Origin: Rhizobiales bacterium NRL2
GTDB lineage: Bacteria > Pseudomonadota > Alphaproteobacteria > Minwuiales > Minwuiaceae
Reading direction: 5' to 3'
Assembly: GCA_001664005.1 (NCBI GenBank)
Contig: CP016093.1
Location: 1,495,001-1,559,000, forward strand
Length of the DNA stretch: 64,000 bases
Positions within the stretch are counted from its first letter, which is position 1; the number at the start of each line of letters is the position of its first letter. The translations under genes were made by a program, and so were the position numbers. Below the pieces are notes generated by a model. That model worked only from the letters and a program-made list of their open reading frames with translations, had not been told where the DNA came from and searched no databases. This document shows, piece by piece, positions 1 through 64,000 of the stretch.

Positions 1-289
1 GCAGGCCGTTGGAGATGTAGGCGCGGCAGATCGCAGCGGTGTATTCGGGCCGGAGGGTGATCGATTCCCCGCCCCGGTCGGCGAAGGTGTACATCTCCTT
101 GGAGACGACGTCCGAGGTCTCGCCCATGGAGCGCGCGAAGATCTCCGTGAACTCGAAGATCGGCGTCGCCATCTCGCGATAGCCGTGCGCGGTCGCGACC
201 CGGCGGGCGACGTCGATCACCGCCGCGTGGGCGGCGAAGTCGTCAGGCAAAAGGTCATGCGTCCCGCGTACGGGCTGGGGCTTGGCCAA
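1..289 (-). CDS. hisS: Histidyl-tRNA synthetase, N-terminal part (cut by window edge)
   Basis: Class II aminoacyl-tRNA synthetase that charges tRNA-His in the cytoplasm. Only about 96 codons are present; the gene continues past the left edge. The reverse-strand translation opens [18 protein letters not shown] and continues through [25 protein letters not shown] and [16 protein letters not shown], which matches the conserved N-terminal region of HisS, including the LRPE motif-2 core. No ATG fits the conserved N-terminus; a TTG at 287-289 with GGAGAA five bases upstream is the likely start. It lies 21 bases downstream of ispG on the same strand, the usual alphaproteobacterial ispG-hisS order. 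Confidence 0.93.
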
Positions 290-310
290 GAATGTTCTCC
301 CGGATGGGGC

Positions 311-1438
311 TCAGGCCGCGTCGGCCTTCTCCGCCTCTTTGGCGGCCTCGATGGCCGCCGCCTTCTCCTCGACCATCGATACGATGTGATCGACCAGCTT
401 GTCATCGTCGATGTTGTGGTCGGCGATGCCGCCCACATAGACCTTGTGGCTGCGGCCCCTGGAGCCGCCGGTCAGGCCGATATCGGTCTCGCGCGCCTCG
501 CCCGGGCCGTTGACCACGCAGCCGATGATCGACAGCGACATGGGCGTGGTGATGTGGGCCAGGCGCTGTTCCAGCACTTCGACCGTCTTGATGACGGGGA
601 AGGCCTGCCGCGCGCAGGAGGGGCAGGAGATGATCTGCACGCCGCGATGGCGCAGCCCCAGCGATTTCAGGATATCGAAGCCGACGCGCACTTCCTCGAC
701 CGGGTCCGCGGACAGCGAGACGCGGATGGTGTCGCCGATGCCCGACCAGAGCAGCATGCCCATGCCGATGGACGATTTCACCGTGCCCCCGATCATGCCG
801 CCGGCCTCGGTGATGCCCAGATGCAGGGGATAGTCGCAGGCCTCGGCCAGTCCCTGATAGGCGGCGACCGCCAGGAAGACGTCGGAGGCCTTCACCGAGA
901 TCTTGAACTCGAAGAAGTCGTTGTCCTCCAGGATGCGGGCGTGGTCCAGCGCGCTTTCCACCATGGCCTCCGGGCAGGGCTCGCCGTACTTCTCCAGCAG
1001 ATCCTTTTCCAGGCTGCCGGCATTGACGCCGATGCGCATGGAGCAGCCGTGATCCTTCGCCGCCCTCACCACGTCGCGCACCCGTTCGGCCGAACCGATA
1101 TTGCCGGGATTGATGCGCAGGCAGGCGGCGCCGGCTTCCGCGGCCTCGATGGCGCGCTTGTGGTGGAAATGGATGTCGGCGACGATCGGCACTTCCGTGG
1201 CCCGGACGATGTGTTTCAGCGCCTTCGTGGAGTCCTCGTCGGGGCAGGACACCCGGACGATGTCGGCGCCGGCTGCCTCGGCCGCCCTCACCTGCGCGAT
1301 CGTGGCCTCCACGTCGGAGGTCAGCGTGTTGGTCATGGTCTGGACGGCGATCGGGGCGCCGCCGCCGATGGGCACGGATCCGACGTGGATCTGGCGGCAT
1401 TCGCGGCGGTAGATGTCTCTGTAGGGACGGACGCTCAT
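311..1438 (-). CDS. ispG: 4-hydroxy-3-methylbut-2-enyl diphosphate synthase (flavodoxin)
   Basis: Catalyses the penultimate MEP-pathway step, converting methylerythritol cyclodiphosphate to HMBPP with a [4Fe-4S] cluster. The 375-residue protein starts [20 protein letters not shown] and shows the family landmarks [10 protein letters not shown] near the N-terminus, [19 protein letters not shown], and the cluster-binding C-terminal stretches SCPSCAR and [10 protein letters not shown]. An upstream in-frame start at 1510 would add 24 unconserved residues; the ATG at 1438 has AAGGAAG just upstream and matches the family N-terminus, so I prefer it. It sits between the rodZ-like gene and hisS on one strand. 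dxs and ispA of the same pathway are at the other end of the window. Confidence 0.96.
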
Positions 1439-1540
1439 GGGTGCCTTCCTTGGGGATACGCGGTGTTCCAGCCTCGCGGCTAACATGATCGCATGAGCCG
1501 GCCCGATCAAGGCGCGCCGGGGACGCAGCCCGGGCCGCGT

Positions 1541-2872
1541 CTAGCGGGCCAGCGACCGCAGGATTTCCGGGCTCAGTGCCAGGGCCCGGGCCGGGGCGGC
1601 GAGGATGCCCGCGCTGCCGATCGACTTTCCGTCGAGGAAGATTTCCAGATTGTCGATGTTCTCGCTTTCCAGGATCACCCCCCTGGTGTCGGGCACGCGG
1701 TAGCTGTCGCCGGGCTGCATCATCCGGTGGGGCAGCAGGGTGCGTCCGCCGCTCTGCTTGACGATGATCTGCGCCGGGGCCACCGCGCGGACGACGATGC
1801 GGGCGTCGCGGTTGGTGATGCCGAAGACGCGGGGCACATAGCCGTCGCGGCGCGCCGAGGGCGGCAGCGGCGGCGGCGTCAGCCGCGCCAGCCGATCATC
1901 GTCGGACACCGTTGCGGGCGCCTCCGCGGGTGCCGCGGGCTCCGCCGTGACCGATGCCGTCTCCGTAGTCTCGTGAGCCGGCGCGGGCGCGACCTCGACG
2001 GGCTCCGGCTCGGCGGCGGCCAGATCGGGCGGAGTAGCCGTATCCACCGTCTCGCCGGGCGCGGCCGCTTCAGCCGACGCCGCCACGGGCGGCTGGTCCG
2101 GCGCATCGACGGTTGTTTCGGCGCTCGCCGAGCCTTCGGGCGCCGGCGTCTCGGCCGGGGCCTCGGGCGAGGTCGCTTCCGCCACAGCCGCCGGCGGGTC
2201 GTTCGCGCCCTCGGCAACGGATTCGCCATTCGCCGCCGGCGCGGCCTGGTCGACGGTGTCCCCGGCGGCAGGCGTCTCGGTCACCATGTCGGTTTCGGCC
2301 CGGTCCTCGGCCGGCCTCTCGGAGGCGTTGGCGCCGACGATGGAATCGCTGCTGCGGCTTGCCGGCGCGCTCTGTTCGACGAACCGCTCGGGCACGGCGG
2401 GGACGGTCTCGGCCAGACGGTCGCCCTCGTTGCTGTAGACGTACCAGCCGCCATACACCAGCGCGCCCAGCAGCAGGGACACCGCCAGGGTCATCATGCC
2501 GGGGCGGCGGTTCTCGATCGGCGGCGTGGGAAAGGACAGTCTGCGGCTGTGACCGTCCGGGCCGACCTCGTCCTTGAAGATCCGCACGCAGACATCGCCG
2601 TCGGCGCCCAGGAACTCGGCGTAGGAACGCACGAAACCCAGCGCATAGATCCGGCCCGGCAGGTCGCCGAAGCGGCCCTCCTCGATGGAATGCAGGTGCT
2701 GAACGCGGATCCTGAGCCGCTGGGAGACGTCTTCCAAGCTCAGGCCGCAGCGCAGGCGCTCCGCCTTCAGCTCCGCGCCGATGCCGGTGTAGCGGCCTTC
2801 GGCGAATGTATCGTCGATGTTGTACGACGCCTCGTCGGACGAGTTGCGGTCGTTTTCGAATCTGTTCGACAT
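1541..2872 (-). CDS. rodZ: RodZ-like helix-turn-helix membrane protein with DUF4115 domain
   Basis: Likely RodZ-type protein that links the MreB cytoskeleton to the cell envelope. Of 443 residues, about 29-100 form a Cro/C1-type helix-turn-helix (IGAELKAERLRCGLSLEDVS, then IYALGFVRSYAEFLG). A single membrane segment lies at about 126-147, followed by a long Ala/Pro/Glu/Thr-rich periplasmic linker (about 150-330) and a C-terminal DUF4115 domain (about 335-443) containing RIVVRAVAPAQIIVKQ. This is the RodZ architecture, and its position upstream of ispG-hisS is conserved in alphaproteobacteria. The linker is low complexity and probably extended. Function is inferred from family and context. Confidence 0.85.
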   Translation of the reverse strand: MSNRFENDRNSSDEASYNIDDTFAEGRYTGIGAELKAERLRCGLSLEDVSQRLRIRVQHLHSIEEGRFGDLPGRIYALGFVRSYAEFLGADGDVCVRIFKDEVGPDGHSRRLSFPTPPIENRRPGMMTLAVSLLLGALVYGGWYVYSNEGDRLAETVPAVPERFVEQSAPASRSSDSIVGANASERPAEDRAETDMVTETPAAGDTVDQAAPAANGESVAEGANDPPAAVAEATSPEAPAETPAPEGSASAETTVDAPDQPPVAASAEAAAPGETVDTATPPDLAAAEPEPVEVAPAPAHETTETASVTAEPAAPAEAPATVSDDDRLARLTPPPLPPSARRDGYVPRVFGITNRDARIVVRAVAPAQIIVKQSGGRTLLPHRMMQPGDSYRVPDTRGVILESENIDNLEIFLDGKSIGSAGILAAPARALALSPEILRSLAR

Positions 2873-3099
2873 GCCACGACTTCTGTCAGGCTGGGAGTCA
2901 TGAGCGGCCGCTTCATCGACCGCCGGCGGGCTCCCGCGGGTGCGCGAATCACGTGAAGCCCGTTTCGACTCAATTGCACTGGGGCTTCTCTTAACGCATT
3001 CGCGCGCGTCATCAAAGGCGGTATTTCACCCAAGCCTTTGGGAAGCCGTGGTATTCGGCGGCAATCGTCAGGGCCCTTGGAATACGCCTCGGCCGCCCG

Positions 3100-3387
3100 T
3101 CAAGGCGATTCCACAAGCGAGAACACCATGTCGGCCCCCTGTTCCCGGATCGGGATCAGCGCCTGGTACTCGGCGCTGGCGTACCAGCGGCGCGCGGTCT
3201 CGGCGTCGGGGAACTCGATCATCGCGACGACGTCCAGATCGGCGTTGCCCGACAAAACCTCGGTCACGTTGCCCCGGACGATGAAGCGGCCGCCATGCGC
3301 GGCCACGGTGGCGGGCGCCTGACCGGCGTATTCCTTCAGCTTCTCGCGGTCCTTGACCTTGATCTGCACGCTGACATGGGCGGGCAT
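3100..3387 (-). CDS. DUF1330 family protein
   Basis: A 95-residue protein of the DUF1330 ferredoxin-like (dimeric alpha/beta barrel) family. Visible family features are the opening VSVQIKVKDREKLKEYAG, GGRFIVRGN in the middle, and MIEFPDAETARRWYASAEYQ followed by the conserved Y..L.P.R region. It ends 15 bases upstream of the stop-side of nothing else on its strand but follows the IlvD/Edd dehydratase by 15 bases, so the two are probably cotranscribed. The biochemical role of the family is not settled; an accessory role beside a catabolic dehydratase is only a guess. The 227 bases between this gene and the rodZ-like gene show no further coding region. Confidence 0.85.
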   Translation of the reverse strand: MPAHVSVQIKVKDREKLKEYAGQAPATVAAHGGRFIVRGNVTEVLSGNADLDVVAMIEFPDAETARRWYASAEYQALIPIREQGADMVFSLVESP

Positions 3388-3402
3388 CGTTCTCTCCTTC
3401 GC

Positions 3403-5133
3403 TCAGTGGCTTTCGCGCGGCACCGGGGCGCCGGAGCCGCCGGCCAGGAAGTCGAGGTCGCAGCCTTCGTGCGCCTGCGTGACATGGTCGTGGTAGAGCT
3501 TGACCCAGCCGCGTTCCAGCGGCGGGGGCGGGGCGGTCCAGGCGGCCCTGCGCTTCTCCAGTTCCGCGTCGGAGACGTCCAGGTGCAGGCGGCGGTTCTC
3601 CACATCCAGTTCGATCATGTCGCCGGTCTTCACCAGCGCAAGCGGCCCGCCGGCCGCCGATTCCGGGCTGACATGCAGGACCACCGCGCCATAGGCCGTG
3701 CCCGACATGCGGGCGTCGGAAATGCGAACCATGTCGGTGACGCCCTTGCGCAGGATCTTGGCGGGCAGGGGGAAGTTGCCGACCTCCGGCATGCCGGGAT
3801 AGCCCTTCGGCCCCGCGCCCTTCAGCACCATGACGCAGCTTTCGTCGATCTCGAGATCGTCGTTCTCGACCTCCCGGCGCAGTTCCTCGATGGACTCGAA
3901 GACCACGGCGCGGCCCCGGTGCTTCAGCAGTTCCGGCGTCGCCGCCGACGGCTTGATGACTGCGCCGTCGGGACAGAGATTGCCGCGCAGCACGGCGAGG
4001 CCGACATCCTTGTTCAGCGGCTTGTCGAAGGGCCGGATGACCTCCTCGTTGTAGTTCCGCGCGCCCTTCGAGTTCTCGATAATCGAACTCCCGTTGACCG
4101 TCACCGTGTCCGCGTGCAGCAGGCCGGCCTCCGCCAGGCTGTCGATCACCACGGGCAGGCCGCCGGCGTAGTAGTAGTCCTCCATCAGGTACTGGCCGTT
4201 GGGGCGCAGGTTGACCAGCAGCGGCACGCCGCGCGCCAGCCTGTCGAAATCATCGATGGAGAGATCGACGCCAAGGCGGCCCGCCATGGCGATCAGGTGG
4301 ATGATGGCGTTGGTGGAGCCGCCGATGGCGGCGTTTACGCGGATCGCGTTCTCGAACGCCTTGCGGGTCATCACCTTCGACATGCGCAGGTCCTCGTGGA
4401 CCATCTCGACGATGCGCCGCCCGGCGAGGTGGGAGACCCGGTAGCGGTTGGCGTCGACGGCCGGAATTGCCGAGGCGCCGGGCAGGGTCATGCCGAGAGA
4501 CTCCGTCAGCGAGGCCATGGTGGAGGCGGTGCCCATGGTCATGCAGTGCCCGTTGGAGCGGGACATGCAGTTCTCCGCCTCCATGAAGTCGTCCAGCGTC
4601 ATCTTGCCGGCGCGCATGTCCTCCGAGAAGCGCCAGACGTCTGTCCCGGACCCGATATCCCGGCCCTGGAACTTGCCGTTCAGCATCGGACCCGAAGTGA
4701 TCACCAGCGTCGGCAGGTCGCACGACGCCGCGCCCATCAGCATGGCCGGCTGGGTCTTGTCGCAGCCCGACAGCAGCACGATGCCGTCCAGCGGATAGGC
4801 GCGGATCGATTCCTCGACATCCATCGACATCAGGTTGCGGAACAGCATGGTCGTCGGCCGCATCAGGGTCTCGCCCAGCGACATGACCGGGAACTCCAGC
4901 GGAAAGCCGCCGGCCTCGTAGACGCCGCGCTTCACCCTTTCGGCCACGTCGCGCAGATGCGCGTTGCACGGCGTCAGCTCCGACCATGAATTGCAGATGC
5001 CGATCACGGGCCGGCCGTCGAACTGGTCGTGCGGCCGGCCCTGGTTCTTCATCCAGGAGCGGTGGTTGAAGCCGTCCTTGGAACCGGCGCCGAACCACTC
5101 CGCGCTGCGGTACTTCTTCTTCTCGTCGCCCAT
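3403..5133 (-). CDS. IlvD/Edd family dehydratase, sugar-acid (arabinonate) type
   Basis: Iron-sulfur dehydratase of the IlvD/Edd family, 576 residues. The three cluster cysteines are visible at C56 (TPCNAH), C124 (SGCDKTQPA) and C197 (GHCMTMGTAST). The opening KKYRSAEWFGAGSKDGFNHR and the context NGHCMTMGTAST resemble L-arabinonate and related pentonate/hexonate dehydratases more than true dihydroxy-acid dehydratase. A second, clearly different IlvD at 46556-48280 probably serves branched-chain amino acid synthesis, leaving this copy for sugar-acid or other hydroxy-acid catabolism. It is followed 15 bases later by the DUF1330 gene. The precise substrate cannot be told from sequence. Confidence 0.85.
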   Translation of the reverse strand: MGDEKKKYRSAEWFGAGSKDGFNHRSWMKNQGRPHDQFDGRPVIGICNSWSELTPCNAHLRDVAERVKRGVYEAGGFPLEFPVMSLGETLMRPTTMLFRNLMSMDVEESIRAYPLDGIVLLSGCDKTQPAMLMGAASCDLPTLVITSGPMLNGKFQGRDIGSGTDVWRFSEDMRAGKMTLDDFMEAENCMSRSNGHCMTMGTASTMASLTESLGMTLPGASAIPAVDANRYRVSHLAGRRIVEMVHEDLRMSKVMTRKAFENAIRVNAAIGGSTNAIIHLIAMAGRLGVDLSIDDFDRLARGVPLLVNLRPNGQYLMEDYYYAGGLPVVIDSLAEAGLLHADTVTVNGSSIIENSKGARNYNEEVIRPFDKPLNKDVGLAVLRGNLCPDGAVIKPSAATPELLKHRGRAVVFESIEELRREVENDDLEIDESCVMVLKGAGPKGYPGMPEVGNFPLPAKILRKGVTDMVRISDARMSGTAYGAVVLHVSPESAAGGPLALVKTGDMIELDVENRRLHLDVSDAELEKRRAAWTAPPPPLERGWVKLYHDHVTQAHEGCDLDFLAGGSGAPVPRESH

Positions 5134-5225
5134 GGCGCACCCCTCCCTGTTTGCCGGGAAGACTAGGCCCGGCTGTGACCGCGGGCAATCCGTTCCGGCT
5201 GGTCAAGGACCGATGCCGGAACCAT

Positions 5226-5768
5226 ATGCAGGTCATGAGACCGACCGCATTCGCCTTGCCGGCCTTCCTCTGCCTCGCTGCGGCCGCCCTGCCGGCGCAG
5301 GCCGATAACGCGCTGGACTATCTGCCCGGCGGCTCCGCCGGATCGGTCCATCTCTCGAAGCCTTCCTACGATCGGGCCGATCAGCGCCGCTCGCCCGCTC
5401 TCCGCCACAACGAGCAGATGCGCCGTTACTGGGAGAACCGCGCCGAACAGCGCGCACGCGCCGAACGAAGCTATGACGGCGTCCAACTGGCCCCGGCACC
5501 GCAGGAACGCCTGCCGGTCGTCATCCGGCCCACGGTGTTCAGCTACAGCGCGGCGCTGGAGAACGTGCTCAGGATCGCGGTCGGCGACCGGGTGATCTTC
5601 CGCACAGCCGAGCGCACCGGCCATCTGGAACTGCTGGAGATCGGCGCCAGGGCGGACGGCGCGACCTGCCGCCGTTTCCGTCAGGAGGTCCGCACTCCCG
5701 GCGGCCCGGAGGTCAGCTTCGGCAGCGCCTGCCGCATGCGCGGCGGCGCCTGGCGGTTCTCGGAGTAG
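5226..5768 (+). CDS. Secreted hypothetical protein
   Basis: I do not recognise a family. From the ATG at 5226 (an alternative is the ATG at 5235) the protein begins with a clear Sec signal peptide: a short basic start, a hydrophobic core LPAFLCLAAAALP and a likely signal peptidase I site after PAQA. The mature part has about 155 residues, is rich in Arg and Ala, and ends in a compact region with two cysteines (DGATCRRFR and FGSACRMRGG) that could form a disulfide bond. That end resembles the small surface-antigen-like tails of some outer-membrane associated proteins, but I would not press the likeness. It is divergent from the dehydratase at 3403-5133. Confidence 0.7.
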   Translation: MQVMRPTAFALPAFLCLAAAALPAQADNALDYLPGGSAGSVHLSKPSYDRADQRRSPALRHNEQMRRYWENRAEQRARAERSYDGVQLAPAPQERLPVVIRPTVFSYSAALENVLRIAVGDRVIFRTAERTGHLELLEIGARADGATCRRFRQEVRTPGGPEVSFGSACRMRGGAWRFSE

Positions 5769-5859
5769 ACAGCGCGGGCGATACATCGCCGACGGACCAC
5801 AAGGCTCATCTTTCCCTCGATTTCGCGCCGGGCTAGGCTCCGCCACATCGGAGATACAC

Positions 5860-6921
5860 ATGAACGGGGAGCGATGCGCGATGGAAGTCGGCCTGATCCT
5901 GGGCACCGGTGACGCCCAATACTCGATCGATCTGGAAATGATCAAGGCGGCGGAGGCCATGGGCTTCCACTCGGTCTGGACGTCGGAGGCCTGGGGCGCG
6001 GACGCCATTTCCTCGGCGGCCTGGATCCTGGGCAACACGACGAAGATCAAGGTCGGCACCGGCATCTGCCAGATGCAGGCCCGGACGCCCGCGCTGATGG
6101 CGACGACGTCGATCACACTGCAGGAGCTTTCCGGCGGCCGCTTCATCCTGGGCCTCGGCCCGTCGGGGCCGCAGGTCATCGAGGGCTGGCACGGCCGGCC
6201 CTATGGCAAGCCGCTGGAGCTGACGCAGGAATACGTCTCCATCATCCGCAAGGTCATCGCGCGCGAGCAGCCGCTGACCCATGAGGGCGAGCACTACCAG
6301 ATTCCCTATCAGGGGCCCGGCGCGACCGGCCTCGGCAAGCCGCTGAAGACCATCCTGCGGCCCCGGCACGGGCTGAAGATCTATTCGGCTTCCGTTTCGC
6401 CGGGCGGCATCCGCAACGCGGCGGAAGTCTGCGACGGCGTCATCCCGGTCTACATGGACCCGTCCAACTACGACGCCATCGGCACCTATATCAACCAGGG
6501 CTTCGACAAGGCCGGCGGCGGCAAGAGCCTGGAGACCTTCGATGTCTGCCCCTTCGTCACCGTGGTGCAGAACGACGACATCGAACAGGCGCGCAAGCCG
6601 GTGAAAGAGAACATGGGCTTCTACATCGGCGGCATGGGCGCCAAGAAGAAGAACTACTACAAGGAATACGCCAGCCGGCTGGGCTATGCCGAGCAGGCGG
6701 AGGGGATCCAGGACGCCTTCCTGAGCGGCCGCCGGGCCGAGGCCTTTTCCATGGTGCCCGACGAGCTGGTCGACAAGGTCGCGCTGGTCGGCCCGCAGGG
6801 CCATATCCGCGAGCAGCTTTCGGTCTGGAAGGAAGCCGGAAAGAAGCGTCAGGTGTCGGCCATGCTCTGCCGCGTCTCCTCGAAGGAAGCGATGGAGACC
6901 CTGGCCAAGGAACTGCTGTAG
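5860..6921 (+). CDS. LLM class flavin-dependent oxidoreductase
   Basis: Member of the luciferase-like monooxygenase (LLM) superfamily, a TIM-barrel enzyme using FMN or F420. The 353-residue protein shows the usual order: VGLILGTGDAQ at the first strand, GFHSVWTSEAWG, KVGTGICQM, and the signature LSGGRFILGLGPSGPQVIEGWHG-type segment at about residues 90-110. The style (a WHG followed by YGKPL) is that of the MER-like, often F420-linked branch and is shared with the gene at 11877-12881. Two starts are possible: 5860 (GGAG eight bases upstream) and 5881 (GGGGAG nine bases upstream). The gene stands alone. The reaction is unknown. Confidence 0.88.
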   Translation: MNGERCAMEVGLILGTGDAQYSIDLEMIKAAEAMGFHSVWTSEAWGADAISSAAWILGNTTKIKVGTGICQMQARTPALMATTSITLQELSGGRFILGLGPSGPQVIEGWHGRPYGKPLELTQEYVSIIRKVIAREQPLTHEGEHYQIPYQGPGATGLGKPLKTILRPRHGLKIYSASVSPGGIRNAAEVCDGVIPVYMDPSNYDAIGTYINQGFDKAGGGKSLETFDVCPFVTVVQNDDIEQARKPVKENMGFYIGGMGAKKKNYYKEYASRLGYAEQAEGIQDAFLSGRRAEAFSMVPDELVDKVALVGPQGHIREQLSVWKEAGKKRQVSAMLCRVSSKEAMETLAKELL

Positions 6922-7009
6922 TCGCAGCGGCCCGCCGGGCAAACGGCGAGCCCGAGTCAAACCCGGGGCAAGCCAGTTATCTACCGAAGCCATTGCCCCC
7001 TGGAAACGA

Positions 7010-7075
7010 CCCCCTCCCGACCCGCTGACGCGGGCCACCCTCCACCTTCCCGGAAGGGGGAGGGCAGGGAGGGGG
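7010..7075. repeat. Intergenic multi-stem palindromic repeat
   Basis: In the gap between two convergent genes (LLM ending 6921, VOC ending 7134). Outer arms CCCCCTCCC (7010-7018) and GGGAGGGGG (7067-7075) are perfectly complementary. Inside lie CCCGC/GCGGG (7021-7034) and a pyrimidine/purine hairpin around 7038-7064. It resembles the composite element at 63225-63327. It may fold in RNA and end transcription from either side, although no T-tract follows. Confidence 0.7.
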
Positions 7076-7133
7076 ATGCGCTTCACCCGCGATCCGGGGG
7101 CGACTGAAAGGTTCGATTGAAGACTGGCACGAT

Positions 7134-7586
7134 CTATCTGTAGCCGGTCGGCTTGATCTCGCCGAGGCCCTCCTTCAGCACGCCCTGGCCGGGCACGTAG
7201 TTGACCTCGAAGCGGATGCCGTCCGGATCCTCGAACAGGACGTAGTAGTAGCCCGGCGCCCAGTCGCCATCCATCGGCCCGCGGACCATGCTCGCGCCAA
7301 GCTCCTTCGCCAGCGCGGCCGTGCGGTCCACGTCCTCGCGGCTTTTCGCGCGCAGGCAGAAATGGTGCAGGCCGACGCGCTGCTGGACGAACCGGTCCTC
7401 GGGGTCGTCCAGCTCGCTGCGGGAGATGGCGATCGCCGTCCGCGCGCCCACATGGTAGAAGAACTTCTCCCCGTCGAAGACCTTCTTCATGCCCATCTCC
7501 GGCAGCAGCCGGCCGTAGAAGGCCTTGGCCTCGTCCCACTTGCGGACGGTCAGGACGATATGGGCCATCCCGTTGATGTCGATCAT
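7134..7586 (-). CDS. VOC family (glyoxalase-like) protein
   Basis: Vicinal-oxygen-chelate fold protein of 150 residues. It has one two-module VOC domain: IDINGMAHIVLTVRKWDEAKAFYGRLL at the start supplies the first metal-ligand strand (AHIVLTV), HHFCLRAKSREDVD opens the second module, and GYYYVLFEDPDGIRFEVNYVPG carries the typical DPDG-x-R-x-E ending, with the glutamate as a likely metal ligand. The family includes glyoxalases, extradiol dioxygenases and isomerases, so the substrate is open. It lies 51 bases downstream of the BenE-type transporter on the same strand and could share its transcript. Confidence 0.85.
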   Translation of the reverse strand: MIDINGMAHIVLTVRKWDEAKAFYGRLLPEMGMKKVFDGEKFFYHVGARTAIAISRSELDDPEDRFVQQRVGLHHFCLRAKSREDVDRTAALAKELGASMVRGPMDGDWAPGYYYVLFEDPDGIRFEVNYVPGQGVLKEGLGEIKPTGYR

Positions 7587-7637
7587 GGTTTTCCTCTCCC
7601 CCAGTGCAGTTTGATCGTGAACGGATAGTAGCGCGCG

Positions 7638-8798
7638 TCAGGCTTTGCGCCAGCGGTCGAGGGCCCAGACCGCGCCGCCGGCGAGCAGGCCCCAGAACGC
7701 GCCGGAAATGCCGAAGAAGGCGAGGCCCGAGGCGGTCACGATGAAGGTGATCACCGCGGCCTCCCGGCCCTCGGGCTGCTCCACCGCGCCGACCACCGCG
7801 CCGGCGAAGGCGCCGAGCAGGGCGAGGCCCGCCACCGCCTCGATCAGAACCGGCGGCGCCGCGCCGATGAAGGCCGTGGCCCAGCCCGCGACGAAGGCCA
7901 GCAGCACGTAGAACACGCCCGACATGATCCCGGCCCAGTAGCGCCTGGCCGGATCGGGGTGCGCGTCGGGGCCGGCGCAGAGCGCCGCCGTGATCGCCGC
8001 CAGGTTGACCGCGTGCGCGCCGAAGGGCGCGGCGGCCAGGGTGAACAGTCCCGTGCCGGTGAACAGCGGTCCCGGCGCCGGCCGGTAGCCGTTGGCGTTG
8101 AGCACGGCGATGCCGGGGATGTTCTGCGAGGCCATGGTCACCAGGAACAGCGGCAGGGCGAGGCCCAGCGCCTCCAGCGTGAATTGGGGCGCGATCAGCA
8201 CCGGCGTCGCCATGACCGGGCCGAGATCGCCGGCGCTGATCTCCGTCTGCGAGACGATCAGCACGGCGGTCACCAGCACCGCCGCGGGCACGGCGAACAG
8301 CCGGTTGATCCGCGCGACGGCGATCCAGGCCAGCACGATCAGGATGCCGGCCAGCGGCTGCTCGGCGATGGCGCGGACCGGGGCAAGGCAGAGACCGAAC
8401 AGGACGCCGGCCAGCATGGCGTTGGCGAGCGGTCCGGGAATCCGCTGCACGGCGCGGCCGAAGGGCCGGAACAGCCCCGCGGCGACGATCAGCACGCCGG
8501 AGATGACGAAGGCGCCCACGGCCTCCGCGAAGCCGCCGTCGAGGGCCGCCGAGGAGGCCAGCAGCGCGCCGCCCGGCGTCGACCACGCGATGGAGATGGG
8601 CTGCTTCAGCCAGGCGCTGAACAGGATGGCCGGCAGGCCCATGGCGAGCGACAGCGCCATCAGCCCCGACGCGGCCTCCGCGGGGCTCGCGCCCACTGCG
8701 GTCAGGCCGGCGAGGATGACGGCGAAGGAACTGGCGAAGCCGACGACCGCCGCCAGCAGCCCCGCCCCCACAGCCTGGCCGGAAATGTCACGGAGCAC
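7638..8798 (-). CDS. benE: BenE family benzoate/H+ symporter-like transporter
   Basis: Inner-membrane transporter of 386 residues with about a dozen hydrophobic segments. The start MLRDISGQAVGAGLLAAVVGFASSF, the segment ISIAWSTPGGALL (a family hallmark of BenE in which the polar residues sit in the re-entrant transport helix), and GPLANAMLAGVLFGLCL are characteristic. The family imports benzoate or similar aromatic acids by proton symport. No benzoate dioxygenase genes are nearby, so the substrate is uncertain. The upstream gap to the A+T-rich gene at 8921 holds the likely promoter for both divergent genes. Confidence 0.87.
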   Translation of the reverse strand: MLRDISGQAVGAGLLAAVVGFASSFAVILAGLTAVGASPAEAASGLMALSLAMGLPAILFSAWLKQPISIAWSTPGGALLASSAALDGGFAEAVGAFVISGVLIVAAGLFRPFGRAVQRIPGPLANAMLAGVLFGLCLAPVRAIAEQPLAGILIVLAWIAVARINRLFAVPAAVLVTAVLIVSQTEISAGDLGPVMATPVLIAPQFTLEALGLALPLFLVTMASQNIPGIAVLNANGYRPAPGPLFTGTGLFTLAAAPFGAHAVNLAAITAALCAGPDAHPDPARRYWAGIMSGVFYVLLAFVAGWATAFIGAAPPVLIEAVAGLALLGAFAGAVVGAVEQPEGREAAVITFIVTASGLAFFGISGAFWGLLAGGAVWALDRWRKA

Positions 8799-8920
8799 TG
8801 TTGATCACCAAGGATTTTTCATTGCAAAAAACGGCATCGTAGATTGAAAGGAAACTTTCTTTAATGTGACGATGAGTTCGATCGCAACTGTCTTAATTGA
8901 TTCAGATATTAGGAAGCGTC

Positions 8921-9613
8921 ATGGCTGAGGATCCGGAAGCCGTTGAAGCAATCGCAAAGGCAATTTTCGATTCCCAAGTTGCTCAATTGGATGCAGAAAT
9001 TTCGGAAGTAGAATTCGATTTTGGCGAATTTTCGGAGTTTTTTATTGAACTAGAAAGAGAATCTGACAGAGCTTTTGCCATTATATCTTTTTCATATATT
9101 GAAACAATTTGTGTTGAACTGATGTCTCGCCACTTAATTACAGATATACCGGGTGGTAGGTCAGGACTTTTTGGTGTGACGGGGCCATTAGATACGATGC
9201 ATTCTCGTATACTTGTTTGTAGAGCATTGAACTGGATAAGTGAGATGAGTTTCAATAATCTCACCATATTGAGGAAAATTCGAAATGAATTTGCCCATAG
9301 CCACAAGAAAATAGGATTGGATAGCGGTCGAATACTGGATTATATAAAAAATATTGGCAATATCGAAGATCATATGTTGAGTAAATTGACAGATAGTAGA
9401 AGTCTAAATAATAGAGAAAAATTGCATGTTAGATCAATTTTGATTTGTGAATTTATGATCGAAGAGTTGTTGGCATCACCAATCGCATCCCGAATGGGAC
9501 TACCTTCAAATGTTGCCTCTCGTCGCTCCTTCGATCAACTTCCGGAATCGTTCCAACGAGCTAGGCGAAGTGCCGCCACTGCGATCGTACATTTAGTTCG
9601 CCAAGAGCCCTGA
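8921..9613 (+). CDS. MltR-like protein in an A+T-rich insert
   Basis: A 230-residue protein encoded by DNA visibly much richer in A+T than anything else here, with codons (ATA, AGA, TTA, AAT) that neighbours avoid. The central part, GVTGPLDTMHSRILVCRALN then ILRKIRNEFAHS at about residues 85-130, resembles the MltR (mannitol repressor) family core, GPL..F..R....A..LG.I......L..IRKIRN.FAH. No DNA-binding domain is apparent and no mannitol genes are near. The ATG at 8921 has AGGAAG four bases upstream; a TTG at 8897 is less likely. It ends 12 bases from the stop of a convergent gene. Probably horizontally acquired; function unknown. Confidence 0.75.
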   Translation: MAEDPEAVEAIAKAIFDSQVAQLDAEISEVEFDFGEFSEFFIELERESDRAFAIISFSYIETICVELMSRHLITDIPGGRSGLFGVTGPLDTMHSRILVCRALNWISEMSFNNLTILRKIRNEFAHSHKKIGLDSGRILDYIKNIGNIEDHMLSKLTDSRSLNNREKLHVRSILICEFMIEELLASPIASRMGLPSNVASRRSFDQLPESFQRARRSAATAIVHLVRQEP

Positions 9614-9625
9614 ATTGGATGCTGC

Positions 9626-10873
9626 TCAATCGCCGCCGCTTTCCTTTGCCGCCTTCTTCAGGTCCGGTTCGTGGTGGGAGCCGAGCGGCGTGTTGGGGCC
9701 GGCGGAGTGCTTCAGCGCCTCGGCCGCGCGCGGGTTCTCGTTGATCTTGGCGAGGATCGCCTGGCCGGCGCGCTCGAAGCTGTCGCGGTGGGCGACGACG
9801 TATTCCCGGCTCTCGCGGTAGGCGTCGAGCATGCCGTTGAGTTCCGGCACCACATAGCGGGCGACCAGATCCCAGCTCTTGCGCGTGTTCTGGCGGCTGG
9901 CCCAGTCGTGGACGAAACCGATGGCGACGCCGAAGCCGCCGGTCAGTTCGATCAGGTCGCGCAGGCGCTGGACCAGGTCGTCGGGCGTGCCGATGACGGC
10001 GGTGGCGCCGTCGGCGAAGGCGGTCAGCTCGACGGCCTCGTCGCGGTCCCTGAAGGCCTGGACGCCCGGGCGCATCAGGGTGCCGACATTGTATTCGTTG
10101 TGCCAGCGGAACAGGCCGTCCCGGGCTTCCTCGATCGCCTTCTCGCGGGTCTCGGCGATGTGCCACATCAGCACGATGCGCCAGTTCTTCCGGTCGACCG
10201 TGTTGCCGTGCTTCTGCGCCGATTCCTCGGCGAAGCTCCACTGGGTCGGGAGGTTCTGCAGGCCGGCCGTCGACATGGAGCCGATGGAGAGCACGCCGGT
10301 GCCGTGCTTGCCGGCCAGCGTCATGCCGGACGGGCTGATCATGGAGGCGACGGCGAAGGGCATGTCCTCCTGCAGCGGCAGCAGCTGCAGCTTGGCGTCG
10401 CGGATGGTGAACCAGTCGGACTCATGGGTGACGCGCTCCTCGCCGCGCAGCAGCTTGCGGATGACGCCGACGGCCTCGTCCTGGCGGTCGCGCTGGGTCA
10501 TCGGGTCGATGCCCATCAGCCAGGCGTCGGACGGCAGCGCGCCGGGGCCGGAGCCGAAGATGGCCCGGCCGCTGGTCATGTGGTCGAGCTGCACCATGCG
10601 CTGGGCGACGATGAACGGGTGGTGGTAGGGCAGGGAGACGACGCCGGTGCCGAGCCTGATGCGGTGGCTGCGCTGGCCCGCGGCGGCGAGGAACATCTCC
10701 GGCGAGGCGATCACCTCCCAGCCGGTCGAATGATGCTCGCCGCACCAGAACTCCTCGTAGCCCAGCTTGTCCAGCAACTCGACCAGTTCCAGGTCGGCCT
10801 GGAACTGCAGCATCGGATGCTCGCCGATCGGATGATGGGGCGCCAGGAATGCGCCGAACTTCAGGCCCGCCAT
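9626..10873 (-). CDS. LLM class flavin-dependent oxidoreductase, limonene-monooxygenase-like
   Basis: Luciferase-like enzyme of 415 residues, longer than the other four here. It resembles the branch named after limonene 1,2-monooxygenase and bacterial luciferase alpha: LKFGAFLAPHHPIGEHP at the start, EFWCGEHHSTGWE, LGTGVVSLPYHHPF, and DHMTSGRAIFGSGPGALPSD. The GEHH motif is typical of FMNH2-dependent luciferase-type monooxygenases. A flavin reductase partner would be needed and is not adjacent. The C-terminal 30 residues (GPNTPLGSHHEPDL onward) are charged and may be flexible. It is divergent from the SDR at 11031. Confidence 0.87.
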   Translation of the reverse strand: MAGLKFGAFLAPHHPIGEHPMLQFQADLELVELLDKLGYEEFWCGEHHSTGWEVIASPEMFLAAAGQRSHRIRLGTGVVSLPYHHPFIVAQRMVQLDHMTSGRAIFGSGPGALPSDAWLMGIDPMTQRDRQDEAVGVIRKLLRGEERVTHESDWFTIRDAKLQLLPLQEDMPFAVASMISPSGMTLAGKHGTGVLSIGSMSTAGLQNLPTQWSFAEESAQKHGNTVDRKNWRIVLMWHIAETREKAIEEARDGLFRWHNEYNVGTLMRPGVQAFRDRDEAVELTAFADGATAVIGTPDDLVQRLRDLIELTGGFGVAIGFVHDWASRQNTRKSWDLVARYVVPELNGMLDAYRESREYVVAHRDSFERAGQAILAKINENPRAAEALKHSAGPNTPLGSHHEPDLKKAAKESGGD

Positions 10874-11030
10874 GTCGGTTCTTCCCCCTCCGGGTCTCGT
10901 TGTCTGCAGAAACTAGATCAGTTCCGCGCGCATGGGAATGTCGAGGCACAACCGCCGATCCGAGTGTGGCGGGCGTGTCCTCGATGGCCTAGGATCGCGG
11001 CCATCGACGCATTCCGGGGAGGAAAAGAAC

Positions 11031-11849
11031 ATGGGCATGCTGGACGGCAAGGTCGCCATCGTCACCGGCGCGGGCCGCGGAATCGGCCGCGAGATCGCGA
11101 CGCAGCTCGCCGGCCACGGCGCGAAGGTGGTCGTCAACGACCTGGACGATGCGCCCGCCAACGAGACGGTGGACGCGATCAAGGCCGCCGGCGGCGAGGC
11201 GATCGCCTATGCCGGCAGCGTCACCGAGAAGGACTTCGCCGAACGCTTCGTGCAGAGGGCGATCGACACCTGGGGCAACCTGCACATCATCGTCAACAAC
11301 GCCGGCTACACGTGGGACGCGGTGATCCAGAAGATGTCGGACGAGCAGTTCGACGCCATGATCGACGTCCACCTGAAGGCGCCCTGGCGGATCTGCAAGG
11401 CGGCCTCGGAGTTCATCCGCGTGAAGTCCAAGGAGGAAGCGGAGAAGGGCGGCGTCACCGTGCGCAAGGTGGTGAACATCTCGTCCGTCTCCGGCACGCG
11501 CGGCAATGCCGGCCAGACCAACTATTCGTCGGGCAAGGCGGGCGTGGTCGGCCTGACCAAGACGCTGGCCAAGGAGTGGGGCCGCTATCAGGTCAACGTC
11601 AATGCGGTGGCCTTCGGCTTCATCCAGACCCGTCTGACCGAGGCCACCGACGAGAAGAAGATGATCGACGTCGAGGGCAACAAGGTGCCGATCGGCGTGC
11701 CGACCCAGAACATCGCCGCCATCGAGCGAATGATCCCCATGGGCCGCGGCGGCACGCCGACCGAGGCCGCGGGCGCGGTGGTCATGCTCTGCCTGCCGCT
11801 GTCGGACTATGTCAGCGGCCAGATGCTCGAAGTCACCGGCGGCAACTGA
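11031..11849 (+). CDS. SDR family oxidoreductase
   Basis: Classical short-chain dehydrogenase/reductase of 272 residues. The cofactor motif TGAGRGIG is at about residues 12-19, NNAGYTWD follows at about 90, the catalytic serine is in VNISSVSGTRG, and the catalytic pair is YSSGKAG. A short insert, KSKEEAEKGGVTV, precedes the serine strand and is seen in FabG-like and 3-hydroxyacyl-CoA dehydrogenase-like SDRs. The ATG at 11031 has GGAGG upstream; the longer reading frame from 10932 has no family support. It is followed after 27 bases by an LLM gene with its own ribosome binding site, so an operon 11031-13654 is likely. Confidence 0.9.
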   Translation: MGMLDGKVAIVTGAGRGIGREIATQLAGHGAKVVVNDLDDAPANETVDAIKAAGGEAIAYAGSVTEKDFAERFVQRAIDTWGNLHIIVNNAGYTWDAVIQKMSDEQFDAMIDVHLKAPWRICKAASEFIRVKSKEEAEKGGVTVRKVVNISSVSGTRGNAGQTNYSSGKAGVVGLTKTLAKEWGRYQVNVNAVAFGFIQTRLTEATDEKKMIDVEGNKVPIGVPTQNIAAIERMIPMGRGGTPTEAAGAVVMLCLPLSDYVSGQMLEVTGGN

Positions 11850-11876
11850 ACGGCGAACCGGACGAGGGAGGAGCGA

Positions 11877-12881
11877 ATGGCGCCGAAACAGCGCATGGCG
11901 GTGACGGTCCCGGCGGGACCGAAGCTGGAGGACACGGCGAAGCGACTGCAATGGGCCGAGGCGAACGGCTATGACGACGCCTGGTTTTCGGACGCGGGCG
12001 CGCCGGATTCGCTGACGGCCATCGCCGCGCTGGCGCACCGTATTGAGCGGCTGCGCGTCGGCATCGCCGTGACGCCGGTGTTCTCGCGGACGCCGGCGGT
12101 GCTGGCGGCGACGGCCAACGTGCTGGGTCAGGCCCTGCCCGGCCGCTTCGTCTTCGGTCTCGGCGCCTCCAGCCAGACCATGATGCAGAACTGGCACGGG
12201 CTGGAATACGGCAAGCCGCTGACCCGGGTGAAGGAGACGGCGATCATGGTCCGCTCCATGCTGACCGGCGAGAAGTCCGACTTCGACCTGGAGACGCTGA
12301 AGAGCCACGGCTACCGTCAGCCGCCGTCCGATCCCATGGTGCCGCTCTATCTCGCGGCGCTCCGCCCGAAGATGATCGAGATGGCCGCTGAGGTGGGCGA
12401 CGGCGTGGTCTTCAACCTCTGGCCGCGCAAGGCGCTGCCGAAGATGGTGGAGCATGTCCACACCGGTGCGGCGCGTGCCGGCAAGGACGGCGCCGAAGTG
12501 GAGATCGTCAACCGTTACATGGTGCTGGTCACCGACGACAAGGCGGAGGCGCGCAACCGCTTCCGCGCCGCTTTCGCGCCCTACTACGCGACGCCGGTCT
12601 ACAACAGTTTCCTCGCCTGGGCCGGCTACGAGGACGCCGCCCGCCAGATCCGGGAAGGCTGGGCCGAAAAGGACCGGGCCAAGACCACCGGCGCGCTGGA
12701 GGATAGCCTGATCGACGATATCGCTGTCATCGGCAATGAGGACGAATGCCGCGAACGCATCCGCTGGGCGGCGGAGACGGGCATCCACACCCATATCGTC
12801 GCGCCGCTGACGCAGGATCCGGCGGAGGTGGCGCGCACCTTCGCGGCCTTCCGTCCGGAGGTGTTCGACCTGGCGGCCTGA
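11877..12881 (+). CDS. LLM class flavin-dependent oxidoreductase
   Basis: Luciferase-like TIM-barrel enzyme of 334 residues. Key segments are [15 protein letters not shown] near the N-terminus, [15 protein letters not shown], the [13 protein letters not shown] strand-turn at about residues 85-97, and [11 protein letters not shown]. It shares the WHG...YGKPL pattern with the LLM at 5860-6921, so both belong to the MER-like branch where F420 is a frequent cofactor. GGGAGG lies five bases before the start. It sits between two SDR genes in one apparent operon, which suggests sequential oxidation and reduction of one substrate, though the substrate cannot be named. Confidence 0.88.
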
Positions 12882-12898
12882 AAGAGAGGGGCAGAACC

Positions 12899-13654
12899 AT
12901 GAGCGAGAACAGGGTGGCGCTGGTCACCGGGGCCGGCTCCGGCGTCGGGCAGGCGGCGGCGGTGGCGCTCTCGAAGGCGGGCTACGATCTCGTCATTTCG
13001 GGCCGGCGCGCGGAGAAGCTGGACGAGACGGCGGCGGCCACCGGCGCGGGGGATGAACGTATTCTGAAGCACCAGTGCGACGTCGGCGACCCCGAGGCCG
13101 TGCGGCTCATGTTCGACGCCTGCGTCGACCGTTTTGGGCGGCTGGACGTCCTGTTCAACAATGCCGGCACAGGCGCGCCGCCCGTGCCGCTGGACGAACT
13201 GACGCCGGAGCAGTGGCTGACGGTGGTCAACGCCAATTTCAACGGGGTATTCTACTGCACCCAGAACGCCTTCCGGGTGATGAAGTCGCAGACGCCTATG
13301 GGCGGGCGGATCATCAACAACGGTTCCATCTCGGCGCATGCGCCCCGGCCCTTTTCGGCCCCCTACACGGCGACCAAGCATGCGGTGACCGGGCTCACGA
13401 AGTCGACCTCGCTGGACGGCCGCGAATTCGACATCGCCTGCAGCCAGATCGATATCGGCAATGCGGCGACGCCGATGACCGCGCGCATGCCCGAAGGCGT
13501 GCCGCAGCCGGACGGCTCGGTCCGCGCCGAGCCGGTGATGGACGTCCAGCACGTCGCCGACGCCGTGGTCTACATGGCCAACCTGCCGCTGGACGCCAAC
13601 GTGCTGTTCATGACGGTGATGGCGACCAAGATGCCATTCGTCGGGCGGGGATAG
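12899..13654 (+). CDS. SDR family oxidoreductase
   Basis: Classical short-chain dehydrogenase/reductase of 251 residues. It shows TGAGSGVG at about residues 10-17, LFNNAGTG, the serine strand [11 protein letters not shown] and the catalytic YTATKHA. The reading frame can be extended upstream to 12746, but that stretch overlaps the LLM gene; the ATG at 12899 follows AGAGGGG and matches the family N-terminus. The start is 17 bases after the LLM stop, so the three genes from 11031 are likely cotranscribed. It is only distantly similar to the SDR at 11031 (no shared insert), so the pair is not a recent duplication. Confidence 0.9.
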
Positions 13655-13671
13655 ATGTTCCGGCCCGTCAC

Positions 13672-13747
13672 CCCCGTCCTGTGCGGGGTTCCGGTGTGGC
13701 TTCGCCGCGAGTCCATGCATGACCGGATGCCCGCATGAAGCGGGCAT
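13672..13747. repeat. Intergenic palindromes at a convergent junction
   Basis: Between convergent genes ending at 13654 and 13771. CCCCG/CGGGG (13672-13688, seven-base loop) is followed by a perfect eight-base stem ATGCCCGC/GCGGGCAT at 13727-13734 and 13740-13747 with loop ATGAA. It could act as a bidirectional terminator, or be one copy of a dispersed intergenic repeat. Confidence 0.65.
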
Positions 13748-13770
13748 GACGCTGATGCACGGCGACCAGA

Positions 13771-14601
13771 CTACACCGCCAGCTTCACCTTCTCGTGGTC
13801 GTTGACCGCGTAGCAGTAGAGGCAGCCATGGGCGCAGGAATCATAGCGCCCGATGTCGCGGGATTCGGCGCATTCGCAACCCGGGCGGTTGCCCTTGCGC
13901 TTGGCGCGGAACGCCGCTCCGCCGATCCGCGCCAGGCGTTCCGCATCGACGCACTTCGCCGGCTTCAGTTCCTCTGAGAGCAGATGCGGCTGGCTGCAGA
14001 GTGTCGCGGTCATGCCGCGCGCGCTGGCGATCCTGCCGAGTTCGCCCAGCAATTCGCGCTTCGCCTCGTCGGGCGGGTCGTCGACGGCGAGGGCCGGGGC
14101 GTGGCGCTTCAGGTTGCGCCGGGACTTGGCGTAGAGCGTCGCCGCGGACAGGGTGACTTCATCCGTAACGCCTGTCAGGGCATCGGCCAGGCGGGCGAAA
14201 TTCTCGCGGTGGAATACGGGTCCGGTCGCGGCGGTCCAGATGACGGGATCGTAGCGCCATATGATCGTGCCCGGGCCGTATTCGCCGGCGATCCGGCGCA
14301 TCTCGGCGATGGCATGGTCTGATGGCGGCACGCCGCGCTCCAGCGTCTCGGGATAGCCGGTGACGGTGTACTGGACCACGAAGGGCGCGCGCTTGCCAGC
14401 CGCAGCCAATCCTTCGCGGAAGGGGCGGGCATTGCGGGTCCAGAAGATGAAGCCGTCGACGTCCGCCGCTTCCAGGGAGACGCGATAGGGCCGGCTGCCA
14501 TAGGGGTTCGGCACGTCGGCGAAGCCGGCCCGGAGCTGTGACAGGAAGCGCGGCCCGTGAAAGGCCGGAATGTCGCTGCGATAGCTGGCCGATACGATCA
14601 G
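13771..14601 (-). CDS. DUF1848 family protein with C-terminal cysteine cluster (probable CTG start)
   Basis: About 276 residues of the DUF1848 family. The conserved N-terminus of the family, I-S-A-S-x-R-x-D-I-P-A-F-x-G, is seen as IVSASYRSDIPAFHG. The C-terminus carries CECAESRDIGRYDSCAHGC then YCYA, five cysteines that look like an iron-sulfur site; the spacing recalls spore-photoproduct-lyase-like proteins. The only ATG in frame (14673) would add 24 residues lying wholly inside the DUF1244 gene. No ATG, GTG or TTG lies closer, but CTG at 14599-14601 falls exactly at the family start and overlaps the DUF1244 stop as CTGA. I therefore propose a CTG start with translational coupling. Function unknown. 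Confidence 0.78.
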   Translation of the reverse strand: MIVSASYRSDIPAFHGPRFLSQLRAGFADVPNPYGSRPYRVSLEAADVDGFIFWTRNARPFREGLAAAGKRAPFVVQYTVTGYPETLERGVPPSDHAIAEMRRIAGEYGPGTIIWRYDPVIWTAATGPVFHRENFARLADALTGVTDEVTLSAATLYAKSRRNLKRHAPALAVDDPPDEAKRELLGELGRIASARGMTATLCSQPHLLSEELKPAKCVDAERLARIGGAAFRAKRKGNRPGCECAESRDIGRYDSCAHGCLYCYAVNDHEKVKLAV

Positions 14602-14894
14602 TGGTTGGGGTTCCGCTCGGCGAACGCCTTCTGCTGCTCGGGGCTGGCCTCGGACTGATGCTTCGCCTTCCACTCCGAATAGGGCATGCCGTAGATGATC
14701 TCGCGGGATTCCTCCTTCGACATCTTGATGCCCTTGTCCTCGGCGGCTTCGTGATACCAGTTCGACAGGCAGTTGCGGCAGAACCCGGCGAGATTCATCA
14801 GGTCGATGTTCTGCACCTCGGTGTTCTCGCGCAGATGGGAAACCAGACGGCGGAACGCGGCCGCCTGCAGCTCGGTTTCGGTCTTCTGATCCAT
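14598..14894 (-). CDS. DUF1244 family protein
   Basis: A 98-residue cytoplasmic protein of the DUF1244 family, found widely in proteobacteria and of unknown role. Family features are AAAFRRLVSHLRENTEVQNI, the cysteine-bearing LAGFCRNCLSNWY (C39 and C42) and EESREIIYGMPYSEWKAKHQ. The paired cysteines could bind a metal. The ATG at 14894 follows GGAGGAT. Its stop overlaps the proposed start of the DUF1848 gene by four bases. It can be mistaken for the tail of a longer open frame reaching to 15434, but that extension is antisense-like low-information sequence overlapping the neighbouring ligase gene. Confidence 0.92.
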   Translation of the reverse strand: MDQKTETELQAAAFRRLVSHLRENTEVQNIDLMNLAGFCRNCLSNWYHEAAEDKGIKMSKEESREIIYGMPYSEWKAKHQSEASPEQQKAFAERNPNH

Positions 14895-14953
14895 GGCCGA
14901 TCCTCCATTGTGCCGCATCAGATGTGGTTCATCGCCCGGGCGGAGTAAAGCGC

Positions 14954-16093
14954 TCAGTCGAGGCCTTCGGCGCTGTGCGCGATCAGTTCGTCGACCACGG
15001 CGCGGAAGGCGGCCGCCTCGTCGTCGCCGGCGGCCAGCCGTTTCTCGAAGGTCGCCATCTGCAGATCGGCGGAGGTGCCGCGCATGGCGATGTTGCGGGC
15101 GTGCCGGACCTCGGCCTGACAGCCAAGCGCCTCGGCGTCCTCGGCGGTCAGTTCCAGGATTTCCTCCAGCAGGTCGGCGAAGGGCACCTGTTCGCCGATG
15201 CCGAAGTCGACCAGCGCGCCGCGCGCGCCGTGACGCATGGCCAGCCAGCGGTTCTCCTTGATCAGGGCGGCCGGGTAGATGCGCCAGCGCTGGTTGCGCC
15301 GCTTCAGCCGCCAGAGCATGCGCAGCAGGCAGGTGAAGAGCGCGGCCACCGCGATCGCGTCGTCCAGCCGGGTGCAGACGTCGGTGACCCGCATCTCCAG
15401 CGTCGGGAACTTGGCCGAGGGGCGGATGTCCCACCAGAGCTTTGTGGCGTCCTCGATGACACCCGCGTTGATGAACTGGTGCACCAGACGCTCGTACTCA
15501 CCGTAGCTGGAGAAGGTTTCCGGCATGCCGGTCCGGGGCAGGGCGTCGAAGACGGTGAGGCGGTAGGAACTGAGCCCGGACCGCCGGCCCTGCCAGAAGG
15601 GCGAGGACGTCGTCAGCGCCAGCAGATGGGGCAGGAAGTAGCGGACCTGGTTCATCAGGTCGATGCGCAGATCCTCGTCGTCGATGCAGACATGGACGTG
15701 CATGCCGCAGATCAGCAGCCGCCTGACCACGGCCTGCAGATCCCGGGCGAGGGTCTCGTAGCGTTCCTTGCGGGTGGGGTGCTGGCGTGTCCACTCGGCG
15801 AAGGGGTGGGTGGAGGCGGCGGCGAAGGCCAGACCCTCCTCAGCCACGGCGTCGCGCACGGCGCGCCGCAGCTCGGTCAGCGCCGTCCGCGCCTCCCCGA
15901 CCGTCCGGCAGACCCGCGTGCCGACTTCGATCTGGGCGCGGAGGAACTCGGGTGTGACGAGCTGGTCCGGCGCCAGCTTCTGGGCCCGCTCCAGGATGGA
16001 TTCGGGGGGATCGGCCGCGAGGTCACGCGTCTCGGGGTCGATCAGGAGGTATTCCTCCTCGATCCCGATGGTGAACTGCGGCTCGGCGGTCAT
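14954..16093 (-). CDS. YbdK-type carboxylate-amine ligase (GCS2 family)
   Basis: ATP-dependent ligase of the glutamate-cysteine ligase 2 family, 379 residues, similar in layout to E. coli YbdK. The nucleotide and substrate residues are marked by FTIGIEEEYLLID (7-19), THPFAEW (about 95-101), and CGMHVHV (129-135). YbdK-type enzymes have weak glutamate-cysteine ligase activity and their true substrate is generally unclear. Its ATG overlaps the stop of the N-formylglutamate amidohydrolase gene by four bases (ATGA), so the two are one translational unit. The pairing suggests making and breaking of an amide on glutamate or a glutamate-like acid; this is inference. Confidence 0.88.
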   Translation of the reverse strand: MTAEPQFTIGIEEEYLLIDPETRDLAADPPESILERAQKLAPDQLVTPEFLRAQIEVGTRVCRTVGEARTALTELRRAVRDAVAEEGLAFAAASTHPFAEWTRQHPTRKERYETLARDLQAVVRRLLICGMHVHVCIDDEDLRIDLMNQVRYFLPHLLALTTSSPFWQGRRSGLSSYRLTVFDALPRTGMPETFSSYGEYERLVHQFINAGVIEDATKLWWDIRPSAKFPTLEMRVTDVCTRLDDAIAVAALFTCLLRMLWRLKRRNQRWRIYPAALIKENRWLAMRHGARGALVDFGIGEQVPFADLLEEILELTAEDAEALGCQAEVRHARNIAMRGTSADLQMATFEKRLAAGDDEAAAFRAVVDELIAHSAEGLD

Positions 16094-16887
16094 GCGGCCG
16101 TCTGCTCGGGGAAGGCCCGGTTCGGCGCCAGCGCCTCGCGGAAGGCACGGGCGATGACCACGGCCCAGCGGTCGGCGGCCTCCTCGGTCTCGATCAGATC
16201 CTGACGGATCTCCAGCGCGATGTAGGGCCGGCCCGCGTCGATGCCGTGTTCGTAGATCGAGTAGGACTTCGGGTCGTCCACCGAATAGGGCTGGTTGTCG
16301 CCGACGGCGATTTCCGGATCGGCGCGCAACACTTCCACCAGCCGCCGGCTCTCCGCGCTCTGCCCGTCATGCAGCACGCCCAGGTGCCAGGGCCGCTGGG
16401 TGCCGCCGATGCGGGGCGTGAAACTGTGGATGAACAGCAGCACCGGCGGCTCCGGCCGGCTCATCGCGGCGATCCGGCGGGCGACCTCGTCATGGTACTG
16501 CTGGTGGGCAGCCAGCCGGTGGGCGCGTTCGTTGTCCCCCAGGTTCTCGTTGCCATGCACCACCGTGCCATCGGAGAAGCTGGCGACGCAGGTCGGATCG
16601 TCGGGGTAGCGGTTGAGGTCCACGAACAGCCGCGACAGCCCGGCCAGGATCGCCGGCGCATCCAGCAGTTCGGATAGCCGCCGGGTCACGGCGGCGGCGC
16701 CCACGTCCCAGGCGATGTGCTCGAACATCTTCTCCTCGGCGATGCCCAGGCTGCCATAGCCGCGCGGCAGGGCGTTGGAGGCGTGGTCGCAGACCAGCAG
16801 CGCACGCGCGGGCGCCCCGTCATTCAGGATGTGGAAGGCCGGCGGTTCGGCATCGCCCGTCGGTCTCAATGTCATGGGATCGAACAT
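16090..16887 (-). CDS. N-formylglutamate amidohydrolase family protein
   Basis: Zinc-dependent hydrolase of the N-formylglutamate amidohydrolase family, 265 residues. Typical segments are LLVCDHASNALP (a DHxSN metal site, about 30-41), HIAWDVGAAAV, SRLFVDLNRYPDD and LLFIHSFTPR, in the family order. The family includes HutG of histidine degradation, but no hut genes are here. The gene is first of a two-gene unit and overlaps the YbdK-type ligase start by four bases, a pairing more in keeping with gamma-glutamyl or amide metabolism. A second ATG at residue 5 is possible. It is separated by 63 bases from the convergent-side end of the IorB gene on the same strand. Confidence 0.88.
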   Translation of the reverse strand: MFDPMTLRPTGDAEPPAFHILNDGAPARALLVCDHASNALPRGYGSLGIAEEKMFEHIAWDVGAAAVTRRLSELLDAPAILAGLSRLFVDLNRYPDDPTCVASFSDGTVVHGNENLGDNERAHRLAAHQQYHDEVARRIAAMSRPEPPVLLFIHSFTPRIGGTQRPWHLGVLHDGQSAESRRLVEVLRADPEIAVGDNQPYSVDDPKSYSIYEHGIDAGRPYIALEIRQDLIETEEAADRWAVVIARAFREALAPNRAFPEQTAA

Positions 16888-16950
16888 GACACGGATGGAT
16901 AGCGCGGACGGGGCAGTATTTACAGGGTCTTGTTGCGCTGCAACGACGGA

Positions 16951-19236
16951 TCAGACGCTGCCGGTCCAGTCCTGCTTCGACAGCGGCAGGTCGCGTACAC
17001 GCTTGCCGGTCAGGCGGAACAGCGCATTGGTCACCGCCGGCGCGATCGGCGGTGTGCCCGGTTCGCCGGCGCCGCCCGGCGCCTCGTCGGAGGCGACGAT
17101 CACCGTCTCGATCTCCGGCATCGTGTCCATCCGCACGACCTCGTAGTCGGGGAAGTTCGACTGCACGACCCGGCCCTTGTCGAAGTTGATCTGGCCCCAG
17201 AGCGCTGCCGAAAGACCGTAGACGATGCCGCTCTCCATCTGCGCGACCAGAGTGTCGGGATTGATCACCGTGCCGCAGTCGACGGCGCAGACGACCCGGT
17301 GGACGCGGGGTTGTCCGTCCTCGATGGAGACTTCGGCGACCTGCGCGACGATGGCGCCGAAGCTCTCGTGCAGGGCGATGCCGCGGGCGCGTCCCTGCGG
17401 CGGCGGGCTGTCCCACCGGGCTGCGTTCGCGGCGGCGTCCAGCACGGCCACATAGCGCGGCTTGTCGCGCATCAGGTGGCGGCGGTAGGCGTAGGGGTCC
17501 TTGCCGGCCCTGTGGGCCAGTTCGTCGATGAAACTCTCGGAAAAGAATGCGTTGTGGGAATGGCCGACCGAGCGCCAGAAACCGATGCGCATCGGCACCC
17601 GGCTCAGCACATGCTCGACACGCATGTTGGGCACCGCATAGGGCAGCCAGGCCGCGCCGTCGACGGTGGTGCGGTCGGGTCCGGCGTCTGACATGAACGG
17701 CATGTAGCGCAGCGTCGCCTGGCCCGAGACGGAGGGGCCGACGACCTTGTTCAGCCATGCGGTGGGATAGCCGTCTGCGTCCAGGGCGGCGCGGAAGTGC
17801 GACAGACCCGCCGGACGGTAGGTGTCCTGGCGGATGTCTTCTTCGCGCGACCAGATCAGCTTCACCGGACGGCCGGGTACGGCGTTGGCCAGCTTCACCG
17901 CCTGCCGGATGAAGTCGGGCTCCGCCCGACGGCCGAAGCCGCCGCCCAGATAGGTCACGTGGACGGTGACGTTTTCCTCCGGCAGGTCGGCTTCGCCGGC
18001 GGCTACCCACTGGCTGACCATCGGCCCCTGTGTCGGGGCCCAGATCTCCAGCTTGTCGTCCTGTCTGAGCGCGGTGCAGTTGATCGGTTCCATCGGCGCG
18101 TGCGCCAGGAAGGGCGCGCGGTAGGTCGCTTCGATGACCTCGCCCGCGGCGTCCAGCGTGGCGGCGGCGTCGCCGTCGTCCTGATAGCCGAAGCCGTCCT
18201 CGGCCAGCGCCGTCTCGAATTCCGCGAAGATGTCAGCGTCGGAAAGTTCCGCCGCCTCCGACATGTCCCAGGTCACGTCCAGCGTGTCCAGGGCCCGCCA
18301 CGCGCGCCAGGGCGCATCGGCGATCACCGCGACGCCGCCGGGCACCGCCATGATGCGGTGGACGCCCGGCATCCGGGCGACCTGCGCGGGATCGAAGCGT
18401 TCGATCCCTGCGCCGACCACCGGCGGATGCTTCACGGCCGCGTAGAGCATCCCCTCCAGCCGGACATCCATGCCGAACACGGCCGATCCATCGACCTTGG
18501 CCGGAATGTCGAGGCGCTGGCGCGGCGTCCCGATGATTCGATAGTCGGAGGGGCTCTTCAGCGCCGGGCTTTCCGGCGGACTCTGCCGCGCGGCGTCCTC
18601 GGCGACGTCGCCATAGGCAAGGGTGCGGCCGCTGCCGGCATGGGTGATCACACTGTCGCGGGCGGTCAGTTCGCCCACCGGCACGTTCAGCCGTTCGGCC
18701 GCGGCGGCCAGCAGCATCGCCTTCGCCGCCGCGCCGGCCTGACGCATCGGTCCCCAGGCCGCGCGCACGCTGGTGGAGCCGCCGGTCGCCTGAACGCCGA
18801 TCAGTGTGGAGAGCCAGGCGCCCATGGAACGCGCCTGGCGCGCCATGAAGCTGTCGTCATGCGGGCCGAAGGGAAAGCCCTCCGGCAGCATCACCTCGTT
18901 GGTGTAGATCGTATCGATCTCGGCGTCGGCGAAGGTGACCTTCGTCCAGTCTGCGTCCAGTTCCTCGGCCAGGATCATGGGCAGGGCCGTCTGCACGCCC
19001 TGGCCCATTTCGCTCCGTGGGACCGCGACGGTCACCGTGCCGTCCCAGGCAATCTTGACCCAGCCATTCAGCGCCGCCTCGTTGGCGGCCGGGTTCATCA
19101 GTTCCTCGGGCGTGCCCGATTCCCCGGGCGTGAGATACCGCCACCCGACGACCAGGCCGGCGCCTGCGACCAGCGCGCCACCGATCAGGAAGCGGCGGCG
19201 GCCGCGGCTTTTCGGCTTTCCGATCTTCTTCGCCAT
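16951..19236 (-). CDS. Molybdopterin-binding xanthine dehydrogenase family subunit (IorB-like), Tat-exported
   Basis: Large catalytic subunit of a two-subunit molybdenum hydroxylase like isoquinoline 1-oxidoreductase beta, 761 residues. A Tat signal is visible at the N-terminus: SRGRRRFLIGGALVAGAGLVV, in which RRRFL gives the twin arginine motif. Later come EMGQGVQTALPMILAEELDADW, LGGGFGRRAEPDF and, near the end, GGAGEPGTPPIAPA, whose glutamate is the expected catalytic base at the molybdenum. The ATG at 19236 follows AGGAGCGG; the open frame extends further upstream but only by shadowing the iorA-like gene. The [2Fe-2S] subunit is encoded 14 bases upstream. No FAD subunit or cytochrome partner is adjacent. 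Substrate unknown, probably an N-heterocycle or aldehyde. Confidence 0.88.
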   Translation of the reverse strand: MAKKIGKPKSRGRRRFLIGGALVAGAGLVVGWRYLTPGESGTPEELMNPAANEAALNGWVKIAWDGTVTVAVPRSEMGQGVQTALPMILAEELDADWTKVTFADAEIDTIYTNEVMLPEGFPFGPHDDSFMARQARSMGAWLSTLIGVQATGGSTSVRAAWGPMRQAGAAAKAMLLAAAAERLNVPVGELTARDSVITHAGSGRTLAYGDVAEDAARQSPPESPALKSPSDYRIIGTPRQRLDIPAKVDGSAVFGMDVRLEGMLYAAVKHPPVVGAGIERFDPAQVARMPGVHRIMAVPGGVAVIADAPWRAWRALDTLDVTWDMSEAAELSDADIFAEFETALAEDGFGYQDDGDAAATLDAAGEVIEATYRAPFLAHAPMEPINCTALRQDDKLEIWAPTQGPMVSQWVAAGEADLPEENVTVHVTYLGGGFGRRAEPDFIRQAVKLANAVPGRPVKLIWSREEDIRQDTYRPAGLSHFRAALDADGYPTAWLNKVVGPSVSGQATLRYMPFMSDAGPDRTTVDGAAWLPYAVPNMRVEHVLSRVPMRIGFWRSVGHSHNAFFSESFIDELAHRAGKDPYAYRRHLMRDKPRYVAVLDAAANAARWDSPPPQGRARGIALHESFGAIVAQVAEVSIEDGQPRVHRVVCAVDCGTVINPDTLVAQMESGIVYGLSAALWGQINFDKGRVVQSNFPDYEVVRMDTMPEIETVIVASDEAPGGAGEPGTPPIAPAVTNALFRLTGKRVRDLPLSKQDWTGSV

Positions 19237-19250
19237 TGTTCCGCTCCTGC

Positions 19251-19691
19251 TCAGGCGCGCGCGGCGCGGTGGATCGCTCGGCGGATGCGGCTGTAGGTGC
19301 CACAGCGGCAGATGTTGGTGATCGCGGCGTCGATGTCGGCGTCGCTCGGCTCGGGCACCTCGTCCAGCAAGGCCGCCGCGGCCATGATCATGCCGGACTG
19401 GCAGTAGCCGCACTGGGGAACCTGCTCGTCGATCCAGGCCTGCTGCAGGCGGTGCAGCCGGCCGATACCTTCGATGGTGGTGATCTCGGCGCCCTCGACG
19501 GCTTCGACGGGCAGAACGCAGGTCGGCGTCGCCACGCCGTCGACATGGACGGTGCAGGCGCCGCATGCGGCCACGCCGCAGCCGAATTTCGTGCCGGTCA
19601 GTCCCAGGGTCTCGCGGATGACCCAGAGGAGCGGGGCGTCGCCCTCCACGTCAACCGTGACCGGTTCGCCATTCAGGACGAAGCTCGCCAT
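19251..19691 (-). CDS. (2Fe-2S)-binding small subunit of molybdenum hydroxylase (IorA-like)
   Basis: Electron-transfer subunit of 146 residues for the neighbouring IorB-like protein. The N-terminal plant-type ferredoxin domain has [16 protein letters not shown] with the spaced cysteines, and the C-terminal helical domain has CGYCQSGMI and [13 protein letters not shown], binding a second [2Fe-2S] cluster. This is the two-cluster architecture of the IorA, CoxS and QorS group. With no Tat signal of its own it is probably exported together with IorB. It lies between the TetR regulator gene and iorB on one strand, with a palindromic operator in the promoter region 57 bases upstream of the start. 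Confidence 0.92.
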
Positions 19692-19747
19692 TCCCGCCTC
19701 CCGAGATGCCGGCGATACAGCCGGCGGAGATTCAATGATGCCAACTT

Positions 19748-19766
19748 AACTGACCAAGGGTCAGTT
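19748..19766. promoter_or_regulatory. TetR operator candidate upstream of iorA
   Basis: Perfect inverted repeat AACTGACC-AAG-GGTCAGTT, eight bases each side of a three-base spacer. It overlaps the TetR gene stop codon and lies 57 bases before the iorA-like start. Its CTGACC-N3-GGTCAG core is identical to the site in front of the TetR gene, which strongly suggests one regulator binds both. Confidence 0.8.
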
Positions 19767-20414
19767 ATCAAGAACCGCAGCGAGCAGGGCGGCGAGGCCG
19801 GGGCGGACCACCGTCTCGAAATCCGGCCGGAGGTTCTGGAACTCGGCCCGTTTCATGACGTTGCGCGCCGATTTCGGTGGATCGGAGACCTGCCACAGGC
19901 CGATGACCAGGGCATAGATCTGCAGCAGCAGGGCCGGCCCGTCGCCCGGACCCAGCTTCGGAATCCGCGCCTCGGCAAGCGCACCGAGCTCGGCGAGGGC
20001 GCCGGATGTCGCCTGCTTGAAGGCGAGCACGGCATCCTCCGCAACCTGGCGCTCCAGGGTGCCATGACACTGGGCGGCCAGCCGCAGCATTACCGTGCGG
20101 CTGCGCAGGTCGGCGGTCATCCACTCTGCGATGCCTTCCGGGCTCGGCGTGCCGCCTTCCAGCGAGGCGGCGATGGCGTTGACCCAGGCTTCAAGCTCGT
20201 CGGTGAACAGGGCGAGGAAGATTTCCTCCTTGGCGCCGAAATAGAGATAGACCGTACCCTTCGCCAGGCCGGCCCGTTTCGCCACCTGGTCCACGCTGGG
20301 AAGCTCCCCGTCGGTTTCCACGAACAGGTCGCGGGCCGCGGTCAGGATGGTCTGACGGCGTTGTGCCTTCTCGATATCGCCGCGGGCGCGTCTGGGTCTG
20401 GTGGTGTCGGCCAT
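19761..20414 (-). CDS. TetR/AcrR family transcriptional regulator
   Basis: Repressor of 217 residues. The N-terminal helix-turn-helix, about residues 18-64, reads RRQTILTAARDLFVETDGEL, VDQVAKRAGLAKGTVYLYF and GAKEEIFLALF, a typical TetR domain. The C-terminal ligand-binding part is helical with no named subfamily. The ATG at 20414 matches the domain start; the long open frame beyond it has no support. A perfect palindrome (20416-20432) sits immediately upstream of the start and a matching one (19748-19766) overlaps its stop and precedes iorA, so it probably represses itself and the IorAB enzyme. The ligand may be the enzyme's substrate. Confidence 0.92.
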   Translation of the reverse strand: MADTTRPRRARGDIEKAQRRQTILTAARDLFVETDGELPSVDQVAKRAGLAKGTVYLYFGAKEEIFLALFTDELEAWVNAIAASLEGGTPSPEGIAEWMTADLRSRTVMLRLAAQCHGTLERQVAEDAVLAFKQATSGALAELGALAEARIPKLGPGDGPALLLQIYALVIGLWQVSDPPKSARNVMKRAEFQNLRPDFETVVRPGLAALLAAVLDN

Positions 20415-20415
20415 A

Positions 20416-20432
20416 GCTGACCCAAGGTCAGC
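20416..20432. promoter_or_regulatory. TetR operator candidate upstream of tetR-like gene
   Basis: Perfect inverted repeat GCTGACC-CAA-GGTCAGC, adjacent to the start codon of the TetR gene and 106 bases before the divergent DMT transporter. It shares the CTGACC-N3-GGTCAG core with the site at 19748-19766. Being this close to the start it would block the regulator's own transcript; it could also affect the transporter. Confidence 0.8.
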
Positions 20433-20537
20433 AATGGCGCTGCCCCTGTCAAGCGGCGGACGCGGGTGGCCGCCCATGCATGCGCCACTGCGGACAGCGC
20501 AATGGATCGGCAGGGATTTCCGGCATAATCTCCGTCG

Positions 20538-21530
20538 ATGCCTGCTCACGACCATCCCGAGCCCCTGCCTCACGAGAAGGCCGAGGAAGCCCGCCTGCGC
20601 AATCGCGGGGTGCTGGTCGGCATGGGCTATCTGGTGCTTTCGGGCCTGCTGTTTGCTGTCTTCACGGCCATTGTCAGGTGGGTCTCCAGCGACCTTCACC
20701 CGGCGGAAACCGCCTTCATCCGCTACCTCTTCGGATTCCTGTTCCTGCTGCCGATCTTCATGGGCGCCCGGCGGCGCGAACTGAAGACCAAGCGGCCGGT
20801 GATGCATGTGCTCCGCGGCCTGATCCACGGTACCGGCGTGCTGCTGTGGTTCTACGCCATCGCCAAGATCACCCTGGCGGAAGTCACCGCGCTGGCCTTC
20901 ACCGCGCCGGTCTGGGCGACGCTCGGCGCCTTTCTCTTTCTCGGCGAGACGGTCCGGGCCCGGCGCATCGCCGCGGTGCTGATCGGCCTGCTCGGCGCGC
21001 TGATCGTGCTCTTCGGCATTCCCTCCTCCCAGGCGGAACTGATGGCGAATCTGAGCGGCATCGGCCTGGGACAGTTCGCGATCCTCGTTGCCGCGCCTCT
21101 GTTCGCCTGCTCCAAGCTGATGACCAAGCGGCTGACCGATACCGAAAACACGACGGCGATCGTCGCCTGGCTGTCGCTGACGGTGACCGTGGTGCTGGCC
21201 ATACCGGCGATCACGGTCTGGCGGATGCCGTCGCTGGAGGAATGGCTCTCGCTGGCCGCTGTCGCGGCGCTGGCCACCACCGCTCACATCTGCATGACCC
21301 GCGCCTGGCAGGCCGCCGACATTTCCGTGACCCAGCCCGTGGAGTTCCTGCAACTGGTCTGGGCTTCCCTGATCGGCATCTACATGTTCGGCGAGACGCC
21401 CACCCTCGGCATCTGGATCGGCGGCGCCGTGATCGTGGGCTCCGCCAGCTACATCGCGCACCGCGAGGCGCTGACACGGCGCCAGGAGCGGACGGCGGAA
21501 GCGGTTGCGGCCCGGCCGCATGCAACTTAA
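20538..21530 (+). CDS. DMT (EamA) family transporter
   Basis: Ten-helix drug/metabolite transporter of 330 residues with two EamA repeats (about residues 25-160 and 170-310). Visible features are MGYLVLSGLLFAVFTAIVRW as the first helix, LAFTAPVWATLGAFLFLGE ending the first repeat, and VEFLQLVWASLIGIYMFGE ending the second, both with the family's GE after the helix. The family exports amino acids, drugs or metabolites, and the direction and substrate are unknown. It is transcribed away from the TetR gene across a short region containing the TetR operator, so it may be part of the same regulon. Confidence 0.9.
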   Translation: MPAHDHPEPLPHEKAEEARLRNRGVLVGMGYLVLSGLLFAVFTAIVRWVSSDLHPAETAFIRYLFGFLFLLPIFMGARRRELKTKRPVMHVLRGLIHGTGVLLWFYAIAKITLAEVTALAFTAPVWATLGAFLFLGETVRARRIAAVLIGLLGALIVLFGIPSSQAELMANLSGIGLGQFAILVAAPLFACSKLMTKRLTDTENTTAIVAWLSLTVTVVLAIPAITVWRMPSLEEWLSLAAVAALATTAHICMTRAWQAADISVTQPVEFLQLVWASLIGIYMFGETPTLGIWIGGAVIVGSASYIAHREALTRRQERTAEAVAARPHAT

Positions 21531-21563
21531 ACCTTGCTCCACGGGTCAATGAGGGAGCATCCG

Positions 21564-21854
21564 ATGGCGGATCAGAACCAGCAGTTCATCGACGGCGTGT
21601 TCAACGTCGGCATCCAGGATGGCGCCGTCCGCGTCGATTTCTTCACCTATTCCCCCACCCAGAAGGATGCCGAAGGCAAGCCGGCACGGCAGTTCACCCA
21701 GCGCCTGGTGATGAGCCCACAGGGCTTCCTGCAGACCTATTCGGCGCTCGACCAGCTCGTCCGCCAGCTCGAGGAGCGCGGTCTGGTGCAGCGCAAGGAC
21801 GGCGCCGCGAAGACGACATCCGATTCACTGCCCGACACCGACGGCAAGAACTGA
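21564..21854 (+). CDS. Small conserved-looking hypothetical protein
   Basis: A 96-residue soluble protein I cannot assign to a family. It begins MADQNQQFIDGVFNVGIQDG, has two aromatic-rich strands (VRVDFFTYSP) and a helix FLQTYSALDQLVRQLEERGL, and ends in a charged tail. The stretch RQFTQRLVMSPQGFLQTY followed by the Leu-rich helix resembles small proteins found next to type III or secretion-related loci, but that likeness is weak. GGAG lies six bases upstream of the ATG at 21564; 21549 is an alternative start. It is 42 bases before the carboxyltransferase gene. Confidence 0.65.
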   Translation: MADQNQQFIDGVFNVGIQDGAVRVDFFTYSPTQKDAEGKPARQFTQRLVMSPQGFLQTYSALDQLVRQLEERGLVQRKDGAAKTTSDSLPDTDGKN

Positions 21855-21896
21855 ACCGTTGGCGGTCCGGGTGACGGCAGGGGAGGGCCGGTCACC

Positions 21897-23444
21897 ATGC
21901 GCGATCTGATCGAGGACCTGGAGCGGCGCCGCGCGGCCACGCTGGAGCATGGCGGCGTCGAGCGCGTCGAACGCCAGCGCAAGGCCGGCAAGAACACCGC
22001 GCGCGAACGCGTCGCGATGCTCCTCGACGCCGGCAGTTTCGACGAGATCGGCCAGCTCGCCACCCACGCCTACACCAAGGTGACGCCGGTCAAGAACAAG
22101 GTGACCCCTGCCGACGGTGTCGTCACCGGCTTCGGCACTGTCGATGGCCGGCCCGTCGGCGTGGTGGCGGAGGATTTCACCGTGCTCGGCGGCTCGCTCG
22201 GGCTGATCAACTTCGAGAAGAAGTGCCGGATGATGGAGCTGGCCGAACGCGACCGCGTGCCGCTGGTCTGGCTGTTCGACGGCGCCGGCGCGCGTACCGA
22301 CGAATATGTCGGCCAGGGCCTGGCGCCGATGCACCATTTCATGATCCAGGCGCGGCTTTCGGGCACCGCGCCCCAGGTGGCGGCGGTCATGGGACCGAGC
22401 GCGGGCGATTCCTCGCTGCTGGCCGCCATGATGGAATTCATCGTGATGGTGCGCGGCACGTCGATGCTGGCCGCTGGCGGCCCGCCGCTCGTCGCTTCCG
22501 GCACCGGGGAGACCGTGAACAAGGAGGAGCTGGGCGGGGCTGACCTGCATTGCGGCCATTCCGGTGTCGGCGACAACGCCGTCGACACGGAAGAAGAGGC
22601 CATCGCCGCGGTGAAGCGCTACCTCTCCTTCCTGCCCACCAATGCCTGGGCCTGGCCGCCATCGATCGAATCCACGGACCCGGCCGACCGGGCCGAGGAG
22701 GCGCTGCTCGACATCATTCCGGAGAACCGCCGCCGGCCATACGACATGAAGAAGGTGATCGACCTGGTGGTCGACCGCGACAGCTTCTTCGAGATCAAGC
22801 CCGACTACGCCAGGATGATGATCACCGGCCTGGCGCGGCTGAACGGCCATCCCGTCGGCATCTGCGCCAACCAGCCCAAGGTGCTTTCCGGCGCGATCAC
22901 CGCTGCGGCGGGCCAGAAACTGCGCCATTTCATGGATATCTGCTCGGCCTACCATGTGCCGCTGATCTTCCTGACGGATACGCCGGGCGTCATGACCGGA
23001 CCGAAGTCGGAGCGGGAGGCGGCGCTGCGCGTCGGCATGCAGGTGGCCTACAGCTTCGCCTTCGCCGACGTGCCGATCCTCACCTGCGTCGTCCACAAGG
23101 GCTTCGGGTATGGCGCCGCGGCCATGGGCGGCTACGGGGCGGGCCAGTCGGCGGTGCTCGCCTGGCCGACCGCCGACTTCAACGCCATTCCGCTGGACAG
23201 CGGCATCACCGCGGCCTACCGCGCGGAACTGGCCGCATCGCCGGATCCGAAGAAGCTGCACGCCGAACTGGTGGCTGAGTACAAGGATGTCATCGGCGCG
23301 GTGCCCGCCGCAGGGCAGATGAAGATCGACGACGTGATCGACCCGCGCGAGACGCGTCTGCGCCTGATCCGCGCGCTGGAGCGGGCGCTCAACCGGCGGA
23401 CCGAACCGCCGAAACGAACCGTGCGGCATGGCGTGCTGCCGTGA
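21897..23444 (+). CDS. Acyl-CoA carboxylase carboxyltransferase subunit
   Basis: Carboxyltransferase subunit of a biotin-dependent acyl-CoA carboxylase (MccB/PccB type), 515 residues. Two crotonase-like halves are recognisable: GVVTGFGTVDGRPVGVVAED with LINFEKKCRMMELAERDRVP in the first, and AAAGQKLRHFMDICSAYHVP, FLTDTPGVMTG and HKGFGYGAAAMGGYG in the second, where GYGAAAM supplies an oxyanion hole. No biotin carboxylase or biotin carrier subunit is encoded nearby, so it must pair with a distant partner or act alone, for example as a decarboxylase. It is followed 25 bases later by an LLM oxidoreductase, which suggests a shared pathway. Confidence 0.87.
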   Translation: MRDLIEDLERRRAATLEHGGVERVERQRKAGKNTARERVAMLLDAGSFDEIGQLATHAYTKVTPVKNKVTPADGVVTGFGTVDGRPVGVVAEDFTVLGGSLGLINFEKKCRMMELAERDRVPLVWLFDGAGARTDEYVGQGLAPMHHFMIQARLSGTAPQVAAVMGPSAGDSSLLAAMMEFIVMVRGTSMLAAGGPPLVASGTGETVNKEELGGADLHCGHSGVGDNAVDTEEEAIAAVKRYLSFLPTNAWAWPPSIESTDPADRAEEALLDIIPENRRRPYDMKKVIDLVVDRDSFFEIKPDYARMMITGLARLNGHPVGICANQPKVLSGAITAAAGQKLRHFMDICSAYHVPLIFLTDTPGVMTGPKSEREAALRVGMQVAYSFAFADVPILTCVVHKGFGYGAAAMGGYGAGQSAVLAWPTADFNAIPLDSGITAAYRAELAASPDPKKLHAELVAEYKDVIGAVPAAGQMKIDDVIDPRETRLRLIRALERALNRRTEPPKRTVRHGVLP

Positions 23445-23469
23445 CCGCCGCGAAGGGGAGGACAGAATC

Positions 23470-24498
23470 ATGGCACTGAAGATCGACTGCCAGCTCCGCG
23501 GGCTGGATTTCCGCGAAGTGGGCCAGCACGCCAGACTGATGGAGAACATGGGCTTCGACGCGGCCTGGACCTTCGAGGCCGGCCAGGACGCCTTCACGCC
23601 GCTGACGTTGGCGGCCGCGGCGACCGAGAAGATCCATCTGGGCACCAACATCGCCGTCGCCTTCGGGCGGAGCCCGTTCTCCATGGCGCAGACCGCCTGG
23701 GACATGCAGAAGCTCTCGCGCGGGCGCATGCATCTGGGTGTCGGCACCCAGGTCCGCGCCCATATCGAGCGTCGCTTCTCTATGCCGTTCGACCGGCCGG
23801 CGGCCAGGATCACGGACTATATCCGCTGCATGAAGGCGATCTTCGACACCTTCCAGAACGATACGAAGCCCGACTATCGCGGCGAGTTCTACCAGTTCAC
23901 GCTGATGAATCCGTTCTTCAATCCGGGTCCGGTCGACAATCCCGATCTGCCGGTCTACCTGGCCGGCGTGAACCCGCGCATGTGCCGTGCCGCAGGCGAG
24001 GTCGCCGACGGGTTCCACGCGCATCCGATCCACACGGTCAGCTATCTGACGGACGTGGTGAAGCCCGCAATCGACGAGGGCGCGAAGACACGCGGCAAGT
24101 CGGTCGACGACCTGGAAGTCCAGTCCATGGTGCTGATCGCCTCCGGCGACACGCAGGCCGAGATCGACAAGGCGGTCGAGGACGTCCGCTTTCAGATTTC
24201 CTTCTACGGTTCGACGCCGAACTATCGCCCCGTGCTGGAGCACATGGGCTATGGCGATCTGGGCAAGGAACTCAGCCAGATGATGCGTTCCGGCCAGATG
24301 AAGGAAATGCCGAAGAAGATCCCGGACGCGATCGTCGAGCAGGTCGCGGTGATCGGCAAGCTCTCCGAGGTCGGCAAGGTGGTCCGCGAACGCTACGAGG
24401 GCGTGCTCGACCGGGTCGCCTACTACTATCCGATCCCTGCCGACCAGCCGGTCGAGAAGTGGAAGGCCTTCACCGACGAGGTCAAGCGCGCCGCCTGA
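23470..24498 (+). CDS. LLM class flavin-dependent oxidoreductase, TIGR03617-like
   Basis: Luciferase-like enzyme of 342 residues. It has ENMGFDAAWTFEAGQDAFTP, LGTNIAVAFGRSPFSMAQ, SRGRMHLGVGTQVRAHIERR and GEVADGFHAHPIH. This pattern, with TQVRAHIERRFSM, is that of the TIGR03617 group, which was proposed as F420-dependent in actinobacteria. The gene at 43306-44364 is a clear paralog (SQVRAHVEKRFSM, GEVADGLFAHPF). The ATG at 23470 is preceded by GGGGAGGA. It lies 25 bases after the acyl-CoA carboxyltransferase gene and is probably in the same operon. A stem-loop (24520-24547) follows. Confidence 0.88.
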   Translation: MALKIDCQLRGLDFREVGQHARLMENMGFDAAWTFEAGQDAFTPLTLAAAATEKIHLGTNIAVAFGRSPFSMAQTAWDMQKLSRGRMHLGVGTQVRAHIERRFSMPFDRPAARITDYIRCMKAIFDTFQNDTKPDYRGEFYQFTLMNPFFNPGPVDNPDLPVYLAGVNPRMCRAAGEVADGFHAHPIHTVSYLTDVVKPAIDEGAKTRGKSVDDLEVQSMVLIASGDTQAEIDKAVEDVRFQISFYGSTPNYRPVLEHMGYGDLGKELSQMMRSGQMKEMPKKIPDAIVEQVAVIGKLSEVGKVVRERYEGVLDRVAYYYPIPADQPVEKWKAFTDEVKRAA

Positions 24499-24519
24499 AC
24501 GGCGCGCGCGAGGGAAGAC

Positions 24520-24547
24520 GGTCCGCCGGCTCGACGGTTGGCGGACC
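24520..24547. terminator. Stem-loop between convergent genes
   Basis: Perfect eight-base stem GGTCCGCC (24520-24527) and GGCGGACC (24540-24547) with a twelve-base loop, in the 72-base gap between the LLM gene and the convergent ferritin-like gene. It could end transcription from both sides. No T-tract follows, so intrinsic termination is unproven. Confidence 0.5.
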
Positions 24548-24570
24548 GCCTCCCCATCAGGCGCTTGCGG

Positions 24571-25173
24571 TCAGGCGGCGAAGGTCATCGCCTCCTTCGG
24601 CAGGCTGCCGACGAGCACGCCGTTGAGCACGGTGAAGTGCATGACCTCGTCTGCCGAGATCCGCGCCGCCGCCAGCGCAAGGTCACTGTTTCCGAACTTC
24701 GGCACCGCACCGATATAGGCGTTGGCCGCCTGCCGCTCCAGTTCGCGGGCAAGTTCCAGCACTTCGGCTTCCGACTTCAGGCTTCCCAGGTTCAGCTTCG
24801 CGGCGTAGTCGGCGTTGCTCTTTGCCTCGACGGGTTGGCCGCCCATCTTCGCGACCACCGAGGCCAGCGTGTCGCGGTGCTCCAGGTGATGACCGAGAAA
24901 GACCGTGGCTGCGTCCAGCGCCCCGGCGCCGAGCAGGCCGGAGCCGGCGGCGACCTGGTAGGCGCCGATGGCCTCGTGCTCCAGACCGAGGGCGAAGTTC
25001 AGCACCGCAACGTCATCGGTCATGCGCTCCGAGGAATGGCTTCCGGCCATGGATTCGCAGCCGGCGATGAGCGCCACGGCTGAGGCGGAAAGTACTGCCG
25101 GCGTCGTTCGCATGATGAAGGTGCGCTTCGACGCCGAAACGGGCGCCTGGCCGGGGGTGCGGGATTCTGTCAT
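24571..25173 (-). CDS. Ferritin-like domain lipoprotein
   Basis: A 200-residue ferritin-like four-helix protein with a lipoprotein-type N-terminus: SASAVALIAGC (cysteine at about residue 39). Helices carry the paired acidic and histidine residues expected of a dinuclear metal site, FALGLEHEAIGAYQ, HHLEHRDTLAS, LELARELERQAANAY and SADEVMHFTVL. The family is often encoded near stress genes. The ATG at 25173 has a good GAGG-type binding site; an internal ATG at 25113 would start right at the lipoprotein signal but lacks one. It is divergent from the succinate-semialdehyde dehydrogenase gene, with an eight-base palindrome between them. Lipid attachment and metal binding are inferred. Confidence 0.78.
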   Translation of the reverse strand: MTESRTPGQAPVSASKRTFIMRTTPAVLSASAVALIAGCESMAGSHSSERMTDDVAVLNFALGLEHEAIGAYQVAAGSGLLGAGALDAATVFLGHHLEHRDTLASVVAKMGGQPVEAKSNADYAAKLNLGSLKSEAEVLELARELERQAANAYIGAVPKFGNSDLALAAARISADEVMHFTVLNGVLVGSLPKEAMTFAA

Positions 25174-25210
25174 TACCCTACCTCATTTCAGAAACGTCTC
25201 CGTAGCGGGT

Positions 25211-25231
25211 GCGAACTGCGTGTCAGTTCGC
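25211..25231. promoter_or_regulatory. Inverted repeat between divergent genes, operator candidate
   Basis: GCGAACTG (25211-25218) and CAGTTCGC (25224-25231) are perfect complements around the five-base spacer CGTGT. The site is 37 bases upstream of the ferritin-like gene and about 130 before the dehydrogenase start. It could be an operator or, if in the leader RNA, a hairpin. Confidence 0.6.
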
Positions 25232-25364
25232 TGCTGGGAAACTCATTCCCTTACGGAAACGACAGGTGACAGGATCGGTTTTCGCCTTGAAAAAGGCGGT
25301 CCGGACGCATCAAGTGTCTGTTAGCGGCCTGTGAAGCCGCCGACGACATTTCCGGGAGGTAACG

Positions 25365-26855
25365 ATGAACGAGCAATCGCCGATGGGCGCACCGGCCCTG
25401 GGACTGAAGGATGGCAGGCTCTTTCGCGAGCAGTGCTATGTCGGCGGCGCGTGGAGCGATGCCGACAGCGGCGCGAAGATCGACGTCACCAACCCGGCCA
25501 CGGGTCAGGCGATCGGCACGGTGCCGAAGCTGGGCGCCGACGAGACCCGCCGCGCCATCGAGGCGGCGAAGGACGCCCTGCCGGGCTGGCGGAAGAAGAC
25601 CGCCAAGGAGCGGGCAGCCGTGCTGCGCAAGTGGTTCGACCTGATCATGGAGAACCAGGAGGATCTGGCGCGGCTGATGACCGCGGAGCAGGGCAAGCCC
25701 CTGGCCGAATCCCGGGGCGAGATCGCCTATGCCGCCAGCTTCATCGAATGGTTCGGCGAGGAAGGCAAACGGGTCTACGGCGACACCATTCCCAGCCATC
25801 GCGGCGATGCCCGCATCGTCGTGATCAAGGAACCGATAGGCGTCACCGCCGCGATCACGCCGTGGAACTTCCCCTCGGCCATGATCACCCGCAAGGCCGG
25901 TCCGGCACTGGCCGCGGGCTGCACCATGGTCGTCAAGCCGGCGACCCAGACGCCCTATTCGGCGCTGGCGCTGGCGGAACTGGCGGAGCGCGCGGGCGTG
26001 CCGAAGGGCGTGCTGTCGATCATCACCGGCCCGGCGAGCGAGATCGGTGGCGAACTGACCGCCAATCCGGTCGTGCGCAAGCTGACCTTCACGGGCTCCA
26101 CGGATGTCGGCAAGAAGCTGATGGCCCAGTGCTCCGACACGCTGAAGAAGCTGACAATGGAACTGGGCGGCAACGCGCCCTTCATCGTCTTCGACGACGC
26201 CGATCTGGATTCAGCCGTGGAGGGCGCGATCCAGTGCAAGTTCCGCAACATGGGCCAGACCTGCGTCTGCGCCAACCGCATCTATGTGCAGTCCGGTGTC
26301 TACGACGCCTTCGTCGAAAGGTTCTCGGCCGCCGTGGCGAAGCTGCGGGTCGGCGACGCGCTGAAGAACGAAGTCGACCAGGGACCGCTGATCGACCAGA
26401 GCGGTTACGACAAGGTACGCGAGCACATCGACGACGCGCTGTCCAAGGGCGGCAGCATTGTCCAGGGCGGCAAGCCGCACGAACTGGGCGGTCTGTTCTA
26501 CCAGCCGACGGTGATCCGCGACGTCACCCAGGAGATGAAGGTGGCGAAGGAGGAGACCTTCGGCCCGCTGGCCCCGGTCTTCCGCTTCGAGACCGAGGAA
26601 GAGGTGCTGGCCAAGGCCAACGATACCGAGTTCGGGCTCGCCTCCTACTACTTCACCCGCGATATCGGCCGCATCTGGCGCATGTCGGAGGGGCTGGAGT
26701 ACGGCATCGTCGGCATCAACACCGGCCTGATCTCGTCGGAAGTGGCGCCCTTCGGCGGCATGAAGGAATCCGGCTTCGGCCGCGAGGGCTCGAAATACGG
26801 GATCGAGGACTATGTCGAGGTGAAGTACCTGCTGATGGCGGGCATCGACAAATAG
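25365..26855 (+). CDS. gabD: NAD(P)-dependent succinate-semialdehyde dehydrogenase
   Basis: Aldehyde dehydrogenase superfamily enzyme of 496 residues, closest in motifs to GabD. It has ITPWNFPSAMITRKAGPALA for the cofactor site, the active-site glutamate in MELGGNAPFIVFDDADLD and the nucleophilic cysteine in NMGQTCVCANRIYV, plus the C-terminal PFGGMKESGFGREGSKYGIE. It would oxidise succinate semialdehyde to succinate, the last step of 4-aminobutyrate and some aromatic catabolism. No gabT is present nearby. GGGAGG lies seven bases before the ATG at 25365. The next gene on the strand is glutathione reductase. Confidence 0.9.
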   Translation: MNEQSPMGAPALGLKDGRLFREQCYVGGAWSDADSGAKIDVTNPATGQAIGTVPKLGADETRRAIEAAKDALPGWRKKTAKERAAVLRKWFDLIMENQEDLARLMTAEQGKPLAESRGEIAYAASFIEWFGEEGKRVYGDTIPSHRGDARIVVIKEPIGVTAAITPWNFPSAMITRKAGPALAAGCTMVVKPATQTPYSALALAELAERAGVPKGVLSIITGPASEIGGELTANPVVRKLTFTGSTDVGKKLMAQCSDTLKKLTMELGGNAPFIVFDDADLDSAVEGAIQCKFRNMGQTCVCANRIYVQSGVYDAFVERFSAAVAKLRVGDALKNEVDQGPLIDQSGYDKVREHIDDALSKGGSIVQGGKPHELGGLFYQPTVIRDVTQEMKVAKEETFGPLAPVFRFETEEEVLAKANDTEFGLASYYFTRDIGRIWRMSEGLEYGIVGINTGLISSEVAPFGGMKESGFGREGSKYGIEDYVEVKYLLMAGIDK

Positions 26856-26954
26856 CCGCCAGCCGGTCCGCCCGTGATTGCTCTGGACTTGGCTTGCCGC
26901 CCGTTGTGACTATCTGACCGCAGGTTGGACAACACGAACGAGCGGGGCCTTTCC

Positions 26955-28307
26955 ATGAGCAATTACGACTTCGACCTCTTCGTCATCGGCGTCGGTTCCG
27001 GCGGCGTCCGCGCGGCGCGCATGGCCGCTTCGAACGGCGCGAAGGTGGCGGCCGCGGAGTCGAGCTGGCTGGGCGGCACCTGCGTCAATGTCGGCTGCGT
27101 GCCCAAGAAGCTGCTGGTCTATGGCAGCCATTTCAGCGAGGACTTCGAGGACGCTTCGGCCTATGGCTGGGACGTGCAGGTCGGCGGTTTCCACTGGGAC
27201 CGTCTGATCGCCAACAAGAACAAGGAGATCTCGCGGCTCAACGATGTCTACCGGCGGCTCTGCGACAATGCCGGGGTAAGGCTCTACGAGACCCACGCGG
27301 AGATCATCGACAATCACACCATCCAGGTGGGCAACGAGCGGGTGACCACCGACAGGCTGCTGATCGCGACCGGCGGCTGGCCGTCCATGCCGGACGTGCC
27401 GGGCATCGAGCACGCCATCTCGTCCAACGAGGTGTTCTTCCTTGAGAAGCGGCCCGAGCGGTTCGTGGTCGTCGGCGGCGGCTACATCGCTCTGGAGTTC
27501 GCCGGCATCATGCACGGTCTCGGCAGTCACGTGACCCAGATCTACCGCGGCGAGCAGATCCTGCGCGGCTTCGACCAGGACGTCCGCGACGTCGTCTCCC
27601 GCGAAGTGAGGAAGAAGGGCGTCGATCTGCGCACCGAGGTCAATGTCTGGGAAATCGACAAGCGCGGCGAGAAGCTGGTCGCCAAGCTGACCGACGGCAC
27701 CGAGATCGAGGCCGACTGCATCATGTACGCGACCGGCCGCCATCCCAGGATCGACGGCTACGGACTCGAACGGCTCGGCGTCGAGATCAGCGCCGAGGGC
27801 GGCATCAAGGTCGACGACTATTCGAAGACCAACATCGACAATGTCTGGGCCATCGGCGACGTGACGCACCGCATGGCGCTGACGCCCGTGGCGATCCACG
27901 AGGCGATGTGCTTCTACCGCACCGAGTTCCTGGGCGAGCCGGAAAAGGTCGACCACGACAACGTGCCTTCTGCCGTGTTCAGCCAGCCGCCGGTGGGTTC
28001 GGTCGGGCTTTCCGAAGCTCAGGCCCGGGCGGTCCACGGTGAGGTCGACATCTACCGCTCCGCCTTCACGCCGATGAAGCACACCATGACCGGCCGCGAC
28101 GAGAAGACGATGATGAAGCTGATCGTCGCCCAGGACAGCCAGAAGGTCGTCGGCGTTCACATGGTCGGCCCCGAGGCCGGCGAGATCATCCAGGGCATCG
28201 CCATCGCGGTGAAGATGGGGGCAACCAAGGCCGACTTCGACCGCACCATCGGCATCCACCCGACCGCGGCCGAGGAGTTCGTCACCATGCGGCAGAAGGC
28301 GGCTTAG
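26955..28307 (+). CDS. gor: Glutathione-disulfide reductase
   Basis: FAD- and NADPH-dependent disulfide reductase of 450 residues. It starts MSNYDFDLFVIGVGSGGVRA (the GxGSGG FAD motif), has the redox pair C43 and C48 in GGTCVNVGCVPKKL, the second Rossmann motif VVGGGYIALEFAG, and the catalytic histidine in GIHPTAAEE near the end. The context VNVGCVPKKL fits glutathione reductase rather than lipoamide dehydrogenase. A TTG at 26925 would add ten residues without support. The gene is followed by a convergent methyltransferase across a palindromic gap. Confidence 0.92.
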   Translation: MSNYDFDLFVIGVGSGGVRAARMAASNGAKVAAAESSWLGGTCVNVGCVPKKLLVYGSHFSEDFEDASAYGWDVQVGGFHWDRLIANKNKEISRLNDVYRRLCDNAGVRLYETHAEIIDNHTIQVGNERVTTDRLLIATGGWPSMPDVPGIEHAISSNEVFFLEKRPERFVVVGGGYIALEFAGIMHGLGSHVTQIYRGEQILRGFDQDVRDVVSREVRKKGVDLRTEVNVWEIDKRGEKLVAKLTDGTEIEADCIMYATGRHPRIDGYGLERLGVEISAEGGIKVDDYSKTNIDNVWAIGDVTHRMALTPVAIHEAMCFYRTEFLGEPEKVDHDNVPSAVFSQPPVGSVGLSEAQARAVHGEVDIYRSAFTPMKHTMTGRDEKTMMKLIVAQDSQKVVGVHMVGPEAGEIIQGIAIAVKMGATKADFDRTIGIHPTAAEEFVTMRQKAA

Positions 28308-28373
28308 CAGCAGAAGAGGCAGTTGCGCCGTTCTGTCCAACGCCGAGTCCTGAGCGAACCGCAGGTTCGACTC

Positions 28374-28437
28374 GGGACCCACGCCTGGGCGGTTCCTGCC
28401 ACGCCATGTCCAGTGGAATGGCTCTGGCGTGGGTCCC
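28374..28437. repeat. Intergenic long inverted repeat
   Basis: Perfect twelve-base arms GGGACCCACGCC (28374-28385) and GGCGTGGGTCCC (28426-28437), in the 204-base gap between convergent gor and methyltransferase genes. Just before it, CGAACC-GCA-GGTTCG (28355-28369) forms a second hairpin inside partially matching CGAGTC arms. The rest of the gap carries no gene. Confidence 0.75.
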
Positions 28438-28511
28438 GGGCCCCGGCTCTGCCGATCCCATGACGCGGGTGTGGCCGACCCAGGCTCGGGGCCCATCCGC
28501 CCCGGTGTGCT

Positions 28512-29240
28512 TCAGGCGGCCTTGACGGCCTCCGGCTCCGGCGTGACGGCCTGCGCGGCGGCGGCGGGCTCGATCAGATAGAAGGCGGAACGGAAGCCGA
28601 CCTGCAGATAGGCGATGCTGAGCAGCTTCAGTTTCAGGGACTTGGGCGGCATGCGGCGGAACTCCGCCACCCTGAGACCATGCTGTCCGGCGAGTTTCGC
28701 GATCTTCGGCCGGAACCAGGCCGGGAACTGCACCAGCAGCCGCCCGCCGGGAGTCAGGTGGTCGGCGGCCTCGGCGAACAGGATCGGCAGATAGCGCACG
28801 GAGGTCGCGAACTGCGCCTCCTCGTCGGCGAAATCGGCGGCGATGTATGGCGGGTTGGCGAGGATCAGGTCGAAGCGCCCCTCGACATTGTCGAACATGT
28901 CGCTGACGAAGGCGCGCACGTTGGTCAGGCCCAGGCGGCGTGCGTTCTCCGCGGTATTGCGGACCGCGACCTCGCTGATGTCGACGGCGACGACCTCGCG
29001 GGCGCGCGCCGCCGCGAAGATGGCGTTGACGCCGCAACCGCAGCCCAGGTCCAGAACCCGCTCGCCGGGCCGGCAATAGGCGGCCGAGGTCTGCTCGTTC
29101 TCGATCGGCTTGTAGACGCCGGGCAGGATGACCAGCTCCCGGCCCTCCAGCGTGATCTTCGGCCAGAGCGCGTTGAGCTTCCGGACATACCAGTACCAGA
29201 AGGTCATCAGGCCGCGCTTGTAGAGCGTATAGGGATGCAT
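28512..29240 (-). CDS. Class I SAM-dependent methyltransferase (HemK/RlmA-like)
   Basis: Methyltransferase of 242 residues. The SAM-binding glycine motif VLDLGCGCGVNAIFAA is at about residues 63-78, the acidic EVVAVDISEVAV follows, and DLILANPPYIAADF at about 125-138 gives the NPPY motif, typical of amino-methylating enzymes acting on glutamine of release factors, or on adenine or guanine bases. The N-terminus lacks the helical substrate domain of PrmC, so the target is unclear. The C-terminal 20 residues are Ala/Glu/Pro-rich. It is convergent to gor and divergent from nothing near; the enoyl-CoA hydratase gene upstream is 64 bases away on the same strand. Confidence 0.85.
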   Translation of the reverse strand: MHPYTLYKRGLMTFWYWYVRKLNALWPKITLEGRELVILPGVYKPIENEQTSAAYCRPGERVLDLGCGCGVNAIFAAARAREVVAVDISEVAVRNTAENARRLGLTNVRAFVSDMFDNVEGRFDLILANPPYIAADFADEEAQFATSVRYLPILFAEAADHLTPGGRLLVQFPAWFRPKIAKLAGQHGLRVAEFRRMPPKSLKLKLLSIAYLQVGFRSAFYLIEPAAAAQAVTPEPEAVKAA

Positions 29241-29304
29241 CGGCTTACCTCTCGGGGTTTGCCGAAGTGTCCGCGCAAATAGCTAAGGAGTCGTTTCCGT
29301 CCGC

Positions 29305-30039
29305 CTACCGGCCCGTGAAGTCCGGCGCACGTTTTTCCCGGAACGCCGCGGCGCCCTCGGCGAAGTCCGACGAACTGCGGATCGCCTCCAGGTCGCGCCG
29401 CGCCAGCCCGGCCCGCTCCGACGGTCCCTTGGGCAGCATCTCGGAGACATGCCGCTTCAGCGTCGAGAGCACCATCGGCGCGAGGCCGGCGAGCTTCTCG
29501 GCATAGTCCATGGCCGCGTCCATCACCTCCGCCTGCGGGACGACGCGGTTGACCATGCCCGTCTCGTAGGCGCGGGCGGCGGTCATCGGCTCGCCCAGCA
29601 TCATGAATTCCATCGCGACCTTGTGGGGCACGCGCGCGGCTACCGAAGCGATCAGCCCGCCGGAGAGCCCGACCTTCGCCTCCGGATAGACGAAGGTCGC
29701 GTCCTTGGCCATGACGCAGAGATCGCAGAACTGCACCAGGATGAAGGCGCCGCCGACGCAGATGCCGTTGACCGCGGCCACCACCGGCTTGTCGACGTGA
29801 ACCCCGACACCCGGCGCAAAGGGCCAGATTTCCGGCGGGTCCCGCAGATCGGCGCCGACGGAGAAGGCGCGGTCGCCGGCCGCGGTCAGCACCGCCGCGC
29901 GTTCCGGTCCGGTCTGGAAGCGCGCCCACGCCTCGGCCAGCTCTGCGCCGAGTTCCTTCGAGATCGCGTTCAGTTTGTCGGGACGGTTCAGTGTGATCAC
30001 CGCGACGTGGCCGCGGACCTCGTAGAGTACATTGCTCAT
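29305..30039 (-). CDS. Enoyl-CoA hydratase/isomerase family protein
   Basis: Crotonase-fold enzyme of 244 residues. It begins MSNVLYEVRGHVAVITLNRP, has the oxyanion-hole regions FSVGADLRD and VAAVNGICVGGAFIL and the second half EAKVGLSGGLIASVAARVP. A Gly rather than Glu is found where some hydratases keep a catalytic acid (the usual E in the PE motif is partly kept as YPEAKVG), so hydratase or isomerase activity cannot be told. It is the last of a three-gene operon and its ATG overlaps the MaoC stop by four bases (ATGA, 30036-30039). The longer open frame to 30492 shadows that neighbour. Confidence 0.9.
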   Translation of the reverse strand: MSNVLYEVRGHVAVITLNRPDKLNAISKELGAELAEAWARFQTGPERAAVLTAAGDRAFSVGADLRDPPEIWPFAPGVGVHVDKPVVAAVNGICVGGAFILVQFCDLCVMAKDATFVYPEAKVGLSGGLIASVAARVPHKVAMEFMMLGEPMTAARAYETGMVNRVVPQAEVMDAAMDYAEKLAGLAPMVLSTLKRHVSEMLPKGPSERAGLARRDLEAIRSSSDFAEGAAAFREKRAPDFTGR

Positions 30040-30524
30040 GATTTCGCCTCCGGCTGCCGCTTCTTGACCAGGTACTTGTGCTCGCCCTCCAGCACCAGAA
30101 CGCCATCCTGGTTGTGGATGGTGGCGCGGCAGGTGACCACTCCTGTCGTCCGGCCCGGCTTCAGTTCGGTGATCTCGAGAAGCGGATAGAGCGTGTCGCC
30201 GGCGTAGACCGGGGCCCTGAACTTCGCCGACGCTTCGATGAAACCGATCAGCGCCTCGCCGATGACGTGCGGAAAGACGCCGGCGCCGGCGGCGGTCTGC
30301 GCCATGACCTGCAGCCCGTGGGCCAGCAGGCCCCGGTGGCCCTGCCGCTTGCAGTACTCGACGTCGTAATGGATCGGATGGTTGTCGCCGGAGGCCAGCT
30401 GGAAGGCCGAGAACAGCGCATCCGTCTGGGTGCGGGAGTTGATGTAGAAGGTCCGGCCGACCTCCAGGTCCTCGAAATAGGAGGCTTCGCACATACGGTG
30501 TTCTTCGGGCCTGAACTCGCTCAT
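30036..30524 (-). CDS. MaoC family dehydratase
   Basis: Hot-dog-fold enzyme of 162 residues that likely hydrates or dehydrates an acyl-CoA. It begins MSEFRPEEHRMCEASYFEDL, has the family signature ASGDNHPIHYDVEYCKRQG, in which Asp and His are the catalytic pair, then GLLAHGLQVMAQTA and the last strand KYLVKK. It overlaps the CoA transferase upstream (ATGA at 30521-30524) and the enoyl-CoA hydratase downstream (ATGA at 30036-30039), giving one tightly coupled three-gene unit for acyl-CoA breakdown. Confidence 0.91.
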   Translation of the reverse strand: MSEFRPEEHRMCEASYFEDLEVGRTFYINSRTQTDALFSAFQLASGDNHPIHYDVEYCKRQGHRGLLAHGLQVMAQTAAGAGVFPHVIGEALIGFIEASAKFRAPVYAGDTLYPLLEITELKPGRTTGVVTCRATIHNQDGVLVLEGEHKYLVKKRQPEAKS

Positions 30525-31708
30525 GTGGTCTTCTCCCCCGGAAAGACGGCGCGCCTGGCGGCCATATCGGCGATCTCTTGGGCCGAATAGCCCAGTTCGG
30601 TCAGGATCGCCTCGCCATGCTGGCCGATCCCGGGCGCGTCGCCGATATCGGCCGGCGATTGCGGCGCGCCGGGCACCCGCGCCAGCGGGCTCTCGCCCAC
30701 GCCCGGCTGATCGGCGGCGGGCGCGGCCTGCACCGCACGGACATGCTCGTCGGCCAGCCAGTCGTTGAAGGTGTTGACCGGCTCGCAGAGGATGCCCTCC
30801 GGCTTGAGGATCGCCATCCACTCGGCCGTGGTCTTCTCCCGGTAACGCGTCCGGAGTTGACCCATCAGTTCGTCCAGGCGCGCGGCCCGGTCGGCGAAGG
30901 TCTGCAGGCGCGGGTCGTCGGCCAGGTGCGGCAGGCCGATCAGCCGCGCGGTCTTCACGAACTCGGCGTCGCGGACCAGCGTCACCGCGATCCAGCCGTC
31001 CTTCGTCTCGAAGTTGCCCGCCGGCGGATTGAAGGCCTGCGGTGTGCCGCCCTGCAGATGCGCTTCCAGGATCTTCGGCGCGAGGATGGCCGCCGCGCCC
31101 TGCATCAGGCTGACGTCGATGTGGCGGCCCTCGCCCGTCTCGCCGCGGGCGTAGAGGGCCGTCGCGACGGCCTGGTAGGCGAACAGGCCGGTGATGGAAT
31201 CGACCAGCACCGCGCCCACCTTCACCGGCGCGCCGTCATTGCCCGTGTTGACGCTCATCAGGCCGGAGAAGGCCTGGGCGACGGTGTCGGTGCAGGGACG
31301 TTCGCGGTAGGGGCCTTCCTGGCCGAAGCCGCTGACCGAAAGGTAGAGCGCCCGTCGGTTGATGCGGCGGATGTCCTCGTAGCCGATCTTCAGCCGCTCG
31401 GCGACGCCCGGCCGGAAGCTCTCGATCACCACGTCGGCGTCGCTGGCCAGGCGGTAGATGATCTCCAGGCCGTCTTTCGACTTCATGTCCAGCGCGATCG
31501 AGCGCTTGCCGCGGCTGTAGTAGACGCCGTGCGCCGAGTGCTGGCCGTAGCGCACGCCGATCGGCCGGATCCAGTCGCCGGCTTCCGGCTCCACCTTGAT
31601 CACGTCGGCGCCGTAGAGCGCCAGCAGCATGCCGGCGTGCGGGCCGGCCACCCCCTGGCTCATGTCGAGGACCTTCAGCCCCCTATAGGGTCTCGCATAA
31701 TCCGTCAT
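30521..31708 (-). CDS. CaiB/BaiF family CoA transferase
   Basis: Family III CoA transferase of 395 residues. It opens MTDYARPYRGLKVLDMSQGVAGPHAGMLLALYGADVIKVE, has DMKSKDGLEI and the family's catalytic aspartate region GRHIDVSLMQGAAAILA. It would move CoA to a carboxylic acid entering catabolism, feeding MaoC and enoyl-CoA hydratase downstream. ATG at 31708 or GTG at 31717 may be the start; both are close to a GGGGAGGAAC site. It overlaps the MaoC gene by four bases. A second CaiB-type gene, not a close copy, is at 40753-41937. Confidence 0.91.
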   Translation of the reverse strand: MTDYARPYRGLKVLDMSQGVAGPHAGMLLALYGADVIKVEPEAGDWIRPIGVRYGQHSAHGVYYSRGKRSIALDMKSKDGLEIIYRLASDADVVIESFRPGVAERLKIGYEDIRRINRRALYLSVSGFGQEGPYRERPCTDTVAQAFSGLMSVNTGNDGAPVKVGAVLVDSITGLFAYQAVATALYARGETGEGRHIDVSLMQGAAAILAPKILEAHLQGGTPQAFNPPAGNFETKDGWIAVTLVRDAEFVKTARLIGLPHLADDPRLQTFADRAARLDELMGQLRTRYREKTTAEWMAILKPEGILCEPVNTFNDWLADEHVRAVQAAPAADQPGVGESPLARVPGAPQSPADIGDAPGIGQHGEAILTELGYSAQEIADMAARRAVFPGEKTT

Positions 31709-31747
31709 GCCCCTCACGTTCCTCCCCTCGTTTCGCGTGCGCCGGCT

Positions 31748-32650
31748 TCAGACCGGTCTTGCCGGTTCCCGCACCGGCGGCGACTTGCCTGAAATCTTAC
31801 GTTCCCTGTAGGCGATGTAGAAGCCGCCGGCGAAGATCATCACCGAACCGATCCAGACCCAGAGGTCGAGCACCTGGGCGAAAAAGAACCAGCCCAGCAG
31901 CGCGCTCCAGAACAGCTTTGAGAAATCGAAGGGCAGCACCGCCGTGGCGTCGGCCAGCCGGAAGGCCTGGGCGAAGGCCATCTGGGAAAAGGTGCCGATA
32001 ACGCCGATGGCGGCGAGCCAGATGAACTGCTCCGCCGTCGGCCAGGTCCAGACGAAGGCGGCGGCGATGCCCGAGATCGGCGTCAGCATCAGCACCATGT
32101 AGAGCGAAACGGTGATCGCCGAGTCCGTGTCGGTCAGGCGCTTGATGATGGTCATCGCCACGCCCCACATCATCGCCGCGAACAGGATGTAGACCGCGCC
32201 GGGTTCGATGGCGGACATTCCGGGGCGCAGGATCACCAGCGTGCCGACAAAGCCGATGGCGAGCGCGGTCCAGCGGTGGACGCGCATCTTCTCGCCCAGG
32301 AACAGCACCGCCAGCAGCGAGGTGAACAGCGGCGCGGTGAAGCTGAGCGACTGCACGAGGCCGAGCGCGATGCCGGTCGTGATGCCATAGAAGAACAGCA
32401 GCATGGCGACGGCGTTCACCGCGCCACGGGCGAAGTGGAGCTTGATCTTGGCGGTGCGGAACGGCTCCAGCCCGTAGCGGATGAAGATCGGCGTCAGCGC
32501 GACGATGCCGAACAGGTTGCGGAAGAACGCGATCTCGAAGCCATGCAGGCCCTGTTTGCCCAGATACTGGATCATGGCGTGCATGACGCTGAAGCCCATG
32601 GTCGACAGCACGACCAGCGCTGCGCCGGCCAATGTCGGAGACAGTTTCAT
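31748..32650 (-). CDS. DMT (EamA) family transporter
   Basis: Ten-helix transporter of 300 residues with two EamA repeats. It has LAGAALVVLSTMGFSVMHAM as first helix, SLSFTAPLFTSLLAVLFLGE closing the first repeat, and a C-terminal repeat ending FFAQVLDLWVWIGSVMIFAG. The ATG at 32650 begins the first helix; the open frame to 32695 adds only an unconserved stretch. It lies 39 bases upstream of the CoA transferase gene on the same strand, so it may supply or export the substrate or product of that acyl-CoA unit. It is related to, but not a near copy of, the transporter at 20538-21530. Confidence 0.9.
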   Translation of the reverse strand: MKLSPTLAGAALVVLSTMGFSVMHAMIQYLGKQGLHGFEIAFFRNLFGIVALTPIFIRYGLEPFRTAKIKLHFARGAVNAVAMLLFFYGITTGIALGLVQSLSFTAPLFTSLLAVLFLGEKMRVHRWTALAIGFVGTLVILRPGMSAIEPGAVYILFAAMMWGVAMTIIKRLTDTDSAITVSLYMVLMLTPISGIAAAFVWTWPTAEQFIWLAAIGVIGTFSQMAFAQAFRLADATAVLPFDFSKLFWSALLGWFFFAQVLDLWVWIGSVMIFAGGFYIAYRERKISGKSPPVREPARPV

Positions 32651-32678
32651 CCGATGTCCCCTGTGATCGACCCGTTGG

Positions 32679-32740
32679 GGGACTTGATCCCGCAACCCAG
32701 TGCGGCTTCGATCCTGAACTGGGCCCCGGGATCAAGTCCC
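32679..32740. repeat. Intergenic hairpin repeat with complementary loops (copy 1)
   Basis: GGGACTTGATCCC (32679-32691) and GGGATCAAGTCCC (32728-32740) are perfect thirteen-base inverse complements. Each half also folds alone, the right half as CCCCGGGA-TCAAG-TCCCGGGG (32724-32744), so the loops CTTGA and TCAAG are complementary. Between them CCCAGT (32696) pairs with ACTGGG (32718). The same plan recurs at 40605-40675. It sits between the purH and DMT genes. Confidence 0.78.
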
Positions 32741-32777
32741 GGGGCGGGGTGACTTTCCAAGGGGCGATCCGCTCCTG

Positions 32778-34364
32778 TCAGTGCCGGAAATGGCGCATGC
32801 CGGTGAACGCCATGGCGAGGCCGGCCTCGTCGGCTGCGGCGATCACTTCGTTGTCGCGGACCGAGCCGCCGGGCTGGATCACCGCCGTCGCGCCGGCCTC
32901 GACCGCCGCCAGCAGGCCGTCGGCGAAGGGGAAGAAGGCGTCGGAAGCGACGACCGAGCCCCGGGTCCAGCTTTCGGCGTCGCCGGCGGCCTCGCGGGCA
33001 TCCTCGGCCTTGCGCGCGGCGATGCGCGCGGAATCGACCCGGCTCATCTGCCCGGCGCCGATGCCGACCGTACGCTGGCCGCGGACATAGACGATGGCGT
33101 TGGACTTGACGTGCTTGGCGACGCGGAAGGCGAAGATCATGTCCGCCATCTCGGCGTCGCTCGGCGCGCGCTTCGTCACGATCTCGAGGCCGGATTTCGT
33201 CACCCGGCCGTTGTCGCGCGACTGGGCCAGCACGCCGCCGGCCAGCGCCTTGTAGGCCAGGCCCGGCGCTGTCGGGTCGGGCAGGCCGTCGGTCAGCAGC
33301 AGGCGCAGGTTCTTCTTCTTCGCCACGATCTCGATCGCCTCCTCGGAGGCGCCAGGCGCGATGATGACCTCGGTGAAGATCTCCGTGATCTTCGCCGCCG
33401 CATCCGCTTCCAGCGGCCGGTTCAGCGCGATGATGCCGCCGAAGGCGCTGACGGGATCGCAGGCCAGCGCCCGCTCATAGGCCTCCGCGGCGCTCGCGCC
33501 GGTGGCGACGCCGCAGGGATTGGCGTGCTTGATGATGGCCACCGCGGCCGCGTCGCGCGCATCGAACTCGGCGACCAGTTCATAGGCCGCGTCGGTGTCG
33601 TTCAGGTTGTTGTAGCTCAGCGCCTTGCCCTGGAGCTGGCGCGCGCTGGCGACGCCGGGACGCAGATCGCCGGTGGGGTAGAAGGCCGCCATCTGGTGCG
33701 GATTCTCGCCATAACGCAGCGGCTGCGCCGGGCCTGCCGAGACGGCGAACCGGCCCGGCATCTCGTCGGACTGGCCGGCGAACCATGCTGTGATCGCGGA
33801 ATCGTAGGCGCCGGTCCGGGCGAAGGCCTTGGCCGCCAGATGCTCGCGGAAGGCCAGCGTCAGCCCGCCTTCGTTGCGCCACTGTTCCATCAGCCCGTCA
33901 TAGTCCGCCGGATCGGTGACGATGGCGACAAAGCGGTGGTTCTTGGCGGCCGAGCGGATCATGGCGGGGCCACCGATATCGATGTTCTCGATCGCGGTCG
34001 TGCGGTCGGCGCCGGCCGCCACGGTCTGCTCGAAGGGGTAGAGGTTGATGATGACGAGATCGATGGGGGCGATGTCGTGGTCCTTCATCGCCTTCACGTG
34101 ACTCTCGGCGTCCCGCAGCCCCAGGATGCCGCCGTGGATCTTCGGATGCAGTGTCTTGACCCGGCCGTCCATCATCTCCGGCGAACCGGTGTGGTCGCTC
34201 ACCTCGGTGACGTCGCAGCCCATGTCGGCGAGCGCCCGGGCGGTGCCGCCTGTGGACAGGATTTCCACGCCCTTCGACTTCAGGAACTGACCCAGCCTGT
34301 CCAGCCCCGACTTGTCGGAAACCGAAATCAGCGCCCGCTTCGGCGCGAAGGTAGTGTCGGTCAT
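32778..34364 (-). CDS. purH: Bifunctional AICAR formyltransferase/IMP cyclohydrolase
   Basis: Last two steps of de novo purine synthesis, 528 residues. The N-terminal IMP cyclohydrolase domain (about 1-150) shows [20 protein letters not shown] and [14 protein letters not shown]; the C-terminal formyltransferase domain shows [14 protein letters not shown], the catalytic KHANPCG and [14 protein letters not shown]. Length is normal. The ATG at 34364 overlaps the heparinase stop as ATGA, placing this gene at the end of the operon htpX-rsmB-rpe-heparinase-purH. That a purine gene ends a cluster with a polysaccharide lyase-like gene is a known alphaproteobacterial arrangement. Confidence 0.96.
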
Positions 34365-36010
34365 AGTTCCAGGCCCTCCTGCGCGGCTTCTTCCTGTCCC
34401 TCGGGGCCGTCAATCAGCCCGAAAGCCCACTGCACCGCAACCGATTCTTCCGCAAGGCTGCCCGCCAGCACGATCTGGGTGCTGCGGCGCGGCGAACCGT
34501 CGCCGAGATGGATGCTTTCCTCGAGCTGTGGCGCCGCGCCTGCGACACGGAACCGCCAACCGCGGCCCGACTTCAGGCTGAGAATCACCGCCGTGCCGCC
34601 CTGCGAGAGCGAGGCCCGGACCAGGGGGTGCAGGTGGAAGCGGATGGCGAAATCCGTCGGACCGTTCCCCCGGCGCTCCAGCGGTTCCAGCACGTCCTCG
34701 CCGCGGAAGTCGGCGCCTGCCGCATCGAGATAGAGCCGTCGGCGGTGCACCAGTCCGAAGTTGTTGCGATAGCCGTCATGGCTCATCTCCAGCCAGGTGG
34801 CGTCGGCCGATTCCGTGCGCGTCGCCTCGGCGGCCATGCGGCGGCGTCGCTTGCGTCCCGCCTCCGGCACCGCGATCGCGTTGGTGTCGGCGACCGTCAG
34901 GGTGGAATGCGCTGCCGTGGACGCCAAGGCCTTCGACCATTGCGCCGCCGCGGGACGGGCGCTGCCGCTGTTGACGACGATGCGTTCGCGCCGGTGGCTC
35001 AGTTCGAAGCTGAGCAGGCCGGCATGGCCGACGCCGGCCTCCGGGTGCGGTCCTCCGAAGTCGGCGATGACCACCGTGCGTCCGCCCTCCATGCGCTCGA
35101 AGCCGGTGCGGGGCGCCGACAGGTTCGGCCGCCCGCGTACGCCGGAACGCTTGACGGTGACCTCGATCGCGGCCGGATCGCCCTCGGTCGCGCCGTTGAA
35201 CAGCGCCAGACCACCCTCCCCGTGGCGGAACATGCGCAGCGTCGGCGTGATCCGGTCAACGGCGTGGACCAGCGGCTCCGGCGGCGGCTCGCCCACGTCC
35301 ATCATCACCCGCTTCAGCAGGACGAGATCCTGCAATACGGCGTGCAGCAGCTCCGGATCGCGGCTGACATGACCGCCATCGGAATGGATCTGCCGCTGCG
35401 CCTGATCGGTGAGCAGCCGCAGGCCCGTCTCGGCATATGCGCGCGATTCGGGCAGGCAATAGCCCAGCAGCGCCAGCCCTGCGGCCGCCTTGATCGCCGG
35501 CGGGCCAGGCGGCGCCTTGTCGGCGGTGCGGGCCAGATGCCGCGCCTGCCGGCCCAGCGAGCGCAGCAGGTTGGAGCGGTAGGTCAGTTCGGCGTTACGG
35601 ATCAGCAGGTCCGCGTTCAGGCACCAGTTGATCAGCCGGCGCGACAGGATGTCCGGGCGCCAGGCGAAGGCATCGTACTGCCCGCAATGGGTCAGCCAGG
35701 CGCCGGCGAGAGAGCGGGCGGCGCGTTCGGCGGCGTCGCCGCCGGCGGCGCGGAAATCGCGGAGCCAGTCGAAGCCCTGCAGCGCAGCCCGCCAGCTCTC
35801 GGAGCCGCGATGACCCGGCCAGGGCGTGCTGGGCCCGACGTCCACGACCTCCCCGCCGAAACTGTAGATGCCGCGGAACAGCTCGTTGGCGCGGGCGGCA
35901 TCGCCGTCCCACGGATCGGCCGGCTGGAAGGCGAGGCCGTGATGAAACCGGCCCCTCAGGCTCATGCGGTAGAGGGCGCTGCCGTAGATGATGTCCCGGA
36001 CGCCGCGCAA
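34361..36010 (-). CDS. Heparinase II/III family protein
   Basis: About 549 residues. An alpha-helical toroid N-terminal half ([60 protein letters not shown]) is followed by a beta-sandwich C-terminal half ([40 protein letters not shown]). This is the heparinase II/III layout. No signal peptide is evident, so it may act in the cytoplasm. The conserved region reaches upstream of the ATG at 35965; a TTG at 36010 with GGGA nearby is my preferred start. It overlaps purH by ATGA and follows rpe by 20 bases. Substrate is unknown. Confidence 0.85.
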
Positions 36011-36030
36011 GGTCCCTGGTTCCCGTATTG

Positions 36031-36714
36031 TCAGTCGGCGGCGTCGGCTGCGTTGGCGGCGCCGCGCAGCGCCTCGATATTGCTGGCGTAGCACTCGGGC
36101 CCCCCCTGGAAGACCGCCGTCCCCGCCACCAGCGCGTCGGCGCCGGCGGACAGCACGTCGACCGCGGTCTGGGCGTTGACGCCGCCGTCGACCTCCAGGG
36201 TGACGTCGACCTCGCAGCCGTCGATCAGGCCGCGCAGGGCCGAGATCTTGTCGAGCTGGCTGCGGATGAACTTCTGGCCGCCATAGCCCGGATTCACGCT
36301 CATGACCAGGATCAGGTCGAGATCGTGAATCACCGGTTCCACCGACTGCCACGGCGTCGCGGGGTTGAGCGCGACCCCGGCCTTGATGCCGAAGCTGCGG
36401 ATGAGCTGCAGCGTGCGGTGCAGATGCGGGCCGGCCTCGCCGTGAACGGTCAGGATGTCGGCGCCGGCATCGACGAAGGCTTCGACATAGCTGTCGACCG
36501 GCGAAATCATCAGATGCACGTCGAAGGGCTTCTGCGTATGGGCGCGCAGCGCCTTGATGACGGCGGGGCCGATGGTGAGATTGGGCACGAAATGGCCGTC
36601 CATGACGTCCACGTGAATCCAGTCGGCGCCGGCGGCGTCGATGTCCTGCACTTCCTCTCCCAGATTGGCGAAATCGGCGGAGAGGATCGACGGCGAGATG
36701 ATGGGTGTCTTCAT
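36031..36714 (-). CDS. rpe: Ribulose-phosphate 3-epimerase
   Basis: Interconverts ribulose 5-phosphate and xylulose 5-phosphate, 227 residues. The family landmarks are all present: [14 protein letters not shown] at the start, [19 protein letters not shown] with the metal-binding His and Asp, [12 protein letters not shown], and [15 protein letters not shown] with the second active-site Asp region [11 protein letters not shown]. The ATG at 36714 is the family start; an upstream ATG at 36750 adds nothing conserved. It lies between rsmB and the heparinase gene, 48 and 20 bases away, in the same operon. Confidence 0.96.
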
Positions 36715-36762
36715 GGCGCCTTCCCTACCAGTTTCGCGGCTGCCCGACAATGTGGCCGGGTA

Positions 36763-38043
36763 TCAGCCGCGCACAAGCCGGGCCGCAAAGAATCCGTCCA
36801 TTCCGCCGCGTTCGCCGAGATGGCAGGGCAGGGTCCGGAGGTCGCCTTCGGCGGTTGCCGCGTCGGGCGGCAGGCCCAGCTCCGCCGCGTCGACGGGCGC
36901 GCGGCGAAAGCCCTCATGCCGCGCCAGGAAGGCGGCGATGCGCGTCTCGCCCTCCTCGGGCTCCATGGAACAGGTGCAGTAGACCAGCGTTCCCCCGGGC
37001 GCGACGAAACCGGCGGCGCGGTCCAGCAGGTCGTCCTGCGCGCCCGCCAGCGCGGCAACGTCGGCCTCGCCGCGCAGCCAGCCGATGTCGGGATGGCGGC
37101 GGAGCGTACCCGTCGCGGTGCAGGGCGCGTCCAGCAATACCGCGTCGAAGACCTCATCGCGGTCGAAGTCGCGGAAGTCGGCGGCGACAGTCTCGGCCTC
37201 GAGTTTCAGGCGATCCAGATTGGACCGCAGGGTCTGCAGCCGTTTGGGAGAGCGATCGACTGCGGTGACCCGCGCGCCGCCGGCCGCGGCCTGGGCCGTC
37301 TTGCCGCCGGGCGCGGCGCAGGCGTCGAGCAGGGATCTGCCGGCGAGATCGCCGAACAGCCGCACGGGCAGGGTGGCGGCGGCGTCCTGCACCCACCAGC
37401 ACCCCTCGTTGAAGCCTTCCAGGTCCGGCACAGGTCCCCCCGCGGCGATGCGGACGGAGCCTGTGGGCAGGACTTCGCCGCCCAGACGCGCCGCCCAGCC
37501 CTCCGGATCCGATTTCACGGTGATGTCGAGCGGTACGGCGTCCTGCCACAACACGCCGGCGATGGCCGACAGCGTGTCCTCGCCGAAGCGGGCGCGCCAG
37601 CGCCGCGCGAGCCAGTCCGGCAGGTCGTGGCTTCGGGTTTCGGGCTGTCCGATCTCGCGCCGACCGTCGCGGTCGAAGCGGCGGAGCACCGCGTTGACCA
37701 CGCCGCGGAACTTGCTGCGCTGGCCCAGCAGGTTGACCTGTTCGTTGACCACCGCATGCGCGGGACTGCCGAGAAAGAGAAGCTGCGCCGCGCCGGCGAG
37801 CAGCGCCAGATGGGCATCGCGGCCCGATTTCGGCAATGGCCGCGAGAGGTAGCGCGCGATCAGGTGCTCGATGGAGCCCTTGTGGCGCAGGCTCGCCAGC
37901 GCGATGGCGCGCACGAAGCGGCGCTCGCGGTCCTCCAGCCGCCCTGCCGCGGACGTCAGCGCCTCGTCGAGCGGCTGGCCCCGGTCGAGGACACGCCTGA
38001 GGGTGTCGAGCGCAGCCGCCCTTGCGGAGGGAGGGGCGCTCAA
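36763..38043 (-). CDS. rsmB: 16S rRNA (cytosine-967-C5)-methyltransferase RsmB-like
   Basis: RNA m5C methyltransferase of 426 residues. The N-terminal part is a NusB-like RNA-binding domain (about 5-135: [39 protein letters not shown]); the C-terminal part is a class I fold with [32 protein letters not shown] (motif IV cysteine) and [14 protein letters not shown] (motif VI cysteine, the nucleophile). No ATG is available: the likely start is TTG at 38041-38043, which overlaps the htpX stop as TTGA. The frame continues upstream only as htpX shadow. It is translationally coupled to htpX. Confidence 0.9.
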
Positions 38044-38966
38044 CCCCAGGGCCCGTTGCGCGTCGGGCCGGGATCGGTGACCGGGACGGAAGTGGCGCGG
38101 GGACCGGCGGCGCGATCCTGCATCTGCCCGGCGAGTTCCCTCAGGCGCGAGACGCGGTTGGCGGTCGCAGGGTGCGTGGAGAACAGGCCGTCGACCGAAT
38201 GGGCATGCAGCGGGTTGATGATGAACATGTGGGCCGTCGCGGGATTGCGCTCGGCGCGGTGGTTGTCGATGCCCTTGGCGTAGGCGTCGAGCTTCTCCAG
38301 CGCCGACGCGAGCCAGAGCGGGTTGCCGCAGATCTCGGCGCCGCCCCGGTCGGCGGAATATTCGCGCGTGCGGCTGATCGCCATCTGCACCAGCATGGCC
38401 GCGACCGGCGCCAGCATGGCGACCAGCAGCGTGCCGACGAAGCCCAGCGGATTGTTGCCGTTGCGCCCGAACATGCCGAAGAACAGCGCGAAGTTGGCCA
38501 GCATGCCGATGGCGCCGGCGATAGTCGCGGTCACCGTCATGGTCAGCGTGTCGCGGTTCTTCACATGGGACAACTCGTGCGCCATGACGCCGGCGATCTC
38601 GTTGCGGTTCAGCCGGCGCAGCAGGCCGGTGGTCGCCGCAACCGCCGCCTTGTCGGGGCTGCGGCCGGTGGCGAAGGCGTTGGGCTGGTCGGACTCGATC
38701 AGATAGACCTTCGGCATCGGCAGGGCAGCGCGGGCGGCGAGTTCCGCCACCAGGCCGTGGAACTCGGGCGCCGAGCGGCTGTCGACCTCTTTCGCGCGGT
38801 ACATGCGCAGGACGATCTTGTCGGCGTTCCAGAACGAGAAGGCGTTCATCGCGAAGGCCACGACCAGCGCGATGATCAGGCCGCCCTGGCCGCCGATCAG
38901 GTAACCGGCGGTCAGCAGGATCGCGGTCATCGCGGCCAGCAGCAGCGCGGTGCGTGCGTAGTTCAT
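38040..38966 (-). CDS. htpX: Zinc metalloprotease HtpX
   Basis: Membrane-bound protease that degrades misfolded membrane proteins, 308 residues. The zinc motif HELSH is at residues 130-134, inside [16 protein letters not shown], and the third ligand glutamate lies in [12 protein letters not shown]. Two N-terminal membrane segments (about 5-22 and 28-48) and two more after the zinc site (about 145-165, 175-195) fit the family. It begins the operon that continues into rsmB by a TTGA overlap, and is divergent from the DUF1674 gene. Its promoter is likely in the 82 bases between. Confidence 0.95.
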
Positions 38967-39048
38967 GATTTTCCGTGTTGAAGGCGTTGCGTCCGCTAAT
39001 ATCTAAGGCTCCCGGACCGCCGCGCAAGCATTCAACGGAAGGCCGTTC

Positions 39049-39228
39049 ATGACCGATACAGGAAAAGCCGATAACCCGGAGTTCGACGAGACGGAAGACG
39101 GCAAGCTGCGCCGCCGGAAGGCCGCGCACAGGCTGGAGCAGGCGCCGGGCGAGCGGGAAGGCCGCAAGGGCCCGGAGCCGACGCGATACGGCGACTGGGA
39201 AAACAAGGGGATCATCAGTGATTTCTAG
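39049..39228 (+). CDS. DUF1674 family small protein (SDHAF4-like)
   Basis: A 59-residue protein, too short for most open-frame searches. It reads MTDTGKADNPEF at the start and ends GPEPTRYGDWENKGIISDF, the near-invariant C-terminus of DUF1674. The family is homologous to mitochondrial SDHAF4, an assembly factor for the succinate dehydrogenase flavoprotein. No sdh genes are near. The ATG at 39049 follows GGAAGG; the stop at 39226-39228 overlaps the start of the LolA gene. The charged N-terminal half is probably disordered. Function in assembly is inferred from the eukaryotic homologue. Confidence 0.92.
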   Translation: MTDTGKADNPEFDETEDGKLRRRKAAHRLEQAPGEREGRKGPEPTRYGDWENKGIISDF

Positions 39229-39832
39229 GCTGCTGGCCGCCCTCGCGGCGGCGTTTCTGCTGGCGCAGCCCGCGCTGGCGCTGACGGACGAGGAGCGTGC
39301 CACCGTCCGGGCGGCGGAGCATTACCTGCAGGATATCGAGACCCTGCGTGCCGACTTCGTGCAGCAGGCGCCCAATGGCGGCGTCGCCGAGGGCGAACTG
39401 ATGCTGCGCCGGCCGGGGCTGATCCGCTTCGACTATGCGCCGCCTTCCGAGATCCTGCTGGTCTCCGACGGTGCGCTGGTGAGCTTCATCGACTACGAAG
39501 TCGGCCAGCTTTCGCAATGGCCGCTGTCGGACACGCCGCTCAGCTATCTGGTGCGGCGGGATGTCGATCTTTTCCGCGACACGATGGTCGATCAGGTCCG
39601 GGAGGAGGGCAACACCATCCGCTTCCGGGTGCGCGACCGCGACGACCCGGAACAGGGTGCGATCACCTTCCACTTCACCACCGATCCGATGACGCTGCGC
39701 GGCTGGCAACTGGTCGACGCGCAGGAGCAGGAGACGCAGGTCGCGCTGACCGATCTCAGCCTGAACCGCGAACTGCCGCGGGATGCCTTCCGCTTCGACG
39801 AGCCGAAGGCCCCCTGGGCGCCCGAACGGTGA
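39218..39832 (+). CDS. lolA: Outer-membrane lipoprotein carrier protein LolA family
   Basis: Periplasmic lipoprotein chaperone of 204 residues. A signal peptide (ISRLLAALAAAFLLAQPALA) is followed by the family pattern: AEHYLQDIETLRADFVQQAP, a first strand set GELMLRRPGLIRFDYAPPSE, LVSDGALVSFIDYEVGQLSQ, and WQLVDAQEQETQVALTDL. The start is GTG at 39218, inside the end of the DUF1674 gene (eleven-base overlap), so the two are coupled. The stop overlaps the next gene as GTGA (39829-39832). Some members act in lipoprotein transport in general; in alphaproteobacteria more than one copy may exist. Confidence 0.88.
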   Translation: MISRLLAALAAAFLLAQPALALTDEERATVRAAEHYLQDIETLRADFVQQAPNGGVAEGELMLRRPGLIRFDYAPPSEILLVSDGALVSFIDYEVGQLSQWPLSDTPLSYLVRRDVDLFRDTMVDQVREEGNTIRFRVRDRDDPEQGAITFHFTTDPMTLRGWQLVDAQEQETQVALTDLSLNRELPRDAFRFDEPKAPWAPER

Positions 39833-40596
39833 CCGCACCGATCCGGCCCGTCGTGGCCATCGCCACCAACCGGCGCCAGCTCGACGGCCACCGCTTCCAT
39901 GCTTCGGGCGAGAATTACATCCACTCGGCGGCCGACTACGCCGAGGCCACGCCGGTGCTGCTGCCGTCGCTGCTCGACATCTCCGCCATCGGCAGCCTCA
40001 TCGCCGGCATCCACGGCGTGGTGCTGACGGGGGGGGCGTCGAACATTCAGCCCCACCTCTACGGCGAGGACGAGGAGCCCGACAGCGGCGAGCGCGACGC
40101 CGGCCGCGACACCACCGCCTTCGCGCTCACCCACGCCTGCCTGGAGCACGGCGTGCCGCTGCTGGCCATCTGCCGCGGCATCCAGGAGATGAACGTGGCC
40201 CTGGGCGGCTCGCTGCACCAGCATCTGCGCCATGTTCCCGGCAAGTTCGACCACCGCCGCCCGCGCGAGAAGCCGGTCGAGGAACAGCTCGCGCCGCGCC
40301 ACGGCATCGCCATCCGCCATGACGGCCTGCTGGCGCGCATCCTGGAAGGCGCCCGCGAGGTCAAGGTGAACTCGCTGCACGGGCAGGGCGTCAAGCGCGT
40401 CGCCGACCGGCTGGTGGTGGAAGCGACCGCCGCCGACGGCTCGATCGAGGCGGTCAGCGTCCGCGGCGCCAAGGCCTTCGCCCTGGGCGTGCAGTGGCAT
40501 GCCGAGGCCGATCCCGGGAAGTATCCGGTGCACGCGAAGATCTGGCGCGCCTTCGGCGACGCCTGCCGCCAGCGCCTGGAAGCCGTGGCGGGATGA
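39829..40596 (+). CDS. Class I glutamine amidotransferase, PuuD (gamma-glutamyl-GABA hydrolase) type
   Basis: Peptidase C26-type hydrolase of 255 residues. It has GVVLTGGASNIQPHLYGED, the nucleophile elbow LLAICRGIQEMNVALGG (cysteine of the catalytic triad) and GVQWHAEADPGKY (catalytic His and the nearby Glu/Asp). This matches the PuuD group that cleaves gamma-glutamyl-aminobutyrate in putrescine breakdown. The start is GTG at 39829, overlapping the LolA stop by GTGA. The succinate-semialdehyde dehydrogenase at 25365 could act in the same pathway, but no other puu genes are present, so the substrate is not certain. Confidence 0.86.
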   Translation: MTAPIRPVVAIATNRRQLDGHRFHASGENYIHSAADYAEATPVLLPSLLDISAIGSLIAGIHGVVLTGGASNIQPHLYGEDEEPDSGERDAGRDTTAFALTHACLEHGVPLLAICRGIQEMNVALGGSLHQHLRHVPGKFDHRRPREKPVEEQLAPRHGIAIRHDGLLARILEGAREVKVNSLHGQGVKRVADRLVVEATAADGSIEAVSVRGAKAFALGVQWHAEADPGKYPVHAKIWRAFGDACRQRLEAVAG

Positions 40597-40604
40597 TCGC
40601 CATG

Positions 40605-40675
40605 TCCCGGGGCTTGACCCCGGGACCCAGTCTGGCGGCTTTTCCCAACTGGGCACCGGGATCAAGTCCCGGTGC
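40605..40675. repeat. Intergenic hairpin repeat with complementary loops (copy 2)
   Basis: Left hairpin TCCCGGGG-CTTGA-CCCCGGGA (40605-40625) and right hairpin GCACCGGGA-TCAAG-TCCCGGTGC (40653-40675), both perfect, with CCCAGT (40626-40631) and ACTGGG (40648-40653) pairing between them. The two loops CTTGA and TCAAG are exact complements and could kiss. It is the same element as at 32679-32740, and lies between two co-directional genes. Confidence 0.78.
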
Positions 40676-40752
40676 GGTCGGCCTTCAATCACTTGCCCCC
40701 GGCGGATTCCGCGCCACCATGGCGGTATCTGCACGATACGGAGAAGCAGCCC

Positions 40753-41937
40753 ATGGCCGGACCCCTCGACGGCATCCGCATCCTCGACCTCAGCGCGGTG
40801 ATCTCCGGGCCCTTCGGCACCATGATGCTGGCCGACCAGGGCGCCGACGTGATCAAGGTCGAACCGCCCGGGACCGGCGATTTCACCCGCCAGGCCGGCA
40901 ACAGGCAGAACGGCGTGTCGGCCAGTTTCCTCAACAACAACCGCAACAAGCGCTCCATCTCGGTCGACCTGAAGAGTGCGGAAGGCGTCGAGGTGATCAA
41001 GCGGCTCGCACGGACCGCCGATGCCATGGTGCAGAACTTTCGTCCCGGCGTCGTCGACCGCCTGGGCGTCGGCTACGAGGCCATCCGGGCGGTGAAACCG
41101 GATATCGTCTACGTCTCCATTTCCGGTTTCGGCGAGAACGGGCCCTTCGCGCAGAAGCCCGTCTACGACCCGATCGTGCAGGCGCTGTCCGGCCTCGCCT
41201 CGGTCCAGGGCGGCTCGGACCAGCAGCGTCCGCGGCTGATCCGCACCATCGTGCCCGACAAGCTGACGGCGGTGACCGCCAGCCAGGCCATCACGGCGGC
41301 GCTGCTGGCGAAGGAGCGGACGGGCCAGGGCCAGCACGTGAAGCTCTCCATGCTGGATTCGGTGCTGGCCTTCCTCTGGGCCTCCGACATGGGCGCGCAG
41401 ACCTATGTGGGAAAAGAGGTCAGCCAGCAGCGCGCTGCGAGCTTCATCGACCTGATCTACGAGACGAAGGACGGCCACATGTCGGTCGCGGTCATGACCG
41501 ACCGTCAGTGGCGCGCCTTCTGCGAGACCATGGGCAAGCCCGAATGGCTGGAGGACGAACGGTTCGCCACGACCGAGTTGCGCGACCTCAACATCGATGC
41601 GCGCCTGGAGCTGATCCAGTCGGTGCTGCGCGAGCGCAGCACCGACGAACTGATGGGGCTGCTGGAACCCGCCGGCGTGCCCTGTGCGCCGGTGCTGCAT
41701 CGCAAGGACGTCATCGAACATCCCCAGATCCTGGCCTCCGACATCCTGCGCGAGCACGACCACCCGGTCGCCGGCCGGCTGCGCCAGACGCGTACGGCAG
41801 CACGATTCGAGGGCACGACGCCGGAATACCGCCGCGGCGCCCCGGCTCTGGGCGAACACACCGACGAGATCCTGGCCGAGGCGGGCTTCGGCGCGGAGGA
41901 GATCGAACGTCTGCGCGGGGCGAAGGCCGTCGGCTGA
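40753..41937 (+). CDS. CaiB/BaiF family CoA transferase
   Basis: Family III CoA transferase of 394 residues: GIRILDLSAVISGPFGTMML and ADQGADVIKVEPPGTGDF at the start, DLKSAEGVEVIKRL, and the catalytic-aspartate region GQHVKLSMLDSVLAFLW, where DS takes the usual place of the catalytic Asp. It is followed after 87 bases by a cytochrome P450 gene and then an LLM gene, all on the same strand, so together they may activate and hydroxylate one substrate. The ATG at 40753 begins the family's N-terminus; the frame upstream to 40672 runs through the repeat and is not coding. Confidence 0.9.
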   Translation: MAGPLDGIRILDLSAVISGPFGTMMLADQGADVIKVEPPGTGDFTRQAGNRQNGVSASFLNNNRNKRSISVDLKSAEGVEVIKRLARTADAMVQNFRPGVVDRLGVGYEAIRAVKPDIVYVSISGFGENGPFAQKPVYDPIVQALSGLASVQGGSDQQRPRLIRTIVPDKLTAVTASQAITAALLAKERTGQGQHVKLSMLDSVLAFLWASDMGAQTYVGKEVSQQRAASFIDLIYETKDGHMSVAVMTDRQWRAFCETMGKPEWLEDERFATTELRDLNIDARLELIQSVLRERSTDELMGLLEPAGVPCAPVLHRKDVIEHPQILASDILREHDHPVAGRLRQTRTAARFEGTTPEYRRGAPALGEHTDEILAEAGFGAEEIERLRGAKAVG

Positions 41938-42024
41938 CACTTGGCCTCGCGCTCGATGCGCACCGGGTCTAGGATCGGCGTTGCCCGCCTGGGGAGGATG
42001 GGCCGCATGACGGGGGAGGCTTCG

Positions 42025-43275
42025 ATGAGCGCAGTCGCGGAATTCGATCCACAGGCGGACGCGGAATCGCTGCCGCTGGACGCGATCGACATCAGCCTGG
42101 CGGAGCGTTTCAGGGACGACACGATCTGGCCCTATCTGGCGCGGCTGCGCCGGGAGGCGCCGGTCCACTACTGCCCCCAGAGCCGCTATGGTCCCTACTG
42201 GTCGGTCACGAAGTACAAGGACATCGTCGAAGTCGAACTGGATACGGAGACCTTCTCGTCGGACTCCAGCCATGGCGGCGTCACGATGGCGGACATTTCG
42301 CCCGAGTTCACGTCGCCGGCGTTCATAACCATGGACCCGCCGAAGCATACGGGTCAGCGCAGGGCGGTCAGCCCCATGGTGTCGCCGACCAGCCTGAAGA
42401 CGCTGGAGGACACGATCCGGGAGCGGACCGGGCGGGTGCTGGACAGCCTGCCGCTGGGCAAGACCTTCGACTGGGTCGAGACGGTCTCCGTCGAACTGAC
42501 CACGCAGATGCTGGCGACGATGTTCGATTTCCCCTGGGAGGACCGGCATCTGCTGACCTGGTGGTCGGACGTGGTCACCGCCGACAGCCGCGCCGGCGGG
42601 CCGATCGATTCGCCGGTGAAGCGGCGTCAGGAGCTGCAGAAGTGCTATGACTACTTCAAGCGCCTCTGGGACGAACGCGTCGACGCGGAGCCGCGCTTCG
42701 ACCTGATTTCCATGCTGGCCCATTCGCCCGACACCCGCGACATGGACGCCGAGGAGTTCCTGGGCAACCTGCAGCTCCTCATCGTTGGCGGCAACGACAC
42801 GACGCGGAACTCCATGTCCGGCGGCGTCTGGTTCCTGCACAACAACCCCGCCGAATTGGCGAAGGTGCGCGCCAACCCGAAGCTGATCCCCGGCATGGTC
42901 TCCGAGATCGTGCGCATGCAGACGCCGATCGTGCATTTCCGCCGCACGGCGACGCGCGACGTCGAATTCCGCGGACAGTCGATCCGCAAGGGCGACAAGG
43001 TCGTGCTCTGGTACATTTCCGGCAACCGCGACGAGGAGGTGATCGACGAGCCCGACCGGTTCATCGTCGACCGCCGCCGCCCGCGCCAGCATCTCTCCTA
43101 CGGCTTCGGCGTCCATCATTGCGTCGGGCGCCGGCTGGCCGACCTGCAGCTCCGCATCCTGTGGGAGGAAGCGCTGCCGCGGTTCAGCGCCATCGAGGCA
43201 ATGGGCGGGCCGGAGCGCGTCTATTCCAATCTCATTCACGGCATCAGCCGGCTGCCGGTGCGCGTCTCGCGCTGA
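42025..43275 (+). CDS. Cytochrome P450
   Basis: Heme monooxygenase of about 416 residues. The oxygen-activating helix has LLIVGGNDTTRNSMSGG, the ExxR motif is in SEIVRM, and the heme loop FGFGVHHCVGRRLADLQ places the axial cysteine at about residue 366. It resembles bacterial CYPs acting on terpenoid or steroid-like molecules, though the closest family cannot be told. Ferredoxin and reductase partners are not nearby. Starts at 42007 or 42025 are possible; the latter has a GGGGAGG site five bases upstream. It lies between a CoA transferase and an LLM oxidoreductase gene. Confidence 0.92.
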   Translation: MSAVAEFDPQADAESLPLDAIDISLAERFRDDTIWPYLARLRREAPVHYCPQSRYGPYWSVTKYKDIVEVELDTETFSSDSSHGGVTMADISPEFTSPAFITMDPPKHTGQRRAVSPMVSPTSLKTLEDTIRERTGRVLDSLPLGKTFDWVETVSVELTTQMLATMFDFPWEDRHLLTWWSDVVTADSRAGGPIDSPVKRRQELQKCYDYFKRLWDERVDAEPRFDLISMLAHSPDTRDMDAEEFLGNLQLLIVGGNDTTRNSMSGGVWFLHNNPAELAKVRANPKLIPGMVSEIVRMQTPIVHFRRTATRDVEFRGQSIRKGDKVVLWYISGNRDEEVIDEPDRFIVDRRRPRQHLSYGFGVHHCVGRRLADLQLRILWEEALPRFSAIEAMGGPERVYSNLIHGISRLPVRVSR

Positions 43276-43305
43276 GCCGGCTTTCCGACGCAACGGGGGG
43301 AATCC

Positions 43306-44364
43306 ATGAAAATCGACGGAGCGCTGTTTCCGGGCGTGGACGATCTGAGACTATATGACGGCAATCTGGCGATCGTGCCGGAGCGGATCAGGCTGCTGGA
43401 GGAGATGGGCTTCGATGGCGCCTTCACGCTGGAGACCAATGTCGATCCCTTCTTCAACCTGCTGCTGGCGGCCGAGCATTCCAGCCGTATCGAGCTGATC
43501 ACCGGCGTCGCCATCGCCTTCGCCCGCTCGCCCATGACCACGGCGCTTCAGAGCTGGAACCTGCAGGAATATTCCGGGGGCCGCTTCATCCTGGGCATCG
43601 GCTCCCAGGTCCGCGCCCATGTGGAGAAGCGTTTCTCCATGCCCTGGCACGGCCCGGCGAAGCAGATGCGCGAATACGTGCTGGCGCTGCGCGCCATCTG
43701 GGACCACTGGCAGAACGGCACGAAGCTGAATTTCCGCGGCGAGTTCTACACCCACGCGGTCACCAACCCGGTCTTCACGCCGGCGCCGCTGGATGGCCCG
43801 CCGCCGAAGATCCATGTCGGCGGGCTGGGCCCGCGCATGGTGGAGATGGCCGGGGAGGTCGCCGACGGCCTGTTCGCCCATCCGTTCATCACGCCGAAGT
43901 TCCTCCAGGAGGTGCAGGTGCCGGCGCTGGAACGCGGCCTGGCCAAGAGCGGCCGCACCCTGGCGGACTTCGACATGCCGGCGATGATCATCACCATCAC
44001 CGGCCGCAATGACGAGGCGATCGAGCGGGCCGAGGCCAATGTCCGCCGCCTGCTCGCCTTCTACGGCTCGACGCCGAACTATCACAGCGTGCTGGAAGCC
44101 CATGGCTGGAACGATCTGGGGCCGATCCTGAACCGCATGTCGAAGGAAGGCCGTTGGGCCGAGATGCCGAACGAACTGCCCGACGAAATGGTGGAGCAGT
44201 TCTGCGTCAAGGGCCGGCCGTCGGAGATCCCGAAGCTGATCGAGGAGCGCGCGGCCGGCATGGTCGACCGCCTCACCCTCTACGCCCCCTACGCCTCCGA
44301 ACCGGAACTCTGGGGCGACATCGTCACCGGCATCAAGGCGCTGCCGGGGAAGGTGGCGGCCTGA
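43306..44364 (+). CDS. LLM class flavin-dependent oxidoreductase, TIGR03617-like
   Basis: Luciferase-like enzyme of 352 residues and a clear paralog of the gene at 23470-24498: EMGFDGAFTLETNVDPFFN, GVAIAFARSPMTTALQ, GGRFILGIGSQVRAHVEKR then FSMPWHGPAKQ, and GEVADGLFAHPFI. It is probably cotranscribed with the P450 gene 30 bases upstream and the CoA transferase before it. A cruciform-like repeat follows its stop. The cofactor may be FMN or F420. Confidence 0.88.
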   Translation: MKIDGALFPGVDDLRLYDGNLAIVPERIRLLEEMGFDGAFTLETNVDPFFNLLLAAEHSSRIELITGVAIAFARSPMTTALQSWNLQEYSGGRFILGIGSQVRAHVEKRFSMPWHGPAKQMREYVLALRAIWDHWQNGTKLNFRGEFYTHAVTNPVFTPAPLDGPPPKIHVGGLGPRMVEMAGEVADGLFAHPFITPKFLQEVQVPALERGLAKSGRTLADFDMPAMIITITGRNDEAIERAEANVRRLLAFYGSTPNYHSVLEAHGWNDLGPILNRMSKEGRWAEMPNELPDEMVEQFCVKGRPSEIPKLIEERAAGMVDRLTLYAPYASEPELWGDIVTGIKALPGKVAA

Positions 44365-44390
44365 GGGGCTGAGTGCGATCCGGCTATCTG

Positions 44391-44497
44391 GTCATCCCCG
44401 CCGACGCGCCGCGTCCCGCGGGGATCGCGTGAGGCCATGTGCGGGCGTCCTTCTGCCACCCGATCCCCGAGCGTCCCTCCGGGCCGTCGGGGATGAC
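44391..44497. repeat. Nested palindromic repeat (cruciform-like)
   Basis: Outer arms GTCATCCCCG (44391-44400) and CGGGGATGAC (44488-44497) are perfect ten-base complements; inside, CGGGGATCG (44419-44427) and CGATCCCCG (44461-44469) pair as nine-base arms. It fills the gap between the convergent LLM and BrnA genes. The GTCATCCCCG-type end recalls dispersed alphaproteobacterial intergenic repeats. Confidence 0.75.
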
Positions 44498-44537
44498 ACC
44501 AGTTCATTGATGCAAGCGACCGTGCCGCTGCTCGGCC

Positions 44538-44795
44538 TTACCGTTCCTTGTGCGCCAGCATGTAGGCGCGCAGAACGGCGTTCATGCGGGTCAGATGGCC
44601 CTTGCCCTGGGCCTTGAACCATTCGAGCACGTCCGCGTCCAGCCGCACGGTGACGGGCTTCTTGCCCGGCCGTTCCGGAACGACCAGCCTGGCTTTGGCG
44701 AAGAACGCGTCATCCAGTTCCGGCGTCTCCGAGAGGTCGATGGCGGAATCGGGGATGTTCTCAATTTCCGCCAAGCGCTTTTTCGAGATAGGCAA
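44538..44795 (-). CDS. brnA: BrnA family antitoxin
   Basis: Antitoxin of 85 residues for the adjoining BrnT toxin. The C-terminal ribbon-helix-helix-like part carries the family pattern KKPVTVRLDADVLEWFKAQG and TRMNAVLRAYMLAHK; the N-terminal half wraps the toxin. It overlaps the brnT gene by 35 bases (44761-44795) and follows it, the usual toxin-first order. BrnA normally binds its own promoter, which here contains an inverted repeat. BrnTA is a type II system in which the toxin is an RNase. Confidence 0.92.
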   Translation of the reverse strand: MPISKKRLAEIENIPDSAIDLSETPELDDAFFAKARLVVPERPGKKPVTVRLDADVLEWFKAQGKGHLTRMNAVLRAYMLAHKER

Positions 44796-45060
44796 AGAAC
44801 AGTCTCCGTTCCGCTTTCGTGGCCTTTCGGGCCGAGATCATGCGTGTCACGCCGCCCCTCTCCGTGTGAGCAACCGTCACCAACACCTGACCGCCGACAA
44901 GGCCGATGCTGACGTCACGGACCTCGCCATAATCGAAACGATCATCAAGCCTCGAGAAGTGTGGCCCCTCGAAGATTTCAACCGCTTCCTCGAAGGCGAC
45001 GCCATGCTTTCGCAGGTTCGCGGCATTCTTGGCCTCATCCCACTCGAACCCGTCCGCCAT
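44761..45060 (-). CDS. brnT: BrnT family toxin (RNase)
   Basis: Ribonuclease toxin of the BrnT family, 99 residues. It starts MADGFEWDEAKNAANLRKHG, the family signature (F-x-W-D-x-x-K-x-x-x-N-x-x-K-H-G), and has SIGLVGGQVLVTVAHTERGG and TRMISARKATKAERRLF, where the H and R residues belong to the nuclease site. A promoter and palindrome are visible just upstream (45071-45104). The pair is intact; whether it is active cannot be told. Confidence 0.94.
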   Translation of the reverse strand: MADGFEWDEAKNAANLRKHGVAFEEAVEIFEGPHFSRLDDRFDYGEVRDVSIGLVGGQVLVTVAHTERGGVTRMISARKATKAERRLFFAYLEKALGGN

Positions 45061-45070
45061 CAGCGTTCAA

Positions 45071-45090
45071 ATGTAAATATAATTGTACAT
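45071..45090 (-). promoter_or_regulatory. BrnA operator candidate
   Basis: Imperfect inverted repeat with ATGTA (45071-45075) and TACAT (45086-45090) arms around a ten-base A+T-rich centre. It overlaps the -10 element of the brnT promoter, the expected place for BrnA to bind and repress. Confidence 0.55.
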
Positions 45091-45104
45091 ACATTCGGGG
45101 GCAA
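45076..45104 (-). promoter_or_regulatory. Promoter of brnTA
   Basis: On the reverse strand a -35-like TTGCCC (45104-45099) is followed after exactly 17 bases by a -10-like TATATT (45081-45076), about 16 bases before the brnT ATG. The region is locally A+T-rich, in contrast to its surroundings. Confidence 0.6.
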
Positions 45105-45123
45105 GGGCTCACCTTCGAGGCGG

Positions 45124-46425
<1,302 letters not shown>

Positions 46426-46455
46426 GTCCGTCCTGTCCTTGTCCCAATAGACGGC

Positions 46456-46478
46456 GTTCCCGGGCGTGACCCGGGAAC
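46456..46478. repeat. Intergenic hairpin, diverged repeat copy
   Basis: Perfect nine-base stem GTTCCCGGG (46456-46464) and CCCGGGAAC (46470-46478) with a five-base loop CGTGA, followed by a weaker hairpin near 46500-46518. The layout resembles the repeats at 32679 and 40605, but the loops are not complementary. It lies between ilvD and the 3-hydroxyacyl-CoA dehydrogenase gene. Confidence 0.6.
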
Positions 46479-46555
46479 CCGGTCTTTCGGTTTGCTGGGC
46501 CCTCGGATCGGGTCCGGGGGCGCCGTCAGTTCTTTCGGCCAGCTGCGGAGATCGG

Positions 46556-48280
46556 TCAGATATCCGCGTAGCAGTGGGTTTCCGCCTTGCCGCCCGGGTG
46601 GGTGACGGCGCCGAGATGGGCCGGACCCACGGTCTGGGCGTATTTCCAGATCGCGCCGGACTGGTAGTCGGTCTCGCGGGGCGTCCATTCCTTGCGCCGG
46701 GCCTCCAGCTCCGCGTCGGTCAGGTCGACGTGCAGCGTGCCGGCGTCGGCGTCGATGTGGATCATGTCGCCGTCCTGCAGCAGCCCGATCGGGCCGCCGA
46801 CCGCCGCTTCCGGGCCCACATGGCCGATGCAGAAGCCGCGCGTGCCGCCGGAGAAGCGCCCGTCGGTGATCAGCGCGATCTTGTCGGAGATGCCCTGGCC
46901 GTAGAGCGCAGCGGTGGTCGCCAGCATCTCCCGCATGCCGGGGCCGCCCTTCGGGCCCTCGTAGCGGATGACGAGGACGTCGCCTTCCTTGTACTCGCGG
47001 CGTTCGACGGCGGCGAAGCAGTCCTCCTCGCAGTCGAAGACCCGCGCGGGGCCGGAGTGCTGCATGCGGCCGAGACCCGCCACCTTCACGATGGCGCCGT
47101 CGGGAGCGAGATTGCCCTTCAGACCGACCACGCCGCCGGTCGCCGTCAGCGGGTTGGAGACGTGATAGATGACGTCCTGATCCTCGGGGAAGACCACGTC
47201 CTTGACGTTCTCCGCCAGGGTCTTGCCGGTGACGGTGATGCAGTCGCCCTTCAGATAGCCGGCGTCCAGCAGTTCCTTGATCACGACCGAGATGCCGTTG
47301 ATCTCGTACATGTCCTTGGCGACGTACTTCCCGCCCGGCTTCAGGTCGGCGATGTAGGGCGTGTGCTTGAAGATCTCGCAGACGTCGTCGAGGGTGAACT
47401 CGATGCCGCATTCGTGGGCCAGCGCCGGCAGGTGCAGCCCGGCATTGGTCGATCCGCCGGTGGCGGCGACGACGGTCGCGGCGTTGTGCAGGCTGTCCAG
47501 GGTGATGATGTCGCGCGGGCGGATGTTCTGCGCCATCAGGTTCATCACCGCGCGGCCCGAGGCGGTGGCGAAGGTGTCGCGGTTCTCGTAGGGCGCGGGC
47601 GCCCCGGCGGAGCCGGGCAGCGCCAGGCCGATGGCTTCCGAGATCATCGCCATGGTGTTGGCGGTGAACTGCCCGCCGCAGGAGCCGGCCGACGGGCAGG
47701 CGACGCATTCCAGGCCATGCAGGCGCTCCTCGGTCCAGTTGCCCGCGGCGACCTGGCCCACGCCCTCGAAGACGTCGACCACGGTGACATCCTTGCCCTC
47801 GAACCGGCCGGGCAGGATCGAGCCGCCGTACATGAAGACCGACGGCACGTTGAGCCGCGCCATGGCCAGCATCAGGCCGGGCAGGGACTTGTCGCAGCCG
47901 GCCAGGCCCACCAGCGCGTCATAGCAGTGGCCGCGGACCGTGAGCTCGGTCGAATCGGCGATGACCTCGCGGCTGACCAGCGAGGCCTTCATGCCCTGGT
48001 GGCCCATGGCGATGCCGTCGGTGACGGTGATGGTGGTGAACTCGCGCGGGGTGCCGCCGGCTTCCTCGACGCCGCGCTTGGCCCACTTGGCCTGGCGCGA
48101 GAGCGAGATGTTGCAGGGCGCGGCCTCGTTCCAGGTGGTGACCACGCCGACCAGCGGACGGTGGATCTCCTCGTCCGTCATGCCCATGGCGTAGTAGTAG
48201 GAGCGGTGGGGCGCGCGCTGATAGCCCTCGGTGACGTGGCGGCTGGGCAGTTTCGCCTTGTCGAAAGTCTTGGTGTCCAT
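46556..48280 (-). CDS. ilvD: Dihydroxy-acid dehydratase
   Basis: Iron-sulfur dehydratase of branched-chain amino acid biosynthesis, 574 residues. Cluster cysteines are C56 (AAPCNISL), C129 (AGCDKSLPG) and C201 ([10 protein letters not shown]), and the C-terminal [20 protein letters not shown] is the family signature. The motifs [14 protein letters not shown] and [13 protein letters not shown] distinguish it from the sugar-acid-type copy at 3403. A palindrome (48318-48336) lies 38 bases upstream of the start, between it and the divergent cupin gene. Confidence 0.93.
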
Positions 48281-48317
48281 TGTGGTGCCTCCCCGGATCG
48301 TGCCTTGGCGTCGTGTC

Positions 48318-48336
48318 TGGTCTATCTGTTAGACCA
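48318..48336. promoter_or_regulatory. Operator candidate between ilvD and cupin genes
   Basis: Perfect inverted repeat TGGTCTA-TCTGT-TAGACCA, seven bases each side of a five-base spacer, in the 86-base gap between the divergent ilvD and cupin genes. TGGT...ACCA ends are typical of GntR/FadR-type regulator sites; no such regulator is near. The regulator is unknown. Confidence 0.65.
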
Positions 48337-48366
48337 AATCGGCGCGGGACGGAATGGAGGATGGCG

Positions 48367-48774
48367 ATGACGGAACATGCGCGGGCGACGGCCGACGCCT
48401 GTTACATGATCGATACGGGCGCGCAGCGTTTCCGCGCCCATGACACGGCGGACTTCTGGCCGAAGCTGATGGCCGGGGAGATCGAGGGGGAGGCGCTGGT
48501 CAGCTTCTTCCGCATGGAGAGCGATTTTCCGCACTGGGAGATGCACCCGGAGGGCGACGAACTGTTCGTGCTGCATTCGGGCGAGATCGAGGTGGTGCTC
48601 GAGCAGGACGGCGCCGAAACCGTCTTCCGTCTGAAGGCGCGGCAGACCTGCGTCATCCCGCGCGGCACCTGGCACTTCGCCTACTGCATCGCGCCCGGCG
48701 ACCTGACCGTCATCACCTTCGGCGAGGGCACGCAGCACCGCGCGGTGGACGGCGCGCCGGGGAGCGCAGCGTGA
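48367..48774 (+). CDS. Cupin domain protein
   Basis: Small single-domain cupin of 135 residues. The first cupin motif reads PHWEMHPEGDELFVLHSGEIEVV (His and Glu expected to bind a metal) and the second is RGTWHFAYCIAPGDLTVITF. The protein family includes many sensors, isomerases and dioxygenases. It is divergent from ilvD and shares a promoter region with a palindromic site. Starts at 48361 and 48367 are both possible, with GGAGG closer to the ideal distance for the second. Function unknown. Confidence 0.87.
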   Translation: MTEHARATADACYMIDTGAQRFRAHDTADFWPKLMAGEIEGEALVSFFRMESDFPHWEMHPEGDELFVLHSGEIEVVLEQDGAETVFRLKARQTCVIPRGTWHFAYCIAPGDLTVITFGEGTQHRAVDGAPGSAA

Positions 48775-48825
48775 CCATGCGCCGGGCCGCTTGTCTATCG
48801 CGGCCGATCGGACCATTTTGAACCC

Positions 48826-49494
48826 ATGCCGAACCCGGAACGCCCCAACAGTCCAGAGAGCCTGCCGGAACGCATTCCGGTCTTCCCGCTGGCCGGGGCG
48901 ATCCTGCTGCCGGGCGGGCGGCTGCCGCTGAACATCTTCGAGCCGCGCTACCTCGCCATGACCCGCGACGCCATGTCGGGCGCGCGCATGATCGGGATGA
49001 TCCAGCCCAAGGACGACGAGCGCGGCGACGGCCGCACGCCCGACATCTATTCCGTCGGCTGTCTGGGCCGGGTCGTGGAGTTCTCGGAAACCGGCGACGG
49101 CCGCTACCTCATCGCGCTGGCCGGCGTCTGCCGCTTCCGGGTGACCGAGGAGCTGGAGTGCGACACCGCCTACCGCCAGGTGCTGGCCGGCTATGAGGAC
49201 TTCAAGGACGACTTCGCCGACGGCGACGGTCCGCAGGGGGTCGACCGCGAGCAGCTTCACGAGGCGCTGAAGGGATTTCTCGACCTGCGCGGGCTGAAGG
49301 CGGACTGGGACGCCGCCCGGCGCGCCTCCGACACGGTGCTGGTGAACTCGCTGTCGATGATGCTGCCCTTCGGGCCGCCGGAAAAGCAGGCGCTGCTGGA
49401 GGCCGGTTCGGTGGCGGCCCGCGCCGAGGTGATGACGGCGCTGATGCGCATGGCCCTGATCGAGGGTGATGACGGCGGCTCGGCGGTGCAGTAG
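48826..49494 (+). CDS. LON substrate-binding domain protein
   Basis: A 222-residue protein made of the N-terminal domain of Lon protease without the ATPase or protease. It has IPVFPLAGAILLPGGRLPLN and IFEPRYLAMTRDAM, the typical opening, then ECDTAYRQVLAGYEDF and a helical end. Such proteins are common in alphaproteobacteria, usually beside a thioredoxin and a Trm112 gene; here a SulP transporter gene separates it from Trm112. Its role is unknown, perhaps substrate recognition. Confidence 0.93.
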   Translation: MPNPERPNSPESLPERIPVFPLAGAILLPGGRLPLNIFEPRYLAMTRDAMSGARMIGMIQPKDDERGDGRTPDIYSVGCLGRVVEFSETGDGRYLIALAGVCRFRVTEELECDTAYRQVLAGYEDFKDDFADGDGPQGVDREQLHEALKGFLDLRGLKADWDAARRASDTVLVNSLSMMLPFGPPEKQALLEAGSVAARAEVMTALMRMALIEGDDGGSAVQ

Positions 49495-49542
49495 CCTGCC
49501 GGCATCTATTCCCGGGCCGGGGCCCGCACACGAAATCGTCCA

Positions 49543-50808
49543 ATGCGAATACCGAAGCTCCTGACCACGCTGCGCACCTATTCGTGGCGGCTGTTCCGCG
49601 CGGACCTGTTCGCCGGTCTGACGGTGGCCATGGTCGCCATCCCGCTCAGCATCGCCATCGCCATCGCTTCCGGCGCGACGCCGGCGGCCGGGCTGACCAC
49701 GGCGATCGTGGCCGGGTTCGCGATTTCGCTGCTCGGCGGCAGCCGCGTCCAGATCGGCGGACCCACCGGCGCCTTCATCGTCGTCGTCTATGGCGTGATC
49801 GCCGAGCATGGCTTCGACGGTCTCGTCCTGGCGACCGCCATGGCGGGACTGATTCTGGTGATCGCGGGCATCTTCCGGGCGGGAAGGCTTGTGGCGTTCA
49901 TCCCCGAGGCCGTGATCAACGGTTTCACGATCGGCATCGCGATCATCATCGCCACCAGTCAGATCAACGATTTCCTGGGGCTCGGGATCAAGGACCTGCC
50001 GGCGGATTTCATCGAGAAGGCCCCGGTCATCTGGCATCACGTGGGAGAGACCAGCGTTCACGCCGTCGTCCTGGCGGTGGCCACGATGGCCGGAATCATT
50101 CTGTTTCGCCGCCTGGCGCCCCGGTTTCCCGGACTGATCGTTGCGGTCGGACTCGGATCCTGCGCGGTCGCTCTGGCCGGTCTGCCGGTCGATACGGTCG
50201 TCTCCCGCTACGGCGAACTGCCCGCCGGGCTGCCCTGGCCCGCGCTGCCCGAAATATCAGCCGCCCGGATTGTCGAACTGTTTCCCTCGGCGGTCGTGAT
50301 CGCCTTTCTGGCCGCCATCGAATCCCTGCTGTCGGCGATGGTGGCCGACCGGATGATCGACGGCCAGTATCGGCCGAACGCCGAGATCATCGCCCAGGGC
50401 GTGGCGAATCTCGGCAGCGCGGCGTTCGCGGGCCTTCCCGCGACGGGCGCGATCGCGCGGACGGCGACCAATGTCCGGGCCGGGGGGCGGACGCCGGTGG
50501 CCGGCATCGTCCATGCGGCGGCGATCCTGGCGGCGGTGCTTCTGATCGCCGACATCGCCGGGTATCTGGCGATGCCCTGTCTCGCCGCGCTGCTGGTTCT
50601 CACGGCGTGGAACATGAGCGAACCGCACCGCTGGCGCGGATACGCCGCCGCGCCGGTTTCGGACCGTGTGTTGCTTCTGATGACGATGACGCTCACGGTC
50701 CTGGTCGACCTGACGGTCGCGATCGGCGTCGGCGTTGCCGTCGGGCTTGCTATTCGGCTCAGGCGGCGCGACATACCGGAGGCGAAGTGGACGCCGCCAC
50801 GGCGTTAG
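49543..50808 (+). CDS. SulP family anion transporter lacking a STAS domain
   Basis: Inner-membrane anion transporter of 421 residues. Most of it is the SulP membrane core: FAGLTVAMVAIPLSIAIAIA, IGGPTGAFIVVVYGVI, AVINGFTIGIAIIIATSQIN and GVANLGSAAFAGLPATGAIA with the re-entrant helix region TATNVRAGGRTPVAGIVHAA. The usual cytoplasmic STAS domain at the C-terminus (about 100-150 residues) is missing; the protein ends soon after the last helix with a basic tail. Whether this is natural is unclear. Sulfate, bicarbonate or dicarboxylate are possible substrates. It is co-directional with its neighbours, 48 and 24 bases away. Confidence 0.87.
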   Translation: MRIPKLLTTLRTYSWRLFRADLFAGLTVAMVAIPLSIAIAIASGATPAAGLTTAIVAGFAISLLGGSRVQIGGPTGAFIVVVYGVIAEHGFDGLVLATAMAGLILVIAGIFRAGRLVAFIPEAVINGFTIGIAIIIATSQINDFLGLGIKDLPADFIEKAPVIWHHVGETSVHAVVLAVATMAGIILFRRLAPRFPGLIVAVGLGSCAVALAGLPVDTVVSRYGELPAGLPWPALPEISAARIVELFPSAVVIAFLAAIESLLSAMVADRMIDGQYRPNAEIIAQGVANLGSAAFAGLPATGAIARTATNVRAGGRTPVAGIVHAAAILAAVLLIADIAGYLAMPCLAALLVLTAWNMSEPHRWRGYAAAPVSDRVLLLMTMTLTVLVDLTVAIGVGVAVGLAIRLRRRDIPEAKWTPPRR

Positions 50809-50832
50809 AAGCGGGGGCGAAGGACCATAGGT

Positions 50833-51027
50833 ATGATGCAGGAAATCGACCGCAAGCTGCTGGAGATCCTCGTTTGTCCCCTGACCAGGGGTACGCTGGA
50901 GTACGACCGGGAGGCGCAGGAACTGATCAGCCGTCAGGCGGGGCTCGCCTATCCCATCCGGGACGGCATACCGATCATGCTGGTCGACGAGGCCCGCAAG
51001 CTGGACGAGGACGCCCCGGCCCGATGA
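50833..51027 (+). CDS. Trm112 family protein
   Basis: A 64-residue protein of the Trm112/YcaR family: [39 protein letters not shown]. It resembles the small zinc-ribbon partner of tRNA and protein methyltransferases, but here only one Cys (CPLT) is visible at the expected metal site and no CxxC pair, so zinc binding is doubtful. Its stop overlaps the DUF971 start by ATGA (51024-51027). Confidence 0.92.
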
Positions 51028-51407
51028 GCCTCGACGTCTATGAGGAGGCGGGCCGGCCGCAGCCGACCGAAATCCGCCTGAACAGCGCCGAGCGCACGCT
51101 CGAGGTGGATTTCGAGAACGGGCGCAGCTTCGCCTTCACCCATGAGTTCCTGCGGGTCGAGAGCCCGTCGGCCGAGGTCAAGGGCCACGGCCCCTCCCAG
51201 CGTCAGTACGTGCCCGGCAAGATCGGCGTCGCCATCACGGAGATCGAACCCGTGGGCAACTACGCGGTGCGGCTGAAATTCGACGACGGCCACAATACCG
51301 GCATCTATTCCTGGAGCTATCTCTACGAGTGCGGCGACCGCTACGAGGAGATCTGGGACGCCTATTGCGAGGAACTCGACCGGCGGGGGCTGAGCCGGGA
51401 GGCGTAG
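51024..51407 (+). CDS. DUF971 (GBBH-like N-terminal) protein
   Basis: A 127-residue protein of the DUF971 family, the N-terminal domain of gamma-butyrobetaine hydroxylase-type enzymes on its own. It has [39 protein letters not shown] and the closing [19 protein letters not shown], where the family's characteristic SW and Y residues occur. It is translated in coupling with Trm112 (ATGA overlap). The standalone domain may be an assembly or iron-sulfur factor; that is not shown here. Confidence 0.92.
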
Positions 51408-51462
51408 GCGGAAGCGCCGCTCCCTGGCGCAGGCGCGGCAGCGCCGGGCCGAAGCCAGCCGC

Positions 51463-52014
51463 CTACAGCACTTCCGTCTCGACCTCCCGGCCGCGCTCGA
51501 CCAGCGTCCAGCCATCGGCTGTCCGGCGGATGATCGTCACCGAGCAGTTGTCGGGACGGAAATGGGTGACCCGATCCTCGCCGGTCAGGTGGCCGACGAT
51601 GGTGTTGATGGCGACGAAGTGGCTGGAGACGACCGTGTCTTCCTCGATTTCCTCGATCGCCGCGATCAGGTCGCGCCGCCATTCGGCAAGGTCGGCCGCG
51701 GATGGGTCGGACCACGTGCCTTCCATGAACCCGGTGAGCCATTCCCGCCGCGCCTTCAGGTCTTCGGTCGGCGAGGGTACTTCCGAAACGCGCGGTTCCA
51801 CCCGCGCCGGCGATCCCCAGACGTTCTCCAGCGCGGTCGCGGTCTCACGCGTGCGGCGCATCGGGCTGGTGATCAGGGGCATCGGCCCCTTCGGCCCCAG
51901 CAGATCGGCCATGGCCAGCGCCTGACGGGAGCCAATCCTGTCCAGCGGCGGATCGTGATCCTCGTCGAAGGCGGCGGCGGCCTTGCCATGGCGAACGAGA
52001 TAGACCGTGGCCAT
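51463..52014 (-). CDS. SixA-type histidine phosphatase
   Basis: Histidine phosphatase superfamily member of 183 residues. The phosphate pocket starts VYLVRHGKAAAAFDEDHDPP (RHG motif at about residues 8-10) and continues with TSPMRRTRETA and VSSHFVAINTIVG, the second catalytic His. It resembles SixA, which dephosphorylates histidine phosphotransfer domains, but the family also includes metabolite phosphatases. The ATG at 52014 fits the motif; the open frame to 52134 has no support. It lies 31 bases downstream of the RND permease gene. Confidence 0.87.
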   Translation of the reverse strand: MATVYLVRHGKAAAAFDEDHDPPLDRIGSRQALAMADLLGPKGPMPLITSPMRRTRETATALENVWGSPARVEPRVSEVPSPTEDLKARREWLTGFMEGTWSDPSAADLAEWRRDLIAAIEEIEEDTVVSSHFVAINTIVGHLTGEDRVTHFRPDNCSVTIIRRTADGWTLVERGREVETEVL

Positions 52015-52045
52015 GCTCTCCTCCCTGATGGATGGTCGGTTCGGG

Positions 52046-55000
52046 CTATTCGGCGGCGGGGACGGGCGGCACGGCCGGCTGGTCGCCGCCTTCCCGGTCC
52101 TCGCGCTCCTGGCGGTTGAGCATCCGTTCGACATGGCCGACCGGCTTCGTGAAGCGCGCCAGCAGCAGGTAGAACTGGGGCACGATGAACAGCGACAGGA
52201 TGGTCGAGAAACCGATGCCGCCGATGATCACGATGCCGAGCGTGGCGCGGGTCTCGGAGCCGGCCCCCGTCGCCAGCGCCAGCGGCAGGGCGCCGAGCCC
52301 GGTCGAGATGGTGGTCATCAGGATCGGCCGCAGCCGGATGGCGGAGGCTTCGATGACCGCCTCGCGGATCTCCTCGCCCTCGTCGCGGAGCTGGTTGGCG
52401 AACTCCACGATCAGGATCGCGTTTTTCGCCGTCAGGCCGATCAGCATGATCAGACCGATCTGGCTGTAGACGTTGATCGAGATGCCCGTGGCGAGCATCG
52501 TCGCCAGCGCGCCCGTCACCGCCAGCGGCACCGCCGTCAGGATCACGAACGGGTGGATGAAGCTCTCGAACTGCGCCGCCAGCGCCAGGAACACGATCAC
52601 CAGCGCCAGCGCGAAAGTGAGGTAGAGAGCGCTGGAAGACGATTTGAACTCGTCGGACTCGCCCGCATAGGTCACGCGCGCCTCGGGCGGCAGCTCTTCC
52701 GCCGCCACGCGGTCCAGGAAGGCCAGCGCCTCGCCCAGGGTGTAGCCGGGCGCCAGCGAGGCGGTGATGGTTACCGAGCGCAGCCGGTCGGTGCGTTCCA
52801 GTTCCCGCGCCGTTACCCCTTCGGAGAGCGTCACCAGGCTTTCCAGGGGGATCAGCTGGCTGCCGCCTTCACCTGAGCGGACATAGATGTTGCGCAGGTC
52901 GCGCGGGCTGGAGCGGTCGGATTTCTGCGCCCGGAGGATCACGTCGTACTGCTTGCCGCCCTGCTGGAAGGTGGTGACCCGCCGTTCGCCCAGCATGGTC
53001 TCCAAGGTGCGGCCGATGTTGTCGATACGGACGCCCAGATCGGCGGCGCGGTCGCGGTCGATGTCGACGCGCAGCTCCGGCAGGGTCTGGTCGTAGCTCA
53101 TGTCGGGATTGAGGATGCCCGGGTTCTCACGCGCCTTGTCGAGGATCAGCGTGGCCCACCGTTCCAGCACGTCGTAGTCGGGCCCGCCGATGACGAACTG
53201 CACCGGCGTCTGCGAGAACCGCTGGCCCAGCGGCGGTCGGCCGAAGGCGAAGGCCTTCACGCCCGGAACCGCCAGGACCTGCGGGAACAGCCGCCCGATC
53301 ACCTCCTGCTGGCTGACCTCGCGCTCCTCCCAGGGCACCAGCCTGAGGATACCGAAGCCGACATTGACGTCGCCCGGCCGCCCGCCAAAGCCCGGCGCCA
53401 GGATGACCAGCACGCGCGAGCCGATGCCCTCTTCTATCAGCGGCATCAGCTTGTCTTCGACCTCGGCGACGTAGCGGCTGGTGAACTCCAGGCTGGCGCC
53501 CTCCGGAGCTGTGGCGCTGACGAAGATGATGCCGCGGTCCTCCTGCGGCGCGAGCTCCTGCGGCAGGGCGAGATAGAACAGATAGGCCATGGCCGAGACC
53601 ACGCCAGCCAGGGCGATGACCACAATCGGCAGTTTCAGCGCCGAGGTCAGCACCGACTTGTAGCCGTTCGACAGTCCCTTGAAGCCCTTCTCGGTTACCC
53701 GGCCGAACCAGCCCGACTGGGAGCTCGGGCGCAGCAGCTTCGAACACAGCATCGGGGTCAGGGTCAGCGCGATGAAGCTGGAGAACATCACCGCCACGGC
53801 GACGGCGATGCCGAATTCCCGGAACAGCCGTCCGACATTGCCCTCCAGGAAGGAGATCGGCACGAAGACGGCGATCAGGACGATGGTCGTGGCGATGACG
53901 GCGAAGGCGATCTGGCGCGCCCCGCGCAGCGCCGCAAGCAGGGGCTGTTCGCCGTCCTCGATACGGCGGTGGATGTTCTCCAGCACCACGATGGCATCGT
54001 CCACGACCAGGCCGATGGCCAGCACCAGCGCCAGCAGGGTCAGCACGTTGACCGAGTAGTCCAGGGCCGACAGGACGATGAAGGCGGCGAGGATCGAGAC
54101 CGGGATGGCGAGGACGGGGATGATGGTGGCGGTGATCGAACGCAGGAAGACGAAGATCACCAGCACGACCAGACCGAGGGCGATCACCAGGGCGCGATAG
54201 ACCTCCTCGATCGATTCCTCGATGAAGACGGACTCGTCGTAGGACAGGTCGAGCGTCATGCCCTCGGGCAGGCCGGGCGTGATTTTCGCCAGTTCTTCCC
54301 GGACGCCGCGCGCCACTTCCAGGGTGTTGGCCTTGGACTGGCGGATCACGCCGACGCCGACGGTCGTCTGGCCGTTGGAGCGGAACTCGGTGCGCTCGTC
54401 CTCCGGGCCCAGCGCCACGTCGGCCACTTCCATCAAGCGGATGACGTAGCCATCCCGCTCGGCAAGGACGATGTTGCGGAATTGCTCCACTGTCTCCAGC
54501 GAGGTCTCGGTGCGCACCGAGAGCTCCCGGGTGACCGATTCGATCCGGCCCGAGGGCAGATCGATATTCTGTTCGCGCAGCGCCGCCTCGACGTCGGTGA
54601 CCGTCAGCCCGCGGGCCGCCAGCTCGTTCTTCTTCAGCCAGATGCGCATGGCGAAGCGCTTGCCGCCGCCGGTGCGGACGCGGCTGACGCCGTCGACCAC
54701 AGAAAAGCGGTCGATGAGCTGGCGCTCGGCGTAGTCGGTCAGCTCCATGGCGTTCATGCGGTCGCTGGAGAGCACCATCCACATCATCGCCCGGGCGTCT
54801 GATTCGCTCTTGGCCACGGTGGGCTGCTCGGCGTCGACCGGCAGGCGGTTGAGGGCGCGGCTGACGCGGTCCCGCACGTCGTTGGCCGCTGCGTCGATGT
54901 CGCGGCTGAGGTTGAACTCGACCGAGATCGACGACGATCCCTCGCGGCTGGTCGAGGCGATGCGCTTGACCCCGCCGATGCCGGCCAGCTCGTCCTCGAG

Positions 55001-55198
55001 CACCTGGGTGATCTGGCTCTCGACGATGTTGGCGCTGGCGCCGCGCCAGATCGTGTTCACCGAGACGATGGGCGGGTCGATGTCCGGGTATTCGCGAACC
55101 GACATCTTCTCATAGGAGAACGCACCGAAGATCATCAGCACCAGGCTGATGACGATGGCGAAGACGGGACGCTTGATGGCGGTGTCGGAGAGGACCAT
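52046..55198 (-). CDS. RND multidrug efflux permease (AcrB/HAE1 type)
   Basis: Proton-driven inner-membrane efflux pump of 1050 residues, the usual length. It has twelve membrane segments in two blocks and the family motifs: the proton-relay pair in VLALVLAIGLVVDDAIVVLE (the DD), GAFVPISFLEGNVG, and in the second half LALVIVFLALAAQFESFIHP and TAKNAILIVEFANQLRDEGE. The N-terminal MVLSDTAIKRPVFAIVISLV is typical. The adaptor gene lies just upstream with only four bases between. No outer-membrane factor gene is adjacent, so a TolC from elsewhere must be used. Confidence 0.95.
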   Translation of the reverse strand: MVLSDTAIKRPVFAIVISLVLMIFGAFSYEKMSVREYPDIDPPIVSVNTIWRGASANIVESQITQVLEDELAGIGGVKRIASTSREGSSSISVEFNLSRDIDAAANDVRDRVSRALNRLPVDAEQPTVAKSESDARAMMWMVLSSDRMNAMELTDYAERQLIDRFSVVDGVSRVRTGGGKRFAMRIWLKKNELAARGLTVTDVEAALREQNIDLPSGRIESVTRELSVRTETSLETVEQFRNIVLAERDGYVIRLMEVADVALGPEDERTEFRSNGQTTVGVGVIRQSKANTLEVARGVREELAKITPGLPEGMTLDLSYDESVFIEESIEEVYRALVIALGLVVLVIFVFLRSITATIIPVLAIPVSILAAFIVLSALDYSVNVLTLLALVLAIGLVVDDAIVVLENIHRRIEDGEQPLLAALRGARQIAFAVIATTIVLIAVFVPISFLEGNVGRLFREFGIAVAVAVMFSSFIALTLTPMLCSKLLRPSSQSGWFGRVTEKGFKGLSNGYKSVLTSALKLPIVVIALAGVVSAMAYLFYLALPQELAPQEDRGIIFVSATAPEGASLEFTSRYVAEVEDKLMPLIEEGIGSRVLVILAPGFGGRPGDVNVGFGILRLVPWEEREVSQQEVIGRLFPQVLAVPGVKAFAFGRPPLGQRFSQTPVQFVIGGPDYDVLERWATLILDKARENPGILNPDMSYDQTLPELRVDIDRDRAADLGVRIDNIGRTLETMLGERRVTTFQQGGKQYDVILRAQKSDRSSPRDLRNIYVRSGEGGSQLIPLESLVTLSEGVTARELERTDRLRSVTITASLAPGYTLGEALAFLDRVAAEELPPEARVTYAGESDEFKSSSSALYLTFALALVIVFLALAAQFESFIHPFVILTAVPLAVTGALATMLATGISINVYSQIGLIMLIGLTAKNAILIVEFANQLRDEGEEIREAVIEASAIRLRPILMTTISTGLGALPLALATGAGSETRATLGIVIIGGIGFSTILSLFIVPQFYLLLARFTKPVGHVERMLNRQEREDREGGDQPAVPPVPAAE

Positions 55199-55202
55199 CG
55201 TC

Positions 55203-56300
55203 CTAGCCTTTCACGGAGGCGGTCAGCGGATTGCGCACGGTGACGGGCGCGCCGGGCCGGACCTTCTGCACTCCGGCGGTGATGACGGTCTCGCCCGGCT
55301 CCACGCCGTCCAGAACCTCGACGAGGCCCGGCCGGCGGCGGCCCAGCTCGACCGGGCGGCGCTCGGCCTTGCCATCCACGACGGTGAAGACGAAGGCGCC
55401 GCCGTCGACCACCAGGACGGATTCCTCCGGCACCATCAGCGCATCCTCGGTGCGTCCGTAGACCAGTTCCACGGTCAGGAACATGCCCGGCCGCAACAGG
55501 CTGTCGGCGTTGTCGATTTCGGCGCGGACGGTGACGGCGCGTGTCGCGGGATCGATGCGGGTGTCGATGGTCGAGACGACCCCCTCCACCGGCGTGTCGG
55601 GATAGGCCGAGGAGCGTGCGTGCACCACCTGGCCGGGATGCAGCGCCGCCAGCACCGTCTCCGGCACGTCGAAGTCCAGCTTGATGACCGATATGTCGTC
55701 CAGGGTGACGATGGGCTCGCCGGGCTGCACCAGGGCGCCGACGCTGGCCTGCTTCAGGCCCAGCCGCCCGGAGAATGGCGCGCGCAGGGTGAACTTGCCG
55801 ATGCGGGCCTCGATGGCGCGGACCTCGGCCTCGGCGGCGGCCAGCCCCTGGGCCAGCTCCTCGGTGCGGGCTTCGGTGATCAGGCCCTTGCGTCGCGTCG
55901 CCTCGCCGCGCTCGTAGATCTGCCGGGCCAGGTTGAGCTGCGCTTTCGCACGCTCGAGCTCGGCCCGGATCTCCGCCGTGCCGAACTGCACCAGAAGGTC
56001 GCCACGGCTGATCTGCTGGCCTTCGGAAACATTGAGCTCGGCGATGCGGCCGGCGATCTCGCTGGTGATGGTGACCGACTGGTTCGACCGCGTGGTGCCG
56101 ACCACGCGGACGGTGTCCACGAGCAACTGCGGCGTGACCATCACGGCGTCGACCGGAACGGCGCCGGCGGCCCGCCGCTGACCTTCGGCCGGCGGCGCGA
56201 AATAGGCGCCGACGAGCGGCAGGTCCGCGCGGTTCGTCCACGCGAAATAGCCGCCGGCCGCGAGGGCCGCGACGATCAGAAGCTGGATGAGGATGCGCAC
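55203..56300 (-). CDS. RND efflux periplasmic adaptor (MFP) subunit
   Basis: Membrane fusion protein of 365 residues connecting the permease to the outer membrane. An N-terminal membrane anchor or signal (LIQLLIVAALAAGGYFAW) precedes the lipoyl-like region (ITSEIAGRIAELNVSEGQQI), a helical hairpin (LVQFGTAEIRAELERAKAQL, LARQIYERGEATRRKGLITE), a beta-barrel (FSGRLGLKQASVGALVQPGE) and the membrane-proximal domain near the end. No lipobox cysteine is visible, so it is anchored by its helix. It is transcribed just before the permease gene. Confidence 0.94.
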   Translation of the reverse strand: MRILIQLLIVAALAAGGYFAWTNRADLPLVGAYFAPPAEGQRRAAGAVPVDAVMVTPQLLVDTVRVVGTTRSNQSVTITSEIAGRIAELNVSEGQQISRGDLLVQFGTAEIRAELERAKAQLNLARQIYERGEATRRKGLITEARTEELAQGLAAAEAEVRAIEARIGKFTLRAPFSGRLGLKQASVGALVQPGEPIVTLDDISVIKLDFDVPETVLAALHPGQVVHARSSAYPDTPVEGVVSTIDTRIDPATRAVTVRAEIDNADSLLRPGMFLTVELVYGRTEDALMVPEESVLVVDGGAFVFTVVDGKAERRPVELGRRRPGLVEVLDGVEPGETVITAGVQKVRPGAPVTVRNPLTASVKG

Positions 56301-56446
56301 GCTTGAAGACTCTCCCTTGCCGCGCCAACTGGCGGCGATAAGCTCGGGCCACTGGCCGGGCAGGACAGTACATAATGTCGCCCCCGCGGCAAACTGACTT
56401 GTATGGCGGTCCGGGACGCGCGCCCGGCCGGGAGGAAGGAATCGGA

Positions 56447-57382
56447 TTGGCCACGCTGTTCGTCACCCACATGGACTGTCTGATGCACGACACCGGACCG
56501 TCCCATCCCGAAAGGCCGGACCGGCTGCGCGCTGTCACCCATGCCCTCAACGAGACCGATTTTCCCGACCTCGTCCGCCGCGAGGCGCCGCTGGCAAGCG
56601 ACGCTCAGATCGCGCTGGCCCATCCGGCCGACCACGTCGCCGCCGTCTTCGACGCCGTCCCCGGGCAGGGGCGCCGCCATCTCGACGGCGACACCGTGGT
56701 CTCGCCGGGCTCGGCGGAGGCCGCCCGGCGCGCCGCCGGCGCGGTGATAGCCGCCATCGACGCGGTCTTCGCCGGTGAGGCCGCCAACGCCTTCTGCGCC
56801 GTGCGCCCGCCGGGACATCACGCCGAGCGGCGCACGCCCATGGGATTCTGCCTGTTCAACAACGTCGCCGTCGGCGCCCAGCACGCCCGCATGGCGCACG
56901 ATATCCGCCGCGTCGCGGTGATCGACTTCGATGTCCATCACGGCAACGGCACCCAGGACCTGTTTCAGGACGATCCGGAGCTGTTCTATGGCTCGACCCA
57001 CCAGTGGCCGCTCTATCCCGGCACCGGGGCCAGGGAGGAGCGCGGCGTCTCCGGCAATATCGTCAATGCCTGCCTGCCGCCCGCGGCCGGTTCGGCGGAG
57101 TTCCGCGCCGCCATGACCGGCGAGGTGCTGCCCCGGCTGAAGGCCTTTCAGCCCGAACTTCTGATCGTTTCCGCCGGCTTCGACGCCCACGAACGCGATC
57201 CGCTGGCCAATCTGAACCTGACCGACGACGACTATGCCTGGATCACGGCGGAGTTGATGGCGGTCGCCGACGAATGCTGCGCCGGCAGGGTGGTATCGGT
57301 GCTCGAAGGCGGTTATGACCTCGAAGCGCTGCAGACGGCATCCGCGGCGCATGTCCGCGAACTGGAGCGAAAGAAGGGCTGA
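56447..57382 (+). CDS. Histone deacetylase family protein (acetoin utilisation type)
   Basis: Zinc-dependent deacetylase of 311 residues. It has HDTGPSHPERPDRLRAVTHA at the start, the active-site histidines in VRPPGHHAERRTPMGFCLFN, the metal ligands in VIDFDVHHGNGTQDLFQDDP and LIVSAGFDAHERDPLANLNL. It resembles AcuC and polyamine-deacetylase-type enzymes rather than eukaryotic ones. No ATG suits the start; the TTG at 56447 follows a GGAGGAAGGA site and matches the family N-terminus, while an ATG at 56375 would add 24 odd residues. It abuts xseB (TGAATG) and probably forms an operon with it. Confidence 0.88.
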   Translation: MATLFVTHMDCLMHDTGPSHPERPDRLRAVTHALNETDFPDLVRREAPLASDAQIALAHPADHVAAVFDAVPGQGRRHLDGDTVVSPGSAEAARRAAGAVIAAIDAVFAGEAANAFCAVRPPGHHAERRTPMGFCLFNNVAVGAQHARMAHDIRRVAVIDFDVHHGNGTQDLFQDDPELFYGSTHQWPLYPGTGAREERGVSGNIVNACLPPAAGSAEFRAAMTGEVLPRLKAFQPELLIVSAGFDAHERDPLANLNLTDDDYAWITAELMAVADECCAGRVVSVLEGGYDLEALQTASAAHVRELERKKG

Positions 57383-57631
57383 ATGACCGAGATCCCAGAC
57401 GACATCCGGCAGATGAACTTCGAGACGGCCCTGCAGGAGCTGGAGAAGATCGTCGGCCGGCTGGAATCGGGGGATGTCGACCTGGAGGACTCGATCGACA
57501 TGTACGCGCGGGGCGTGCACCTGAAGGCGCATTGCGAGGCGAAGCTGAAGGCCGCCGAGGCGCGGGTGGAGAAGCTCGTGATCGGAACCGACGGCCAGCC
57601 CGCCGGCTCGGAACCCTTCGAGACCGAGTGA
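57383..57631 (+). CDS. xseB: Exodeoxyribonuclease VII small subunit
   Basis: Small subunit of 82 residues of the nuclease that degrades single-stranded DNA to oligonucleotides. It has MNFETALQELEKIVGRLESG and DVDLEDSIDMYARGVHLKAH, the family signature, and a three-helix form. The start directly follows the stop of the deacetylase gene, and its stop overlaps the ispA start as GTGA (57628-57631). The order xseB-ispA-dxs is conserved in many proteobacteria. Confidence 0.95.
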   Translation: MTEIPDDIRQMNFETALQELEKIVGRLESGDVDLEDSIDMYARGVHLKAHCEAKLKAAEARVEKLVIGTDGQPAGSEPFETE

Positions 57632-58527
57632 ACGGCATGAACGCGGCGTTGGCAGAGGCGCTTCAGGCGAGCGCGGCGGCGGTTGAAGCCGAACTCGACA
57701 GGCTCGCCCCGGTTCCCGACGCGCTGGAAGCGCGGGTCTGGGAAGCCATGCGCTATTCGCTGTTCGCCGGGGGCAAGCGGCTGCGGCCGTTCCTGGTCAT
57801 GGCGACGGGCGACCTTTTCTTCGTGCCGCACGATTCCTCGGTCCGCGCGGCCGCCGCGATCGAGATGATCCACACCTATTCGCTGATCCATGACGACCTG
57901 CCCTGCATGGACGACGACGACCTGCGCCGCGGCAAGCCGACCAATCACCGGCAGTTCGACGAGGCGACGGCGGTGCTGGCGGGCGATGCGCTGCAGCCGC
58001 TGGCGTTCCGCACTCTGCTGGACCCGGCCACCGATCCCAGCGCCGACATCCGCCTCGATCTGGCTCAGGGGCTGGCGCGCGCAGCCGGCGCCGAGGGCAT
58101 GGTCGGCGGACAGATGATCGACCTGCAGGCGGAGACGACATCCTACGATCTCGACCAGATCACCAGGCTGCAGAACATGAAGACCGGCGCGCTGATCGCC
58201 TGGTCGTGCGAGGCCGGCGCCATACTCGGCCGCGCCACGGCGCGGGAGCGCGAGGCGCTCAAGGTCTATGGCCTCGACCTCGGTCTGGCCTTCCAGATCG
58301 CCGACGATCTGCTCGACGCGGCCGGCTCGGCAGAGGAAATGGGCAAGGCCGTCGGCAAGGACGCCGAGGCCGGCAAGGAAACCTTCATCACGCTGATGGG
58401 CCCGGAAGGTGCGCGAAAAAGGGCGGAGGAACTGGTTGAACACGCCGTCGCGCGCCTTGATTTGTTTGGTGAAAGGGCCTTTCTATTGAGGGAAGTGGCG
58501 CGGTATGTGATCGACCGGCGGTCGTGA
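57628..58527 (+). CDS. ispA: Farnesyl (polyprenyl) diphosphate synthase
   Basis: Short-chain prenyl transferase of 299 residues that builds farnesyl diphosphate. The first aspartate-rich motif is in YSLIHDDLPCMDDDDLRRGK (DDxxxxD), the second in GLAFQIADDLLDAAG (DDxxD), with SLFAGGKRLRPFL at the N-terminus. It follows xseB by a GTGA overlap when GTG at 57628 is used; ATG at 57637 (MNAALAEALQ) is an equal choice. dxs is 47 bases downstream, so precursor supply and chain elongation are encoded together. Confidence 0.94.
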   Translation: MNGMNAALAEALQASAAAVEAELDRLAPVPDALEARVWEAMRYSLFAGGKRLRPFLVMATGDLFFVPHDSSVRAAAAIEMIHTYSLIHDDLPCMDDDDLRRGKPTNHRQFDEATAVLAGDALQPLAFRTLLDPATDPSADIRLDLAQGLARAAGAEGMVGGQMIDLQAETTSYDLDQITRLQNMKTGALIAWSCEAGAILGRATAREREALKVYGLDLGLAFQIADDLLDAAGSAEEMGKAVGKDAEAGKETFITLMGPEGARKRAEELVEHAVARLDLFGERAFLLREVARYVIDRRS

Positions 58528-58574
58528 CCGTCAAGCGCCCGGCCCGCACGGCAGTAGTAAAGGGGTAAGCGGCA

Positions 58575-60500
58575 GTGGCCGAAACTTCGAAAACACCATT
58601 GCTCGACACAGTCAGCAGCCCCGCGGAACTCAGGGGACTGGCGCCGGAGAAGCTCCGCCAGCTGGCGGATGAACTGCGGGCGGAGACGATCGACGCGGTC
58701 TCCCAGACAGGCGGGCATCTCGGCGCGGGGCTGGGCGTCGTCGAACTGACGACGGTGCTGCACTACGTCTTCAACACGCCCGACGACAAGCTGATCTTCG
58801 ACGTCGGCCACCAGTGCTATCCGCACAAGATCCTGACCGAGCGCCGCGATCGTATCCGCACCTTGCGCCAGGGCGGCGGCCTGTCGGGCTTCACCAAGCG
58901 CGCGGAAAGCGTCTACGACCCCTTCGGCGCGGCTCATTCCTCGACCTCGATCTCTGCGGGTCTGGGCTTCGATGTCGCCCACCGCATGCAGGGCCAGCCC
59001 AACCGCGTGGTCGCCGTCATCGGCGACGGCGCCATGTCGGCCGGCATGGCCTACGAGGCGATGAACAACGCCGGCAGCATGAAAAGCCGGATGATCGTCA
59101 TCCTCAACGACAACGAGATGTCGATCGCCCCGCCGGTCGGCGGCATGAGCGCCTATCTCTCGCGTCTGATCTCCGGCAAGCCCTATCTGTCGATCCGCGA
59201 GGTGGGCAAGAAGCTGGCCGAACGCTTCCCGCGCCAGCTCTCCAAGATGGCCCAGCGCGCCGAGGAGTTCGCCCGCGGCATGCTCACCGGCGGCACCATG
59301 TTCGAGGAACTGGGATTCTACTATGTCGGCCCGGTGGACGGTCACAATATCGACCACCTGCTGCCGGTGCTGGAGAATGTCCGCGACGCCGACAGCGGCC
59401 CGATCCTGGTCCATGTCGTCACCGAGAAGGGCAAGGGCTATCCGCCCGCGGAGCAGTCGGCGGACAAGTATCACGGCGTCGCCAAGTTCGATGTCGTCAC
59501 CGGCGCCCAGCAGAAGGGCAAGCCCAACGCGCCGGCCTACACCAAGGTCTTCGCCAACGCGCTGGTCAAGGAAGCGGCGAAGGACGAGCGGATCGTCGCC
59601 GTCACCGCGGCCATGCCCTCGGGCACCGGTCTCGACGTCTTCGGCAAGGCCTTCCCGGACCGCACCTTCGACGTCGGCATTGCCGAGCAGCACGGGGTGA
59701 CCTTCTGCGCCGGCATGGCGGCCGGTGGCCTGAAGCCCTTCGCGGCGATCTATTCGACCTTCCTGCAGCGCGGCTACGATCAGGTTGTCCACGACGTCGC
59801 CATCCAGCGGCTGCCGGTGCGCTTCGCCATCGACCGGGCCGGGCTGGTCGGCGCCGACGGTCCCACCCATGCGGGTGCATTCGACGTCACCTATCTGGCG
59901 ACGCTGCCGGGTTTCGTGGTCATGGCGAGCGCCGACGAGTCGGAACTGGTTCACATGGTCGCCACCGCGGCGGCGATTGACGACCGGCCGTCGGCCTTCC
60001 GCTATCCGCGCGGCGAGGGCGTGGGCCTGGAAATGCCGGAGGAAGGCACGCCCCTGGAGATCGGCAAGGGCCGGATCGTGCGCGAGGGCAATGCCGTCGC
60101 CATCCTGTCCTTCGGCGGGCGGCTGCAGGAATGCATGAAGGCGGCCGAGGATCTGGCCGCGCGGGGGCTGAGCGCCACCGTGGCCGATGCCCGCTTCGCC
60201 AAGCCGCTCGATACCGACCTGATTACCCGGCTCGCACGGGAGCATCCGTTGCTCGTGACCATCGAGGAAGGCGCGGTCGGCGGCTTCGCCAGCCATGTCC
60301 TGCACTTCCTGGCGGAGAACGACCTGACCGACGGGCTGAAGGTGCGGCCCATGTGCCTGCCCGACATCTTCATCGATCAGGACAAGCCGGAGAAGATGTA
60401 CGATGTCGCCGGCCTCAACGCGCAGCATATCGTGGCCACGGTGCTGAGCGCGCTCGACATCGACGCGCGCGACGGGACGGTCAAACCGGCGCGGGCGTGA
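58575..60500 (+). CDS. dxs: 1-deoxy-D-xylulose-5-phosphate synthase
   Basis: Thiamine diphosphate enzyme of 641 residues that starts the MEP isoprenoid pathway from pyruvate and glyceraldehyde 3-phosphate. Motifs include [20 protein letters not shown] at the start, the cofactor motif [56 protein letters not shown] and [19 protein letters not shown]. The start is GTG at 58575 after AAAGGGG. It closes the xseB-ispA-dxs set. ispG of the same pathway is at 311-1438. Confidence 0.97.
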
Positions 60501-60592
60501 TCTGGACGCCAGATATGGGGTTCGTGCGTCACGAATCGGCAACATGACGGGTCTATAGCGGCGTCACCACAGGATCGGGGGCCGATAGATCG

Positions 60593-61402
60593 ATGACTTC
60601 GTCGGATACGGTGCGCTGCCGAACGATCTTCATCTCGGATGTCCATCTGGGCGCGCGCGGCTGCCAGGCGGAACGCCTGCTCTCCTTCATCAAGGCGTTC
60701 GAGGCGGACACGATCTACCTTGTCGGCGATATCGTCGACTGCTGGGCGCTGAAACGCGGCTGGTTCTGGCCGCAGAGCCACAACGACGTGGTCCAGAAAC
60801 TGCTCCGCCAGGCCCGCAAGGGCGTCCGGGTCATCTACATTCCCGGCAATCATGACGAGGCCTTCCGCGACTATTGCGGCACCCATTTCGGCGGCGTCGA
60901 AGTGAAGATGGACGACATCCACACCGCGGCCGACGGCAAGCGCTATCTGGTCACCCATGGCGACGCCTTCGACGGCGTCGTGCGCTACGCGAAGTGGCTC
61001 GCGGTGCTGGGAGACTGGTCCTACAACATGCTGATCCGGGTCAACACAGTGCTGGCCCGGGTGCGGCAGCGGCTGGGGCTGCAGTACTGGTCGCTGTCGG
61101 CCTATCTGAAGTTCAGGGTCAAGAACGCCGTGCAGTTCATCGACAATTACGAGACCACGGTCGCCGACGAGGCGCGCCGGCGCAATGTGGACGGCGTCAT
61201 CTGCGGCCATATCCACCATGCCGAGATCCGGCAGATCGACGGCATCACCTACGTCAATGACGGCGACTGGGTGGAAAGCTGCACCGCGGTGATCGAGCGC
61301 CAGGACGGCAGTCTCGAGATCGTCCGCTGGTCGGACGCCCTGGCCGAAGCCTTCGCCGAGAAGCGGGCCGCCGGCGAACGCTCCCGCATCAGGGCCGCGT
61401 GA
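60593..61402 (+). CDS. Metallophosphoesterase, LpxH-like
   Basis: Calcineurin-type metal-dependent phosphoesterase of 269 residues with all metal motifs: ISDVHLG, GDIVDCWAL, PGNHDE, VTHGDAFDGVV and GHIHHAEIRQ. It resembles UDP-2,3-diacylglucosamine pyrophosphatase (LpxH) and its relatives, which act in lipid A synthesis at the inner membrane. Its length and the WF/FW residues after the second motif are compatible with LpxH, but other substrates are possible. Its stop overlaps the glycosyltransferase start as GTGA (61399-61402), which argues that the two act on the same lipid-linked substrate. Confidence 0.83.
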   Translation: MTSSDTVRCRTIFISDVHLGARGCQAERLLSFIKAFEADTIYLVGDIVDCWALKRGWFWPQSHNDVVQKLLRQARKGVRVIYIPGNHDEAFRDYCGTHFGGVEVKMDDIHTAADGKRYLVTHGDAFDGVVRYAKWLAVLGDWSYNMLIRVNTVLARVRQRLGLQYWSLSAYLKFRVKNAVQFIDNYETTVADEARRRNVDGVICGHIHHAEIRQIDGITYVNDGDWVESCTAVIERQDGSLEIVRWSDALAEAFAEKRAAGERSRIRAA

Positions 61403-62406
61403 GGATAGCGCTCGTTACCGACGCCTGGCATCCGCAGGTCAATGGCGTCGTCCGGACCTGGAGCCGCGTGATCGAGGAGTGCGAACCGCTGGGGCACGAG
61501 TTTCTCGTCATCGCCCCGCGCGACTTCCGCACCGTGCCCCTGCCGACCTATCCGGAAATCCGTCTCGCCGTCGCGCCCGGCGCGGGGCTTCGGCGGCGGC
61601 TCGCCGAATTCCGGCCCCAGGCGGTCCATATTGCCACCGAAGGGCCGCTGGGCCTGGCGGCGCGGCGGTTCTGTCTCCGGCGCGGCTGGCCGTTCACCAC
61701 CAGCTATCACACGAAGTTTCCCGAATACCTGGCCGCGCGGCTGCCCGTGCCGCTGCGATGGGGCTATGGCGCCATGCGCTGGTTCCACCGACGGTCGGCC
61801 GGCGTTCTGGTGGCGACGCGGTCGATCCGCCGCGAACTGGAAGCGCAGGGCTTCGCCAACATCGTCGACTGGAGCCGGGGCGTCGATACGGCGCTGTTCC
61901 GCCCCGACGGGCCGAGGGCATGGGAGGGCGGGGAGCCGCTGTTCCTCTATGTCGGCCGGGTGGCGGTGGAGAAGAACATCGCGGCTTTCCTGGCCCTCGA
62001 CCTGCCGGGGAAGAAGGCCGTCGTCGGCGACGGCCCGCAGCTCGCCGAACTGAAGCAGAATCACCCCGACGCGATCTTCCCGGGCGCGAAGTTCGGCGAG
62101 GAACTGGCCGCCTGGTACCGCAGCGCCAGCGTCTTCGTCTTTCCCAGCCGCACCGACACCTTCGGCCTCGTGCTGCTTGAGGCGCTGGCCTCCGGCGTGG
62201 CCGTCGCGGCCTATCCGGTGCCGGGGCCGCTGGACGTGATCGGGGCCGACGGACCGGGTGTACTGGACGAGGATCTGGGGCAGGCTGCCCTTGCGGCGCT
62301 GAAAGTCGACGCCGCCCGTTGTCGGGGGCACGCCATGCGGTTCTCGTGGGCGGCCTGCGCACGGCTGTTCCTCGACAATCTGGCGCCGATCCCGACAAAG
62401 GGGTAG
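61399..62406 (+). CDS. GT4-family glycosyltransferase
   Basis: Glycosyltransferase of 335 residues with GT-B fold. It begins VRIALVTDAWHPQVNGVVRT (GTG start), has SYHTKFPEYLAARLPVPLRW and FLYVGRVAVEKNIAAFLALD, then the C-terminal sugar-nucleotide motif VFPSRTDTFGLVLLEALASG. The family includes enzymes making alpha-mannosyl or glucosyl lipids. Translation is coupled to the LpxH-like gene upstream (GTGA). The pair may modify a membrane lipid or lipid A, but the acceptor is not known. Confidence 0.87.
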   Translation: MRIALVTDAWHPQVNGVVRTWSRVIEECEPLGHEFLVIAPRDFRTVPLPTYPEIRLAVAPGAGLRRRLAEFRPQAVHIATEGPLGLAARRFCLRRGWPFTTSYHTKFPEYLAARLPVPLRWGYGAMRWFHRRSAGVLVATRSIRRELEAQGFANIVDWSRGVDTALFRPDGPRAWEGGEPLFLYVGRVAVEKNIAAFLALDLPGKKAVVGDGPQLAELKQNHPDAIFPGAKFGEELAAWYRSASVFVFPSRTDTFGLVLLEALASGVAVAAYPVPGPLDVIGADGPGVLDEDLGQAALAALKVDAARCRGHAMRFSWAACARLFLDNLAPIPTKG

Positions 62407-62444
62407 GAAAGGGAAAAGAACACGCGGCAAGGGAGACCCCGTCC

Positions 62445-63191
62445 ATGACCCCCGACCTGAAGGAAATGCGGATCGATCTCGCCTGCGCGCTCCGCTGGGC
62501 GGCGCGCCTCGGCCTGCACGAAGGCGTCTGCAACCACTTCTCGCTGGCCGTGCCCGACGCCGATGGCGCGATGCGCGGCAACCGCTTCCTGATCAACCCC
62601 TATGGCTGGCACTGGTCGGAGATCACGGCGTCGTCGCTGGTCATGGTGGACGCGAACGGCAACGTGATCGAGGGCGACAACGAGGTGGAGGACACCGCCT
62701 TCACCATTCACCGGGGCATCCATGTCGCCGCCCCGCACGCGGTCTGCGTCATGCACACGCACATGCCGCACACCACCGCGCTCACCCTGCTTCGGGACGG
62801 CGAACTCAAGATGTGCGAGCAGAACGCGCTCAACTTCCACGACCGCATCGCCTATGACGAGGACTACAACGGTCTGTCGCTCGACATCGCGGAAGGCGAC
62901 CGGATCGCCTCGAAGCTGGGCAACCGCTCGGTGCTGATGATGGCGAGCCACGGCGTCACCGTGACGGGCCCGAACGTCCGCGAATGCTTCAACGATCTCT
63001 ACTATCTGGAGCGCGCGGCGACCTTCCAGGTGCTGGCGCGGTCCACGGGCGGCGAATTGCGGACGCTCTCCGACGACGTCGTCGCTCATACCGCGCGCCA
63101 GATGGCGGAGGAGCGGCCCAAGCTGGCCGAGCGGCACTTCTCGGCGCTCCGGCGCATCCTGGAGCGGGAAGAGCCGGAGTTTCTGAACTGA
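62445..63191 (+). CDS. Class II aldolase/adducin family protein
   Basis: Metal-dependent aldolase of 248 residues. It has ARLGLHEGVCNHFSLAVPDA, the zinc-binding VCVMHTHMPHTTALTLL (His, His), and SHGVTVTGPNVRECFNDLYY with the third His. The family covers fuculose- and ribulose-phosphate aldolases and aldolase-like decarboxylases. The protein lacks an obvious subfamily signature. The ATG at 62445 follows GGGAGAC. It is followed by a composite palindromic repeat (63225-63327). Substrate unknown. Confidence 0.87.
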   Translation: MTPDLKEMRIDLACALRWAARLGLHEGVCNHFSLAVPDADGAMRGNRFLINPYGWHWSEITASSLVMVDANGNVIEGDNEVEDTAFTIHRGIHVAAPHAVCVMHTHMPHTTALTLLRDGELKMCEQNALNFHDRIAYDEDYNGLSLDIAEGDRIASKLGNRSVLMMASHGVTVTGPNVRECFNDLYYLERAATFQVLARSTGGELRTLSDDVVAHTARQMAEERPKLAERHFSALRRILEREEPEFLN

Positions 63192-63224
63192 CCGGTATGC
63201 CGGTTGCGCAGGGCAAGACAACTC

Positions 63225-63327
63225 TCCCCCCTCGATGGGGGGAGACGGCCGCGAAGCGGCCAGAGGGGGGTGTGCATGCCGCTGGCGGTGCACTCCCACC
63301 CCGACCCTCCCCCATCAAGGGGGAGGG
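63225..63327. repeat. Composite intergenic palindromic repeat
   Basis: Three hairpins in a row: CTCCCCC/GGGGGAG around TCGAT (63225-63244), GGCCGC-GAA-GCGGCC (63247-63261) and the perfect nine-base stem CCCTCCCCC/GGGGGAGGG with loop ATCAA (63305-63313 and 63319-63327). This pyrimidine-rich type is widespread in alphaproteobacterial gaps and resembles the element at 7010-7075. Confidence 0.8.
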
Positions 63328-63357
63328 AGCGAAGTCAGGCGGCACAAGCCTCATGCC

Positions 63358-63639
63358 ATGGTCGTGATGGATCGCCCGCGGCGGCTGCCCGACGGGCGGC
63401 TGACGGCGCATCTGCTTTCCGACCGCGCCGGCCCGGCGGGCTACCGGGAACTCATGCCTGTGGCGCTCTCGCTCGGCTGCCATCCACGCGCGCTGCAGGC
63501 GCCGGGCACCTACAAGGAGCATTTCGATCTGATGGGAGAGAAGCGGATCGGGGCGGCGCTGGCGCATCCCGATATCGCCACGGTGACCTGGCGCCGGATC
63601 GCCGACATCCTGAAGGCGAAGCGCGCTCAGCGGTCCTGA
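63358..63639 (+). CDS. DUF4031-like small protein
   Basis: A 93-residue protein, MVVMDRPRRLPDGRLTAHLL, with GYRELMPVALSLGCHPRALQ, a likely GTYKEHFDLMGEKRIGAALA segment and VTWRRIADILKAKRAQ. It resembles the DUF4031 family of small proteins in arrangement, but I am not certain. The ATG at 63358 has no strong ribosome binding site; GTG at 63361 or ATG at 63367 are alternatives. It overlaps the convergent dinB end by 13 bases. Function unknown. Confidence 0.6.
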   Translation: MVVMDRPRRLPDGRLTAHLLSDRAGPAGYRELMPVALSLGCHPRALQAPGTYKEHFDLMGEKRIGAALAHPDIATVTWRRIADILKAKRAQRS

Positions 63640-64000
63640 TCGCGCTGCTTCCGCGAGTTCGACCCGAAGCCTCGGCCCTCGCCGATCGACGTCTTGCCGT
63701 ACCGGGCGCGGATCCGGTCGAGCGCGCCCTCGATCTGGCGGCGTTTCGCCCGGTCCTGGTCGAGCAGGTCGGGCGGATCGGCGTCGCGCTCCCCGTCGAG
63801 ACCGCTCATCCCGACGCCGATGAGCCGGAACCTGCGCCGCCCGTCCGCCTCCCGGCGCAGCAGCGGCTCTGCGGCGTGGTAGATGGTCCCGGCGAGCTGG
63901 GTCAGGTGGTCGAGCGTGTGGCTGCGCGTGTGGATGCGGAAATCGGCGGTGCGGAGTTTCAGCGTCACCGTCCGCCCTGCGATCCGCTTCTCCTTCAGCG
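63627..64000 (-). CDS. dinB: DNA polymerase IV, C-terminal part (cut by window edge)
   Basis: The C-terminal little-finger region of a Y-family polymerase; the gene continues past the right edge. The visible translation contains KEKRIAGRTVTLKLRTADF, FRIHTRSHTLDHLTQLAGTI, ARYGKTSIGEGRGF and ends KQRDQDR. The sequence R-x-V-T-L-K-L-R-T-A-D-F matches the DinB little finger. It overlaps the convergent DUF4031-like gene by 13 bases. DinB is a low-fidelity polymerase for translesion synthesis, usually part of the SOS response. Confidence 0.85.
   Translation of the reverse strand, partial: LKEKRIAGRTVTLKLRTADFRIHTRSHTLDHLTQLAGTIYHAAEPLLRREADGRRRFRLIGVGMSGLDGERDADPPDLLDQDRAKRRQIEGALDRIRARYGKTSIGEGRGFGSNSRKQRDQDR

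Follow-up and report, generated by a model that had tools for sequence, protein, structure and literature searches.

The locus described here can be compared with two kinds of system. Its proposed switch is of a known kind, a TetR repressor with operators at a target and at its own gene, and its proposed target resembles the two-subunit molybdenum enzymes of the IorAB type. Among the regulators, SbtR (TTHA0167, PDB 3VUQ) from Thermus thermophilus is a TetR-family repressor with the same half-site, TGACC/GGTCA, and its published sites are of the form TGACC-N4-GGTCA, such as TGACCCGCTGGTCA, with the selected consensus TGACYRNNYRGTCA; binding to the selected TGACT-type consensus is among the measurements given there (PMC4948773). 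SbtR differs from the regulator studied here in the spacer (N4 versus N3) and in regulating other genes, and our loci do not show the SbtR-type operator, as a spacer of 4 is exact in 0/42 of them versus 21/42 for a spacer of 3. The TetR studied here matches 3vuq_A weakly in a profile search (5.9e-08) and with the DNA-binding part alone (profile positions 18-87). Among solved structures, the TetR-family protein PDB 2zcx matches it best across the greater part of the sequence (4.6e-14 with the protein, residues 8-186; 5.1e-23 with the profile), and it has the recognition helix GMHKSALLRYF instead of GLAKGTVYLYF. No paper naming 2ZCX was found in the literature searched; its gene is presumably sco7815. 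The latter name appears in the available text of PMC3737563 just in connection with a remote site. Among the papers listed by our searches of open-licence PubMed Central, we found no title or abstract describing a TetR operator for iorAB, and no paper for the sequence TGACCNNNGGTCA.

On the side of the enzyme, isoquinoline 1-oxidoreductase IorAB is likewise made of two subunits carrying [2Fe-2S] centres and molybdopterin, and no FAD-domain protein is present among the seven neighbouring proteins scanned. The domain make-up found here is that of the IorAB type, with Fer2 and Fer2_2 in the small and MoCoBD_1 and MoCoBD_2 in the large subunit. Since none of the NCBIfam models reaches its cut-off and an aldehyde dehydrogenase (8gy3_C, 4.1e-81) is the solved protein nearest to the large subunit, we do not keep the name IorAB used in the original prediction and refer to the protein, judged by its domains, as an IorAB-like enzyme of the xanthine-oxidase family. 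The aldehyde dehydrogenase complex PDB 8gy3 presumably includes a cytochrome subunit, whereas none was seen near the genes described here, the sole CxxCH in an open frame of at least about 90 codons between 13001 and 24000 (+ strand, 16743) opposing another gene. To our knowledge, the substrates of IorAB-like molybdenum enzymes are often unknown. Available accounts tie one such enzyme to the oxidation of deoxyribose in Pseudomonas simiae (PMC6365646) and propose another for glyceraldehyde in P. putida (PMC7188995), and in PMC9765128 the name IorAB is given to another enzyme. The Tat-type signal (RGRRRFL) of the large subunit indicates that the oxidation probably takes place in the periplasm, while the TetR would sense the cytoplasm.

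The features of the locus are listed in Table 1, and "window" refers to the whole stretch of 64,000 nucleotides that was analysed. The TetR has a helix-turn-helix domain at its N terminus (PF00440, 2.8e-12, residues 23-69) and a TetR-type ligand-binding domain at its C terminus (PF17929, 3e-26). A formylglutamate amidohydrolase gene and a YbdK-like gene lie downstream of iorB and were considered as members of the operon; they were rejected, being absent from the stretch covered past iorB in two relatives (G003, about 3 kb; G002, about 1.3 kb).

Table 1: Features of the tetR-iorAB locus, in positions of the window; operators and promoter elements are predicted.
Feature	Position	Strand	Remarks
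iorB-like gene, large molybdopterin subunit	16951..19236	-	761 aa; Tat-type signal RGRRRFLIGG; GGAGEP motif near C terminus
iorA-like gene, small subunit	19251..19691	-	146 aa; two [2Fe-2S] domains (PF01799, 7.6e-28; PF00111, 3.5e-08); 8 cysteines
Predicted -10, iorAB promoter	19743..19748	-	TAAGTT, weak (3 of 6); 17 bp from -35
Putative operator, iorAB promoter	19748..19766	.	TGA within it is the tetR stop codon; 13-mer core kept
tetR	19761..20414	-	217 aa; TetR_N and TetR_C_34
Predicted -35, iorAB promoter	19766..19771	-	TTGATA, within the last tetR codons; in 8/8 loci of the order
Putative operator, tetR promoter	20416..20432	.	one base from tetR ATG; counterparts in relatives
Predicted -35, tetR promoter	20447..20452	-	TTGACA; operator covers the expected -10
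EamA/DMT transporter gene	20538..21530	+	divergent neighbour of tetR; PF00892, 4.4e-31

Read directly from the sequence, tetR lies between two perfect palindromes. The one on the iorA side is AACTGACCAAGGGTCAGTT, with arms of 8 bp and a spacer of 3 bp (AACTGACC-AAG-GGTCAGTT), and the one in front of tetR is GCTGACCCAAGGTCAGC, with arms of 7 bp and again a spacer of 3 bp (GCTGACC-CAA-GGTCAGC), the letters of the two spacers being unlike (AAG versus CAA). As the original prediction had stated, CTGACC-N3-GGTCAG is present at both places with 0 mismatches, and the iorA-side palindrome overlaps the stop codon of tetR (TGA at 19763-19761, minus strand); a single base separates the other palindrome from the tetR ATG (20414). 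Both parts of the layout of a self-regulated TetR, a palindrome at the target and one at its own promoter, are thus present in the window. Very probably, the TetR encoded between the two palindromes uses both as operators and would block the promoters of the iorAB-like operon and of tetR until released by a ligand. According to this model, a TetR dimer would bind TGACC-N3-GGTCA with its AT-rich flanks; at the iorA-side palindrome it would lie in the spacer from -35 (TTGATA) to -10 in the promoter of the iorAB-like operon, keeping RNA polymerase away, and at the other it would cover the -10/start region of its own TTGACA promoter and so repress itself. A small molecule freeing the TetR would then switch on tetR and the probably periplasmic molybdenum oxidoreductase together. 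The predicted repression of iorAB and tetR by this TetR is well supported by the comparisons that follow.

The exact 15-mer CTGACC-N3-GGTCAG occurs in the 64-kb window at just these two sites, the expectation from Markov models of orders 0-3 trained on the window being 0.005-0.016 copies per 64 kb, and 15 places match with up to two mismatches versus a mean of 3.66 and a maximum of 7 after shuffling. The search of the whole genome (4,700,671 bases, 4.70 Mb) that had been proposed together with the prediction gave 3 exact copies versus 0.4-1.1 expected, two of which are those flanking tetR, 667 bp apart. If one mismatch is tolerated, the genome has 46 places whereas the reversed pattern has 10, and a near-match by itself therefore carries little weight. 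The remaining exact copy (C1:3112410-3112424, or L003:1501-1515, of the window's own genome, G000) has the same spacer as the site in front of tetR and is intergenic, flanked by a ParB-like ORF and by a 325-aa ORF without known function; it is best read as chance. A 19-base pattern with up to two mismatches is found at 18 places of this genome versus 2 for the reversed control, and from these the two sites at tetR are backed by conservation and the place at 3112408 was inspected and judged to be chance. Two further IorB homologues are encoded in the genome (E <= 1e-40, 45% and 37% identity), and none of the 18 places adjoins them. The extra exact copy without a fitting neighbour is what one might cite for the view that all of these palindromes arose by chance in GC-rich DNA; given that the site is kept in four families, stands out in permutation controls and follows the TetR in 8/8 versus 0/22 loci (see below), this view is extremely improbable.

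Conservation was followed in the window's order, for which 9 genomes were available including the window's own, 8 of them carrying the TetR at E <= 1e-20. In the gap between tetR and iorA, the window and its seven relatives (L017-L024) have TGACC-N3-GGTCA with at most one mismatch in 8/8 loci, 7 of them exact and L022 with one mismatch, and among the more distant members of the order little else in the gap aligns well apart from this site and the beginning of iorA. The site upstream of tetR is found in 7/7 loci of the order with upstream sequence, exact in the window and G007; the one mismatch in the sites of G003, G005, G008, G004 and G002 speaks against the operator reading, since 5/7 of the sites at the tetR promoter are thus of the TGACT-N3-GGTCA type. 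Together with profile searches of 385 genomes of the class, 398 of the phylum and two orders (5 and 25 genomes) a collection of 47 loci was compiled. IorA adjoins TetR in 24 of them, which span the families f1, f2, f42 and f91 and include co-directional as well as divergent gene orders; 13 come from one genus of f42, and the relatives counted here are not statistically independent. All 24 have TGACC-N3-GGTCA in the gap, 21 exact and three (L022, L037, L071) with one mismatch, so that in this collection every relative keeping tetR-iorAB has the core with at most one mismatch, and the absence that would have refuted the original prediction is not seen.

Along iorA, the 24 gap sites give a logo in which TGAC and GTCA are invariant (24/24), the inner C and G follow with 23/24 and 22/24, one position further out C or A (23/24) and T or G (22/24) are found, and the flanks are AT-rich. 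From the core originally predicted, the 13-mer TGACC-N3-GGTCA therefore stands as the conserved part, while the outermost C/G pair of the 15-mer CTGACC-N3-GGTCAG is variable and lies outside of it. For a permutation control the collection was reduced to 42 loci by removing near-duplicates. TGACC with a spacer of 3 is exact in 21/42, whereas none of the other 59 letter permutations exceeds 2/42 and spacers of 0-2 and 4-8 yield no more than 1. The control is less clean when one mismatch is tolerated (27/42, while the best of the other permutations gives 20 and their median is 4), so the sites with one mismatch lean on their position and not on this control. In G009, the TetR linked to IorAB has a different helix, VKSNLYRYF, and the site is altered to TGACCTATAGTCA (L037:2321, L047:3196). 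As the iorA-side palindrome overlaps the tetR stop codon and by its sequence can pair as an 8-bp stem, it might also be regarded as an RNA element, for example the transcription terminator of tetR. This is highly improbable, because no T run follows the palindrome, the letters themselves are conserved (TGAC and GTCA in 24/24) and the element also occurs between divergent genes and before tetR.

In order to see what the site goes along with, IorB was searched in the class at E <= 1e-170, giving 33 matches in 31/385 genomes, 30 of them with loci, for which 1.8 kb on the upstream side were inspected. The TetR subfamily is present in 8/30, and here the site is found in the tetR-iorA gap in 8/8 with at most one mismatch. 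The remaining 22 loci have no TetR of this subfamily (20 without any match to the TetR profile, 2 with weak matches of about 1e-12, the one of G130 with the helix ISRPALYLMF) and the site is next to iorA in 0/22, iorA being unrecognised in 4; this includes two IorAB loci with another kind of TetR, which have no site in the gap. Fisher's exact test for 8/8 versus 0/22 gives 1.7e-7 with the loci taken as independent though they are related. Three stray matches occur further away. Two have one mismatch and lie about 990 bp ahead of iorA (L122) and about 1.1 kb ahead of iorB, with iorA unrecognised (L132); the third, which counts against our reading, is an exact 13-mer in L130, located about 770 bp ahead of iorA and within the frame of another TetR. 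G001, from the window's own family, has IorAB (IorB 48-49% identical) without an ortholog of the TetR and no site in 6 kb. Thus, the site follows the TetR. The single binding protein that had been postulated for both sites is accordingly identified, at the level of prediction, with this TetR (24/24 linked loci, 0/22 next to iorA without the subfamily), and the predicted control of tetR and iorAB gains support from the conservation of the operator and its tracking of the subfamily.

Not every homologue of the TetR has such a site. Counting against the operator reading, 17 further homologues, which have neither an IorAB nor a short-chain dehydrogenase match, show no exact site within about 1.5 kb on either side, and in 2 of them a match with one mismatch is found (ahead of tetR in L033 and inside another gene in L036). 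The helix AKGTVYLYF was considered as a marker of the operator and rejected when taken alone, as ten of these 17 homologues (L028, L033, L035, L036, L038, L049, L051, L052, L056 and L061) carry AKGTxYLY-like helices although their loci lack an exact site.

Conversely, a search of the 385 class genomes for the extended motif TWAMTGACCNNNGGTCAKTWA, tolerating one mismatch, gave 25 places in 20 genomes, whereas the reversed control gave 9 in 8 genomes. It is exact at 9 places, 8 of which lie by a TetR of this profile: IorAB is present at G000, G003 and G005, a short-chain dehydrogenase at G346, G266, G041 and G169, and G308 is the eighth. The exact place in G385 has no such TetR within 1.5 kb and just dehydrogenase matches some 900 bp away. 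From 17 loci scanned for this motif 8 have such a TetR, 1 has a weak one and 8 have none, some of which will be chance as judged from the reversed control. In three loci of related genomes (L080, L081 and L082 from G128, G316 and G231) the extended motif is far from the TetR homologue that the profile detects, L082 having a weak TetR nearby (4.8e-07). The 8/17 motif-only loci that have no TetR of this profile in the surrounding 1.5 kb, together with the use of TGACC half-sites by other regulators such as SbtR, could suggest that another regulator reads the sites and that the neighbouring TetR is incidental. We regard this as very unlikely, since the site co-occurs with this TetR subfamily and IorAB without the TetR has none next to iorA.

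The position of the sites also fits an operator function of the TetR. The promoter elements named here are predicted from sequence matches. In the iorAB promoter the 15-bp operator core fills the spacer between the predicted -35 and -10, G006 being best fitted with a spacer of 16, and the -10 reads TATATC, TATATA or TAAATT in 6/7 relatives of the order. In 8/8 loci of the order tetR ends with CTT-GAT-(AAC or AGC)-TGA, which spells TTGATA and the start of the operator. In ten genes of the window CTT is used for 12/322 Leu and GAT for 48/221 Asp, and that CTT GAT nevertheless stays constant at the end of tetR suggests that the DNA itself is under selection. At the 14 divergent loci (G009 and 13 of f42) TTGACA, or TTGACT in L031, is followed 17-18 bases on by a -10-like hexamer, this promoter-like match lying directly before the operator and in G009 reaching one base into it. 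Against this stand the weak -10 of the window (TAAGTT), the poor -35 as the only element in L029 and the lack of a fitting promoter around the site in L078. Upstream of tetR, TTGACA lies 16 bases before TGACC in the loci of the genus and 24 bases before it in G002, with CATTAA in between. As just 32 bases separate the -35 from the ATG of tetR in the window and the operator is one base from this ATG, the tetR mRNA may be leaderless or nearly so. In G003, provided that tetR begins with the ATG at L019:1477, about 50 more bases lie between the operator and the gene.

Some TetR-family proteins activate transcription, and sites that overlap promoter elements or lie between them would be compatible with activation. 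Binding of the TetR to both sites as an activator or with a dual effect is nevertheless unlikely, as the spacer between -35 and -10 in the window's order and the position directly after the -10 in the divergent loci are placements of steric repression. Plain repression by the TetR is our preferred reading.

In four loci from four genera a second operator (9/10 letters) is located exactly 22 bp from the first (L021:2152/2174, L024:1460/1482, L032:571/593, L042:736/758); G003 has a weaker one at this distance (7/10) and in the window it is absent (3/10). Such a tandem suggests that two TetR dimers might bind cooperatively on one face of the DNA. By mean score over 36 loci an offset of 22 is not the top one, and an offset of -44 also gives four loci at 7/10.

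With respect to the ligand, the original prediction equated it with the substrate of IorAB, which we do not follow, mainly because the linkage to IorAB changed repeatedly while the operator stayed, and also because the enzyme is probably periplasmic and the TetR cytoplasmic. Relatives of the TetR keep the operator beside short-chain dehydrogenases: from the 47 loci 6 show a match to such an enzyme, and in 5 of these (L032 and L039-L042, with L039-L041 from one genus) the exact site is found before that gene. No IorAB was seen beside these loci, and the sixth (L050), a weak match with 30% identity, has no site. In a gene tree of 49 TetR sequences, which has long branches, the linkage to IorAB needs 4 changes, at least 3 of them by well-supported branches, so that IorAB neighbours were acquired or dropped several times with the operator retained. 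It is conceivable, though we offer this tentatively and as the less probable case, that the subfamily kept TGACC-N3-GGTCA with its AT-rich flanks while its target was exchanged, being in some members an IorAB-like molybdoenzyme of the periplasm and in others a short-chain dehydrogenase of the cytoplasm, with all members sensing one class of ligand. If so, this class may be aldehydes or related carbonyl compounds, which both types of enzyme handle.

The divergent DMT gene, which the original prediction had noted beside one of the sites, is not counted in the regulon, as neither a promoter nor conservation supports its inclusion: across the 47 loci it is beside tetR just inside the genus. The operator lies 106 bp before the start of this gene, and the best promoter-like match between them is weak (7 of 12) and begins about 70 bp from the site. 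DMT adjoins tetR in the window and 5/6 relatives of the genus, the locus of G006 ending before it could show, and no match beside tetR was found in G002 or in the loci of other families. In G293 and G201 (L140:4056-7001, L141:3636-6501) DMT, nitroreductase and IorAB genes follow each other in a row without a TetR match, with DMT upstream, which makes this a second lineage with DMT and IorAB as neighbours. A functional link between DMT and IorAB is possible.

In summary, the analysis puts forward a concrete candidate operator, and a candidate promoter, through which a TetR would control IorAB-like molybdenum enzymes, and TGACC-N3-GGTCA is a usable search motif for this TetR subfamily. A reporter on the iorAB promoter would allow screening for inducers and thereby offer a route to the physiological role of the enzyme.
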